The translations under genes and the position numbers were made by a program. The notes beneath the pieces were generated by a model. It was not told the origin of the DNA. It made no database searches and was given only the letters and a program-made list of their open reading frames with translations. 45,599 bases of DNA from Verrucomicrobiota bacterium (GTDB lineage: Bacteria; Verrucomicrobiota; Verrucomicrobiia; Opitutales; Opitutaceae), in assembly GCA_016871775.1 (NCBI GenBank), contig VHCI01000013.1, positions 1-45,599 on the forward strand, given 5' to 3'. This document shows positions 1 through 45,599 of this stretch, in pieces. Every line of letters begins with the position of its first letter. Position 1 is the stretch's first letter.

Positions 1-160
1 ACAACAGAATCTGATGCGCCGCATTCGCCACCCTTCTGCCACACGCCCGCGGAGCCCTCCGGGGGGTTTACCGGGAGGGTCTTTCCGAAATGCGTCTTGC
101 GCGGGCGCGGGCCGAACCCAAGCTTACGGGCGTTTTTTTTCCGCCGACGGCACACATACC
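1..160. other. Leader upstream of nuoB (probable nuoA-nuoB gap)
   Basis: No gene is supported here. A TGA at 12-14 could be the end of an upstream gene, which would be nuoA by the usual gene order, but too little sequence is present to tell. An imperfect hairpin lies at 55-79 (CCCTCC/GGAGGG arms with two further pairs around a bulge), and a run of eight T residues at 133-140 stands out in this GC-rich DNA. An open frame starting at 14 runs into nuoB, but its N-terminal 49 residues resemble no NuoB and are Arg/Pro/Ser-rich, as expected for translated noncoding DNA. Confidence 0.4.
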
Positions 161-670
161 ATGGTCACCGCCAACACCGAACTCGGCTATAACAGCAAGG
201 TTGAGGGGGGCGTCGTCGTCTCCCGCGCGGACGCGGCCATCAACTGGATTCGCACCAACTCGATGTGGCCGATGCCGATGGGCCTGGCCTGCTGCGCGAT
301 CGAGCTAATGGCGGTCGGCGGCGCCCGCTTCGACATCGCCCGCTTTGGCGCCGAGGTGATGCGGTTCTCCCCCCGCCAAGCCGACGTGATGATCGTCGCC
401 GGCACGGTCACCTACAAGATGGCCCCCCAGGTCCGCCGCATTTACGATCAGATGGCGTCCCCCAAGTGGGTCATCGCGATGGGCGCCTGCGCCAGCTCCG
501 GCGGGATGTACCGCTCTTACGCGACGCTCCAGGGGGTGGATCGCATCGTGCCGGTCGACGTCTACGTGAGCGGTTGCCCCCCGCGGCCCGAGGCGCTGCT
601 CGACGCCCTGATGAAATTGCAGGGCCAGGTGCGACGCGAGCCTGCGATAAGGCGACTGCTCTCCGCCTGA
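161..670 (+). CDS. nuoB: NADH-quinone oxidoreductase subunit B
   Basis: This 169-residue protein is the complex I subunit that carries the terminal iron-sulfur cluster N2, which passes electrons to quinone at the junction of the peripheral and membrane arms. The four cluster ligands are visible: the tandem cysteines C44-C45 in [10 protein letters not shown]110 in GACASSGG and C139 in [10 protein letters not shown]. Length is normal for the family. The ATG at 161 is chosen because the family homology begins shortly after it and the upstream 49 codons look noncoding. No strong Shine-Dalgarno is seen. It is the first complete gene of the nuo operon in the window and ends 14 bp before nuoC. Confidence 0.96.
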
Positions 671-684
671 CGTCCCGCGACCCG

Positions 685-1335
685 ATGTCCGCCGACCTTA
701 TCTCCACCCTGCAGGCCCGTTTTCCGCGGCTGACCCCCCGGCCCTCGGGCGACCACCCGGCGGTGAACGCGCCCCTCGAGGACGTCGTCTCGCTGCTGCG
801 CTGCCTTCGCGACGAGCACGGGTTCGACCTGCTGTCGGACCTGACCGCGATTGACTGGTCCCCGGGCGCCTCGCCACGCTTCACGGTCGTCTACCACCTG
901 TTGTCGTCAAGCCGGGCGGGCGCCTACGTGCGGGTGGCGGCACCCTGCGCCGGGACCGAGGAGGCGCCGGTCGCGCCGAGCGTGACGAGCCTCTGGGCGG
1001 GGGCCGATTGGCACGAGCGCGAGTGTTTTGACCTGCTGGGCGTACGGTTTGAGGGCCACCCGGACCTGCGGCGGATCCTGATGTGGGATGGTTATCCCTA
1101 CCACCCGCTGCGGAAGGATTTCCCGCTGGCGGGCATCGAGACCGAGCTGCCGGCGGAGGACGTGGCGGCGGAGACGGGTACACGGGTCGTGGCCGCGCCG
1201 ATGGCCGGCGGGCCCTTTGTGGCGTCCCCGGGTGAGATCAACCTGACCGAGGCCGAGCCCCGGGCCAAGGACGAGAGCTGGAGCGACTGCGCGCCGCAGC
1301 CCGGGCATACCCCGCTGCGCCAAGTGAAGGAGTGA
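685..1335 (+). CDS. nuoC: NADH-quinone oxidoreductase subunit C
   Basis: This 216-residue protein is the 30 kDa peripheral-arm subunit of complex I, which packs against NuoD and has no cofactor. The family signature is intact in the second half: ERECFDLLGVRFEGHPDLRR followed by GYPYHPLRKDFPL. The C-terminal tail after the signature is acidic and extended, a common feature when NuoC is separate from NuoD. The ATG at 685 is the first start after the nuoB stop in this frame; the frame is open further upstream only as a shadow of nuoB. The TGA overlaps a possible GTG start of nuoD at 1332. Confidence 0.95.
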   Translation: MSADLISTLQARFPRLTPRPSGDHPAVNAPLEDVVSLLRCLRDEHGFDLLSDLTAIDWSPGASPRFTVVYHLLSSSRAGAYVRVAAPCAGTEEAPVAPSVTSLWAGADWHERECFDLLGVRFEGHPDLRRILMWDGYPYHPLRKDFPLAGIETELPAEDVAAETGTRVVAAPMAGGPFVASPGEINLTEAEPRAKDESWSDCAPQPGHTPLRQVKE

Positions 1336-1346
1336 ACCGCCCGCCG

Positions 1347-2591
1347 ATGGCCACCGAGTACAATTTCCCGGATTCCGCCGCCCGCGCGGCTACCGCGGCC
1401 CCGGAGGTGCCCGCCGAGTTCCAGACCGAGAAGATGTCCCTCGCGATGGGACCCTCGCACCCCTCGACCCACGGCGTGCTCCGCCTGCAGCTCGAGTTGG
1501 ACGGCGAGACCGTGACCAGCGCGGACCCGGTGCTCGGCTACCTGCACCGCGGCGACGAGAAGATCGCCGAGAACATGACCTACAACCAGTTTGTGCCCTA
1601 CACGGACCGGTTGGATTACCTCGCGCCGCTGGCCAACAATATGGCCTACGCGATTGCGGTGGAGCGGCTCGCGAAGCTCGAGGTCCCGGCGCGCTGCCAG
1701 GCCATCCGCGTGCTCACCGCGGAGATGGCGCGCATCTCGGCCCATCTGATGGGCTTGGGCGCCTTCGGCCTCGATGTCGGCGCGTGGACCGTCCTGCTCT
1801 ACTCTCTTGAGGAGCGCGAGAAGCTGTACAAGTTGTTCGAGGAGCTCACCGGGGCGCGCTTCACCACCAGTTACACCCGCATCGGGGGCGTTACCCGCGA
1901 CGTGCCTGAGGGCTGGCTGGGCCGGGTGGGCGCCTTCTGCGACCAGTTCCTGCCCATGCTGGAGGAGATTCTGAAGCTGCTGACGCGGAACAAAATCTTT
2001 ATGGACCGCACCATCGGGGTGGGCGTCATCTCCCGGGCGGATGCGCTGGCCTATGGCCTGACTGGCCCGAACCTGCGCGGCAGCGGCGTGGCCCTCGACC
2101 TCCGCAAGGACAAGCCTTACTCCGGCTACGAGCAGTACGAATTCGACGTGCCGGTGGGAACGACGGGCGACTGCTACGACCGTTACCTGGTGCGCGGCGA
2201 GGAGATGCGCCAGTCGGTGCGGATTATCCGGCAGGTGCTGGCCCGGTTCCCGGACGGCCCGTGGTGCGCGCCGGACGCGCGCCGGATCGTCGCCCCGCCC
2301 AAGAACAAGATCCTCACCTCGATGGAGGAGCTGATCCAGAACTTCATGCTCGTGACCGAGGGCCCGCAGATCCCGCCCGGGGAAGTCTACTTTGAGGCGG
2401 AAAACCCTAAGGGCGTCCTCGGGTTCTTCATCGTGAGCCGCGGCGGCGGAGTTCCGTACCGCCTGAAAATCCGTTCCCCCTCCTTTTGCAACCTCTCGAT
2501 TTTGCCCAAGGCCTGCCAGGGCATCCTGATCTCGGACGTCGTCGCCCTGCTGGGCTCGATGGACTTCGTGATGGGGGAATGCGACCGCTGA
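1347..2591 (+). CDS. nuoD: NADH-quinone oxidoreductase subunit D
   Basis: This 414-residue protein is the 49 kDa subunit of complex I, which forms the quinone-binding cavity with NuoB. The N-terminal signature GPSHPSTHGVLRLQ contains the histidine that contacts the quinone headgroup, and YLHRGDEKIAE and YTDRLDYL follow in the usual order. The C-terminus ends MGECDR, with the conserved acidic-arginine end of the family. Two starts are possible: GTG at 1332, overlapping the nuoC stop, or ATG at 1347. I prefer 1347 because a GGAG at 1329-1332 lies upstream at a workable though long spacing. The difference is five residues. Confidence 0.95.
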   Translation: MATEYNFPDSAARAATAAPEVPAEFQTEKMSLAMGPSHPSTHGVLRLQLELDGETVTSADPVLGYLHRGDEKIAENMTYNQFVPYTDRLDYLAPLANNMAYAIAVERLAKLEVPARCQAIRVLTAEMARISAHLMGLGAFGLDVGAWTVLLYSLEEREKLYKLFEELTGARFTTSYTRIGGVTRDVPEGWLGRVGAFCDQFLPMLEEILKLLTRNKIFMDRTIGVGVISRADALAYGLTGPNLRGSGVALDLRKDKPYSGYEQYEFDVPVGTTGDCYDRYLVRGEEMRQSVRIIRQVLARFPDGPWCAPDARRIVAPPKNKILTSMEELIQNFMLVTEGPQIPPGEVYFEAENPKGVLGFFIVSRGGGVPYRLKIRSPSFCNLSILPKACQGILISDVVALLGSMDFVMGECDR

Positions 2592-2624
2592 GCCCCGGGG
2601 CTCGTTGACCGAATCCGCCGCGCG

Positions 2625-3113
2625 ATGAACCTGAAGCCCGAAACCCTCCAGCGCATCGAGGAAGTGATCCCGCACTACCCCGTGGCCCGGAGCGCCGTGC
2701 TCCCGCTGCTGCACCTGATCCAGGAGGACGCGGGCTTCATCTCCGCCGAGGCCACCGAGTGGGTCGCGGCGCGGCTGGACCTGCAGCCGATCAACGTGCT
2801 GGAGGTGGTAACCTTTTACCCGATGTTCCGCCAGCAGCCGATCGGACGCCGGCTCATCAAAGTTTGCCGCACTCTGTCCTGCGCGCTGCGTGGCGGGTAC
2901 CAGACCTGTGCCGCCTTTGAGCAGGAGTTCAAGGTCCGCCGCGGCGGAGTCAGCGCGGACGGCGAGGTGACGATCGAGTTCGTCGAGTGCCTTGCCAGCT
3001 GCGGTACCGCGCCGGTGGTGATGATCGACGACGACCTGCACGAGAACGTGGACTGCGCCCGCGCCCGGGAGCTTTCCGCCCGCATCCGCGCCGAGGCCGC
3101 GGCCCGCCGCTGA
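2625..3113 (+). CDS. nuoE: NADH-quinone oxidoreductase subunit E
   Basis: This 162-residue protein is the 24 kDa thioredoxin-fold subunit that holds the [2Fe-2S] cluster N1a next to the FMN of NuoF in the NADH-oxidising module. The four ligands are present in the expected C-x4-C and C-x3-C arrangement: C81 and C86 in VCRTLSC, then C122 and C126 in VECLASCG. The N-terminal helical part includes LPLLHLIQEDAGFIS, typical for the family. It lies 33 bp after nuoD and 11 bp before nuoF. Confidence 0.96.
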   Translation: MNLKPETLQRIEEVIPHYPVARSAVLPLLHLIQEDAGFISAEATEWVAARLDLQPINVLEVVTFYPMFRQQPIGRRLIKVCRTLSCALRGGYQTCAAFEQEFKVRRGGVSADGEVTIEFVECLASCGTAPVVMIDDDLHENVDCARARELSARIRAEAAARR

Positions 3114-3124
3114 ACCGCCCCGCC

Positions 3125-4474
3125 ATGCCCGCCCCCGCCGAACGCCGGATCATCTTCAAGCACATCGACGAGCCGGGCTACACGCCCGACCTCGCGTGTT
3201 ACCTTCGCCACGGCGGCTACGCCTCGCTGCGCAAGGCCCTCGGGATGGCGCCCGCGGCCATCATTGACGAGGTCAAGAAGTCCGGCCTGCGCGGCCGCGG
3301 CGGCGCCGGCTTCGGCTGCGGCCTCAAGTGGTCGCTGGTCGACCGCAAGAGCGGCAAGCCGATCTACCTGGTGGTGAACGCGGACGAATCGGAACCCGGC
3401 ACGTTCAAGGACCGCTACATCATTCATCAGGACCCGCACCAGCTGCTCGAGAGCATTATGGTGTCGAGCTGGGCGAATAATGTCCGCCAAGCCTACATCT
3501 ACATCCGGGGCGAGTTCCCGTACGGGGCGCGGATTTTGGAGAAGGCGATCGCTGAGGCGCGTGCCGCGAACCTCGTCGGCCCGAACGTCCTCGGCAGCGG
3601 CTACAGCTGCGAGATCTACGTCCACCGCGGAGCCGGCGCCTACATCTGCGGCGAGGAGACGGGGCTGATCGAGTCCCTTGAGGGCAAGCGGCCCTACCCG
3701 CGGATCAAGCCGCCGTATTTCCCCGCGGTCCTCGGGCTGTACCAGTGCCCGACCATCGTGAACAACGTCGAGACCCTGTGCCACGTGAAGCACATCGTCG
3801 ACGTGGGCGGGGAGGAGTTCGCGAAGATCGGCACCCCGGGCAACACGGGCACGCGCATCCTCTGCGTCAGCGGCCACGTGCGCCGGCCGGGTTACTATGA
3901 GTACGAGGTGGGCCGGATCACCCTTGGCCAGCTGCTCAACGAGGTCTGCGGCGGGCCCCTGCCGGGCCGGACCTTCAAAGCGATCATTCCCGGCGGCTCC
4001 TCCGCCAAGGTGCTCCGCTGGGGCGAGACCTTCACCCTGAAGAACAAGGACGGCTCCACCCGCACCCTCGCGGCCGAGGACATCCCGATGGACTTCGACA
4101 CCCTCGCGGCCTGCGGCACGATGGGCGGCTCGGGCGGGGTGATCGTGATGGACGACTCGGTCAATATGGTCGAGGCGCTCGCCAACATCAACGCGTTCTA
4201 CGCCCACGAGAGCTGCGGCCAGTGCACGCCCTGCCGCGAGGGCTCCCTGTGGATGAAGAAGATCACCGCGCGGATGGTCCACGGCCAGGCCCGCGCGGAG
4301 GACGGTGCCCTGCTGCAGGGCGTGGCGGATCAGATCGCCGGCCGCACCATCTGCGCCTTCGGCGAGGCCTGCTCGTGGCCCACCCAGAGCTTCCTCGCCA
4401 AGTTCGGGGACGAGTTCCGCGCCTACCCGGAGGCCAAGACGGCCCCGCGCCCGGAGTCCGTGCCCCTCGCCTGA
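3125..4474 (+). CDS. nuoF: NADH-quinone oxidoreductase subunit F
   Basis: This 449-residue protein is the 51 kDa subunit that binds NADH and FMN and carries [4Fe-4S] cluster N3. The glycine-rich nucleotide loop GLRGRGGAGFG lies at about residues 54-64, the FMN-site motif NADESEPGTFKDR at 85-97, and the GAGAYICGEETGLIESLEG block at about 170-187. Cluster ligands are C364, C367 and C370 in ESCGQCTPCREG plus C410 in RTICAFGEAC. The start is the ATG at 3125. An open frame extends upstream through nuoE, but it is a shadow of nuoE. The gene ends 16 bp before nuoG. Confidence 0.96.
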   Translation: MPAPAERRIIFKHIDEPGYTPDLACYLRHGGYASLRKALGMAPAAIIDEVKKSGLRGRGGAGFGCGLKWSLVDRKSGKPIYLVVNADESEPGTFKDRYIIHQDPHQLLESIMVSSWANNVRQAYIYIRGEFPYGARILEKAIAEARAANLVGPNVLGSGYSCEIYVHRGAGAYICGEETGLIESLEGKRPYPRIKPPYFPAVLGLYQCPTIVNNVETLCHVKHIVDVGGEEFAKIGTPGNTGTRILCVSGHVRRPGYYEYEVGRITLGQLLNEVCGGPLPGRTFKAIIPGGSSAKVLRWGETFTLKNKDGSTRTLAAEDIPMDFDTLAACGTMGGSGGVIVMDDSVNMVEALANINAFYAHESCGQCTPCREGSLWMKKITARMVHGQARAEDGALLQGVADQIAGRTICAFGEACSWPTQSFLAKFGDEFRAYPEAKTAPRPESVPLA

Positions 4475-4490
4475 AGCCCGCCCTACTCGA

Positions 4491-6182
4491 ATGAGCGCCG
4501 CCCCCCCGACCGACCTCGTCCCCGTCACCATCGACGGCCAGGAGATCGCCGTGCCCAAGGGCACGAACGTGATCGAGGCCGCGCGGCGGGTCGGCGTCGA
4601 CGTCCCCTTCTACTGCTACCACCCGAAGCTCTCCGTGGTGGGCAACTGCCGGATGTGCCTTGTCGAGCTCGGCCAGCCCGCGGTCGACTTGGCCACCAAG
4701 GCGCCCGTGATGGACCCGGTCACCGGCCGCCAGCGCATCGATTGGATCCCGCGCCCCCAGATCGGCTGCGCGACCAACGTGACCCCCGGCCTGCACGTCC
4801 GCACCCAGACCCCGCAGATCAAGGCCTGCCGCGAGGGCGTGATGGAGTTCCTGCTCATCAACCATCCGCTGGATTGCCCGATCTGCGACCAGGCGGGCGA
4901 GTGCAAGCTGCAGGAGCAGGCCACCGGCTACGGCCGCGGCTATTCCCGCTTCATCGAGCAGAAGAACGTGAAGCCCAAGCGGACCCAGCTCGGGCCCCGG
5001 GTGATGCTCGACGACGAGCGCTGCATCCTCTGCTCGCGCTGCATCCGCTTCTGCAAGGAGATCGCCAAGGACGACGTCCTCGGGTTCACCGACCGCGGCA
5101 GCTACTCGACGCTGACCTGCTACCCGGGCCGGCAGCTCACCAACAATTATTCGCTTAACACCGTCGATCTTTGCCCGGTGGGTGCGCTGACGAGCACGGA
5201 CTTCCGCTTCAAGATGCGGGTGTGGTTCCTCAAGCAGACCCCGGGCATCGATCCGGAGTCGAGCGCCGGCGCCAACACCGTCGTCTGGTCCCGCGAGGGC
5301 GTGATCTACCGGATCACCCCGCGGGACAATGACGCGGTGAACGATTCGTGGATGGCCGACAGCGGCCGCGAGCTCTACAAACAGGTGCGGTCCCCCGGCC
5401 GGCTGGCGGGGGTTCGCGTGGCGGGCACCCCGGCGGCGCTCGACGCGGCGGTCGCGCAGGCGGGCGAGCTGTTCCGCGCGGCGGCGGGCCGTGTGGCCGT
5501 GGTCGGCTCGGGCCGCAGCTCCGTGGAGGAGCAGTGGCTAACGCGCCGCCTAACCGAGGCCCTGCAGGCGCCGGCGTGGCTGGTGAGCCGGGTGGGGGAG
5601 GGCGACGGCCTGCTGGTCTCGGCGGACCGCAACCCGAACGTGCGCGGCGCGCTGGTGACGGGCCTGATCCGGAGCCTGCCGACGCAGCGGCTCGACGAGC
5701 TGACGGCGGCGATTGATGCCGGCCGGGTCACAACCGTGGTCGCGGTGGGCGAGGACTTGGCGGCCGCTGGGCTGACGCGCGCGCAGCTCGCGAAGGTGAA
5801 AATTGTTCATCTCGGCACCGCGGCGAGCCCAACCAGCGAGGCGTCGGCGGTGCTGTTGCCCGCGTTGACCCTGTACGAGAAGGCCGGGTGTTTCGTGAAC
5901 CAGCAGTTCCGCCTGCAGCGCTTCCAGCGCGCGGTGCCGGGACCGGCGGGCGCCCACGATGATCTGGAACTGCTCGCGCGCCTGATCGGGGCGTCGGGCG
6001 GAGCGGTGGCGCCGGCGGACCTAGCCGGCGTCTGGCGCGAGGTGGCGGCGGCGTTGCCGGCGCTCGCCGGGCGCACCTTCACGACCGTGCCCGACCTGGG
6101 CCTGGCGCTGGATCCCGCGCCGTTCGCGGGCCTGCCCTTCATCGAGGGCCCGGGCCTCCATTACACCCCCGCCAAGGGCTGA
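4491..6182 (+). CDS. nuoG: NADH-quinone oxidoreductase subunit G
   Basis: This 563-residue protein is the large iron-sulfur subunit of the complex I peripheral arm. The N-terminal [2Fe-2S] ferredoxin domain has C42, C53, C56 and C93 (cluster N1b). H125, C129, C132 and C138 in NHPLDCPICDQAGEC form N5, with its characteristic histidine ligand. C178, C181, C184 and C228 form N4. I see no CxxCxxxC motif for the extra N7 cluster. The C-terminal molybdopterin-oxidoreductase-like half is short: E. coli NuoG is about 900 residues and mitochondrial-type homologues about 690. This half ends around 563 without an obvious truncation scar. Confidence 0.94.
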   Translation: MSAAPPTDLVPVTIDGQEIAVPKGTNVIEAARRVGVDVPFYCYHPKLSVVGNCRMCLVELGQPAVDLATKAPVMDPVTGRQRIDWIPRPQIGCATNVTPGLHVRTQTPQIKACREGVMEFLLINHPLDCPICDQAGECKLQEQATGYGRGYSRFIEQKNVKPKRTQLGPRVMLDDERCILCSRCIRFCKEIAKDDVLGFTDRGSYSTLTCYPGRQLTNNYSLNTVDLCPVGALTSTDFRFKMRVWFLKQTPGIDPESSAGANTVVWSREGVIYRITPRDNDAVNDSWMADSGRELYKQVRSPGRLAGVRVAGTPAALDAAVAQAGELFRAAAGRVAVVGSGRSSVEEQWLTRRLTEALQAPAWLVSRVGEGDGLLVSADRNPNVRGALVTGLIRSLPTQRLDELTAAIDAGRVTTVVAVGEDLAAAGLTRAQLAKVKIVHLGTAASPTSEASAVLLPALTLYEKAGCFVNQQFRLQRFQRAVPGPAGAHDDLELLARLIGASGGAVAPADLAGVWREVAAALPALAGRTFTTVPDLGLALDPAPFAGLPFIEGPGLHYTPAKG

Positions 6183-6186
6183 CCTT

Positions 6187-6408
6187 ATGCGCTCCTCCGC
6201 CTTCATCGCCGTGGGCTTAGGTTTCGTCCTGATGGGCGCGGGCCTGTACGCCCTCACTTTGGTCAAGGGCAAGCCGCTCCCGGCGGAGCCTACCAAGGCC
6301 CAGCTGCGCGAGCAGGCGGCGCGGGCGGTTGAGACGCGCAAGATGCGGATCGCGGCGGGCGTGAGCGCGGTCGTGGGGCTGGGCCTGGTGCTGTTGTTCC
6401 TTTCCTGA
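6187..6408 (+). CDS. Small two-helix membrane protein in the nuo operon
   Basis: This 73-residue protein is not a recognised Nuo subunit. It has two hydrophobic segments, at about residues 4-26 (AFIAVGLGFVLMGAGLYAL) and 54-72 (AGVSAVVGLGLVLLFLS), joined by a polar, basic linker that includes REQAARAVETRKMR. By the positive-inside rule the linker is likely cytoplasmic. It starts 4 bp after the nuoG stop and ends 1 bp before the nuoH ATG, so it must be co-transcribed and is probably translationally coupled. Third-position G/C use matches its neighbours. It could be an accessory or assembly factor for complex I, or an unrelated passenger; the sequence alone does not decide. Confidence 0.8.
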   Translation: MRSSAFIAVGLGFVLMGAGLYALTLVKGKPLPAEPTKAQLREQAARAVETRKMRIAAGVSAVVGLGLVLLFLS

Positions 6409-6409
6409 G

Positions 6410-7588
6410 ATGGTCGACCTCTACCTCAGCTCGCCGTCCCTCGTGCAGGGCCTCCTCAAGGGTCTGGCCGTGATTATGGTGATCTTCCCCATCGGGGGCG
6501 CCTGTTCGATGGCGGAGCGCAAGGTGTCGGCGTGGATCCAGGGTCGGCCCGGCCCGAACCGCGCCGTCGTGCCGTGGGTGGCGTGGATCCCGGTGCTGGG
6601 CCCGTTCCTGCAGCGGCTCGGCGTGTTCCACGTGATGGCGGATGGCGGCAAGATGCTGTTCAAGGAAGACGCCCTGCCGGGGCACGTCCGGAAGTTCTAC
6701 TTCGTCCTCGCCCCGCTGGTGGCGATGATGCCCGCCCTGACCACCGTGACCACGGTGCCGGTGGGGGCCTACCTCGACGCGGCGGGCCGGGCGGTGCCGC
6801 TGGTCCTCGCGAACGTCGACATCGGCATCCTCGCGGTCTTCGCGGTGTCGTCGCTCGGCGTCTATGCCCTGATCCTCGCCGGCTGGGCCTCGAATTCGAA
6901 GTACCCGTTCCTTGGCGGCATCCGGGCCTCCGCGCAGCTGATCGCCTACGAGCTGTCGCTGACCCTCTCGGTCGTGCCGGTCTTCCTCTGGATCAACGCC
7001 CCGGGCACCCCGGGCACGCTCAGCCTCTCGCGGGCGGTGGAGTTCCAGTCGGGGGTCTGGCAGGGCTTCTCGACCGCCTCGTGGGGCGGCGTCTGGTTCC
7101 TGTTCCTGATGCCGGTGTCGGCGCTCGTGTTCCTGATCGCGCTGTTCGCGGAGACCAACCGCCATCCGTTCGATATGGCGGAGGGCGAGTCGGATCTCGT
7201 GGGCGGCTTCCACACTGAGTACGGCGCCTTCAAGTGGGGCCTCTTCTTCGTGGCCGAGTACGCGCATATGCTGATCGGCTCGGCGGTGTTCACCCTGCTC
7301 TTCCTCGGCGGCTGGAACCCGCTCCCGTGGGTGCCGCTGGCGACGCTGGTGGACTGGCTGACGGTGCTGACCCCGCTCGCGGCGCACCCGATCGCGGTGG
7401 GTCTGCTCTCGATCGGCATCTTCCTGGGCAAGGTGCTCGCGCTGGTCTTCTTCTTTATGTGGGTGCGCTGGACGGTGCCCCGCTTCCGCTACGATCAGGT
7501 GATGGAGCTGGGCTGGAAGAAGCTGCTTCCCCTCTCGATCGTGAACCTGCTCTTCTACTTGGGCGCGATCGCCGCGCTCACGCCGTAA
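6410..7588 (+). CDS. nuoH: NADH-quinone oxidoreductase subunit H
   Basis: This 392-residue multi-pass membrane protein joins the peripheral arm to the proton-pumping arm and lines the quinone channel. Family signatures are AERKVSAWIQGRPGPNR near residue 35 and ETNRHPFDMAEGESDLVGG in the central loop, which carries the conserved acidic residues near the quinone site. It is longer than the usual 320-350 residues; the extra length lies in loops, for example around LSLSRAVEFQSGVWQGFSTA. The ATG at 6410 follows the upstream small membrane gene by one base. nuoI follows after 6 bp. Confidence 0.95.
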   Translation: MVDLYLSSPSLVQGLLKGLAVIMVIFPIGGACSMAERKVSAWIQGRPGPNRAVVPWVAWIPVLGPFLQRLGVFHVMADGGKMLFKEDALPGHVRKFYFVLAPLVAMMPALTTVTTVPVGAYLDAAGRAVPLVLANVDIGILAVFAVSSLGVYALILAGWASNSKYPFLGGIRASAQLIAYELSLTLSVVPVFLWINAPGTPGTLSLSRAVEFQSGVWQGFSTASWGGVWFLFLMPVSALVFLIALFAETNRHPFDMAEGESDLVGGFHTEYGAFKWGLFFVAEYAHMLIGSAVFTLLFLGGWNPLPWVPLATLVDWLTVLTPLAAHPIAVGLLSIGIFLGKVLALVFFFMWVRWTVPRFRYDQVMELGWKKLLPLSIVNLLFYLGAIAALTP

Positions 7589-7594
7589 CCCGCC

Positions 7595-8137
7595 ATGGCC
7601 GTCGTTCCCGTCGCCCGCCCCCCGCTCACCCTCGCCGAGCGCTCCTACCTGCCGCAGATCGCCGCCGGGTTGCGCACAACTTGGCGGCACCTCGTGCGGC
7701 CGAAGCAGACCCTGGAATACCCGGAGCAGCGGCCCGCCCTGCCGCCAGGCTACCGCGGCGTGCCCACCTTGGTGCGCGACCCGCACGGCCGCGAAAAGTG
7801 TGTCTCCTGCCAGCTCTGCGAGTTCGTCTGCCCGCCCAAGGCGATCCGCATTACCCCGGGTGAGATCGCCGCGGATGCCACGACTGCCCACGTCGAGAAG
7901 GCGCCCAAGGAGTTCGAGATCGATATGCTCCGCTGCATCTATTGCGGGATGTGCCAGGAGGTCTGCCCGGAGGAGGCGATCTGGCTGCAAAACCAGTTCT
8001 CGATGACGGGCACCTCGCGCGAGGAGATGGTCAACCGCAAGGACCGGCTCTACGAGCTGGGCGGCACCCTGCCGGACCAGCACCTCAAGTGGGACCGCAA
8101 GGCCGCGGCGGAGCAGGCGGGTAACGACTTGCACTGA
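7595..8137 (+). CDS. nuoI: NADH-quinone oxidoreductase subunit I
   Basis: This 180-residue protein is the TYKY subunit with two [4Fe-4S] clusters, N6a and N6b, which wire NuoG to NuoB. Both ferredoxin motifs are complete: C69, C72, C75 and C79 in CVSCQLCEFVCPPKAI, and C114, C117, C120 and C124 in CIYCGMCQEVCPEEAI. An N-terminal amphipathic region (about residues 15-50) probably lies along the membrane. It is followed at once by nuoJ, whose GTG start is 3 bp after the stop codon. Confidence 0.96.
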   Translation: MAVVPVARPPLTLAERSYLPQIAAGLRTTWRHLVRPKQTLEYPEQRPALPPGYRGVPTLVRDPHGREKCVSCQLCEFVCPPKAIRITPGEIAADATTAHVEKAPKEFEIDMLRCIYCGMCQEVCPEEAIWLQNQFSMTGTSREEMVNRKDRLYELGGTLPDQHLKWDRKAAAEQAGNDLH

Positions 8138-8139
8138 AA

Positions 8140-8658
8140 GTGGGCGAGCTCACTTTTAACCTCCTCGCCTGGTTCACGCTGCTCAGCGCGGCCGGGGTCG
8201 TCATCAACCGCAATGCGGTGAACGCCGCCCTCTGTCTTCTGCTTTGCCTCACCGGGGTCGCGGGGCTCTTCGTGGTGCTCGAGGCCTACCTCCTGGCCTT
8301 CGTCCTCCTGCTGGTCTACGCGGGCGCGGTCGTCGCCCTGTTCCTCTTCATCGTGATGCTGCTCGACACCTCCGGCGCGCCGCGGGCCCTGCCGCGCCGC
8401 CTCCCTTTGATCGCCCGGGTCCTGGCCGGCGGGCTCATCGCCAGCGGCGTGCTCTCGTTTTCCGCGCGGGCGAAGCTGCCGGTCTCCGAGGCCGTGGCCG
8501 CGGCCCCCGGGATCGGCGGGGCGCTCAAGCCTTACGCCTACCAGCTGTTCACCACCTACCTTTTGCCCGTGCAGATCCTCGGCTTCCTCCTGCTCGCCGC
8601 GATGATCGGCGTGATCGTCCTGAGCAAGAAGTTCGAGGGACTGGAGGACGTGAAATGA
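8140..8658 (+). CDS. nuoJ: NADH-quinone oxidoreductase subunit J
   Basis: This 172-residue membrane protein has five predicted helices, including [20 protein letters not shown], the conserved third helix whose pi-bulge is linked to coupling in complex I. The start is a GTG at 8140, since no ATG precedes the conserved region. The last four bases (ATGA) overlap the start of nuoK, a classic translational-coupling arrangement. The position between nuoI and nuoK supports the call. Confidence 0.94.
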
Positions 8659-8963
8659 TTCCCGCTACCCTCGACGGCCACCTGCTGGTGAGCGGAGCGC
8701 TCTTCGCTCTTGGCCTCCTCGGCGTGCTGCTCCGCCGCAACACGCTCGTGGTGTTTATGTGCCTGGAGTTGGTGCTGGTCGCCTCGACCGTGGCGCTGGT
8801 GGCGTTCTCCCGCTACAACGGGATCCTGGACGGCAACGTCTTCGTGTTCTTCATCCTCACCGTGGCCGCCGCCGAGGTGGCGGTGGGGCTGGCCATCATC
8901 GTGGCCCTTTTCCGGCGGCGCCAGACCGTCCAAGTGGACGAGCTCAATTCCCTGCGGAACTGA
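8655..8963 (+). CDS. nuoK: NADH-quinone oxidoreductase subunit K
   Basis: This 102-residue three-helix membrane subunit of the proton-pumping arm has the normal family length. The two intramembrane glutamates essential for proton transfer are present: E38 in [13 protein letters not shown] and E74 in [13 protein letters not shown]. The ATG overlaps the TGA of nuoJ by 4 nt. The frame is open upstream as a shadow of nuoJ, so the coupled ATG is chosen. nuoL follows after 1 bp. Confidence 0.96.
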
Positions 8964-8964
8964 G

Positions 8965-10854
8965 ATGAGTCCCGCCCTCCTCGCATCCGGCGTCCTGCTC
9001 GCGCCCCTCGCCGCGGCGGCGGTGATCGCCTTCGGCCTGCGCCGCGCGCCCGGCGCCGCCACGGCTGTCGCCCTCCTGGCCGCGGTCCTCGTCGCCGTAG
9101 GCTCCCTCGTGCTGGCCCTCGGGCCGGCCCGCGACTTCACCGCGTCCGTTGAGCTGCTCCGGCTCGGGACTTTCGGGCTCTCGCTCGGCCTCAAGTTCGA
9201 CGATCTGGCGGCCCTGCTGCTGGCGATCGTGGGCATCGTTGGCCTCTGTGTGCACGTGTTCTCGGTGGGCTATATGCGCGAGGACCCGGATCGCGCCCGC
9301 TACTTCGGCGGCCTCGCGATCTTCATGTTCTCGATGCTGGGCATCGTGTTCGCGGACTCGCTGCTGATGCTGTTCATCTTTTGGGAGCTGGTCGGCTTCA
9401 GCTCCTGGCTGCTGATCAACCACCACTTCCAGCGCACCCCCGCGGCTGAGGCCTCCAAGAAGGCCTTCATCGTCAACCGCGTCGGCGACTTCGGCTTTTT
9501 GCTCGGCCTCGTCTGGTGCCAGGCGCAGTTCGGTACCACCCAGCTCGACGCCCTCGCGAAGGCGGTCGATGGCGGCGCGGTCGTCGCCGCGGGCCTGCCG
9601 CTGCTCCTGTTCTGCGGTGCCGTTGGCAAGTCCGCCCAGTTGCCGCTCCACGTCTGGCTTCCCGACGCGATGGAGGGCCCGACGCCCGTCTCCGCCCTCA
9701 TCCACGCCGCCACGATGGTCGCGGCCGGCATCTACCTCCTCTGCCGCATCCACTTCCTGATGGTCCCGGCGGCGCTCGAGGTGATCCTGTGGACCGGCAC
9801 CATCACGGCCCTCTACGCGGCGCTGTGCGCGGTCACGCAACGAGATATCAAGAAGGTCCTGGCCTACTCCACCCTCTCGCAGCTCGGCTATATGGTGGCG
9901 GCGTTCGGGCTTGGTTCGCTTAAGGTAGCGCACGGTGACCATCACCACCTGATCGCGGCGGGCGTCGGGGCGGCGATGTTCCACCTTACCACGCACGCCT
10001 TCTTCAAGGCGCTGTTGTTCCTCGGGGCCGGTTCGGTGATCCACGCCTGCCACCACGAGCAGGACATCTTCAAGATGGGTGGTCTCGCGCGGCGGCTGCC
10101 GGTGACGTTCACCACCTTCACCATCGGCGTGCTCTCCCTGATCGGGATGCCCGGGCTGGCCGGGTTCTTCTCCAAGGACGCGATTTTGTACCTCGCCTGG
10201 GCCAAACATCCGGGGGTCTTCGCGGTGCTGGCCCTGACCGCGGTGCTGACCGCGTTCTATATGGTGCGGCTCTGGCGGATCACCTTCCTCGGCGCGGCGC
10301 GCGGCGAGGGCGCGGAGCACGCGCACGAGGGCGGGCCGGCGCTGACCGGGCCGTTGATTCTGCTCGCGGTGCTGTCGGTCATCGGCGGCTACGGCTGGTT
10401 CTACAGTGGCCTGCTCGGCGGCCGCTTCGACGGCGTGATCGACTCGGTAGTGCATCCGGCGGGCGCGGACCACACCCTCATCCTGCTCACAAGTGTGGCG
10501 GTGCTGGTGGCGGGCGCGCTCGGCGCCTGGCTGCTGTATCCCGCGGCGGGCGAGGATGCCGTGGCGCGCCGTGCCCCTAGGCTGTTCGGGCTGTTGGGGG
10601 GGCTGCAGGCCTCGTTTGACCGGGCCTATGGCGCCTATGTCGCCAAGGTGCAGCAGCGGCTGGCGATGCTGCTGAACTTCCTCGAGCAGATCTTCCTCGC
10701 TGGCCTGATTGTCCGCGGCCTTGCCGGGGTGGTGGGTCTGCTGGGCCTCGGCGCCCGGGCCCTGCACGTGGGCAATGCCAACGCCTACGCCTACTGGTTC
10801 CTGCTCGGCCTGCTGGCCCTGTGGGCCTTCGCGGCGGGCCTCCTGTCCTTCTGA
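8965..10854 (+). CDS. nuoL: NADH-quinone oxidoreductase subunit L
   Basis: This 629-residue protein is the distal antiporter-like proton-pumping subunit. The Mrp-type core carries the conserved glutamate E141 in FIFWELVGFSSWLLINHHF and the lysine K222 in AVGKSAQLPLHVWLPDAM, followed by EGPTPVSALIHAATMVAAG. The C-terminal part contains the region that forms the lateral helix and final membrane segment, ending YWFLLGLLALWAFAAGLLSF. Length is normal for the family. The gene is packed between nuoK (1 bp) and nuoM (3 bp). Confidence 0.96.
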   Translation: MSPALLASGVLLAPLAAAAVIAFGLRRAPGAATAVALLAAVLVAVGSLVLALGPARDFTASVELLRLGTFGLSLGLKFDDLAALLLAIVGIVGLCVHVFSVGYMREDPDRARYFGGLAIFMFSMLGIVFADSLLMLFIFWELVGFSSWLLINHHFQRTPAAEASKKAFIVNRVGDFGFLLGLVWCQAQFGTTQLDALAKAVDGGAVVAAGLPLLLFCGAVGKSAQLPLHVWLPDAMEGPTPVSALIHAATMVAAGIYLLCRIHFLMVPAALEVILWTGTITALYAALCAVTQRDIKKVLAYSTLSQLGYMVAAFGLGSLKVAHGDHHHLIAAGVGAAMFHLTTHAFFKALLFLGAGSVIHACHHEQDIFKMGGLARRLPVTFTTFTIGVLSLIGMPGLAGFFSKDAILYLAWAKHPGVFAVLALTAVLTAFYMVRLWRITFLGAARGEGAEHAHEGGPALTGPLILLAVLSVIGGYGWFYSGLLGGRFDGVIDSVVHPAGADHTLILLTSVAVLVAGALGAWLLYPAAGEDAVARRAPRLFGLLGGLQASFDRAYGAYVAKVQQRLAMLLNFLEQIFLAGLIVRGLAGVVGLLGLGARALHVGNANAYAYWFLLGLLALWAFAAGLLSF

Positions 10855-10857
10855 CCG

Positions 10858-12381
10858 ATGCGCACGCTGCCCTTTGATCCCCTGCTGGCCGCGATCGCCT
10901 TCCCGCTGGCGTCGGCGCTGGTCATCGCCAGCGGCCTGCCGAAGCGCTGGTCCGTGCGGCTCGCCTACGTGGCGTTCGCGGTGCCGCTGTTGCTCGCGCT
11001 GCACACCTGGTGGCACTTCGACGCCTCGCCTAAGGTCGCCGGCTACGCGTTCCTCACCCAGTACTCCACCGGCCTCGACGCGGTGGGCATTTCCCTGAAG
11101 CTGGGCCTGAACGGCATCGCGATGCCGCTCTTCCTGCTCGCCGGACTGGTCGGCTTCGCGGCGGGGTTGTATGCCCTGCAGTCGCAGGCGGAGCGCCTCA
11201 AGCTGTACCTGCTGCTGCTCCTCGTGATGCAGGGCGGCCTGATGGGCGTTTTCGCCAGCGTGGACGTCCTGTTCCTCTACTTCTTCCACGAGCTCGCGCT
11301 AATCCCGACCTTCATCATGGTTGGCGTCTGGGGTGGGCGGGACCGCACCTACGCGGCGATGAAGCTTACGATCTACCTGACCCTCGGGGCGATGCTCTCC
11401 CTCGCGGGCCTGATCGCGATCTACGCCCGCAGCGGTGCGAACTCTTTCGACTTGATGGCGCTGCGCGAGCACCTGGCCCGCTTCCCCCTCGATCAGGCGC
11501 TCCAGGGCAACCTCTTCGGGCTGCTGCTGGTGGGCCTTGGGGTGCTGGTGTCCCTCTTTCCCCTGCATACCTGGGCGCCGCTGGGCTACGGGGCCGCCCC
11601 GAGCTCCAACGCGATGCTCCACGCCGGCGTGCTGAAGAAGTTCGGTCTCTACACCCTGATCCAGGTCGCCGTCCCGCTGCTGCCCGCGGGGCACGCCGCC
11701 TGGGCCTCGCCCCTCGCGTGGCTCGCGGTGATCGGCAACGTGCTGATCATCGGGTTCGTCACTTTGGCCCAGCGCGACCTCAAGCAGATGATCGGGTACA
11801 GCTCCGTGATGCATATGGGTTATGCGTTCCTGGGTATCGCGACCGGCACGGCCGTGGGCGTAGGCGGGGCGGTGTTCCTGATGGTCGCGCACGGGCTCTC
11901 GGTCGCGTTGCTGTTCCTCCTCGCGACCAGCGTACACCACCGCACCCAGACCTTCGCCCTCGACGAGATGGGCGGCCTCGCGCGGCCCGCGCCGGTGCTG
12001 GCGGCGTTCCTCGTGGCGGCGACCTTCGCGGGCATCGGCCTTCCTGGCTTCGCCAACTTCTGGGGTGAACTCGCGGTGTTCGTGGCCCTCTGGCAGTTCT
12101 CGCCGGCGGTCACGGCCGTGGCGGTGGCTGGCGTGGTCATCTCGGCCATCTATGGCCTGCGGGCGCTCGCCCAGGTGTGCTTCGGCCCCGCGACTCCCCG
12201 GATGGAGGAGATCGCCTCCCGCCATCCCCCGGTGGACCTGCGCTGGTCCGAGCGCGTCCCGGCCGTGGTGCTCCTGACCGCCCTGCTGGCCCTCGGCTTC
12301 TGGCCGCGGGCGATCTCCGACCCGATCCACGCGGCGCTGGCCGCCCCGGCCACCGCGGCCGCCGCCCCTTCCGCGCGATGA
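10858..12381 (+). CDS. nuoM: NADH-quinone oxidoreductase subunit M
   Basis: This 507-residue antiporter-like proton-pumping subunit has about 14 helices. The conserved glutamate E145 sits in YFFHELALIPTFIMVGVWGG, and the lysine-bearing stretch LHAGVLKKFGLYTL and the block YSSVMHMGYAFLGIATGT are both typical of NuoM rather than NuoL or NuoN. The C-terminus is Ala/Pro-rich (APATAAAAPSAR), probably a disordered tail. The TGA overlaps the ATG of nuoN by 4 nt. Confidence 0.95.
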   Translation: MRTLPFDPLLAAIAFPLASALVIASGLPKRWSVRLAYVAFAVPLLLALHTWWHFDASPKVAGYAFLTQYSTGLDAVGISLKLGLNGIAMPLFLLAGLVGFAAGLYALQSQAERLKLYLLLLLVMQGGLMGVFASVDVLFLYFFHELALIPTFIMVGVWGGRDRTYAAMKLTIYLTLGAMLSLAGLIAIYARSGANSFDLMALREHLARFPLDQALQGNLFGLLLVGLGVLVSLFPLHTWAPLGYGAAPSSNAMLHAGVLKKFGLYTLIQVAVPLLPAGHAAWASPLAWLAVIGNVLIIGFVTLAQRDLKQMIGYSSVMHMGYAFLGIATGTAVGVGGAVFLMVAHGLSVALLFLLATSVHHRTQTFALDEMGGLARPAPVLAAFLVAATFAGIGLPGFANFWGELAVFVALWQFSPAVTAVAVAGVVISAIYGLRALAQVCFGPATPRMEEIASRHPPVDLRWSERVPAVVLLTALLALGFWPRAISDPIHAALAAPATAAAAPSAR

Positions 12382-13904
12382 CCCTCGAAGCCGCCAAGCT
12401 CGCCGCCGCCAACAACCTTTGGGGCGCCATCCTCCCCGAGCTGATGCTCGCCGGGGTCGCGCTCCTGCTGCTGGCCCTCGAGATCCTCCTGCCGCGCCGG
12501 CAGCAGCACGTCCTGCCCGATCTCGCGGGCGCGGGCATCCTCGGCACCCTGCTCGGGCTCTGCTTTAACTGGGATTCCGGGATGCTCGGCTCGGAGACCT
12601 TCGGTGGGCTCCTGTACCACAGCACCTCCGGCCAGCTGCTGCGCGCCTTCTTCCTCATCGCGGCCTTCCTCACCTGCGTCATCGCGCGGCTGACCCTGGC
12701 CCGCCAGAAGATGCCGCGGGTCGAGTTCTACCATCTCCTGCTGATCTGCACCGCCGCGATGATGCTGCTGGCGCAGACCAATCACCTGCTGATGCTGTTC
12801 GTGACGCTCGAGACGCTCACGATCGCCCTCTACGTGCTGGTGAGCTACCACCGCACGAGCCCCGCCTCCCTCGAGGCCGGCCTGAAGTACGTGCTGATGG
12901 GCGCCCTCAGCTCGGGCCTGCTGCTCTTCGGGATTACGCTGCTTTATGGGGTGGCGGGCAACCCGTCGCTCGCGGGCCACGCGGCGCGGCCGTTCCACTA
13001 CGCGGACCTCGCGGCGTTCCTGACCGCCAACCCGAACCACTTCATTGCCAGCCTGGGCATCGTCCTGGTGCTGGCCGGCGTGGCCTTCAAGATCGGGGCG
13101 TTTCCGTTCCAGATCTGGGTGCCGGACGTCTACCAGGGAGCGCCGACGCCCGTGACCGCTTTCCTTGCCGTGGCCTCAAAGGCGGCAGGTTTCGCGGTGC
13201 TCCTCGGCCTGTGCGGCCCGGGCGCGGTGTTCTCCTCCTACGCTTGGCTCACGACGCCCGTGCTGACCGCGATGGCGGCAGCCTCGCTTCTGTTCGGCAA
13301 TCTCGCGGCGCTCACCCAGCACAAGGTGAAGCGGTTGCTCGGCCTCTCGGGCGTCTCCCACGCGGGCTTCCTGCTCCTTGGGGTGGTGGCGGCCGGTGCA
13401 ACCCCGATGGCCATCGGGGCGATCTACTTCTACCTCTTCGCCTATCTCCTGGCGGCCTTCGCGGTCTTCGGGGTGATGGCGCACCTCGCGGGTCCCGATG
13501 ACGCGGATCAGGAACTCGACCACTATGCGGGCCTCGCCAAGGAGAGCCCGTTCCTGGCCGGGGTGCTTACCGTGGGCCTCGGTTCGTTGGCGGGCATTCC
13601 CCCGCTCGCGGGCTTTATGGGGAAACTCTTCATCTTCCTGGCCGCGTTCCAGGCCGGGGCGCGGGCGATGCTGGCTGTGGCGATCGTCGGCGTGGTGGTT
13701 TCGATTTACTATTATTTCGGATGGATCCGGGCGGCTTACTTCGAGACGTGGACTCCGCCGGCGGATGCGGCCGCGGGTCCGACCCGCCCGGCGCGCACCC
13801 CGGTAGGGCTGCTCGCGGGCGTGACCTTGGGCGCGCTCGCGCTGGCGTCCCTCGTGATCGGTTTCTACCCCGGCCCGCTCGGGCACTGGCTGGCGATGCG
13901 GTGA
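12378..13904 (+). CDS. nuoN: NADH-quinone oxidoreductase subunit N
   Basis: This 508-residue protein is the third antiporter-like subunit, next to NuoK and NuoM in the membrane arm. E145 in MLFVTLETLTIALYVLVSYH is the conserved intramembrane glutamate. VAFKIGAFPFQIWVPDVYQG and TPVTAFLAVASKAAGF are NuoN signatures with the catalytic lysines. The start is the ATG overlapping the nuoM stop. It is the last gene of the operon; the DNA after it has a short perfect inverted repeat and then decayed, non-nuo sequence. Confidence 0.96.
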   Translation: MTLEAAKLAAANNLWGAILPELMLAGVALLLLALEILLPRRQQHVLPDLAGAGILGTLLGLCFNWDSGMLGSETFGGLLYHSTSGQLLRAFFLIAAFLTCVIARLTLARQKMPRVEFYHLLLICTAAMMLLAQTNHLLMLFVTLETLTIALYVLVSYHRTSPASLEAGLKYVLMGALSSGLLLFGITLLYGVAGNPSLAGHAARPFHYADLAAFLTANPNHFIASLGIVLVLAGVAFKIGAFPFQIWVPDVYQGAPTPVTAFLAVASKAAGFAVLLGLCGPGAVFSSYAWLTTPVLTAMAAASLLFGNLAALTQHKVKRLLGLSGVSHAGFLLLGVVAAGATPMAIGAIYFYLFAYLLAAFAVFGVMAHLAGPDDADQELDHYAGLAKESPFLAGVLTVGLGSLAGIPPLAGFMGKLFIFLAAFQAGARAMLAVAIVGVVVSIYYYFGWIRAAYFETWTPPADAAAGPTRPARTPVGLLAGVTLGALALASLVIGFYPGPLGHWLAMR

Positions 13905-14133
13905 GCGTTGGGTGCCCTTCGGCGAGGCCCGGCCGGGCGCTTCAGGCGGGATTCCGTCCGGGGCGTAGCCTACGCCCCCAAATCGCGGACTTCAGGCCTC
14001 CTTGGCGACCACGGTGTCGTAGAGCCCGTAGTGGGTGAGGCCGGCGTGGCTCTCGAGGCCGGCGTAGCGCAACGAGGCGTCCTCGTACCGATGATAGGGT
14101 GTTTGGGGAAAAGCCTGGCGGCGATCTTCGGAG
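13905..14133. other. Post-nuo intergenic patch
   Basis: After nuoN there is no normal gene until thyX at 14534. This first part holds a 9-bp perfect inverted repeat (13960-13978) and, on the minus strand, a 51-codon open frame with strong G/C third positions that is listed separately. No promoter elements could be assigned. Confidence 0.4.
13960..13978. terminator. Inverted repeat after nuoN
   Basis: GGGGCGTAG and CTACGCCCC form a perfect 9-bp inverted repeat with a one-base centre, so the real stem would be 7-8 bp with a three-base loop. It lies 55 bp after the nuoN stop. There is no T-tract, so it could be a weak or factor-assisted terminator, an mRNA end-protecting hairpin, or a protein-binding palindrome. 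Confidence 0.35.
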
Positions 14134-14147
14134 GTGTCCCAAGACAC
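13992..14147 (-). CDS. Unrecognised 51-residue ORF or gene fragment
   Basis: This is read from a GTG at 14147 to a TGA at 13992. The peptide includes YHRYEDASLRYAGLE and GLTHYGLYDTVVAKEA and ends naturally. Nearly every third codon position in its second half is G or C and the amino-acid composition is balanced, unlike the Arg/Pro-rich shadows elsewhere in the window. I do not recognise a family. Its 5' end overlaps head-to-head with the first 14 bases of the broken XRE gene, so it is either a small gene whose start lies elsewhere or the 3' remnant of a larger gene cut off during rearrangement. Confidence 0.4.
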   Translation of the reverse strand: MSWDTSEDRRQAFPQTPYHRYEDASLRYAGLESHAGLTHYGLYDTVVAKEA

Positions 14148-14424
14148 CGCTAACCGCCTGCTGGCTCGCCTGAAACAACGCCGGGAGGAGCTTGACCTGA
14201 CGCAGGAGGCCTTCGCGGAGCGTGCGGGTCTGGGCTACAAGTATTACTAGCCGGTGGCGGCGGGGCGCCGGCGGGACATCCGGCTCTCCACGACCGAGAA
14301 GCTGGCCAAGGCCTGCGACCTGGAGCTCTGGGAATTGCTCAACGTCGATGCCCCGTTGCCTCAGCTTGAGGAGGGTCCCGCCCCGGCCCGTCCCGGGGCG
14401 AAACGGCGGTCGTGGTCGGGTTGA
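14134..14424 (+). pseudogene. XRE-family HTH regulator interrupted by an in-frame TAG
   Basis: Reading from GTG 14134 gives a Cro/CI-type helix-turn-helix start: RLLARLKQRREELDLTQEAF then AERAGLGYKYY, which reaches a TAG at 14248-14250. The same frame continues for 57 codons with PVAAGRRRDIRLSTTEKLAK and ACDLELWELL, exactly the remainder expected of such a domain, and ends at TGA 14422. The family usually has glutamine after KYY (YYQ-x-AGRR), so a single CAG to TAG change explains the break. No frameshift is needed. The product would be about 96 residues. The call assumes no suppression of TAG. Confidence 0.75.
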
Positions 14425-14533
14425 GTTGCTCGGTGAGCGCGTGCGGCGTGCCGGGGGAAACCCGGCCGACCGAGGGGGCCAGCGTTTACCGGCTTGCGCT
14501 GGGCGGCGGCCTTTGCGGCCATTCCGTTCCCCT
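14425..14533. other. Gap between the XRE pseudogene and thyX
   Basis: A 6-bp hairpin (GCCGGG/CCCGGC at 14450-14466 with a GGAAA loop) is present. No obvious Shine-Dalgarno precedes the thyX ATG; the bases just upstream are pyrimidine-rich. I see no other structure. Confidence 0.3.
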
Positions 14534-15880
14534 ATGAAGATCACCGGCCTCGCCTTGGTTCCCCCTCCCGGCGCGGCGGACCTGCCGCGGGTGACGCCTG
14601 AGTTGCTCGCTTCCGTGCTCGCGCGCTACTCCCGCAGCAACGAGGGCCTCGGGGCCATCCTCGCCAAGGTCGACCCAGCCAACCCGGATGCCTCGATCGA
14701 CCGCATCCTCAAGTTCGTCGACTACGGGCACGCCTCGATCGGCGGGCTCACCGGCGGCCTCGCGGTGGCCCTCGACGACGTGTCGATGTGGTTCGCCTAC
14801 AAGTTGTTCGAGATCGCCACGATGGCGGACGGGCAGGAGTCGAGTTCCCGCTACATCACCCTCGCGCCGGAGAACCTGCCGGCGGCGGAGGAACTCGGCA
14901 TTCCAGACGACCTCGCGCCCCGTTGGCGCGCGGTGATGGCGCGGGCTTTCGCGGCCTACCAGGCGGAATACGCCTGCCTCGACGCCCTCGCGGTGGCAGA
15001 ACCGCAGCGCGTCCGCCTGCCGGCCGGAGCTACGCCGGCGGTGGCCGGCCGGTTGCGCAAGAACTACGCGCTCGACCGCGCGCGGTACTTCATCCCCTTC
15101 GCGACCAAGACCAACGTCGGGCTCGTCCAGACGGCGCGGATGTGGGCAGCGACGGTCAAGCACCTGGCCTCCCTGCCGCATCCCGAGGCTCGGGCGGCGG
15201 CCGACCTGATCCGCGGCGAGCTCCTCAAGCAATCCCCGCGCCTGACGCGCCACAGCCAGGCCGAGGCGTCGCACGTCGAGCAGGCCGCCCAGGAGCTGGC
15301 GCGTTCCCTCGCCCTCGGCCGCGAACGGCTGTCGCACGCTCCGCTGGCGGATGATGTCTGGGTGCACGTCGACCGCGCCGCGCCGCCGTGGCTAGCCGAG
15401 ACCCAGCCGGTGGCCGAGGCGCTGCGGCACCGGGCGAATCGTTACGGCCAGCAGGGTTTGGCCACCCGGCGGATGCGCGTGACCTTTGCCTGGAACAATA
15501 CCGCGCTGGCGGAGTTGCGGGACCTGAACCGCCACCGCACCGGCCACCGCTTCACGCCGCTCATTCAGGCGGGTTTCTACCTTCCCCCCGAGATCGACCG
15601 GGCGCCGCACGCGGCCCTGCTGGCGGACCAGCTGGAGCTTACCCGCGAGTTGCTCGCGCGCGGGAGCCCGGCCTACGTCTACTCGCTGCTGCTGGGCGCC
15701 CAGACGCCGTTCGAGCACAGCACCCACGCGGACAAGTTCATCTACGAGGCCGAGCTGCGGACCGGGATGGGTGCGCACTTCCGTTACGCCGAGCACCTCA
15801 GCGCCGCTCTGCGGGGCTTTTGCGCGCAGGTGCCGGAAGCGCGGGACTGGGTGGTCGAGGGCACGGCCGAGCCCGAGTAA
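14534..15880 (+). CDS. thyX: Tandem ThyX-like (FAD-dependent thymidylate synthase family) protein
   Basis: This 448-residue protein has two ThyX-like halves; classical ThyX subunits are about 220-250 residues and act as tetramers that methylate dUMP using FAD and methylene-tetrahydrofolate. The first half has the folded core FVDYGHASIGG at 61-71 and the end of the ThyX motif, E102-SSS-R106-Y107, but its RHR position reads IAT. The second half has the RHR triad at 333-335 (LRDLNRHRTGHRF) but lacks the following S-x-RY. FIPFATKTNVGLVQTAR at 186-202 and FEHSTHADKF at 393-402 are further family-like blocks. The ATG at 14534 starts just before the homology. It may be an active single-chain pseudodimer or a non-thymidylate paralogue. 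Confidence 0.75.
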   Translation: MKITGLALVPPPGAADLPRVTPELLASVLARYSRSNEGLGAILAKVDPANPDASIDRILKFVDYGHASIGGLTGGLAVALDDVSMWFAYKLFEIATMADGQESSSRYITLAPENLPAAEELGIPDDLAPRWRAVMARAFAAYQAEYACLDALAVAEPQRVRLPAGATPAVAGRLRKNYALDRARYFIPFATKTNVGLVQTARMWAATVKHLASLPHPEARAAADLIRGELLKQSPRLTRHSQAEASHVEQAAQELARSLALGRERLSHAPLADDVWVHVDRAAPPWLAETQPVAEALRHRANRYGQQGLATRRMRVTFAWNNTALAELRDLNRHRTGHRFTPLIQAGFYLPPEIDRAPHAALLADQLELTRELLARGSPAYVYSLLLGAQTPFEHSTHADKFIYEAELRTGMGAHFRYAEHLSAALRGFCAQVPEARDWVVEGTAEPE

Positions 15881-15931
15881 GCGCCGGCTTTGCCGTTGCC
15901 TGCCGCGCGGCGGCCGCCTTCATTCGCGCCT

Positions 15932-16480
15932 GTGAAGCCGCGTTTCGCTCCCCTGCTCGTTCTGATCCTTGCGACGGGGCTGGCCGCGGCCGACGCCACG
16001 AGCCCGATCGACGCGGCCCGGCGGAACGAGACCTTCGCCCCGGGCGGCACCGTGACCCCCGCGCGCCGCACGCCCGCGGACGAGGGAAACTCCTCGGTGC
16101 AGACGCGCCGCTTCGGCACGGACGTCGTGCCGCGGAAGGAATCCCCGCTCGACGGGCGGCGCTCGCCCATCGACGTGCAGGAGGCGCGGCCGAAGGACGT
16201 CCGGGACAAGGTTTCGAGCCGCCCGGAGGCACCGGAGCCGCGGCGCAGCGCCCTCGATCATCGCCCTTCGGACATCGCCATCTCCCAACAGGTCACCCCG
16301 CCCAAGGTGGCGCGGTTCCAAGAGAGTTTGGACGCGGCGAGTGCGGCCAATATGGCCCGCTTCCCGGCGATGGATCAGGCGACCGGGGTGAAGCTCAACC
16401 GCTTCGTCTTCCGTAAGAACCCGCCCGAAGCAGGCGGGGCCTTGCCGGGGGCGCCGGTGACGCCCGCGGGTGGGCGGTAA
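15932..16480 (+). CDS. Secreted hypothetical protein with SPxD repeats
   Basis: This 182-residue protein of unknown function starts at GTG 15932 with a clear signal peptide (KPRFAPLLVLILATGLAAA, probable cleavage near AAADA). The mature part is polar, rich in Arg, Pro, Asp and Ser, and contains four related short motifs: SPIDAAR, SPLDGRR, SPIDVQE and SALDHRP. No enzyme motif is visible, and it is likely disordered and periplasmic. A longer TTG-initiated form from 15890 would put extra residues before the signal peptide and is less likely. It is separated by 51 bp from thyX and is convergent with the next gene. Confidence 0.7.
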   Translation: MKPRFAPLLVLILATGLAAADATSPIDAARRNETFAPGGTVTPARRTPADEGNSSVQTRRFGTDVVPRKESPLDGRRSPIDVQEARPKDVRDKVSSRPEAPEPRRSALDHRPSDIAISQQVTPPKVARFQESLDAASAANMARFPAMDQATGVKLNRFVFRKNPPEAGGALPGAPVTPAGGR

Positions 16481-16510
16481 GCGCTTTCGGACGCGCGAGC
16501 CGCGGTCGCG

Positions 16511-16813
16511 TCAGCCCTTTTCGGCTTCCCGGCGCACCTTGTCCTTCTCGGCCTCGCGGTCCTCCTCGAGGCGGGCCTTCTCGCTGGCCAGTTGCTCCTG
16601 GATTTTGCGCATTTCCTCGAGGTTCGAGGCGGCGAGGGCGGCGTCCAGCTGCTGCTTGAGGAAGATTTCCCGCTCGGCCAGCCGGCCCTGGTACACCCGG
16701 TCGATGTCCGCCAAGCGGGCCTTCTGCCCCGGGGTGAGGGCCCGGCCGGGGGCGGGCTCGTGCTTGGCGAGGCGCTCCATCGCGAGTTCGTAGGCGCTTT
16801 TCATAGGCTTCAT
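16511..16813 (-). CDS. Small charged coiled-coil protein (probable separate gene)
   Basis: Read from ATG 16813 (MKPMKSAYELAMERL, 100 residues) or ATG 16804 (MKSAYELAMERL, 97 residues), this forms one long charged helix: LAKHEP, TPGQKARLADIDRVYQGRLA, REIFLKQQLDAALAASNLEE and EKARLEEDREAEKDKVRREA. Heptad-like spacing suggests a coiled coil. It has the look of a conserved stand-alone verrucomicrobial hypothetical protein, recalled rather than checked. It lies in the comEC frame with no intervening stop. An ACAGG upstream of 16813 could serve as its ribosome site. It is convergent with the SPxD protein (30 bp). Confidence 0.6.
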   Translation of the reverse strand: MKPMKSAYELAMERLAKHEPAPGRALTPGQKARLADIDRVYQGRLAEREIFLKQQLDAALAASNLEEMRKIQEQLASEKARLEEDREAEKDKVRREAEKG

Positions 16814-18538
16814 CCTGTCCACGGCGGCCGGGACTTCAACCCTCAAGGCGGTCTCGGCGGCCTCCGCCTCGAGGCCCAGCGCGAGGAAGACCGCCACGAG
16901 CGCGAAGGGTGGCCACCAGCCGCCGAGCCGCCGGCGCCAGCCCGCCGCGTAGCCCGCCAGCAGGGAGGCGAAGAGGAGCGTTAGCGCAGTCGGGCCGATC
17001 CACGGTGCGGCGAACTGGGCGGGAAAGCAGAAGCCGGGCAGGTCGACCGTGGCGGTGATCACCGCGTCGATCCCGGCCAGCACGAGCGCGGCCGCGTGGT
17101 TGGCGATCACCGCGGGGAGGTCGGGTCCGACCAGCCCCGCGAGCAGGGAGGCAAAGCCGGCCAGCGTCACCAGCGTCGCCGCCGGCAGCAGGAGCAGGTT
17201 GGTCACGAAGGAGCCGGGTGTGAGGAGCCTGAAGAAGTGCACCCCGGTCAGCAGGCTCACCAGCGTGGTCGCGAGTCCGACCGCCACGGCCACGGCGAGC
17301 CCGCGCAGGCCGGCCTCCACCGCGCGGTGCCAGGGGCGGCGCTCCGCTTCCGGCAGCAGGGGCCAGAGCCGGCAGCGTTCCTGCCACGCCTCCCCGAGGG
17401 GCAGCCCGAGCACCAGCAGCGCGAGGACGATCGCGTAGCTGAGCAGGAAGCTGGTCGAGAAGGCGTCGAGGGGCTCGAGCACGAGCACGGCGAGGGCGGA
17501 GGCGGCGAGGGCGGCGACCAGATTGCCCGGCTGGCGCCCGACCTGGGCCGCCTGCAGGAAGGTCGCCATCGCCCAGGCGCGCACCGCCGAGGGCGAGGCG
17601 CCGGTGATGTCCACGAACAGCCAGAGCGCGGCGCTCCCGGCCGCGAGGGCCGGCCAGGGCGGGACGCGGGCGAGCGAGAGCAGGGAGCGCAGCGCCACCG
17701 CGATGACCCCGATATTGAGGCCACTGATCGCAAAAAGGTGCATTGTGCCCGAGCGCTGGAAGCGGTCGCGCTGGTCGGCATCGAGCTCCTTGGTGTCCCC
17801 CAGCATCATCCCGCGCAGGAGGGCCGCAAGCTCCGGGCGGCGCTCGGCCACACCGAGGTCGAGGATGCGGCGGAAACGTTCCGCGGCGGCGGCGCAGAAC
17901 CGCGCGTAGGCGTCGGCGGGGCGGGTCTCCGCGGTGAACGTCCCGCGTTGGAGGCGGAACTGGACGCCGATGCCGGTCAGGTAGGCGTCGAAGCCTCCCG
18001 GCGGCGGCGCACGGGGGAGGGGAGTGAGGACCGCGCGCGCGGCGAGGTGGGTGCCGCGCAGGGGCGGGTCGATCCCCGGCGGCACCGTCAACGCGAAGGA
18101 AACCCGGCGGCCGGTCAGGTCGGCGAGGTGGGGCGGGGCGCGGGTGACGCGGCCGAGGCCGGTGGAGCGGCGTTCGCCGGGGCTCGAGTAGAGGCGGTCG
18201 ACGCGGAACTCGAGTTCCGCCTCCCGGGGCGGCAATTGATCCCAGTCTCCCAGCCAATCCCGGTGCAGGGCGTGGCTGGCCGCGCCGGCGGCGCCGAGGG
18301 CGAGGTGCAGGAGCAGGGCCCAGAGGGCGGGCCGGGCCGGTGCGAGCAGCGCGGCGGCCGCCAGCAGGAGGGCCGCGGCCAACAGCGGTGCGGCGGGGAT
18401 CGAGCCGGCGGCGTGACCGGCGGCCAAGCCGGCGAAATAGGGGAGCGCCAGATGCAGCAGCGGGGCGCGATGGCCGAGGCTCCGGGGGGGCGGCGCCGGT
18501 TCGGCGGCAGGAGGGGCGGGAGAGGCGAGGACTGACAT
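16511..18538 (-). CDS. comEC: ComEC/Rec2-family DNA-uptake membrane protein, in-frame with a small coiled-coil protein
   Basis: The first 575 residues form a ComEC/Rec2-type protein, the inner-membrane channel that imports single-stranded DNA in natural competence. There is an N-terminal membrane part, an OB-like DUF4131 region (about 110-210), and the competence domain with the hallmark GTMHLFAISGLNIGVIAVAL near 300. The usual C-terminal metallo-beta-lactamase domain is absent. Instead the frame runs without a stop through ETALRVEVPAAVDR into a ~100-residue charged coiled coil that looks like an independent gene (see next entry). A +1 shift just before the junction meets a TGA, so the fusion may be an indel or a sequencing error. 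The ATG at 18538 is chosen over the Arg/Pro-rich upstream extension. Confidence 0.75.
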   Translation of the reverse strand: MSVLASPAPPAAEPAPPPRSLGHRAPLLHLALPYFAGLAAGHAAGSIPAAPLLAAALLLAAAALLAPARPALWALLLHLALGAAGAASHALHRDWLGDWDQLPPREAELEFRVDRLYSSPGERRSTGLGRVTRAPPHLADLTGRRVSFALTVPPGIDPPLRGTHLAARAVLTPLPRAPPPGGFDAYLTGIGVQFRLQRGTFTAETRPADAYARFCAAAAERFRRILDLGVAERRPELAALLRGMMLGDTKELDADQRDRFQRSGTMHLFAISGLNIGVIAVALRSLLSLARVPPWPALAAGSAALWLFVDITGASPSAVRAWAMATFLQAAQVGRQPGNLVAALAASALAVLVLEPLDAFSTSFLLSYAIVLALLVLGLPLGEAWQERCRLWPLLPEAERRPWHRAVEAGLRGLAVAVAVGLATTLVSLLTGVHFFRLLTPGSFVTNLLLLPAATLVTLAGFASLLAGLVGPDLPAVIANHAAALVLAGIDAVITATVDLPGFCFPAQFAAPWIGPTALTLLFASLLAGYAAGWRRRLGGWWPPFALVAVFLALGLEAEAAETALRVEVPAAVDRMKPMKSAYELAMERLAKHEPAPGRALTPGQKARLADIDRVYQGRLAEREIFLKQQLDAALAASNLEEMRKIQEQLASEKARLEEDREAEKDKVRREAEKG

Positions 18539-18653
18539 CGGGGCCGGAACGCAGCGCGGCGCCGGCGGCAGGGCGAGGCGCGTGTGTCCCGGATTTGCGG
18601 GCCAGCCGCAGAATGCCCTTCCCACGCGTGCCGCGCCCGCCGAGGATCGCGGG

Positions 18654-20015
18654 ATGGCGTCGTCCGAGCAGTCCGACCTGTTCGCCACCCCTGTGGCGGG
18701 CTCGGAATGGCCGGCGTCCGTCTCCGCTGGGCCCGCGCCCTTGGCGGCGCGGATGCGTCCGCGGCGGCTGGCGGAGGTCGTGGGCCAGGAGCACCTGTTG
18801 CGGCCCGGCAGCCTGCTCCCGCGCCTCGTGGCGCAGAACCGTTTCGGTTCGCTCCTGTTCTATGGGCCGCCCGGGTGCGGCAAGACCTCCCTCGCCGAGG
18901 CCATCGCCCGGGAGACGGGCAGCCGTTTCGTGCGGATCAACGCGGTGATGTCGAACGTCGCGGAACTGCGCGAGATCCTCGCGGGCGCCCGCCGGCGGCC
19001 CGAGGCGGGGACGCTCCTCTTCATCGACGAGTTGCACCGATTCAACAAGGCCCAGCAGGACCTGCTGTTGCCGGACGTGGAGGAGGGCGTGGTGCGGCTG
19101 ATCGGGGCCACCACTCATAATCCGGGCTTCTACGTGAACCCGCCGCTGCTCTCCCGCAGCCACCTGTTCCGGCTGGAGCCCCTGGCGCCCGCGACCATCG
19201 CGGCGGTGCTGCGCGGGGCGCTGGCGGACGTGGAGCGGGGCCTGGGCCGGCGGGGGCACACGGCCGCCGAGGTGGTGCTGCTGGATCTGGCGGTGCTGGC
19301 CGACGGCGACCTGCGGCGCGCGCTCAACTCGCTCGAGGTTATCGCCCTGGGGCGTCCCGAAGGCGCGGCGATCACCCCGGCCGAGCTGGAGACCTTCGCC
19401 CGCGAACGCCGCATCCGGTACGACGCGGACGAGGACGAGCATCACGATACCATTTCGGCCTATATCAAAAGCTGCCGCGGCAGCGATCCGGATGCTGCCC
19501 TCTATTGGCTGGCCAAGATGCTGGCTGGCGGCGAGGACCCCCGGTTCATCGCGCGCCGCCTCGTGATTCTGGCGAGCGAGGACATCGGGTTGGCCGATCC
19601 CCAGGCGTTGCCGCTGACGGTGGCTGCGCACCACGCGGTCGACTTCGTGGGCTTGCCCGAGGCGGAGCTGACCCTGGCCCACGCGACCCTGTATGTCGCC
19701 GCGGCGCCCAAGAGCAATTCGGCCACCCTCGCCCTCGCGGCCGCCCACCGCGAACTCAAGGAGCGACCCGTCCAGCCCGTGCCCGCCTTCCTGCGCTCGA
19801 AGGGCGGCGAGGCCAATCGCCGGGTGGGGCAGGGCGCCGGCTACGACTACTCCCACGACTTCCCGGAGAATATCTCGGGCCAGGACTATCTGGAGCGGCC
19901 CGTGACTTTATACACGCCGAAGACGGCGGGCTGGGAGGCCAAGATCGCCGAGCGCCTCGCGCGCTGGCGGGCCCTGAAGGCGGAGCGCGGCGCGGGCGCC
20001 AACCCGCCGCGCTAA
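18654..20015 (+). CDS. rarA: RarA/MgsA-type replication-associated AAA+ ATPase
   Basis: This 453-residue protein acts at stalled replication forks in recombination-linked maintenance (RarA, also called MgsA). The AAA+ module shows Walker A GPPGCGKT at 71-78, Walker B LLFIDELHRF at 121-130, sensor 1 GATTHNP at 151-157 and an arginine-containing RSHLF at 168-172. The C-terminal half has family blocks such as MLAGGEDPRFIARRL and ASEDIGLADPQAL and the end RSKGGEANRRVGQGAGYDYS. The ATG at 18654 is preferred over a longer GC-rich extension. It is divergent from comEC with 115 bp between the starts. Confidence 0.95.
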   Translation: MASSEQSDLFATPVAGSEWPASVSAGPAPLAARMRPRRLAEVVGQEHLLRPGSLLPRLVAQNRFGSLLFYGPPGCGKTSLAEAIARETGSRFVRINAVMSNVAELREILAGARRRPEAGTLLFIDELHRFNKAQQDLLLPDVEEGVVRLIGATTHNPGFYVNPPLLSRSHLFRLEPLAPATIAAVLRGALADVERGLGRRGHTAAEVVLLDLAVLADGDLRRALNSLEVIALGRPEGAAITPAELETFARERRIRYDADEDEHHDTISAYIKSCRGSDPDAALYWLAKMLAGGEDPRFIARRLVILASEDIGLADPQALPLTVAAHHAVDFVGLPEAELTLAHATLYVAAAPKSNSATLALAAAHRELKERPVQPVPAFLRSKGGEANRRVGQGAGYDYSHDFPENISGQDYLERPVTLYTPKTAGWEAKIAERLARWRALKAERGAGANPPR

Positions 20016-20055
20016 ATCCAAGGATGCTTCAATAAGCGCGTCTGGCATGAGCGAC

Positions 20056-20074
20056 TTTCCCCGCGCAGGGGAAA
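20056..20074. terminator. Hairpin between convergent rarA and carbonic anhydrase
   Basis: TTTCCCC and GGGGAAA form a perfect 7-bp stem around GCGCA, 41 bp after the rarA stop in the 260-bp convergent gap. The A- and T-bearing arms would serve either strand, and the following sequence is locally AT-richer (GATTTGCTTCGTGTATTTCG). It is a reasonable bidirectional terminator candidate, though without a proper U-tract. The rest of the gap, up to 20275, shows nothing else. Confidence 0.45.
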
Positions 20075-20275
20075 AGCGATTTGCTTCGTGTATTTCGCTA
20101 AATCCCCCCGGCCGCGCGACGCTCTCGGCACGGTAATGTTGAGGGAGACGAGACCGGTCTCCTCCTCGGGCCGAAGCCGGTGGCTCGGGCGCCGTCCGCG
20201 TTGCGTCCCGGTGAGGGCCCGTCGGCTTCGCTGCCCCGCTGATTGGCGCGGGCCACGCGTCGGCCGCCGCTCGGG

Positions 20276-20920
20276 TCAGAGTGCGGCGATCGCCCGCGGG
20301 CAGGCTTGCGCGGCCTCTTCCACATTCCCGGCGGAGCAGCGCAGGTCCCGGAGCAGGCCGTCGCGGATCGCGTAGATCCAGCCGTGGACGCGCAACTCTT
20401 GCCCCCGCGCCCATGCGTCGCGGACGATCGTCGTCCGGCAGACGTTGGCCACCTGCTCCACCACGTTGAGCTCGCAGAGGCGGTCGCAGCGGGCGGGGCC
20501 CTCGCCGGCGACGCAGGCCAGCTTGGTCTCGTGCTTCTGGCGGACGTCCTGCACGTGCTGGAGCCAAGTGTCGGCCAGCCCGATCCGGTCGCGCGTAAGC
20601 GCTGCCTTCACGCCGCTGCAGCCGTAGTGCCCGCAGACGATGATGTGCCGCACCTTGAGCACATCGACCGCGAACTGCATCACCGAGAGGCAGTTCAGGT
20701 CCGTGTGGACGACCACGTTGGCGATGTTGCGGTGCACAAACAGCTCGCCCGGCAGTAGGCCGACGATCTCGTTGGCGGGCACGCGGCTGTCGGCGCAGCC
20801 GATCCAGAGGTACGCCGGGGTTTGCTGCTGGGCCAGCTGCGGAAAGAAGTCCGGCGTCTCCCGGCGAATGCGTTCCGACCAGGCAATGTTGCGGGCGAAG
20901 AGTTCCTTGGTCTCGTCCAT
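20276..20920 (-). CDS. can: Beta-class carbonic anhydrase
   Basis: This 214-residue cytoplasmic zinc enzyme interconverts CO2 and bicarbonate. Zinc and catalytic residues are complete: C42, D44 and R46 in GCADSRVPANE, and H98 and C101 in VCGHYGCSGV. Length and layout match the bacterial Can family. The ATG at 20920 gives MDETKELFARN, directly aligned with family N-termini. The longer upstream frame is low-complexity. It stands alone, with rarA convergent downstream and a possible broken gene divergent upstream. Confidence 0.95.
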   Translation of the reverse strand: MDETKELFARNIAWSERIRRETPDFFPQLAQQQTPAYLWIGCADSRVPANEIVGLLPGELFVHRNIANVVVHTDLNCLSVMQFAVDVLKVRHIIVCGHYGCSGVKAALTRDRIGLADTWLQHVQDVRQKHETKLACVAGEGPARCDRLCELNVVEQVANVCRTTIVRDAWARGQELRVHGWIYAIRDGLLRDLRCSAGNVEEAAQACPRAIAAL

Positions 20921-21010
20921 GCCCAACAGGGAGACGCGAGCGGCGGCCGTGGTCAATGCGAACCCCGGCCCGGCCTTGCTCGTCGGGCCACGCGCCGGCA
21001 TTCTGCGGCG

Positions 21011-21416
21011 ATGAGTTCGCGGTGGGGCGCTTTCCTCGCGCTGTCGGTCGGTTTGCGGCTGGGCGTGAAGCCGGAGCGGCCAAAGCCGAGGATCGAAGGC
21101 GTCCTGTTCCCGCGCGGCGAAAAGGTTCGCGCGCGTTGTGGCGCGGGGGCGGGGTTTTGAGGTGCGCTTCTTCTCGCCGGAGCGCCGCCTTCTCGTCCCC
21201 GAGGTACTGCGGGTCGTGGTGTGCTTCACGCCAGCGGGGCGGAAGACCGGTTCGGAGTCGCATCTGCCGGAGCCGCCGGGCGACGGCAAGGCGCTGTGGT
21301 TGGCGCCGACGGTGCGGCCGCCCCACGGGTTCCGGTTCACGGTGCTGCTGTTCGCGGCGGACGCGGAACGGCCGCTCAAGGTGCATACCGCGGATTTCCG
21401 GGCAGACGGGAATTGA
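21011..21416 (+). pseudogene. Small hypothetical gene, probably frameshifted
   Basis: Two overlapping frames look like halves of one protein. From ATG 21011: SRWGAFLALSVGLRLGVKPE then KPRIEGVLFPRGEKVRA, with a hydrophobic, signal-like start, running to a TGA at 21158. From about 21120 the next frame reads GFEVRFFSPERRLLVPEVLR, VVVCFTPAGRKT and PHGFRFTVLLFAADAERPLK to a TGA at 21416, with even amino-acid use and G/C third positions. The G-rich run around 21141-21154 is a likely indel site. A stand-alone gene from GTG 21138 (92 residues) is the alternative. I do not recognise the family; the second half looks beta-rich. Confidence 0.4.
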
Positions 21417-21471
21417 AGCCGGCGCCGGGTCAAGAATCAGGTTGCCGGCCGGGCGCGCGGTGCCGCACGCT

Positions 21472-21499
21472 CGCGGGTCCGTGATGTCTCCGACCCGCG
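21472..21499 (+). other. Hairpin in the ribH leader
   Basis: CGCGGGTC and GACCCGCG form a perfect 8-bp stem with a 12-base loop, 40 bp before the ribH start. It may end the preceding broken gene or be part of a ribH leader structure. The region does not show the conserved elements of an FMN riboswitch. Confidence 0.35.
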
Positions 21500-21516
21500 C
21501 CGTCCACCTCCACCGC

Positions 21517-21530
21517 CCCTCCCGGGAGGG
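21517..21530 (+). promoter_or_regulatory. Palindrome containing the ribH Shine-Dalgarno
   Basis: A perfect 14-bp palindrome, CCCTCCCGGGAGGG, ends 9 bases before the ribH ATG. Its right half, GGGAGGG, is the only purine-rich ribosome site available. Pairing in the mRNA would hide it, although the stem has essentially no loop and only part of it can form within one molecule. Confidence 0.35.
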
Positions 21531-21539
21531 CCTCTCCCG

Positions 21540-22013
21540 ATGAGCCTCGACGCCCCGGTCGCCCGCGCACGCGATGGCGCCCGTTTCCGGTTCGGGATCG
21601 TCGCCGCGTGCTTCAACGCGACGCTGGTCGACGCCCTGCTGGCGCGGGTGGAGGAGGGTTTGCGCGACGCGGGGGTCCGGCCCGACCGCCTGCAAGTGGT
21701 GCGGGTGCCAGGTTCCCACGAGGTCCCGTGGGCGGCGCAGGCCCTCGCCGGGAGCGGCCGCTTTGACTGCGTGATCGGCCTCGGCCTGCTGATCGCGGGG
21801 GAGACCAACCACCACGAGCTCGTGGGCGAGAGCGTCTCGCACGCCCTGCAGCAGGTGGCCTTGGACACCCGGATCCCCGTGGTCAACGGGGTGATGGTGG
21901 TGGACACCCTAGCCCAGGGCCGCGCGCGCTGCGTCGGCCGGATCAGCCGCGGGGCGGAATTCGCCGCCGCCGCTCTGACGATGGCGGCCCTTCGCCGGCA
22001 ACTCGCCCGATGA
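21540..22013 (+). CDS. ribH: 6,7-dimethyl-8-ribityllumazine synthase
   Basis: This 157-residue protein catalyses the penultimate step of riboflavin synthesis, condensing a pyrimidine with 3,4-dihydroxybutanone phosphate. Family blocks are present: ACFN at 23-26, PGSHEVP at 57-63 and GETNHHELV at 87-95 with the catalytic-type histidine H91. The usual IRG before that loop reads IAG here (A86 in place of Arg), and the GVLT block reads GVMVVDT. Both are departures from textbook RibH, possibly lineage-typical. The ATG at 21540 has a GGAGGG 9 bp upstream. The TGA overlaps the nusB ATG by 4 nt, an arrangement seen in many bacteria. Confidence 0.88.
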   Translation: MSLDAPVARARDGARFRFGIVAACFNATLVDALLARVEEGLRDAGVRPDRLQVVRVPGSHEVPWAAQALAGSGRFDCVIGLGLLIAGETNHHELVGESVSHALQQVALDTRIPVVNGVMVVDTLAQGRARCVGRISRGAEFAAAALTMAALRRQLAR

Positions 22014-22453
22014 GCAAGGCCATCTTCGCCCAGCGGCGCGACGGGCGCGTCGCCGCCCTCCAGTTCCTCTACGCCTGGAGTCTCAACCCGCCCCGGAACC
22101 TGCAGGACGACCTGCAGGAGTTCTTCGAGGGCTGCCCCGAGCCGCGCGCGCACTACGCTTACGGCGAGGAGCTGATCCAGGGTGTGATCGCCCAGCAGGC
22201 CGATATCGACGCGCGCATCAAGGGCCTGGCCCAGAACTGGGACTTCGAGCGCATCGCCAAGATCGACCTCGCGATCCTCCGGCTGGCGATGTTCGAGATG
22301 ATCCACCGGCGGGACATCCCACCCGTGGTCTCCATCAACGAGGCGATCGACCTTTCCAAGGAGTTCTCCAACGCGGACTCCAAGCGCTTCATCAACGGCA
22401 TCCTCGACCGATTGAAGGACCAGCTTGGCCGGGACGCGCGCAAGGCGGAGTAG
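22010..22453 (+). CDS. nusB: Transcription antitermination factor NusB
   Basis: This 147-residue all-helical RNA-binding factor works with NusE (ribosomal protein S10) on boxA in rRNA transcription. The start RRDGRVAALQFLYAW and the later IAKIDLAILRLAMFEM, VVSINEAIDLSKEFS and RFINGILDRL are standard NusB blocks. It is translationally coupled to ribH by a 4-nt overlap and lies 6 bp before ftsY, so the three genes form one operon. Confidence 0.95.
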   Translation: MSKAIFAQRRDGRVAALQFLYAWSLNPPRNLQDDLQEFFEGCPEPRAHYAYGEELIQGVIAQQADIDARIKGLAQNWDFERIAKIDLAILRLAMFEMIHRRDIPPVVSINEAIDLSKEFSNADSKRFINGILDRLKDQLGRDARKAE

Positions 22454-22459
22454 GGCTCG

Positions 22460-23389
22460 ATGCTGGGACGCTTCCGGAAGTTCAAGGACGGACTGGCGAA
22501 GACGGTCGCCGCGATCGCTCAGAAGACCCGCGGGCTCTTCGGCGAACGCAAGATCGACACCGCCTCGCTCGAGCAGCTGGAGGAGGCTCTCTACACCGCG
22601 GACTTCGGCGTCGAGACCACCGGGGAGATTCTCGCCGAGATCAAGCGCGCCTACGCGCGCGACCCGGAACTGCAGGGGCGCCAGGCCGCCGAGATCGGCG
22701 CCGCCGTCCTCCGCCGCGTGCTCGAGGGCAGCGAGGGCCGCGGGGAGAGCGCCGCCGCCAGCGCCCCCGGCCGCCCGGTCACGATCGCCCTCATCGGCGT
22801 AAACGGCTCCGGCAAGACCACCTCCGCCGCCAAGCTCGCGTGGCGCCTCCGGCAGGACGGGCGCTCGGTTCTCCTCGCCGCCTGCGACACCTTCCGCGCC
22901 GCGGCGGTGGAGCAGCTGCGCGCCTGGGCCACGCGCCTCGAGCTGGACCTTGTGGCGAGTCACACCGGGTCTGATTCCGCGGCCGTCGCCTTCGACGCGT
23001 GGCAGGCCGCCGCCGCCCGCGGGCGGGATTTCCTCATCGTCGATACCGCCGGCCGCCTGCACACGAAGGGCAATCTGATGGAGGAGCTGGCGAAGATCCG
23101 GCGCGTGCTGCAGAAGCACGATCCCGCCGCGCCGCAGCACCGCTGGCTCGTAGTGGACGGCTCCCTCGGCAGCAACTCCCTCGAGCAGGCGCGCGTGTTC
23201 CACCAGAGTTTCGGGCTCACCGGGCTGATCGTGACTAAGCTCGACGGCACCAGCCGCGGCGGCGCCCTCGTGGGCATCTACCGCCAGCTGCGGATCCCCA
23301 TCTACTTCCTCGGCCTCGGCGAGCAGCCGGAGGACCTGCAGCCGTTCAACGCGGAGAAGTACGCCCGCGCTGTGTTCGGGCTGGAGTGA
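22460..23389 (+). CDS. ftsY: Signal recognition particle receptor FtsY
   Basis: This 309-residue SRP-type GTPase docks ribosome-SRP complexes at the inner membrane. The NG domain shows G1 GVNGSGKTT at 113-121, DTFRAAAVEQL at 143-153, G3 DTAGR at 195-199 and G4 TKLDG at 259-263, ending FGLGEQ-like (YFLGLGEQPEDLQPF). The acidic N-terminal A domain found in E. coli is missing, as in many bacteria; a short basic helix (FRKFKDGLAKTV) may contact lipid. The family's DAxTGQN loop reads DGSLGSNSLEQA here (GSN for GQN), a small deviation. Confidence 0.94.
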   Translation: MLGRFRKFKDGLAKTVAAIAQKTRGLFGERKIDTASLEQLEEALYTADFGVETTGEILAEIKRAYARDPELQGRQAAEIGAAVLRRVLEGSEGRGESAAASAPGRPVTIALIGVNGSGKTTSAAKLAWRLRQDGRSVLLAACDTFRAAAVEQLRAWATRLELDLVASHTGSDSAAVAFDAWQAAAARGRDFLIVDTAGRLHTKGNLMEELAKIRRVLQKHDPAAPQHRWLVVDGSLGSNSLEQARVFHQSFGLTGLIVTKLDGTSRGGALVGIYRQLRIPIYFLGLGEQPEDLQPFNAEKYARAVFGLE

Positions 23390-23399
23390 GCGCCCACCG

Positions 23400-23427
23400 C
23401 CGCGCCGGCCCGAAACGACCGGCGCGG
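23400..23427. terminator. Bidirectional hairpin between ftsY and the TonB receptor gene
   Basis: CCGCGCCGG and CCGGCGCGG form a perfect 9-bp stem around a 10-base loop (CCCGAAACGA) in the 55-bp gap between two convergent genes. The position strongly suggests a shared terminator, although no U-tract follows on either strand. Confidence 0.5.
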
Positions 23428-23444
23428 GAGCCCGACCCGCCCGC

Positions 23445-25592
23445 TCAGAACGTCAGCCGCACGCCGGCGGTCAGCGACCGGCCGGGCAGCGGAGCCAGTT
23501 CCTTGAGGAACGAGGGGTGTGGCCGCGCCTCGGCGTCGGTGAGGTTCGAGCCGCGCAGGAACGCCTCTGTGCGGACGCGCCCCGTAGTGAGCACGCGGGT
23601 GGCGTGCGCGCCGAGCCGGCCGTAGCCCGGCGACCTCGGCTCACCGGGCGCGGTGCGCTCTTGGGCGAAGGTGCGCTGCACCTCCGCGCCGAGGCTCCAG
23701 CGTTCCGTCGCCCACAGGGCGCCGACCGCCACGCGCGCCGCAGGGATGCGCGGGAGGTGCTCGCCGTCCGCTTTGGCCCGGACGAGGTCGGCGCTGAAGC
23801 GCAGATCAAACTGGCTGTCCCGCGCGTCGTGCAGGTGCCACAGCACCTCCGCCTCTACGCCTTGGAAACGGGCGTCCCGCTGTACGAACTGGTACACCGG
23901 CAGGCCACCGTGCTCCTTCGCCTCTGGGTCGTTGGCATCGACAAGTTCCCACTTCCCGTCGTGCTCCACCGCCACCTTGCCGGTCGGGCGCTCGAAGATG
24001 TGCCCGCGGAAGCGGTTGGCAAACAACGTCACGGCCCCGGTCACGGCCCCGTCGCGGCGGCGCAGGCCGATCTCCATCCCGGCCGAGACCTCGGACGCGA
24101 GATCGGGGTCGCCGAGCTCGAAGGACTGGGTGCCGATGTGCGGGCCGTCGGCGTATCGTTCCTGCACGTTCGGGGCGCGGCCGGTGCGGGACAACGAGGC
24201 CGCCAGGGACCAGACCTTACTCCACTTCCAGACCACGCCAGCGGAGCCGCTCAGTTCGCGATCCCGGCGCGCGCGCATGCGTTCCGCGGCGAGGTGGGTC
24301 TCCTCGACGCGCGCCCCGAACTGCCAAGTGAGCGGGCCGCGCGCGACCTCCTGAAAGGCGAAGAGGGCGGTGCCGCGCGTGGTGGAGGGGGGGAGGAACG
24401 CCTCCTCGCCTTCCGCGGTGAAGGCGCTGCGGGTAGACTGGACGCCGAGCGCCCCGCTCCAGCCGGGGGCGCCGCCGTGGAGCAGTTCGGCCCGTGCGTC
24501 GTGGCCGCGGTTGGTGAAGCGCGTGCCGACCTCGCCGTCCGGCTCAAGCTCATCGTGGCCGTAGTCGGCGTGGCCGAGCCGGAAGCGGAAGCCCTGCACG
24601 GCGGCGGTCGGCGCGCCGCGCCATTCGGCCTGCACGTCGTTGCGCCGTTGCTGCAGGCGGATTCGGACGCCGCCCTCCTCCTCCCCCTCATGGGCGTGGC
24701 CTGGCACCCCGTACTCGGTGTTGAAGCGGGTGTGGCTGAAGCCGGCGAAGCCTTGGCGGCCAACCAGCGAGAGCCCCGCCGCGCCGCCCTCGCTGGTGAG
24801 GGCGCTGTTCGGGAGGCGGAAGCGCGCGAAATCGGGCGCCGGCCGGCCCGCGCGGCGCGCCTCGTCCGCCTCCTCGCGGCGCAGGGCCGCGGACTCGGCG
24901 TAGCCGGGAATGCGGACGTCCTGGCCGCCGCGACGGAAGGCGTCGACGTGCAGTACCAGGGCGTGGTCCTTGCCGCCAAGCAACCGCAGGTCGAGGACCC
25001 CGCCCCGGGCGAAGCCGCGCGTCGCCGTGTCGTAGCGCGCCTCGGCCCCGCCACGGATCGCCTCCTCGCGGAGTTCAGTCTCGATGCGGTGGCTGATCAC
25101 GTTGACGACGCCCCCGACCGCAGCGCTCCCGTAGAGGAGCGAGGCCGGGCCGCGCACCACCTCGATGCGTTCGACGAGGAACGGTTCCACGCCTACCGCG
25201 TGGTCCGGGCTCACGGTCGAGGCGTCCAGCAGCGCGGTGCCGTTCTCGAGGATGAGGATGCGCTCGCCGTCGAGCCCGCGGATCACGGGCCGGCTCGCGC
25301 CCGGTCCGTACGCGGAGGCGTGGATGCCCGTTTCCTGCGCGAGGGTCTCGCCGAGCGTCGCCTGCTGGCGCAGGAGCAAGGGCCGGCCGCTGAGAACGGT
25401 GGTCGACTGGGCGAGATCGACCTGGTTTCGGGGGAACGGGCTGGCGAGGGTCACGAACTGGTCGAGGGCGACTGGATCGTGGGCGAGGGCCGCGGCGGCG
25501 GCAGGTGCGCCCGGGGCGGCCGCACGGAGGGCGGCGACGCCCGCGAGGGCGAGCGTAAGGAAGGGAAGGGACGAGTGACGAAGGTGTTTCAT
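23445..25592 (-). CDS. TonB-dependent outer-membrane receptor, ZnuD-like
   Basis: This 715-residue receptor probably imports a metal ion or complex across the outer membrane using TonB energy. A signal peptide (KHLRHSSLPFLTLALAGVAA) precedes a plug domain with GASRPVIRGLDGERILILEN, FLVERIEVVRGPASLLYGSA and VGGVVNVI. The barrel ends with the aromatic-terminated strand AGVRLTF. A His/Glu-rich loop, GVPGHAHEGEEEGG, and KEHGGLPVYQF resemble the zinc receptors of the ZnuD group; no canonical TonB box could be fixed, though DQFVTLASP lies where one would be. The start is ATG 25592. It lies downstream of the small His-rich protein on the same strand. Confidence 0.88.
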   Translation of the reverse strand: MKHLRHSSLPFLTLALAGVAALRAAAPGAPAAAAALAHDPVALDQFVTLASPFPRNQVDLAQSTTVLSGRPLLLRQQATLGETLAQETGIHASAYGPGASRPVIRGLDGERILILENGTALLDASTVSPDHAVGVEPFLVERIEVVRGPASLLYGSAAVGGVVNVISHRIETELREEAIRGGAEARYDTATRGFARGGVLDLRLLGGKDHALVLHVDAFRRGGQDVRIPGYAESAALRREEADEARRAGRPAPDFARFRLPNSALTSEGGAAGLSLVGRQGFAGFSHTRFNTEYGVPGHAHEGEEEGGVRIRLQQRRNDVQAEWRGAPTAAVQGFRFRLGHADYGHDELEPDGEVGTRFTNRGHDARAELLHGGAPGWSGALGVQSTRSAFTAEGEEAFLPPSTTRGTALFAFQEVARGPLTWQFGARVEETHLAAERMRARRDRELSGSAGVVWKWSKVWSLAASLSRTGRAPNVQERYADGPHIGTQSFELGDPDLASEVSAGMEIGLRRRDGAVTGAVTLFANRFRGHIFERPTGKVAVEHDGKWELVDANDPEAKEHGGLPVYQFVQRDARFQGVEAEVLWHLHDARDSQFDLRFSADLVRAKADGEHLPRIPAARVAVGALWATERWSLGAEVQRTFAQERTAPGEPRSPGYGRLGAHATRVLTTGRVRTEAFLRGSNLTDAEARPHPSFLKELAPLPGRSLTAGVRLTF

Positions 25593-25703
25593 AGCCGAGG
25601 AGCGGAGGAGACGCGGCGGCGGATCAGCCGGCGCGGGACGGCGGGCGCCGTCCAAGCGTGGGGCCTGCCGGAAATGCTCCGGGCGGGCGCGGGGACGCGG
25701 ACT

Positions 25704-26066
25704 TCAGCTCAAACCGGGCGGACCACGCTCCGGCTGGCGGAGGTAGCGCGGGTGGCGCAGGTCCAGCGCGGCGGCCGTGACCCGCAGGTCGCTCCCAGCG
25801 TTCAGCCGGGGCGGCAGAGGGGAAAGGGGTTCCAGCGGGAGTTCGACGCCGGACGTCATCAGCACGACGGCGCAACCCTGATCCGCGTCGTGCTCATCCG
25901 GCGCCGGGACGTGGGTGTGGCCCGCACAACTATGGGGCGCCGCGTGGAGCCACGCGTGGGCCGCCGGGCTCGCGGCAAGCAGCGTCAGCACCAAAACAAG
26001 CGCCGCCGCCGCCGCCGCGCCCAGGCGGCGCGGGAGGGACAGGTTTGTGCGGCAGGCGTAGGACAT
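25704..26066 (-). CDS. Small His-rich exported protein
   Basis: This 120-residue protein has a signal peptide or membrane anchor (RRLGAAAAAALVLVLTLLAA, then SPAAHA) followed by a His/Cys cluster: H37, H41, H45, C47, H50, H52, H59 and C65, in HAWLHAAPHSCAGHTH and EHDADQGCAV. Such a composition suggests periplasmic metal binding, and its position 111 bp upstream of the ZnuD-like receptor, on the same strand, supports co-function. It is reminiscent of DUF2946-type small proteins, but I cannot assign it. The start codon lies inside a palindrome (26063-26081). Confidence 0.65.
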   Translation of the reverse strand: MSYACRTNLSLPRRLGAAAAAALVLVLTLLAASPAAHAWLHAAPHSCAGHTHVPAPDEHDADQGCAVVLMTSGVELPLEPLSPLPPRLNAGSDLRVTAAALDLRHPRYLRQPERGPPGLS

Positions 26067-26081
26067 CAGCTGCAGTGATGT
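26063..26081 (-). promoter_or_regulatory. Palindrome over the start of the His-rich gene
   Basis: ACATCA and TGATGT are perfect inverted arms around GCTGCAG, giving a 19-bp near-palindrome that overlaps the start codon of the His-rich protein. A dyad of this size is compatible with a dimeric repressor such as a metalloregulator. No consensus could be matched, and the same dyad could occur by chance. Confidence 0.3.
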
Positions 26082-26122
26082 TGCGGAATGGTCTGGGGGT
26101 CAAGTTGCTCAATGGGCTCAGA

Positions 26123-26146
26123 ACACCCCTGCTACGGCAGGGGTGT
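26123..26146 (-). terminator. Hairpin downstream of modB
   Basis: ACACCCCTGC and GCAGGGGTGT form a perfect 10-bp stem with a four-base loop, about 80 bp beyond the modB stop in the direction of transcription and before the His-rich gene. It is the strongest intergenic hairpin in the window. On the minus strand it is followed by TCTGAGCCC, not a U-tract, so termination is likely but not proven. Confidence 0.5.
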
Positions 26147-26226
26147 CTTCCCGCCAGCATACTATGTCGTGGTCGTTCCTCCCCGTCGCCCTCCTCGCTC
26201 CCCGCCGCTCTCCAGACGCTCCCCGG

Positions 26227-26946
26227 TCAACTCCGGCGGCGCTGCAAGAGGGTCACGGTCAGCAAGAGGGCGAAAGAGAGCGCCAACAGCACCGCCGCGA
26301 GGGCGTGCGCCTGCGGGTAGTCGAGCGCCTGCACCTCGTCGTACAATGCGATACTTGCCACCCGCGTCACTCCCGGGATCGAGCCGCCGATCATCAGCAC
26401 CACTCCAAACTCGCCTAGGGTGTGGGCGAATCCTAGGGTGAGCCCCGCGGTGATGCCCCGCCGCGCCAACGGCAGATGCAGGCGCAAGAACACCCGGACC
26501 GGGTCTGCCCCCAGCGCCTGCCCGGCATCCAGCAGGTCTCGCGGCACCGCGCGCAAGGCGGCCTGGAACGGCTGCACCGCGAACGGCAGGGAATAAATCA
26601 CCGAGGCGATGACCAAGCCCGTGAAGGAAAATGCCAACGGGTCGCCAGTGCCGTCACGCCACCAGCTCCCGGGCGGGTGCAAAGGCGAGAAGGCGACCAG
26701 CAGGTAGAAGCCGATCACCGTCGGTGGGAGCACGATCGGCAGCGCCACCAGAGTCTCTAGCGCCGGCGCGAGACGCCAGCGAGTGCTGTTCAGCCAGTGC
26801 GCCAGCGGCAACCCGATCAGGCCGAGGATGAGGGTCGTGATCGCGGCCAGCCGCAGGGTGAGCCAGAGGGACTGCCAGAGCGGCGCTGGCAGTCCAAGGA
26901 TGCTGGAGGCAGCTTCGGGCAAGCCTAGGTAGCCTCGCGGGCGCAT
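26227..26946 (-). CDS. modB: Molybdate-type ABC transporter permease
   Basis: This 239-residue inner-membrane permease has five to six helices. The ModB-like start (LWQSLWLTLRLAAITTLIL) and the EAA-type cytoplasmic loop (LDAGQALGADPVRVFLRLHL) that docks an ATPase are clear, as are LPPTVIGFYLL and HTLGEFGVVLMIGGSIPG, the classic ModB/CysT signature. It lies 123 bp downstream of modA. No ATPase gene (modC) follows: the next genes are the His-rich protein and TonB receptor. The energising subunit must therefore be encoded elsewhere or be shared. Confidence 0.9.
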   Translation of the reverse strand: MRPRGYLGLPEAASSILGLPAPLWQSLWLTLRLAAITTLILGLIGLPLAHWLNSTRWRLAPALETLVALPIVLPPTVIGFYLLVAFSPLHPPGSWWRDGTGDPLAFSFTGLVIASVIYSLPFAVQPFQAALRAVPRDLLDAGQALGADPVRVFLRLHLPLARRGITAGLTLGFAHTLGEFGVVLMIGGSIPGVTRVASIALYDEVQALDYPQAHALAAVLLALSFALLLTVTLLQRRRS

Positions 26947-27069
26947 CCGCTCAGCTCAACGCCCAAACTCCCGTGCAATTACCGCGCGGCGGCCCCACCG
27001 GCGTGCGAGGCCAAGCTCACTGGGTGCGCGGCTGAGCCGCAGGTGAACCATCCCACGGAATGAATCCGG
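26947..27069. other. modA-modB intergenic gap
   Basis: A 123-bp gap separates modA and modB, unusually wide for this gene pair. It contains short G/C-rich repeats such as GCGGCTGAGCCGC but no convincing ORF, promoter or molybdenum-cofactor riboswitch. Confidence 0.3.
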
Positions 27070-27840
27070 CTAAGGAATGGGCGTTTCGTAGCCGAAGCGG
27101 CGCAAGGTTGCCCGCGCCTCCTCCCCGGCAAGGAAGTCGAGGAACGCTTGCGCCTCCGCCCGCGCGGCGCCTCGGCGGGTGAGCACGGCCCCGTGGTCAA
27201 GCACTACCCCGGGATGCAGGTCCGCCGGCACCTCCCGCCAGTGCCCGCGGCCCGCCAAGCGCGGCGAAAGCACGGCCGCCAGCGCCACAAAACCGGCCTC
27301 CGCGGAGCCGGACTCCACGAATTGCGCCACCTGCGCGACGGTCTCACCCCAAACCAGCCGGGTGTCCGCGGTAGGAATGAAACCCAGCTCCCGCAGCACC
27401 GCCTCCGCGGCCCGGCCGAAGGGCGCGGTGCGCGGCTGCGCGAGAGCGAGGGTCCTCCAGGGACGGCCGGAGAGCGCCCCCCGCAGATCGTCTCCCGCTA
27501 GGGGCCCGCGCAGGGTCCAGAACACAAGGCGGCCGCGGGCGAAGACCCGCAGCGTCGCGGGGTCGGCTTCCCCCGCCGCCACCAACGCGCGCGGATAATC
27601 GGCGTCCGCGGCCAGCAGCACGTCAAAGGGGGCGCCGTGGCGGATCTGCGCGTGCAGGCTGCCGGACGCGCCCACGGTGAGCGTCAGCTGCACCGCCGGC
27701 CGCCACGCGCGGAACGCGGCCTCCAGCGGCTCAAGCACCGGCGCGAGGTTGGCGGCCGCGGCGACCGCCAACGGGGCGGCGGCCGGCAACGGCGCCACGA
27801 GGAGCGCGGCGAGAAACAGGGCGGCCCCTGGGTGGATCAC
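27070..27840 (-). CDS. modA: Molybdate-type ABC transporter substrate-binding protein
   Basis: This 256-residue periplasmic binding protein has a signal peptide (ALFLAALLVAPLPAAAPLAV). ModA-family blocks follow: AAAANLAPVLEPLEAAF, VGASGSLHAQIRHGAPFDVL, the AADADYPRAL segment and the C-terminal AQAFLDFLAGEEARATLRRF. The oxyanion-binding Ser/Ala positions are recognisable in GASGSL. The TGA of the upstream CusF-like gene overlaps its ATG by 4 nt, so it is translationally coupled to a copper protein, which is not the usual ModA context. The substrate could be molybdate, tungstate or another anion. Confidence 0.9.
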   Translation of the reverse strand: MIHPGAALFLAALLVAPLPAAAPLAVAAAANLAPVLEPLEAAFRAWRPAVQLTLTVGASGSLHAQIRHGAPFDVLLAADADYPRALVAAGEADPATLRVFARGRLVFWTLRGPLAGDDLRGALSGRPWRTLALAQPRTAPFGRAAEAVLRELGFIPTADTRLVWGETVAQVAQFVESGSAEAGFVALAAVLSPRLAGRGHWREVPADLHPGVVLDHGAVLTRRGAARAEAQAFLDFLAGEEARATLRRFGYETPIP

Positions 27841-28238
27841 GGCTTCGCGACGACCTTGACGTCCTCGAGCACCCAGTCGCTGCCTTGGCGCGACATCCGG
27901 GCTGTGATGGTCTGTCCCTTGCGCGCCGCCTGCAGCGTGGCGGCGTCCACCTTAAACAGCATCGTCATTGGCTTCATAAACCCGGGGATTTCCTCGTGGC
28001 GGACAAGCAGCGCGGAGCGCTCCGCGTAGACGTTGGTGACGACGCCGCGGAGGTCGTGGCGCTTAATGCCATCATTCGCGGTGGCGACCGTGGGCGCGGC
28101 GGGTGAGTCCTCGAAGGAGCAGCAGGCGACGACCTTGGGGCGGTCCTGGCAGCAGTCGACGCCGCAGTCCTTGCCCGGGACGGCGAAAAGGCTCACCCCG
28201 GCGAGGGGGAGGAGGGTGAGGAGGCAGGTGGTTTTCAT
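27837..28238 (-). CDS. CusF-like copper-binding protein with a Cys-rich N-terminus
   Basis: This 133-residue exported protein has a signal peptide (KTTCLLTLLPLAGVSLFA) followed by a Cys-rich stretch with C25, C29, C30, C39 and C40 (KDCGVDCCQDRPKVVACC). A CusF/CopB-type small beta-barrel follows at about residues 60-130, with HEEIPGFMKPMTMLF at 81-95, where His and Met residues bind Cu(I). The additional cysteine cluster is unusual for CusF. It starts 25 bp after the sco gene and overlaps modA. The ATG at 28238 places the signal peptide correctly. Confidence 0.85.
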   Translation of the reverse strand: MKTTCLLTLLPLAGVSLFAVPGKDCGVDCCQDRPKVVACCSFEDSPAAPTVATANDGIKRHDLRGVVTNVYAERSALLVRHEEIPGFMKPMTMLFKVDAATLQAARKGQTITARMSRQGSDWVLEDVKVVAKP

Positions 28239-28263
28239 TGGAAATAAGGGCCGCAAGCGCGAT

Positions 28264-29124
28264 TCATGGGAGCAGGCGGAGAAAGACCTCGGGGTCCCAG
28301 TTCGCGCCCTCGACGCGTTGGCGGATGCGACCGTCACGGTCAATGAGCACGGTGGCGAGGGTGTGCTTCCAAATGTTCTCGCTGGGCTCGGCGATGACCC
28401 CGAACTGCGCGAGCAGTCGGCGCACTGTGGCCTCGCTGCCGGTGAGGAATTGGAAGTTTACGGGATCCACCCCGCGCGTCTCGGCGTACGCCCGCAGGAC
28501 CTCGGGGGTGTCGTGGACGGGATCCAGCGAGATCGAGAGCAGCTGGAAGTCCTTGATGTTGCGCGCGGCCGCTAGGCGTTGGAGCGAGATCATCCGCGCA
28601 GTGGCCGCCGGGCACATCGCGGCGACCGGGCAGCGCGTGAAGATGAAGTTCAGGATGATCCTTTGGCCGCGGTAGCGCTCGAGGGGGACCTTCTCGCCCA
28701 GCTGGTTGAGGAGTTGGAACTCGGGCGCGCGTTCGCCCGGTGCCGCGAGGGCGTTGTGCTCGATGCCGCTTTTGAGCGCGCTGGCCGGGCCGGGGGACTC
28801 CGTCCGGATGTCCTCCAGCTTGAACTCGCCCGGGGTGGACTCGTACATCCGCGCCCGGATCTTCTGCCCCTCGCGGAAATCCGCGGCCTTCGCGCCCTGC
28901 AGGAGGAACTCCATCGTCATCGCCGGCATATAGCCCGGGATCTCCTCGTGGTGGACGATCAGCCCGTTGCCGTCAGGGGTGAGCGCGATCACCTCGCCGC
29001 GGAGGTCGTACCGCGGCGCGGCGGCCACCGGGCGCGCGACCGCGTGGGCGTTCGGTCCGTTGGCCGCGGGCACGGTTGCGGCGAAGAGGAGGGTTAGGCC
29101 GAAGCGCAGCGCAGGGGCGGTCAT
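28264..29124 (-). CDS. SCO1/SenC-type copper chaperone with an N-terminal CusF-like domain
   Basis: This 286-residue periplasmic protein has a signal peptide (APALRFGLTLLFAATVPA), a CusF-like domain at about 40-105 (VHHEEIPGYMPAMTMEF), then a thioredoxin-fold SCO domain at about 125-286. SCO proteins load copper into cytochrome oxidase. The metal-binding cysteines are C165 and C171, spaced C-x5-C (FTRCPVAAMCP) instead of the standard C-x3-C, and the distal histidine is H254 (NIWKHTLATVL). DPVHDTPEVLRAY is the conserved acidic loop. It is the first gene of the sco-cusF-modA-modB run. The ATG at 29124 is chosen. Confidence 0.88.
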   Translation of the reverse strand: MTAPALRFGLTLLFAATVPAANGPNAHAVARPVAAAPRYDLRGEVIALTPDGNGLIVHHEEIPGYMPAMTMEFLLQGAKAADFREGQKIRARMYESTPGEFKLEDIRTESPGPASALKSGIEHNALAAPGERAPEFQLLNQLGEKVPLERYRGQRIILNFIFTRCPVAAMCPAATARMISLQRLAAARNIKDFQLLSISLDPVHDTPEVLRAYAETRGVDPVNFQFLTGSEATVRRLLAQFGVIAEPSENIWKHTLATVLIDRDGRIRQRVEGANWDPEVFLRLLP

Positions 29125-29309
29125 GGTAGGGCGGTGGAAGTCGGCCGCGGTACTCTCTGCCTCCGAGAGCGGAGTGGCGGGGCCAGTGGTGTGTTCGCAA
29201 TCGGTGTCTCGGGTCGGGCCGGCCGGCAAGCGCGGGCTTTACGGAAACGGCGGCTGAAGCCCTGAGTCGCCTCGCTGCCGCCCCGTTCCCGGTCTGCCCC
29301 GCCAGCCGC

Positions 29310-30197
29310 TCAGCCGGCGAAGAGGTCCGTCGGCCGGCCGGTGGCGCCCACCTGCGCCGCGAAGACGAACCCCGCCTCCGGCTGCGCCGCGTGCTCCGCG
29401 GGGCTCAGGCGGCAGGACGCGGTCGTGATGAACAGCGTATTCAACCGCGGCCCGCCGAAGGTGCAGGTCGTCACTCGCGCTGCCGGCAGGCGCACGGTCT
29501 CCAGCAGCCGGCCCCGCGCCGGATCCCAGCGGCCGACGCAACCGCCGTCCCAAAACGCGATCCAGAGGTGACCCGCGGTGTCGATGGTGCAGCCGTCCGG
29601 GAAACCGGGGGCGGCGGTGGTCGCGAAGGCCACCCGCGGGCGCGCGAGCGCGCCGGTCTCCGGGTCGAAGTCAAAGGCCTGTACCGTCCGCGTCGGCGAG
29701 TCGATGTAGTAGAGCGTGCGCTGGTCGAGGGACCACGCGAGCCCGTTGGAGACGCTCACGCCCTCGCGCCACCTCCGGCACGTACCGTCCAGTGCGAAGG
29801 AGTACAGGGCCCCGCGGCCGGGCGCCTCGTCGAGGGCCATCGTGCCCGCCCAGAGGCGGCCCTGCGGATCGCACTTGGCGTCATTGAATCGGAGCGTGGC
29901 CGCATCGTGGCCCGGCGCCACCGCCCACGGCCGCGTCGCCCCCGTTGCCAGGTCGAGCCGGTGGATGCCGTCCTGCAACGCCAGGAGCAGGTCGGCGCTG
30001 CGGGTCGGCAGCACGGCGCCCACGAGTTGGGGCACGGGCCGGGAGACCGTGGCGGCACCGGCGGGCGACGCCTCGTGCACGCGGCGGCCAAGGATGTCCA
30101 CCCACAGGAGCGTGCCGCGGCCGGGATGCCATACCGCCCCCTCGCCAAGCTCGGCGGGGACGGCGCGGAAGAGGTGGACGCGGGGATCGGCAGGCAT
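29310..30197 (-). CDS. SMP-30/gluconolactonase-family lactonase
   Basis: This 295-residue six-bladed beta-propeller probably hydrolyses sugar lactones (gluconolactone or a related aldonolactone) to aldonic acids. The metal-binding set is intact: E19 in LGEGAVWHP, N105 in RFNDAKCDPQGRLWAG, N151 in VSNGLAWS and D201 in FPDGCTID. No signal peptide is present, so it is cytoplasmic. It lies 21 bp after the aldolase on the same strand and is transcribed away from the quinoprotein dehydrogenase, whose product would be its substrate. Confidence 0.9.
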   Translation of the reverse strand: MPADPRVHLFRAVPAELGEGAVWHPGRGTLLWVDILGRRVHEASPAGAATVSRPVPQLVGAVLPTRSADLLLALQDGIHRLDLATGATRPWAVAPGHDAATLRFNDAKCDPQGRLWAGTMALDEAPGRGALYSFALDGTCRRWREGVSVSNGLAWSLDQRTLYYIDSPTRTVQAFDFDPETGALARPRVAFATTAAPGFPDGCTIDTAGHLWIAFWDGGCVGRWDPARGRLLETVRLPAARVTTCTFGGPRLNTLFITTASCRLSPAEHAAQPEAGFVFAAQVGATGRPTDLFAG

Positions 30198-30218
30198 CGG
30201 GCGGGCCGGGCGCGCGGC

Positions 30219-31043
30219 TCAGCCGCCGTAGGGGGAGCGGGGGGCCGGCGGGAGGCCGGCGGGCAGGGCCGCGACGTGGCCGCGCACGAGCTCGAGGCGC
30301 TGCTTCACGTAGGCGCCCAGCGCGAGCACATCCGCGCCGATGTTGAAGACGCGGGTTCCCTCGCCGATGAGGTCGCTGAAGGGCTGGAAGATCCCGGACG
30401 ACATCGTGAACTTGCCGTGGCGGCGGGCGGCCGCGGCGACGCGCCGGCGGGCGGCGACTACCTCGGGGGCGTCGATCTGCCCGACCTTCCCGATCCGGTG
30501 GCTGAAGTCGCCGGGCCCGAACATCAGGCCGTCGAAACCGGGCACTGCGGCGATCTCCTCGACCTGCTCGAGCGCCTCGGGCGACTCGATCTGCAGCACA
30601 ACGACGCGCTCCTCGTTGGTGTGGCGCGTGTAGTCCGTAATCGGGATCAGGCAGAATTTCCCGTCCGTGTTGCCGCCGTCGAGCGGGCGCCGGCCGACTG
30701 GATGGCAGCGCACCCAGTCGACGATCTGCCGGGCCTCCGCCGCCGAGGCGACGTGGGGCACGATAATGCCGGTGGCGTCTGCTTCGAACGGCCGGATGTA
30801 ATCGCTGTAGGAGCCCTTCGTGACCCGCACCAGGGTGTCGACGTCGTGCAGCCGCGCCGCACGGATCTGGTGCTCAAGGTTTGTCCAGTCGTTCGGCACG
30901 TGCTCGTTGCAGATCCAGACGGCGTCGCAGCCGCAGAGCCCGGCGATCTCGAGGATGCGGGGGTCGTTGAGGTTGGCCTTGAACACGGTGACAAGCTGCC
31001 CTTCGCGTAGGAGGGAGAGCAGGCGGCTGCGGCGGAGTGTCAT
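30219..31043 (-). CDS. HpcH/HpaI-family aldolase
   Basis: This 274-residue class II pyruvate aldolase family member would cleave a 2-keto-3-deoxy sugar acid or a 4-hydroxy-2-oxo diacid to pyruvate plus an aldehyde. Catalytic residues align well: H48 in CNEHVPND, R73 in LVRVTKG, and the metal ligands E153 in QIESPEALEQ and D179 in MFGPGDFSHRIG. The substrate cannot be told from sequence; the lactonase partner favours a sugar acid. It begins the aldolase-lactonase operon and is divergent from the quinoprotein gene (103 bp between starts). Confidence 0.88.
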   Translation of the reverse strand: MTLRRSRLLSLLREGQLVTVFKANLNDPRILEIAGLCGCDAVWICNEHVPNDWTNLEHQIRAARLHDVDTLVRVTKGSYSDYIRPFEADATGIIVPHVASAAEARQIVDWVRCHPVGRRPLDGGNTDGKFCLIPITDYTRHTNEERVVVLQIESPEALEQVEEIAAVPGFDGLMFGPGDFSHRIGKVGQIDAPEVVAARRRVAAAARRHGKFTMSSGIFQPFSDLIGEGTRVFNIGADVLALGAYVKQRLELVRGHVAALPAGLPPAPRSPYGG

Positions 31044-31146
31044 CGGGGAAGCGCAGGGGAGAGTTTCGGGAAACCACGCCTGGGGCGAGCCTTAGTTGCG
31101 CCCGCTTCCTGCTTGTGCCGGCCGGCCCGCGCCCTTCGATCGCATC

Positions 31147-33309
31147 GTGCCCCCCGCCCCCGCCCCCGGCGCGCGCTCGCCCCGCGTCGCCCTCCGCCAC
31201 CTCGCCCTCCTCGCCGCCCTCGCCCGCCCGCTGCCCGCCGCCGACGCGGCCCCCGCCGGGCGCGACTGGCCGGCCTACCTGGGCGATGCGGGGCGCTCTC
31301 ATTACTCCACCCTCGGGCGCATCCACCGCGGCAACGTTGCCGGGCTCCAAGTCGCCTGGTTTTACGATACCGGGGAGAAGGGCGAATTCCAGTCCAACAA
31401 CCTCGTGATCGATGGCGTGCTCTACGCGGCCACCCCGGGACGGCGCGTGGTCGCCCTCGACGCCGCGACCGGCCGCGAGCGCTGGCGCTTCGACCCGAAG
31501 TCGGAGCACGACGAGGCCCTCGGGCGGCGGCTTCGCGGCGTGATGCACTGGGCCGACGGCGTGGACCAGCGTATCTTCACTGCGGGCGCCACGCGCCTGT
31601 ACGCGCTCGACGCGGGAACCGGCCGCCCCGTCCGCACCTTCGGGGAGAATGGCTCGCTCCCCCTCGGCACGGGGCTCCGAGGCGAGGACGGGCCCGCCGT
31701 CGCCGGGCTCAACACGCCGGGCGTGCTCTGGCGCGACTTCCTCATCCTTGGCGCGAACGTGGCGGAAAACGTCCCCGGCGCCGTCCGCGCCTTCGACGCG
31801 CGCACTGGCGCGCTCCGCTGGGTCTTCCACACCATTCCGCGCCCGGGGGAGCCCGGCGCCGAGACCTGGCCGGCCGACGGGTGGCGCACCGCTGGCGGCG
31901 CCGCGCCGTGGTCGGGCCTCACCCTCGACGCGGCCCGGGGCATCGTCTACGCCGCGACGGAGACCGCGGGCCCCGACTTCTGGGGCGGCCGCCGCTATGG
32001 CGAGAACCTGTACGCCAACTGTCTGATCGCCCTCGACGCGGCCACCGGCCGCCGGCTCTGGCACCACCAGCTGGTCCACCACGACCTCTGGGACCTCGAC
32101 CTGCCGGCCCCGCCCACGCTGCTCACCGTCCGCCACGGCGAGCGGCGCATCGACGCCGTCGCCCAGGGCACGAAGATGGGCCGGCTGTTCGTCTTCAACC
32201 GCGAGACCGGCGAGCCCCTCTGGCCGATCCGCGAGCGGCCCGTCGCGACGTCGGAGATCGCCGGCGTCCGCGCGTGGCCGACGCAGCCGTTCCAAGAGAA
32301 GCCGGAGCCGCTGATGCGGCAGCGTTACACGCCGGACGAGGTGTCTGACATCTCGCCCGCTGCGCGGCAGCTCACCGCGGAGCGCCTCGCTCGTGCTGGT
32401 AACTTCGGCTCCTTCCCGCCTCCGCGGTGGAGCGAGACGATCCTGTTCCCCGGCTTCGACGGCGGATTCGAATGGGGTGGCTCGGCGGCGGACCCCGACG
32501 GCATCCTCTATGCGAACGTGAACGAGATGCCGTGGATCCACCAGCTGGTGCCGACGCGGCGCGACGGCGCGGCCATCGCCCACCCGGAGCGGCAGTACCT
32601 GATCCACTGCGGTTCCTGCCATCGGCCGGACCAGGCGGGCGATCCCGCCAACGGGATCCCCGCGCTCACTGGCCTCGCGGCGCGCCGGCCTCGCGCCGAG
32701 GTCGCGCGCCTCCTGCAGCAGGGCACCGGGCGGATGCCCCCGATGGCGGCGGTCCCGACGGTGCAGCGGAGCGCCGTGCTCGATCACCTCTTCGGGCCCG
32801 AGCCCGCGGCCGTCGCCGGACGCCCCAAGGCGGGCAAAGCCAAGGCCAAGGGTAAGTTGGGGCCCGCCGACGGTGAGGAGCCGCTCTACACCTTCGGAGG
32901 CTTCCGCCGCTGGCTGGACGCCGAGGGCTACCCAGCGATCAAGCCGCCCTGGGGCACACTCAACGCCGTCGATCTCAACACCGGGGAGCTCAAGTGGAAG
33001 GTGCCGCTCGGGGAGTATCAGGAGCTCACCGCGCGTGGCATCCCGCCCACCGGCACGGAGAACTACGGCGGTCCGGTCGTCACCGCGGGCGGCCTGATCT
33101 TCATCGCGGCGACGGCGGACGAGACGATCCGCGCCTTCGACAAGGACACCGGCCGCGTGCTCTGGCAGGCGCCGCTGCCCTTCTCCGGCAACGCGACGCC
33201 CAGCACCTACGAGGCGGCGGGGCGCCAGTACCTCGTCATCTCGGCCGGCGGTGGTAAGTCGGGCCGACCGGCGGGCGGGATGATCGTGGCCTTCGCGCTG
33301 CCCGAGTGA
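31147..33309 (+). CDS. PQQ-dependent (quinoprotein) sugar dehydrogenase with an inserted cytochrome c domain
   Basis: This 720-residue periplasmic dehydrogenase of the glucose-dehydrogenase type oxidises sugars or alcohols using PQQ. After a signal peptide (ALRHLALLAALARPLPAADA), propeller blades carry repeats such as VVALDAATGRERWRFDP and LIALDAATGRRLWHHQLVHH. A class I cytochrome c domain is inserted before the last blades: heme motif CGSCH at 488-492 and the axial-Met region GRMPPM. A lysine-rich linker (GKAKAKGK) follows, then the final blades (LNAVDLNTGELKWKVPLGEY; TIRAFDKDTGRVLWQAPL). The GTG at 31147 is preferred; a TTG at 31096 is possible. Confidence 0.88.
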   Translation: MPPAPAPGARSPRVALRHLALLAALARPLPAADAAPAGRDWPAYLGDAGRSHYSTLGRIHRGNVAGLQVAWFYDTGEKGEFQSNNLVIDGVLYAATPGRRVVALDAATGRERWRFDPKSEHDEALGRRLRGVMHWADGVDQRIFTAGATRLYALDAGTGRPVRTFGENGSLPLGTGLRGEDGPAVAGLNTPGVLWRDFLILGANVAENVPGAVRAFDARTGALRWVFHTIPRPGEPGAETWPADGWRTAGGAAPWSGLTLDAARGIVYAATETAGPDFWGGRRYGENLYANCLIALDAATGRRLWHHQLVHHDLWDLDLPAPPTLLTVRHGERRIDAVAQGTKMGRLFVFNRETGEPLWPIRERPVATSEIAGVRAWPTQPFQEKPEPLMRQRYTPDEVSDISPAARQLTAERLARAGNFGSFPPPRWSETILFPGFDGGFEWGGSAADPDGILYANVNEMPWIHQLVPTRRDGAAIAHPERQYLIHCGSCHRPDQAGDPANGIPALTGLAARRPRAEVARLLQQGTGRMPPMAAVPTVQRSAVLDHLFGPEPAAVAGRPKAGKAKAKGKLGPADGEEPLYTFGGFRRWLDAEGYPAIKPPWGTLNAVDLNTGELKWKVPLGEYQELTARGIPPTGTENYGGPVVTAGGLIFIAATADETIRAFDKDTGRVLWQAPLPFSGNATPSTYEAAGRQYLVISAGGGKSGRPAGGMIVAFALPE

Positions 33310-33328
33310 CGCGCCCCGGCCCCGCGGC

Positions 33329-34126
33329 TCAGTCGAGCGGGGTTAGCTCGATGTTCCGGTACCAGATCTCGGCGCCCTCGGTCTGAAAGAAGATCTTCCC
33401 CTTGGTGACGTTTAGGCCCCACGCCTTGTTCACGAGCTGGCCGTTGACGTAGAACTCCAGCTTGTCCCCGCGGCAGACGATCTCGCAGCGGGTCCATTCG
33501 CCGAGCGGGGACTCGACGTCCTGCGGCCCGCGCACGCCGAGGGTGTCGGTCCACTTCGGATCGCGGCCCCACCAGTTGTGGCGGCCGCTGTCCTTGAAGG
33601 CGATGACCTCGCCGCCGGCCTTGTAGTACTTCTGCTTGCCGTCCGTGTACCCCTCGCTGGTGAGCAGCAGGGTGGCGGGCTGGCCGGCGTCGTCCTTCTT
33701 GGTCGCGTTGACCACCAGGATGTCGCCCGTGCCGCCCTCGATGATCTGGAACTCGTAGGACGTCATCCACGGGCTGACCTCGTTGGGCCCGATACAGTGC
33801 ACGAGCACGCCGGAGTCGCGCGACTTGGTCTTGCGGTTGCCGTAGGTGGGCCCGCCCCATTTGTAGTCGAAGGTGAGGCGGTAGTTGGCGTAGCGCTCCT
33901 CGGTGATGATGCCCCCGTAGTAGGCCACGTCGCCGGCGCCGCCCGAGACCTTCAGCATCCCGTCGACCACGGTGAAGATCCCGGGGTTCTCATTCCGGGT
34001 CTGGACGGTGTAGGTGTACCAGCCGTCGAGATTGCGGCCGTTGAACAGCTTGATCGGGCGCGCCGCGGCGGCGGACAGCGCGGAGACGAGGACGCAGGCG
34101 GCGAGGGTGGGCAGCAGGAGACGCAT
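33329..34126 (-). CDS. Secreted DUF1080 (3-keto-disaccharide hydrolase) protein
   Basis: This 265-residue protein has a signal peptide (RLLLPTLAACVLVSALSAAA) and then a concanavalin-like beta-sandwich of the DUF1080 family. Blocks typical of it are LFNGRNLDGWYTY near the start, VDGMLKVSGGAGDV, NYRLTFDYKWGG, GNRKTKSRDSGVLVHC and the end GKIFFQTEGAEIWYRNIELT. Members hydrolyse 3-keto-glycosides or related substrates, and many remain uncharacterised. It is the last gene of the Gfo-kinase-symporter run, 86 bp after the symporter, and convergent with the quinoprotein gene. Confidence 0.9.
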   Translation of the reverse strand: MRLLLPTLAACVLVSALSAAAARPIKLFNGRNLDGWYTYTVQTRNENPGIFTVVDGMLKVSGGAGDVAYYGGIITEERYANYRLTFDYKWGGPTYGNRKTKSRDSGVLVHCIGPNEVSPWMTSYEFQIIEGGTGDILVVNATKKDDAGQPATLLLTSEGYTDGKQKYYKAGGEVIAFKDSGRHNWWGRDPKWTDTLGVRGPQDVESPLGEWTRCEIVCRGDKLEFYVNGQLVNKAWGLNVTKGKIFFQTEGAEIWYRNIELTPLD

Positions 34127-34212
34127 AAGGGGAGGGTGGGGTGGTGGGGGGGACCGTGGCGCGACTTCGTTCCGGTGCAAGCCCGGGCAGTCGCGCCGGT
34201 TCTCGGGGGAGC

Positions 34213-35724
34213 TCAGTCCTCGGGCGGCGGGCGGCGGCTCCAAGTGAGGCCGGCCAGCTGGCGTTCGCCGGGCGGCGGATCGAGAAGGCTGAGCAGGTAG
34301 CCGGCGACGAGCGTCACCACCGTGCCGGCGAGGGCCCACCAGAGGAACGAGATCGGGGTGCGGAAGCTGATCCAGAGTGTCGCGGCGGCGCCGATCGCCC
34401 AGCCGACTAGGGCGCCGCGCGCGGTGGCGCGGGCGGTGAGCATCCCGAGCAGGAAGAGCCCGATCAAGGGGCCGCCCACCATGCTGATGACCTTGTTGGT
34501 GGCCTCCAGCAGGGTGCCGAGGGATTCGACGAGGAAGGCGAGGAGCATCACGATGCCGCCGTAGGCGAAGGTCAGGAGGCGGGCGAGCCGTAGCTGGTGC
34601 GCCTCCGCGAGGTTGGGCTGGCGCCAGAGGCGCTGGTAAAAGTCGACGAGGCTGGCCGAGGTCAGCGAATTGATGCCGGCGGAGATCGTCGACATACTGG
34701 CAGCGTAGATGGCGGCGATGAACAGCCCGGGCAGGCCGGCGGGCAGCTGGTGCAGCACGAAGTAGGGCAGGATCTGGTCGGCCTTGGTGATCCGGCCGTC
34801 CGCCAGCGGGTCTCCCTGCAGCTGGTAGAAGGCCCAGAAGACCAGCCCGCTCCCGTAGAACACCGCGGTGACCGGCAGCACCAAGGCCAGCTTGATCCAG
34901 AGCCCGCGCCGCGCCGTGCGCAGGCTACTCGCGGTCAGGTAGCGCTGCACCGAGACTTGGTCCGTCGCCATCTGCACCAGGTGCATGAAGCCCGCGCCGA
35001 TGAGCAGGCCCCAGAGGGTCACGCGCACGGTGGGGTCGGGGCTCAGGCTCAGCTCGAGCTTGCCGCCCGCCTGCCCGAGATCGATCACCTGTGCGAGGCC
35101 CCCGGGGATCTGCCTCAGTGCGAGCATCACCACCGCGAGCATCCCTCCGAATAGCACCACCAGCTGCATGATGTCCGTCCAGATCACCGCTCGCATCCCG
35201 CCGAAGGTGGTGTAGACGGTGGTGACAAGGCCCGTGGCGACGATGGTGAACCACAGGGGGAGGCCCGTCACCTGTTCCAGCGCGAGCGCGGGGGCGTAGG
35301 TGGCGGCGGCCAGCCATAGCAGCACGCGCAGGATGAAGGCCCCCGAGGCGAGCGTGCGTAGGGGGTTGGAGAAGCGCTCCTCCAGGTACTGGTAGGCGGT
35401 GAAGAAGCGCCGGCTGTAGAGGAAGCGGAGGAAGACGAGGTTCGTCAGCGGGGTCGCGATGAAAAACCCGAGGTTGGCGAGGAAGAAGGCCGGACCGTAC
35501 CGGTAGCCCTCGCCGGGGGCCGAGAGGAAGGTGATGCCGGAGAAGAGCGCCGCGAGAATCGTCATCGACACGACGACGCTCCCCATCGACCGTCCGGCCA
35601 GGAAATATTCCTTGAGGTCCCGCTGGCCGCGGGCGAAGGACAGGCCGATGGCGGCGGTGAGGCCGAGATAGGCGGCGAAGACGGCGTAGTCGAGCCAGCC
35701 GAAGGTCTGGGCGAGAGGGGTCAC
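34213..35724 (-). CDS. Sodium:solute symporter (SSS family)
   Basis: This 503-residue membrane transporter has about 13 helices and couples Na+ entry to solute (probably sugar) uptake. Family blocks are DLKEYFLAGRSMG, FLSAPGEGYRYG, FGGMRAVIWTDIMQ, IYAASMSTISAGINSLTSAS and SMVGGPLIGLFLLGMLTARA. The start is a GTG at 35724 followed by a short tail and the first helix (WLDYAVFAAYLGLTAAIGLS). It lies 29 bp after the sugar kinase gene on the same strand. The substrate is unknown; the neighbours suggest a sugar or keto-sugar. Confidence 0.92.
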   Translation of the reverse strand: MTPLAQTFGWLDYAVFAAYLGLTAAIGLSFARGQRDLKEYFLAGRSMGSVVVSMTILAALFSGITFLSAPGEGYRYGPAFFLANLGFFIATPLTNLVFLRFLYSRRFFTAYQYLEERFSNPLRTLASGAFILRVLLWLAAATYAPALALEQVTGLPLWFTIVATGLVTTVYTTFGGMRAVIWTDIMQLVVLFGGMLAVVMLALRQIPGGLAQVIDLGQAGGKLELSLSPDPTVRVTLWGLLIGAGFMHLVQMATDQVSVQRYLTASSLRTARRGLWIKLALVLPVTAVFYGSGLVFWAFYQLQGDPLADGRITKADQILPYFVLHQLPAGLPGLFIAAIYAASMSTISAGINSLTSASLVDFYQRLWRQPNLAEAHQLRLARLLTFAYGGIVMLLAFLVESLGTLLEATNKVISMVGGPLIGLFLLGMLTARATARGALVGWAIGAAATLWISFRTPISFLWWALAGTVVTLVAGYLLSLLDPPPGERQLAGLTWSRRPPPED

Positions 35725-35753
35725 CGGGGAAGCCGCACGATGAAGGGCCGCGC

Positions 35754-36737
35754 TCAGTTTTGCGCCACGACCTTGGTGCCCTCGAAGTCGAAGCGGAACC
35801 GGACCTCCTGCAGCCCCTGCTCGCGCATCGCGCGGCGCAGCTCCTGCTTGTCGCCTGCATAGAACATCAGGAACCCGCCGCCGCCCGCGCCGATCAGCTT
35901 CCCGCCGAGCGCGCCGTGGGCCATCGCGTGGTCGTACCAAGCGTTGATCCGGTCGTTGCTCATCCCCGCGCTGCGCGCCTGCTTGCGGCGCCAGTGCACG
36001 TCCATCAGCCGCGCGAACTCTTCCAGCCGCCCAGTCTCCAGCGCGGCCAGCGACTGCCGGCCGAGATCCTTGGTGAAATGCAGGTTTTCGAGCATCGCCT
36101 GGTCGGCGGCCTTCGAGCGCTCGTTCTGGTCCTTGAGGATCGCCGAGGCGCTTCGGCTGTAGCCGGTGAAGAAGAGCAGCAGGTTGTCCTCAAGGTTGAA
36201 CAGGGTCTCTTCGGAGATCGCGCAGGGGCGGTACTCGACCTGCCCGTCGGGATGGAAGGTGAACGCGGTGATGCCGCCGATCGCGGCGATGTACTGGTCC
36301 TGCTTGCCGATCGGCTCCCCGAGGCGGTCGAGCTCGATCGAGCACGCCTGCTCTGCCAGCTCCGCGGGCGAGACGAGGTTCTTGCGGTGGGTGTGCAGTG
36401 CCTTCAGCAGCGCAGTGGTGAAACTGCCGCTCGAGCCCAGCCCGGTGCCGCCGGGGATATCCGCCATCGAGGTCAGCTCGAGGTGCGGGTCGGTCACGCC
36501 GGTGAGCCGCAGCGCCTCACGCACGATCGGATGCTCGATTTGGTCGACCGACGCGACGCGCTCAAGCTTGGAGTACTTAACGATGATCTCCGGCTGAAAG
36601 GTGCGGTGCTGGGTGATGTAGACGTATTTGTCGATCGCCGCGGCCACGAGGAACCCGCCGTGCATGCGGTAGTAGGAGGGGAGGTCGGTGCCACCGCCGC
36701 CGAGGGAGACGCGCAGGGGGGAACGAGTGATGATCAT
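35754..36737 (-). CDS. GHMP-family sugar kinase (D-glycero-D-manno-heptose 7-phosphate kinase-like)
   Basis: This 327-residue cytoplasmic kinase of the galacto/homoserine/mevalonate/phosphomevalonate superfamily has motif 1 at RSPLRVSLGGGGTDLP (6-21), the ATP loop PGGTGLGSSGSFTTALL at 95-111 and motif 3 at KLIGAGGGGFLMFY. It most resembles HddA, the heptose 7-phosphate kinase of GDP-heptose synthesis, but no other heptose gene lies nearby. Its overlap with the Gfo/Idh gene (4 nt) and proximity to the symporter suggest it may act on an imported sugar instead. Confidence 0.85.
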   Translation of the reverse strand: MIITRSPLRVSLGGGGTDLPSYYRMHGGFLVAAAIDKYVYITQHRTFQPEIIVKYSKLERVASVDQIEHPIVREALRLTGVTDPHLELTSMADIPGGTGLGSSGSFTTALLKALHTHRKNLVSPAELAEQACSIELDRLGEPIGKQDQYIAAIGGITAFTFHPDGQVEYRPCAISEETLFNLEDNLLLFFTGYSRSASAILKDQNERSKAADQAMLENLHFTKDLGRQSLAALETGRLEEFARLMDVHWRRKQARSAGMSNDRINAWYDHAMAHGALGGKLIGAGGGGFLMFYAGDKQELRRAMREQGLQEVRFRFDFEGTKVVAQN

Positions 36738-37762
36738 CGGGAGGGGGGGCGCGCGGTGCGCGGGTAACCGGAGGCGGCATAGACGCGGGCGACGATCTCC
36801 AGGGTGCGGATGCCTTCGGCCAGGCCTGGGTCGGGCTCGCGTCCGAGGCGCAGGTCGTCGAGGAAGGCTTGGGTTTCCGCTGCCCAAGAGTCGTCCCCGC
36901 GCGGGTATTCCCAGATCGTGGTCTCCGGTGGGCCCATTTCCGGCAGCATCCGGTAGAAAGCCAGTCGCTCCACGCCGTAGCTCCCGCCCAGGCCGTCGAG
37001 GGCGAGTTTCCCGCCCCGGCCGTAGATCTCCATAGAGAAGAGGTTCTTCCATTCGGTGCAGCTTGCCTGCAGCCAGGCGGTCTGGCCGGCCGCCGTCCGC
37101 AGCGAGAGAAACGCGTTGTCGTCTACCGGCATGTCCCAGAAATACGTCGCCGCATGGCCCTCGACCGTGGGAAAGTCTCCGAGGAACCAGCCGGCTAAGT
37201 CGATCAGGTGCACGCCCTGGTCGATGAGCTCGCCGCCGCCTGATTGTGCCGGATCCGCCCGCCACTCCCGGTCGTAGCCGCGGCGGCCGCCGTGGCCATA
37301 GCGCCCGCGGAGGAAGAGGAGCGGACCCAGCGCGCCCGCGTCGATGAGAGTCCGCGCCTGGCGCAGGCCGGGATGGAACCGGTGGTTGTAACCGATCCGG
37401 ACGCGGGCACCCGTTCGCGCCGCAACCGCTTGAATCTCGCGAAGCTGGTCCGCGCGGAGGGCCCCGGGCTTCTCCACCAGCACGTGCCGGCCGCCGCGCA
37501 CCGCCTCGAGGGCGAGGGGGGCGAGAGCCGCGTTCAGGGTGGCGATGATCACAGCCCGAACCCGCGGATCGGCAAGGACCTTCGCCGCGTCCGTCACCGG
37601 GGTGCATCCCGGCGCCAAGCGGGCGAGTTCGGTCGCGCGGGTGGCGTCGAGGTCGCACGTGTACAGCACAGGGGCGCGGCCGGAGAGGGCGGCGAGCCGC
37701 TTCCGCCCGATCAGGCCGCAGCCAATCACGGCGCAGGGGAATTCGGCGGCGGCGATGGTCAC
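36734..37762 (-). CDS. Gfo/Idh/MocA-family oxidoreductase
   Basis: This 342-residue NAD(P)-dependent sugar oxidoreductase has a Rossmann fold at CAVIGCGLIGRKRL (10-23), the EKP triad at 97-99 (VLVEKPGALRADQL) and the substrate block GGGELIDQGVHLIDLAGWFL with D181 and H185. No signal peptide is seen, so it is cytoplasmic. GTG at 37762 is chosen because it leads directly into the Rossmann strand; the longer N-terminus is Arg-rich. First gene of the operon; its end overlaps the kinase ATG by 4 nt. Members of this family can make 3-keto-sugars, which fits the DUF1080 partner. Confidence 0.9.
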   Translation of the reverse strand: MTIAAAEFPCAVIGCGLIGRKRLAALSGRAPVLYTCDLDATRATELARLAPGCTPVTDAAKVLADPRVRAVIIATLNAALAPLALEAVRGGRHVLVEKPGALRADQLREIQAVAARTGARVRIGYNHRFHPGLRQARTLIDAGALGPLLFLRGRYGHGGRRGYDREWRADPAQSGGGELIDQGVHLIDLAGWFLGDFPTVEGHAATYFWDMPVDDNAFLSLRTAAGQTAWLQASCTEWKNLFSMEIYGRGGKLALDGLGGSYGVERLAFYRMLPEMGPPETTIWEYPRGDDSWAAETQAFLDDLRLGREPDPGLAEGIRTLEIVARVYAASGYPRTARPPSR

Positions 37763-37872
37763 GGTGGTGGCAAGGCGAAGGCAAGGCCGGGGGCGACGCA
37801 AGTGGGCTTTTGCGGCCAAGCGCCGGCGGGTTGGGTGTTGCCTGCCGCGCTCCCCGCCAGTGGGTTCGGGGG

Positions 37873-38274
37873 ATGTTGCCGCCGTCCGTCCCGCCCGCGG
37901 GGTTCCCGCTCCGGCTGATCCGTTTCCTCGCGGTCGGGGGCGGTTCCGCCGCGCTGCAGCTGGGCCTGCTGGCGTGGCTCGAGGGGCGGCTCGCCCCGGT
38001 GGCGGCGTTCACCCTCTCCTACGCGCTCTCGACCCTCGCGCACTACCTCGCCAACCGCTTCTGGGCGCTGCCCAGCGTCCGGCGGGACACCGGCCGCCAG
38101 GCGCTCGAGTACGTGGCCGCCGTCGGGCTCAGCTACGCGATCAACCTCGGGGCGTTCCAACTCGCTCACCGCGGCCTCGGGCTGGGGGTGTTCTGGGCCG
38201 CCTTCTGGGCAATCCCGCCCGCGACCGCGGTCGTTTTCCTCGTGCTGAACTACCGCGTCTTCCGGTCCGGCTGA
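37873..38274 (+). CDS. GtrA-like membrane protein
   Basis: This 133-residue protein has four predicted helices in the GtrA/PF04138 pattern: LIRFLAVGGGSAALQLGLLA, AFTLSYALSTLAHYLANRFW (containing the conserved N-R-x-W), ALEYVAAVGLSYAINLGAFQ and a last segment ending VLNYRVFRSG. The family is involved in lipid-linked sugar transfer for cell-surface polysaccharide. The ATG at 37873 is chosen. It lies divergent from the Gfo/Idh gene and 13 bp from the convergent adenylate kinase gene. Confidence 0.88.
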   Translation: MLPPSVPPAGFPLRLIRFLAVGGGSAALQLGLLAWLEGRLAPVAAFTLSYALSTLAHYLANRFWALPSVRRDTGRQALEYVAAVGLSYAINLGAFQLAHRGLGLGVFWAAFWAIPPATAVVFLVLNYRVFRSG

Positions 38275-38287
38275 GTCGGGCGCGCGG

Positions 38288-39493
38288 TCAGCCGCGGCGA
38301 ATCTCGGAGCCCTGGAAGCGGATCTGGATGCGGTAGACCTTCTTGGTGCGGCAGCGGATTTGGCCCGTCTTCAGGTCCACCTGCTCGGGCACCTCGATCC
38401 GGTGGATGTCCACCACCGCGTGGTAGCCGCGCTCCGAGAAGACGTCGATCAGGATGGCCAACGCGAGCGGGTCGTCGAGCACGGCCTCCTCGGTGTTGAT
38501 GTGCGCGACGCCCGAGATGGCGTGGCGCAGGACGATCGGGATGATCTTCTTCTCGATGAAGGCAACCACCCGGGCGAAAAGGTCCGCGTGCTCGAACTCG
38601 TACGCGTCCAGCCGTTTCACCAGCTCCTGCCGAGCGTGGATGATCAGCTGGCTCGCGACTGGGATGCCGCGCAGGCGATCGAAGGTCCGCGGGTCGAGTT
38701 CGAGCGTGCTCTGGTACTCGAGCTCGCGCAGGATGTTCTGCTCGACCTCCTCGATCGGACCCTGCGCGTTGATGAAGTGGTAATGGAAGGTCTCCCTCAG
38801 GGATTGGAGCGCGTCCCAGGTTTGCTCCTTGAAGACCCGGTAGCGGCGCCGGGCAAGTGATTCGTCGTGGTCCGTCGGCCGATCCTCGAGGGGTTCGCCG
38901 ATGCCGGTGCGGGCCACCTCCTCGTTATGGGCGCGAACTTCGCGGCCGCGCTTTAGCTGGCGGGCCACGGCTTCCCGCTCGTCCACGAAGAGGACCATGA
39001 TGTGGATCGTGGGCTGGCGGAAATGGATGCCGAGGGGCGTGGAGTAGAATTCCCGCCGCAGCTCCTGCATCTTCTCGACCAAGCGCTTGAGGCACTCGAC
39101 CTGCACCTTGGTGCGGGGGAACCCATCGAGGATGACGCCGTCGCGGTACTCGGGCTTAAGGAGCTCGCGCAGGATCAGGCCCACGACTTCCCGGTCGCCC
39201 ACCATGTTGCCCGCGTTCTTCAGGGCACGGGCCTCCGGGGAATCGAGCAACGCGCTCACCACGATGGGGGCGCAGGTCAGCATCCGAGTCTGCTTGATGA
39301 ACTCGGTGTTGGTGCCCTTGCCCGCGCCCGGCGCGCCCCCGAGTAAAATGATCTCCTTAGGGAAACGCAGCTCGGACCGGCCGAAGGTCGCCTCCAGCTC
39401 CTGCCAGACGGCCGAGAAGATCAGGGAGGCGTCCTTGATCTCGAGGTCCGAGGGTTTGGGGGCCAGCGGCTGGGCGGCGGGGGAGTTGGGCAT
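38288..39493 (-). CDS. Adenylate/nucleoside monophosphate kinase with a ~140-residue C-terminal extension
   Basis: This 401-residue protein contains a P-loop GGAPGAGKGTNTEF at 52-65 and the NMP-binding block DGVILDGFPRTKVQ at 118-131, with a lid-like segment near ARQLKRGREV. The core spans about 46-260. The remaining residues (260-401: LELDPRTFDRLRGIPVASQL through KKVYRIQIRFQGSE) are not part of standard adenylate kinase, which is 210-220 residues in total. A ~40-residue N-terminal extension is also present. Whether this is the sole adenylate kinase of the cell or a specialised form cannot be told here. The ATG at 39493 is chosen. Confidence 0.85.
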   Translation of the reverse strand: MPNSPAAQPLAPKPSDLEIKDASLIFSAVWQELEATFGRSELRFPKEIILLGGAPGAGKGTNTEFIKQTRMLTCAPIVVSALLDSPEARALKNAGNMVGDREVVGLILRELLKPEYRDGVILDGFPRTKVQVECLKRLVEKMQELRREFYSTPLGIHFRQPTIHIMVLFVDEREAVARQLKRGREVRAHNEEVARTGIGEPLEDRPTDHDESLARRRYRVFKEQTWDALQSLRETFHYHFINAQGPIEEVEQNILRELEYQSTLELDPRTFDRLRGIPVASQLIIHARQELVKRLDAYEFEHADLFARVVAFIEKKIIPIVLRHAISGVAHINTEEAVLDDPLALAILIDVFSERGYHAVVDIHRIEVPEQVDLKTGQIRCRTKKVYRIQIRFQGSEIRRG

Positions 39494-39573
39494 GAGGACG
39501 GGAGGAGGTTGGAGGGTTTTGCAGCCGAGTTCGATGCCAGAAAGCCGGCCCGGCCGGCCGCGGCTCTGGCCGA

Positions 39574-42132
39574 TCAACGGGACGCGCCCTTCCGGGGCAG
39601 CGCGCGGGCGGGCGCCTCGATCTGGCCGCGGGTGACGCCCAGTTGGTTGATCAGGCGGAGCTCACGCCAGAGGTCGGCGCCCGAAATCTCGCCCCGCAGC
39701 AGCGCCTGGTATCGCTCCAGGGTCCGCCGGACCGCGGCGGGCTCCTCCCAGACGAACTCGATGCGGAAGCTGCGGGCCCCGAGGGTACGGAGGCGGCCGG
39801 CGTACTCGGCGCCGGTTTGCGCGCGGTTGTTGTAGACGGTGTTGCGGCAGCCGGCGTCGGCCTTCACCGGCAAGTCCGCGCCCACGCGGTCACGCAGAGC
39901 GACCCGGCGGGTGTCGCAGGGCCGGCCGCAATCCCGGTAGTCCCGCCCGGTCGAGAGGAACGCACAGAACACGCAGTGCTCCATATGGAACATCGGCATG
40001 TGCTGATGCAGGGTCAGGTCGAACCACTCCGCTGGCGCCGCGCCCAGTAGCGCCTCCAGCTGCGCGAGGTTCAGATCGTAGCTGGCGGTCACCCGCTCGA
40101 GGCCGTGCTCGCGGATGAAGTGCGCCGCCGTCCACGGGTTCGCCACGTTGAGCGAGAAGTCGCCCCGACGCCGCTCGCCCGCGAAGGCCGCGAGGTGGTC
40201 ATGGTTGCGCACCAGGAAGCCGTCCGGCGCCGCAGAGCTTACCTGCCGCAGGATCCAATCCTCGCCCGGCTTGAAGACGCGCGGGGCCGCCAGCCAGATG
40301 GAGGCCTCCGGCGCGCCCGCCTGCAGCGCGCGGAACTCGGCCACGCTCGCCCGGTACTGCTTCGGATCTTCAAACTCGCAGTACAGGGTCCGGCAACCCG
40401 CCGCCCACGCGGCCGCGAGCTGTTCCGGCTGCCGGACGACGGCGATCAGTTCCGGCATGGCGGGCGACGCGGCCGCGGTTGCGCCCGCGCCGCGGAAGTG
40501 TTCCCCGAGGAGCGGTCCAGGGTCGCGCAGGATCCAAGTCTGGGGCCGGCGCCGCTGGCGATCAAGCTCCGCAACCAGATCGCGGCGCATCCGATTCAGC
40601 TCGCTCAGGGGCACCATCACGTCGCCTTCAAGGTGGACCTCGAGGCGGCCGAGGGTGAACGGCGTCCCTCCCAGCCGCCCGAGTTGTGCCCGCAGCACGG
40701 TTTCCCCCAGCGGTTGGCGCTCCGCCGCCGCCAGCGGCACGGCGGATACAACCCGCGCGATGTGGCCTTGCTCGTCCCGCGCAAGGACGGTGAGCGGGAG
40801 CCCGGGCGCCCCGTGTACCTCGAGGTCGAGCGGGCGCTGGTGGCGCACCTGATCGCCCGCGAAGGTCGCGCGCAGCTCGCGTTTAAGCGCGGGATCATTC
40901 GTCTTCCACAGCCGCTGGCCGGGCTGCACGCGCCGCCCGTCGATATCGCCGCGGCCGAAACCTAGCCGCGTCACGTCCGGCGCCGCGCCCGGATCCACCC
41001 GGTAGACGCGCCCGCCCTGTTCCCCGGCCTCGGGCTGGCCCGCGTCGAAGACCACGCCGTCGCCCGGCTTGACCGCCGCCTCGAGGCGCAGCTCCGCCCA
41101 GTCGGGCCCGGCCGCGGTCACTGCGCCGAGGAATACGCCGCGCTTGGTCCCGAACCGCGCGTGCACCAACCGCTGGTTGTCGATGCCACGGAACCAGCCG
41201 GGGAAGAGCCCGCGCGAGAACGCCATCTGGAGTTCGTACCCGGCCGCCGGCGGCTCTGCGCCCGCGCGCAAGCGGTCGATCGCCTGCCGGTAGACCCGCG
41301 TGATGCTGGCGACGTACTCCGGCGACTTCAGCCGGCCCTCGATCTTGAGCGCGGCCACGCCCGCGCGCACGAGTTCGGGCAACACGTCAAGGCCCGCGAG
41401 GTCCTGCGGGCTCAGCAGGTAGCGCCGGTCGCCGAGATCCACCTTTTGCCCGTCCGCGATCAGGTCGTACGGGAGGCGGCACGCTTGCGCGCACTCGCCG
41501 CGGTTCGCCGACCGGCCGCCGAGGGACTCGCTGGTGAGGCACTGCCCGGAGTAGGCGACGCACAAGGCGCCGTGCACAAAGACCTCCAAGGGCAACGGGG
41601 GCGCGCCCGCCTCCGCCTGGGCGGCCTGGATGCGCGTGATGTCCGCGATCGAGTTCTCCCGCGCGAGCACGACCAGCTGCGCGCCCAGGTCGCGCGCGAA
41701 CGCGACGCCGGCGGGGCTCGTGATAGTCATCTGCGTCGAGCAGTGGATCGGGAAATCCGGCGACAGCGCGCGAATCAGCCGGCAGATGCCGACGTCTTGG
41801 ACGATCGCCGCGTCTACCCCCACCGCGATCAGGGTCCGGAGCATCGCCGCGGCCTCCTCCAGCTCCGCGGTGAAGACGAGGGTGTTGAAGGTGACGTATC
41901 CGCGCACGCCGCGCCCGTGGAGGTACTCCATCACCGCCGGCAGGTCCGCTTGGGTGAAGTTGCGGGCCCGCATCCGAGCGTTGAAGCGCTCCAGCCCAAA
42001 ATAAACGGCATCCGCCCCGTTCTCCACCGCGGCACGGAGACACTCCCAGTCCCCCGCGGGCGCCAGCAGCTCGGGCCCTGCAGGCGGGCGCGGCGCAGCG
42101 GTGCCGGATGAGGTGGGGGCGGCGGTGGGCAT
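39574..42132 (-). CDS. Peptidase U32-family protein (RlhA-like)
   Basis: This 852-residue protein has a U32 core (ELLAPAGDWECLRAAVENGA at 21-40, then YVTFNTLVF, HCSTQMTITSP and NRGECAQACRLPYDL). Cysteines C191, C198, C214 and C218 are the expected iron-sulfur ligands. A long C-terminal region carries a second Cys-rich block (MEHCVFCAFL and DCGRPCDTRR). The best-characterised relative with this size, E. coli RlhA (YdcP), hydroxylates 23S rRNA; others were annotated as collagenases. The ATG at 42132 starts the Ala/Pro-rich leader. It is divergent from the vanZ gene and 80 bp upstream of the adenylate kinase gene on the same strand. Confidence 0.88.
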   Translation of the reverse strand: MPTAAPTSSGTAAPRPPAGPELLAPAGDWECLRAAVENGADAVYFGLERFNARMRARNFTQADLPAVMEYLHGRGVRGYVTFNTLVFTAELEEAAAMLRTLIAVGVDAAIVQDVGICRLIRALSPDFPIHCSTQMTITSPAGVAFARDLGAQLVVLARENSIADITRIQAAQAEAGAPPLPLEVFVHGALCVAYSGQCLTSESLGGRSANRGECAQACRLPYDLIADGQKVDLGDRRYLLSPQDLAGLDVLPELVRAGVAALKIEGRLKSPEYVASITRVYRQAIDRLRAGAEPPAAGYELQMAFSRGLFPGWFRGIDNQRLVHARFGTKRGVFLGAVTAAGPDWAELRLEAAVKPGDGVVFDAGQPEAGEQGGRVYRVDPGAAPDVTRLGFGRGDIDGRRVQPGQRLWKTNDPALKRELRATFAGDQVRHQRPLDLEVHGAPGLPLTVLARDEQGHIARVVSAVPLAAAERQPLGETVLRAQLGRLGGTPFTLGRLEVHLEGDVMVPLSELNRMRRDLVAELDRQRRRPQTWILRDPGPLLGEHFRGAGATAAASPAMPELIAVVRQPEQLAAAWAAGCRTLYCEFEDPKQYRASVAEFRALQAGAPEASIWLAAPRVFKPGEDWILRQVSSAAPDGFLVRNHDHLAAFAGERRRGDFSLNVANPWTAAHFIREHGLERVTASYDLNLAQLEALLGAAPAEWFDLTLHQHMPMFHMEHCVFCAFLSTGRDYRDCGRPCDTRRVALRDRVGADLPVKADAGCRNTVYNNRAQTGAEYAGRLRTLGARSFRIEFVWEEPAAVRRTLERYQALLRGEISGADLWRELRLINQLGVTRGQIEAPARALPRKGASR

Positions 42133-42235
42133 TCGGGGAGCGTGGGAGAGGACCCGCCGGCTGCAACTCCCGCCGGGTGAGGCGCAGTGGCTTTTCGGAT
42201 TGCCGCCCGTGGCGGGAGCGCGTCTCTCCCCAGCC

Positions 42236-42658
42236 GTGGATCGTCCCTCCCCCGCCCGTCTCGCCGTCTGGTTCTGGCCCGTCGCCGTGGCGGGGATGAT
42301 CTTCCTCGCGTCCCACCGGCCCAAGCTTGGCGGTGGATCGTGGTTTCGACACTCCGACAAGGTGGTGCACTTCTCCGCCTACGGGCTCCTCGGGACGCTT
42401 GCCTGCCGTCCCGCGCGCACTTGGCGGGGTGCGGCGGTGGCGGTGCTGGCCACCTCCGCCTTCGGGGCCTCCGACGAGTGGCACCAGAGCTTTGTCCGCG
42501 GTCGCACCGCGGAGGTCGCTGACTGGGTGGCGGACACCGCGGGCGCCTCCTGCGCGGCGATGCTCTACGTGCGCTGGAGTTGGTACCGGCGGCAACTGGA
42601 GCGGGTCCTCTGGTGGCCCACGCGCCACGGCAGGACGATCGCGCGCGCGGAGACGTGA
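42236..42658 (+). CDS. VanZ-family membrane protein
   Basis: This 140-residue protein has a VanZ-like domain with about four helices: FWPVAVAGMIFLASHRPK, SDKVVHFSAYGLLGTLAC and the signature FGASDEWHQSFVRGRTAEV followed by ADWVADTAGA. The conserved D-E-x-x-Q and R-x-x-x-x-x-D positions are present. Function is unclear for most family members; VanZ itself gives low-level teicoplanin resistance, but relatives are widespread and most are unrelated to resistance. The start is uncertain: GTG 42236 is chosen; upstream starts from 42101 would overlap the divergent U32 gene. The stop overlaps the next gene by 4 nt. Confidence 0.8.
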   Translation: MDRPSPARLAVWFWPVAVAGMIFLASHRPKLGGGSWFRHSDKVVHFSAYGLLGTLACRPARTWRGAAVAVLATSAFGASDEWHQSFVRGRTAEVADWVADTAGASCAAMLYVRWSWYRRQLERVLWWPTRHGRTIARAET

Positions 42659-44421
42659 AGGCGGCATCCGCCAGTCCGCGCCCGTCGTTCGCCCGTGGGG
42701 CCGGTCCGGCCCTGCTCCTGTTCGCCTTCACGCTTCTCCTCTTCTCCCGCTCCTGCGGGAACGGCTTCGTCAACTACGACGACCCGGACTACGTCACCGC
42801 GAACCCGCGCGTCCAGGCCGGCCTAAGCCTCGACGGTATCCGCTGGGCCTTCACCAGCGGCGCCGCCTCAAACTGGCATCCGCTCACTTGGATCTCGCAC
42901 CAGGTCGATGTCACCCTCTTCGGGCTGAACCCGCGCGGGCACCACGCGACCAGCGTGTTCCTCCACGCGCTGAACGCCGCGCTCGCCTTCCTCGCCTTCC
43001 GCCGCCTGACCGGTGCCGCGGGCGCCAGCCTAGTCTGCGCCGCGCTTTTCGCGTGGCATCCCCTCCGCGTGGAATCCGTGTCCTGGATCGCCGAGCGGAA
43101 GGACGTCCTCAGCGGCTGCCTCTGGTTCCTCACGCTCTGGTGCTATGCGGTCTATGCGGAGCGGCGTCGCCTCGGCGGCACCCGTGCTAGTCGCTGGTAC
43201 GCCGCGACCCTCGCCTCGTTCGCGCTCGGGCTGACGGCCAAACCAATGCTGGTCACGTTGCCCTGCGTGCTCCTGCTGCTGGATGGTTGGCCGCTCCGCC
43301 GCTCCGCCGCCCTCCGCGACTGGCTCTCGCTGGTGCGCGAGAAGCTCCCCTTCCTCGCCCTCGTAGCCGCCTCCGCCTACGTGACCTACCGCGTGCAGCA
43401 AGCGGGAGGGTCGGTGTCCGCCGCGCTCGATCTCAGCGACCGCGTCGCCAATGCCCTGGTGGCGGTGGCGCGCTATCTCGGCAAGGTCGCGCTCCCGCTG
43501 GAGCTGGCGGTCCTCTACCCGCATCCCGGCACGTGGCCCCCGGCGCGCGTGCTGGCCTCCGGCGCCCTCGTCGCCGCGCTCTCCGTGGCGGCCCTCTGGC
43601 AACTCCGCCGCCGGCCGTGGATCGCGGTCGGCTGGGCCTGGTTCCTCGGCGCGCTGGTGCCCGTCATCGGCCTCGTGCAGGTCGGGGTGCAGTCGATGGC
43701 GGACCGCTACACCTACCTCACCGTCCCCGGGCTCCAGCTCGCCGTGCTCTGGACGCTCCGCGAACTGGTGCCCCGCCGGGCCGCCGCCGGGCTCGCCGGG
43801 GTGATCCTGGCCGCGGCCGCCGTGCTGACGTGGCGGCAGCAGGGCGTGTGGCGCGACTCGGACACGCTCTTCACCCACGCGTTGGCGGTGACCGAGCGCA
43901 ATTACGTAGCGCACGACAATCGCGGCCTCCACCGCCACGGCCAAGGTCGGGTGGACGAGGCGCTGGCCGACTACCGAGCTTCCCTCGCGATTTCCCCGAG
44001 CTACCTGAACGCGCACAACAATCTCGGCCATGCGCTCGCCCGCTTGGGCCGCCCCACCGAGGCTCTCCCGCATTACCGCGCCGCCCTCGCCGCTCAACCT
44101 GCGCATCCCGAGGTGCGCAACAACCTCGCCAACGCCCTCTCCGACCTCGGGCAGCTCGACGAGGCGATGGAGCATTACGCCTTCGTCCTCGCCCGCGCTC
44201 CGGACCACGTCAACGCCCTCAACGGCTCCGCCATAGTCCTCGCGCTGCGGGGCCAGCCTGCCGAGGCTCGCGCGCGCCTAGAACGGTCCCTCCGGCTCGA
44301 TCCCGTCAACGCGGGCGCGCATCACAATCTCGGCAACGTCCTCTCAATGCTGGGTGACTCCGCCGGAGCTGCCCAGCACTATGCCCGGGCCCGTGAGCTC
44401 ACTCCCGTCTCCGGGCGCTGA
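42655..44421 (+). CDS. TPR-containing multi-pass membrane protein (TMTC/GT-C-like)
   Basis: This 588-residue protein has an N-terminal membrane part of about 10-11 helices and about five C-terminal tetratricopeptide repeats (from about residue 420: RNYVAHDNRGLHRHGQGRVD, then SYLNAHNNLGHALARLGRPT and so on). The first loop has the acidic motif NYDDPDYVTANP, and NWHPLTWISHQVDVTLFGLN and AWHPLRVESVSWIAERKDVL are hallmark blocks of the TMTC/DUF1736 family, which are GT-C-like mannosyltransferase relatives. It may glycosylate exported proteins, but this is not established for bacterial members. The GTG at 42655 overlaps the vanZ stop, so the two are coupled. Confidence 0.85.
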   Translation: MKAASASPRPSFARGAGPALLLFAFTLLLFSRSCGNGFVNYDDPDYVTANPRVQAGLSLDGIRWAFTSGAASNWHPLTWISHQVDVTLFGLNPRGHHATSVFLHALNAALAFLAFRRLTGAAGASLVCAALFAWHPLRVESVSWIAERKDVLSGCLWFLTLWCYAVYAERRRLGGTRASRWYAATLASFALGLTAKPMLVTLPCVLLLLDGWPLRRSAALRDWLSLVREKLPFLALVAASAYVTYRVQQAGGSVSAALDLSDRVANALVAVARYLGKVALPLELAVLYPHPGTWPPARVLASGALVAALSVAALWQLRRRPWIAVGWAWFLGALVPVIGLVQVGVQSMADRYTYLTVPGLQLAVLWTLRELVPRRAAAGLAGVILAAAAVLTWRQQGVWRDSDTLFTHALAVTERNYVAHDNRGLHRHGQGRVDEALADYRASLAISPSYLNAHNNLGHALARLGRPTEALPHYRAALAAQPAHPEVRNNLANALSDLGQLDEAMEHYAFVLARAPDHVNALNGSAIVLALRGQPAEARARLERSLRLDPVNAGAHHNLGNVLSMLGDSAGAAQHYARARELTPVSGR

Positions 44422-44479
44422 ACGCCCTCCGGCCGAGCCCGGGCTCGACGCCGCGCCGCCGCCCCGGTGGGATAGCGCG

Positions 44480-45599
44480 ATGAAGCCCGAGGAGGCAGCC
44501 CTCCGCATCGCCACGCTCCGCGCCGAGGTCGCGCGGCACGATGAGCTTTACTACCGGCAGGCCCGGCCGGAGCTCACCGACTTCGCCTACGACGGCCTCA
44601 AGGCCGAGCTGGCCCGTCTCGAGCGCGCCTTCCCGTCCGCCGCTGCGACCGGCGCCGTCTCCCCCACTGCCCGCGTGGGCGACGACCGCGCCGAGGGTTT
44701 CGCACGGGTGCGCCACCGGCTGGCTATGACCACTCTCGACAACACCTACGACGAGGCGGAGATGCGCGAATTCCACGCGCGCCTCGTCCGCTCCCTCGGC
44801 ACCGAGGACCTCGCCTACACGGTCGAGCCCAAGGTCGACGGCGTCGCCATCAGCCTGACCTACGAGGACGGACGGCTCACCCGTGCCGTGACGCGCGGCG
44901 ATGGGGAGGAGGGAGACGAGGTCACCGCCAACGTCCGCACGATCCGTGGTTTGCCGGCCGTGCTGGCCGACCTCGCGCCCCCGGCGGTCATCGAAGTGCG
45001 GGGCGAGATCTACCTGCGCGAGGAGGAGTTCCGCCGCATCAACCAGCTGCAGGAGGAGGCGGGCGAGGCCCCTTACGCCAACCCCCGCAACCTCGCGGCC
45101 GGCACCCTCAAGCAGCTCGACCCGCGCATCGTCCTGGGACGCCGGCTGGAAATCGTCCTCTATGGCGTCGGCCATTGCGAGCCCCCGGTCGCCGCTTCCC
45201 AGACGGGGCTGCACGAGCAACTCCGCGTCTGGGGACTGCCCGTGCTAGACCCCTTCTGGACCGTCCACGGCCCGGATGCGGTATGGACCGCGATCCGCGA
45301 GCTCGATGTCCGCCGTCGCGCGCTCCCTTTCGGGACCGACGGCGCGGTGGTCAAGCTCGACGCGTTTGCCCAGCAGCGCCACCCGCGGGTCGGCTTCCGT
45401 GGGATGGCCGCGGACGGCCAGGCGGAGGCGGCCCGCAAGCTTTCCCCGCGCTGGGCCTGCGCCTTCAAATTTCCGCCGGACCAGGCCGAGACCCGGGTGC
45501 GCGAGATCACGATCCAAGTGGGACGCACCGGCGTGCTCACCCCCGTGGCGGAGCTCGAACCGGTGCTGCTTGCCGGCACGACCGTGCGGCGCGCGACGC
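44480..45599 (+). CDS. ligA: NAD-dependent DNA ligase (partial, 3' end beyond the window)
   Basis: 373 residues of LigA, which seals nicks using NAD+, are visible before the window ends. The N-terminal Ia domain (HDELYYRQARPELTDFAYDG), the alignment block LAMTTLDNTYDEAEM, the adenylation lysine K118 in EPKVDGVAIS and RGEIYLREEEF are all standard. APYANPRNLAAGTLKQLDPR is the classic nucleotidyltransferase block. Near the end, the stretch between VGFRG and SPRWACAFKFP carries about 12 extra residues (MAADGQAEAARKL) compared with typical LigA. Oligonucleotide-binding, zinc-finger, HhH and BRCT domains would follow outside the window. Confidence 0.95.
   Translation, partial: MKPEEAALRIATLRAEVARHDELYYRQARPELTDFAYDGLKAELARLERAFPSAAATGAVSPTARVGDDRAEGFARVRHRLAMTTLDNTYDEAEMREFHARLVRSLGTEDLAYTVEPKVDGVAISLTYEDGRLTRAVTRGDGEEGDEVTANVRTIRGLPAVLADLAPPAVIEVRGEIYLREEEFRRINQLQEEAGEAPYANPRNLAAGTLKQLDPRIVLGRRLEIVLYGVGHCEPPVAASQTGLHEQLRVWGLPVLDPFWTVHGPDAVWTAIRELDVRRRALPFGTDGAVVKLDAFAQQRHPRVGFRGMAADGQAEAARKLSPRWACAFKFPPDQAETRVREITIQVGRTGVLTPVAELEPVLLAGTTVRRAT

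Follow-up and report, generated by a model that had tools for sequence, protein, structure and literature searches.

A double ThyX protein of Opitutaceae and phages: two fused ThyX units that probably divide one active site

In classical ThyX, the motif elements RHR and S-x-RY stand together in one domain. Many genomes devoid of ThyA rely on this enzyme for thymidylate synthesis and, since humans are without ThyX, it is also a drug target, as outlined in parts of two reports (PMC3498832, PMC5954106). The locus analysed here belongs to a window of 45,599 nucleotides (the whole stretch of DNA under analysis, contig VHCI01000013.1 of an Opitutaceae genome) and encodes a ThyX-like protein in which the two elements lie far apart, in different halves of a single chain. 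This arrangement raises the question of whether the protein is still a ThyX, how an active site could be put together from its halves, and whether it supplies the cell with thymidylate.

The gene spans positions 14534..15880 of the forward strand (+), on which all its features mentioned below are also located, and runs from an ATG start to a TAA stop, coding for 448 residues that match the Thy1 family of Pfam. Specifically, residues 23-235 score 45.1 bits against a cut-off of 24.8 and, with this cut-off passed and a ThyX fold in its N-half, the protein belongs to the Thy1/ThyX superfamily (PF02511). It falls outside classical ThyX, as its motif is split between the halves and the NCBIfam equivalog of ThyX, TIGR02170, is not passed (14.7 bits against a cut-off of 87.9). 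No ThyA match (PF00303, Thymidylat_synt) was detected in the protein at E values up to 1, and nothing was returned from the PDB, within the same limit, either by phmmer with the single protein or by a profile of an alignment of 20 homologues (A1).

When compared with classical ThyX, both motifs appear broken, as would be expected if they had eroded in a pseudogene that is decaying or was fused by chance. The start ATG, however, is common to the gene and the nine close relatives compared, and across these relatives the codon differences are mostly synonymous, with 84 synonymous versus 7 nonsynonymous differences from the 98% identical L002, and 176 versus 63 from L005. The double ThyX gene is under purifying selection. 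This strong excess of synonymous change, the retention of the gene in 159 of 171 genomes of the family and the presence of the same split in phages at about 20% identity together refute the pseudogene reading, whose probability we regard as negligible.

The genes upstream code for antiporter-type subunits of complex I (8710-13904), the gene downstream, on the opposite strand (-), for a competence protein (16511-18688), and no nucleotide-metabolism gene was found among the scanned neighbours. In addition, a small frame upstream (14150-14430) resembles by eye a helix-turn-helix protein of the XRE type and contains an in-frame TAG at 14248-14250 (...GLGYKYY*PVAAGRRRD...). Pfam gave nothing on the part of this frame that follows the TAG, and a pattern search for it in the 620 bases upstream of the gene in six relatives found none; the frame may be the remnant of a gene or owe its stop to an error in the sequence.

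The preliminary description of this DNA had proposed that each half has lost the part of the motif that the other retains. The two strings on which it relied are exact, IATMADGQESSSRY corresponding to residues 94-107 (14813-14854) and RHRTGHRF to residues 333-340 (15530-15553), while its division into residues 1-220 and 221-448 has to be redrawn, a better split being an N-half of residues ~1-244, a linker of ~245-300 and a C-half of ~302-440. To describe the family, 174 double proteins were collected (154 distinct, copies of the window's own gene included), and 172 proteins were reduced, on the basis of shared 4-mers, to 71 representatives, of which 46 come from viral contigs, 2 from named phages and 23 from bacterial genomes. 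Nearly without exception in both the 71 representatives and the 174 proteins, the N-half is without RHR and keeps E-x-S-x-RY, and the C-half keeps RHR and is without the S/RY part, as had been proposed. The [EQ]x[STC]xRY motif is found in the N-half of 174/174 double proteins and RHR in the C-half of 171/174, RHR being present in the N-half of none (0/174). By simple patterns, a strict split, with the RY motif only in the N-half and RHR only in the C-half, applies to 170/174. Three phage proteins (L207, L212 and L213) are without RHR in the C-half, L207 reading RQR there, and L152 shows an additional, stray RY-type match in its C-half. Since the split is kept nearly without exception in the double proteins collected, it is not a product of chance.

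Part of this conservation is biased, because the patterns used for retrieval contained motifs: one search employed two C-half patterns, the viral set of 24 loci one C-half and one N-half pattern, and the set of 38 loci two N-half patterns. Less biased are therefore the conservation of the C-half in the 38 remote viral loci and that of the N-half in the set retrieved with two C-half patterns. RHR and S-x-RY were found joined in one domain in 30/30 ThyX proteins of the phylum, which had been selected by the same pattern and hence are no independent control.

An AlphaFold2 model of the single chain, computed on an alignment of 59 diverse rows (A5), reached a pLDDT of 93.1 and a pTM of 0.90. An earlier model from A1, in which 17 of the 19 other homologues are 77-86% identical, was discarded (pLDDT 53.7). 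Both Foldseek and VIA-align match the N-half with ThyX; by VIA-align, it superimposes (model residues 1-243) on H. pylori ThyX 3ah5_B with a Z of 12.7 over 184 residues and an rmsd of 2.9, and PolB 4p5b, titled UMP/dUMP methylase, reaches a Z of 10.8. The VIA-align rows of ThyX and PolB span residues 1-255 at most and are silent on the C-half. In the PDB, the A5 profile matches Mtb ThyX (3GWC) through the N-half at an E value of 1.5e-11.

The N-half (residues 1-244, 14534..15265) keeps the residues of subunit-B and subunit-C type. Specifically, the profile alignment pairs GHxS68 with GHFS71 of Mtb, so that S68 of the H66-A-S68 element (14729..14737; H66 and S68 each 71/71) corresponds to Ser71, which contacts FAD from subunit B. 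The ESSSRY stretch, E102-S-S104-S-R106-Y107 (14837..14854; E, S, R and Y each 71/71), aligns with QLSQRY (Q103-Y108) of Mtb, in the dUMP site and tyrosine lid of subunit C, E102 being paired with Q103, S104 with S105, R106 with R107 and Y107 with Y108. R184, on the 'ARxxLP' strand (15083..15085), is an Arg in 70/71 and is the residue that we take to be the equivalent of Tm R147. It is separated by 18 residues, in 59/59 rows, from R202 (15137..15139), which aligns with the FAD-binding R190 of subunit B in Mtb and is conserved in 63/71 representatives and missing in 8/71. Two elements are lost from the N-half: IAT (residues 94-96, 14813..14821) occupies the RHR place, with a third position other than Arg in 71/71, and L211 (15164..15166) occupies the place of Mtb R199, also non-Arg in 71/71.

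The C-half (~residues 302-440, 15437..15853) is a second and more diverged unit. By itself, that of the window protein matches Pfam Thy1 weakly (12.8 bits, below the cut-off, over profile positions 57-190), and the C-half of G088 reaches 22.4 bits, just below the cut-off. When 59 C-halves were searched alone, Thy1 was the commonest Pfam family, in 20/59 at E values up to 1, the next family accounting for 2/59. A profile of the C-half alignment (A6) matched three PDB sequences up to an E value of 10, all of them ThyX (4fzb, 2cfa; E 0.004-0.0047), and LRTG of the C-half was aligned with LRTS, so that R409 falls on the LR of these entries. In the model, the order strand, helix, strand, helix, helix, strand, helix, helix is repeated in both halves. 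In a viral library, the best match covers the whole protein and is the thymidylate synthase of phage Ma-LMM01 (E 2.4e-17, TM 0.66 by query).

Direct profile comparisons are weak: hhalign gave a probability of 22% and an E value of 0.001 for the C-half versus canonical ThyX, and still less, 4%, for the N-half versus the C-half. Likewise, with an HMM of 30 canonical ThyX sequences, 3/71 C-halves exceeded 5 bits (top 5.9) and N-halves reached up to 20.2, and among the controls this threshold was exceeded by 1/1420 shuffles and 0/71 reversed sequences, the best shuffle (8.1) scoring above the best C-half. The identity of the C-half as ThyX therefore rests on the A6 matches in the PDB, the Thy1 counts, the order of strands and helices in the model and the conservation of residues, and not on the hhalign or shuffle tests. 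On these grounds, it is very likely that the C-half is related to ThyX, less firmly so than the N-half. The earlier view of two ThyX-related halves is in this way upheld, and the protein holds two ThyX units in one chain.

Within the C-half, R333-H334-R335 (15530..15538) represents the RHR of subunit-A type, conserved in 71/71, 69/71 and 71/71 representatives, with Gln replacing H334 in 2/71. R409 (15758..15760), equivalent to the dUMP-binding R199 of subunit A in Mtb, is an Arg in 71/71, and R333, R335 and R409 are all invariant in A6. At position 400, the place of Mtb R190, an Arg occurs in 0/71. The complementarity of the halves put forward in the preliminary description also covers the Arg equivalents of Mtb R190, retained by the N-half, and of R199, retained by the C-half. 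A further observation concerns residue 330 (15521-15523), which is Asp in 70/71 and Glu in one, where the canonical RQxxRHR has Gln; D330 is possibly both a signature of the family and an altered dUMP contact.

According to the relevant passages of PMC6514825, the ThyX active site draws on three subunits: in Mtb numbering, subunit A supplies R95, H96, R97 and R199, subunit B supplies S71 and R190, and subunit C supplies R87, S105, R107 and the lid Y108, together with the backbone of Q103. That list assigns ten side chains to subunits, nine that bond FAD or dUMP plus the lid tyrosine, and 9/10 are present in the double protein, each in one half. The N-half holds the equivalents of S71, R190, S105, R107 and Y108 (71, 63, 71, 71 and 71 of 71) and the C-half those of R95, H96, R97 and R199 (71, 69, 71 and 71 of 71), and no Arg counterpart of the dUMP contact R87 was found in either half. 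The N-half would thus play the B and C roles, except for R87, and the C-half, from which every B and C motif that could be placed has been lost, the A role. Such a division would make a site whole once the halves meet, and it fits the geometry, the A role being filled by one half and the B and C roles by the other. As judged from the aligned residues, the proposal that the catalytic residues are kept as composite sites formed by both halves largely holds. We consider it highly probable that the protein is a flavin-dependent thymidylate synthase of the ThyX superfamily, made of two fused ThyX units that divide one active site.

Another reading would make the N-half alone catalytic and the C-half structural or regulatory, its RHR being incidental, in line with a Pfam score above the cut-off for the N-half alone and with ThyX fold matches that end by residue 255. 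We regard this reading as very improbable, against the absence from all N-halves of RHR (174 proteins) and of the R199 equivalent (71 representatives), and the retention of R333, R335 and R409 in every representative C-half.

The ThyX tetramer has D2 symmetry. If the C-halves of two chains both occupy A-type places, the assembly would, by this symmetry, be expected to contain two sites that are complete and two that are dead. In the arrangement that we propose for the divided site, each chain would be a pseudo-dimer and two chains would form a pseudo-tetramer. A working site would take RHR (333-335) and R409 from a C-half, for the FAD phosphates and flavin and for dUMP, and S68, R202, E102-S104-R106-Y107 and R184 from the N-halves. 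A homodimer would have two such working sites, the other two ancestral sites being dead, and the reaction would presumably be the one known from ThyX, in which the methylene of CH2-THF passes to FAD and then to dUMP, giving dTMP. Composite sites could also be assembled otherwise, for instance in a monomer with one intramolecular site and no pseudo-tetramer, and the structure model is indeed of a single chain. This appears unlikely, as the ThyX site described in the passages of PMC6514825 needs three subunits. In the known geometry, S71/R190 belong to one neighbouring subunit and S105/R107/Y108 to another, which is more than the one N-half of a single chain could provide.

The preliminary description had named a thyA or thyX elsewhere in the genome, together with a failure to bind FAD/dUMP, as evidence that would count against its reading. 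No such second gene was found: in the cell's own genome, which is 96% complete, the window protein is the one Thy1 match and no ThyA match was found. The same genome has a match to thymidine kinase, so that salvage is possible, and a partial DHFR match of 30.7 bits. In the family as a whole, counted over 171 Opitutaceae genomes of at least 90% completeness, the double ThyX profile matches 159, among them G389, G447 and G353 with lower-scoring and perhaps partial matches, and is absent from 12. It is these 12 genomes, and no others of the 171, that carry full-length ThyA at an E value below 1e-100 (G223, G327, G328, G329, G335, G379 and G425-G430). The chance of such an exclusion is 1.1e-18 if the genomes are taken as independent, a value that is too small because they are related, and 1.1e-5 when counted by genus (4/40). 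In addition, the other genomes of the same order in the phylum sample all have full ThyA and no Thy1 match (18/18).

Since the own genome has no other match to ThyX or ThyA and full-length ThyA is excluded across the family, the cell very probably has no de novo thymidylate synthase other than the double ThyX; that it works like ThyX is well supported. Between the two options offered by the preliminary description, the mutual exclusion with ThyA over 171 genomes favours an altered thymidylate synthase and disfavours a new flavin enzyme. An enzyme of ThyX fold that methylates or otherwise modifies another nucleotide, and is not the cell's thymidylate synthase, would have a precedent in PolB; the replacement of the canonical Gln by D330 and the missing R87 equivalent would fit such a change, and phages could use the product for a modified base. 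This reading is nevertheless very improbable in view of the exact complementarity with full-length ThyA and the own genome's single Thy1 match and want of ThyA. Separately, weak ThyA-like matches (E 1.3e-7 to 4.1e-19), in frames of 308-507 residues and covering no more than part of the model, occur in 10/159 double-ThyX genomes (G010, G099, G122, G343, G344, G350, G351, G362, G364 and G450).

A search of genome contigs with the window protein returned 238 relatives, the best 80 of the 238 all being close (79-98% identity) and the three closest belonging to Opitutaceae or Opitutae. Of 288 sampled genomes from the phylum, 26 contain the protein, and 24 of these are of its own family, the window included; outside the family, G177 and G201 carry a double ThyX of 45-47% identity. 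Viral contigs yielded 24 loci with 34-50% identity to the window protein, and a second search with a query from this first set added 38 loci (21-39% identity over the matched piece), 22 of these 62 viral loci lying on contigs longer than 150 kb, up to 479 kb. A plasmid search for the double ThyX gave no match. A scan of viral contigs for canonical ThyX was set aside, having produced one locus only.

Named phages with the double gene are the Microcystis phages Ma-LMM01 (gp20, annotated as thymidylate synthase) and Mvi-JY20, Vibrio phage BONAISHI and Tunturiibacter phage Tunturi_5. All A5 members match both Pfam Thy1 (59/59, E up to 0.1) and PHROG 36506, thymidylate synthase (59/59, E up to 0.001). 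In the 28 phage records with the double gene, some of them fragments, ThyA matches numbered 0 and dCMP-deaminase-family matches 7; in Tunturi_5, a gene of the latter family is annotated just upstream of the double ThyX gene.

In a tree of 64 proteins, the 12 Opitutaceae rows are placed together on one side of a branch (100/100), among viral rows, and G177 and G201 are located elsewhere, also among viral rows. As the bacterial search employed the window protein only, and so recovered close relatives and undersampled cousins beyond the family, this nesting may reflect sampling. The unrooted tree suggests that an essential enzyme was exchanged between phages and a bacterial family, in either direction. 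We are inclined to think that the enzymes of large phages and of most examined Opitutaceae form one family of thymidylate synthases and are pseudo-tetramers of two fused chains, with the A role in the C-half and the B and C roles in the N-half, that two of the four sites are dead and perhaps free for another task, and that the bacterial family replaced ThyA by a phage-type enzyme once.

A protein of the same polarity was found in another family of the phylum. In G004 (G004:C20; L141 416-2407, -), a 532-residue protein matches Pfam Thy1 twice, at 124.8 and 73.3 bits, the first half containing EQVSQRY without RHR and the second RHR and RMRLxxxAQ. With the N-profile of the window family, the N-half of the G004 protein scores 48.4 bits and its C-half -1.5; with the C-profile, the C-half scores 4.6 bits and the N-half -0.3. 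These scores hint, short of proof, that the G004 protein and the window family go back to one old duplication, but a single-domain ThyX profile likewise prefers the N-half (52.0 versus 24.1 bits).

The preliminary description had suspected that two-domain ThyX-like proteins were already known, and rightly so: in the available text of PMC3224940, Valas and Bourne mentioned in 2009 an uncharacterised 'duplicated ThyX' of Chloroflexi, so that the kind was by then in print. That text gives no residue analysis, and the comparison is thus one of description and not of sequence; the G004 protein may be of the same kind. Among the open-licence papers on the topic, as far as their retrieved text goes, PMC3224940 alone mentions a duplication of ThyX, and no paper on complementary residue loss in double ThyX was found in the open-licence literature. 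The retrieved portion of PMC9927357, on a related phage, does not mention the split, and passages of PMC7824862 report that jumbo phages carry ThyX or TS. What appears to be new here is the complementary partition of ThyX site residues between fused halves, duplicated ThyX itself being already known.

Compared with classical ThyX/FDTS (PF02511, TIGR02170; Mtb 3GWC, H. pylori 3AH5, viral 2CFA), the window protein shares the fold in its N-half, nine of the ten listed FAD/dUMP residues and, by inference, the role of sole thymidylate synthase in ThyA-less genomes. It differs in having two units per chain, with RHR...S-x-RY whole in neither half, and a predicted two working sites per four-unit assembly instead of four. 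Ma-LMM01 gp20 and its relatives (PHROG 36506) have the same double architecture and the same split, but the Ma-LMM01-type protein is longer and only about 23% identical to the window protein (Ma-LMM01-like A5 row). Chlamydia ThyX is of about 60 kDa and so possibly also double. Chlamydiae have ThyX, and that of C. trachomatis has been assayed, according to parts of PMC5954106, PMC3932018 and PMC3498832.

In a ThyX partitioned in this way, the contributions that a site normally receives from three identical subunits would be separated and could be mutated one at a time, which a homotetramer does not allow. It would also offer a clean case of duplicate units within one chain made mutually dependent by complementary loss. 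In addition, as TIGR02170 misses the window protein, a genome of this type could be scored as being without thymidylate synthase.

As a last observation, diverged Thy1-like proteins occur in G068, G095, G145, G225 and G264 (L142-L146), covering the profile only from about position 59 (141 in G145) to 186-190; the one in L145 reads THRLFSRNASSSRAVP.
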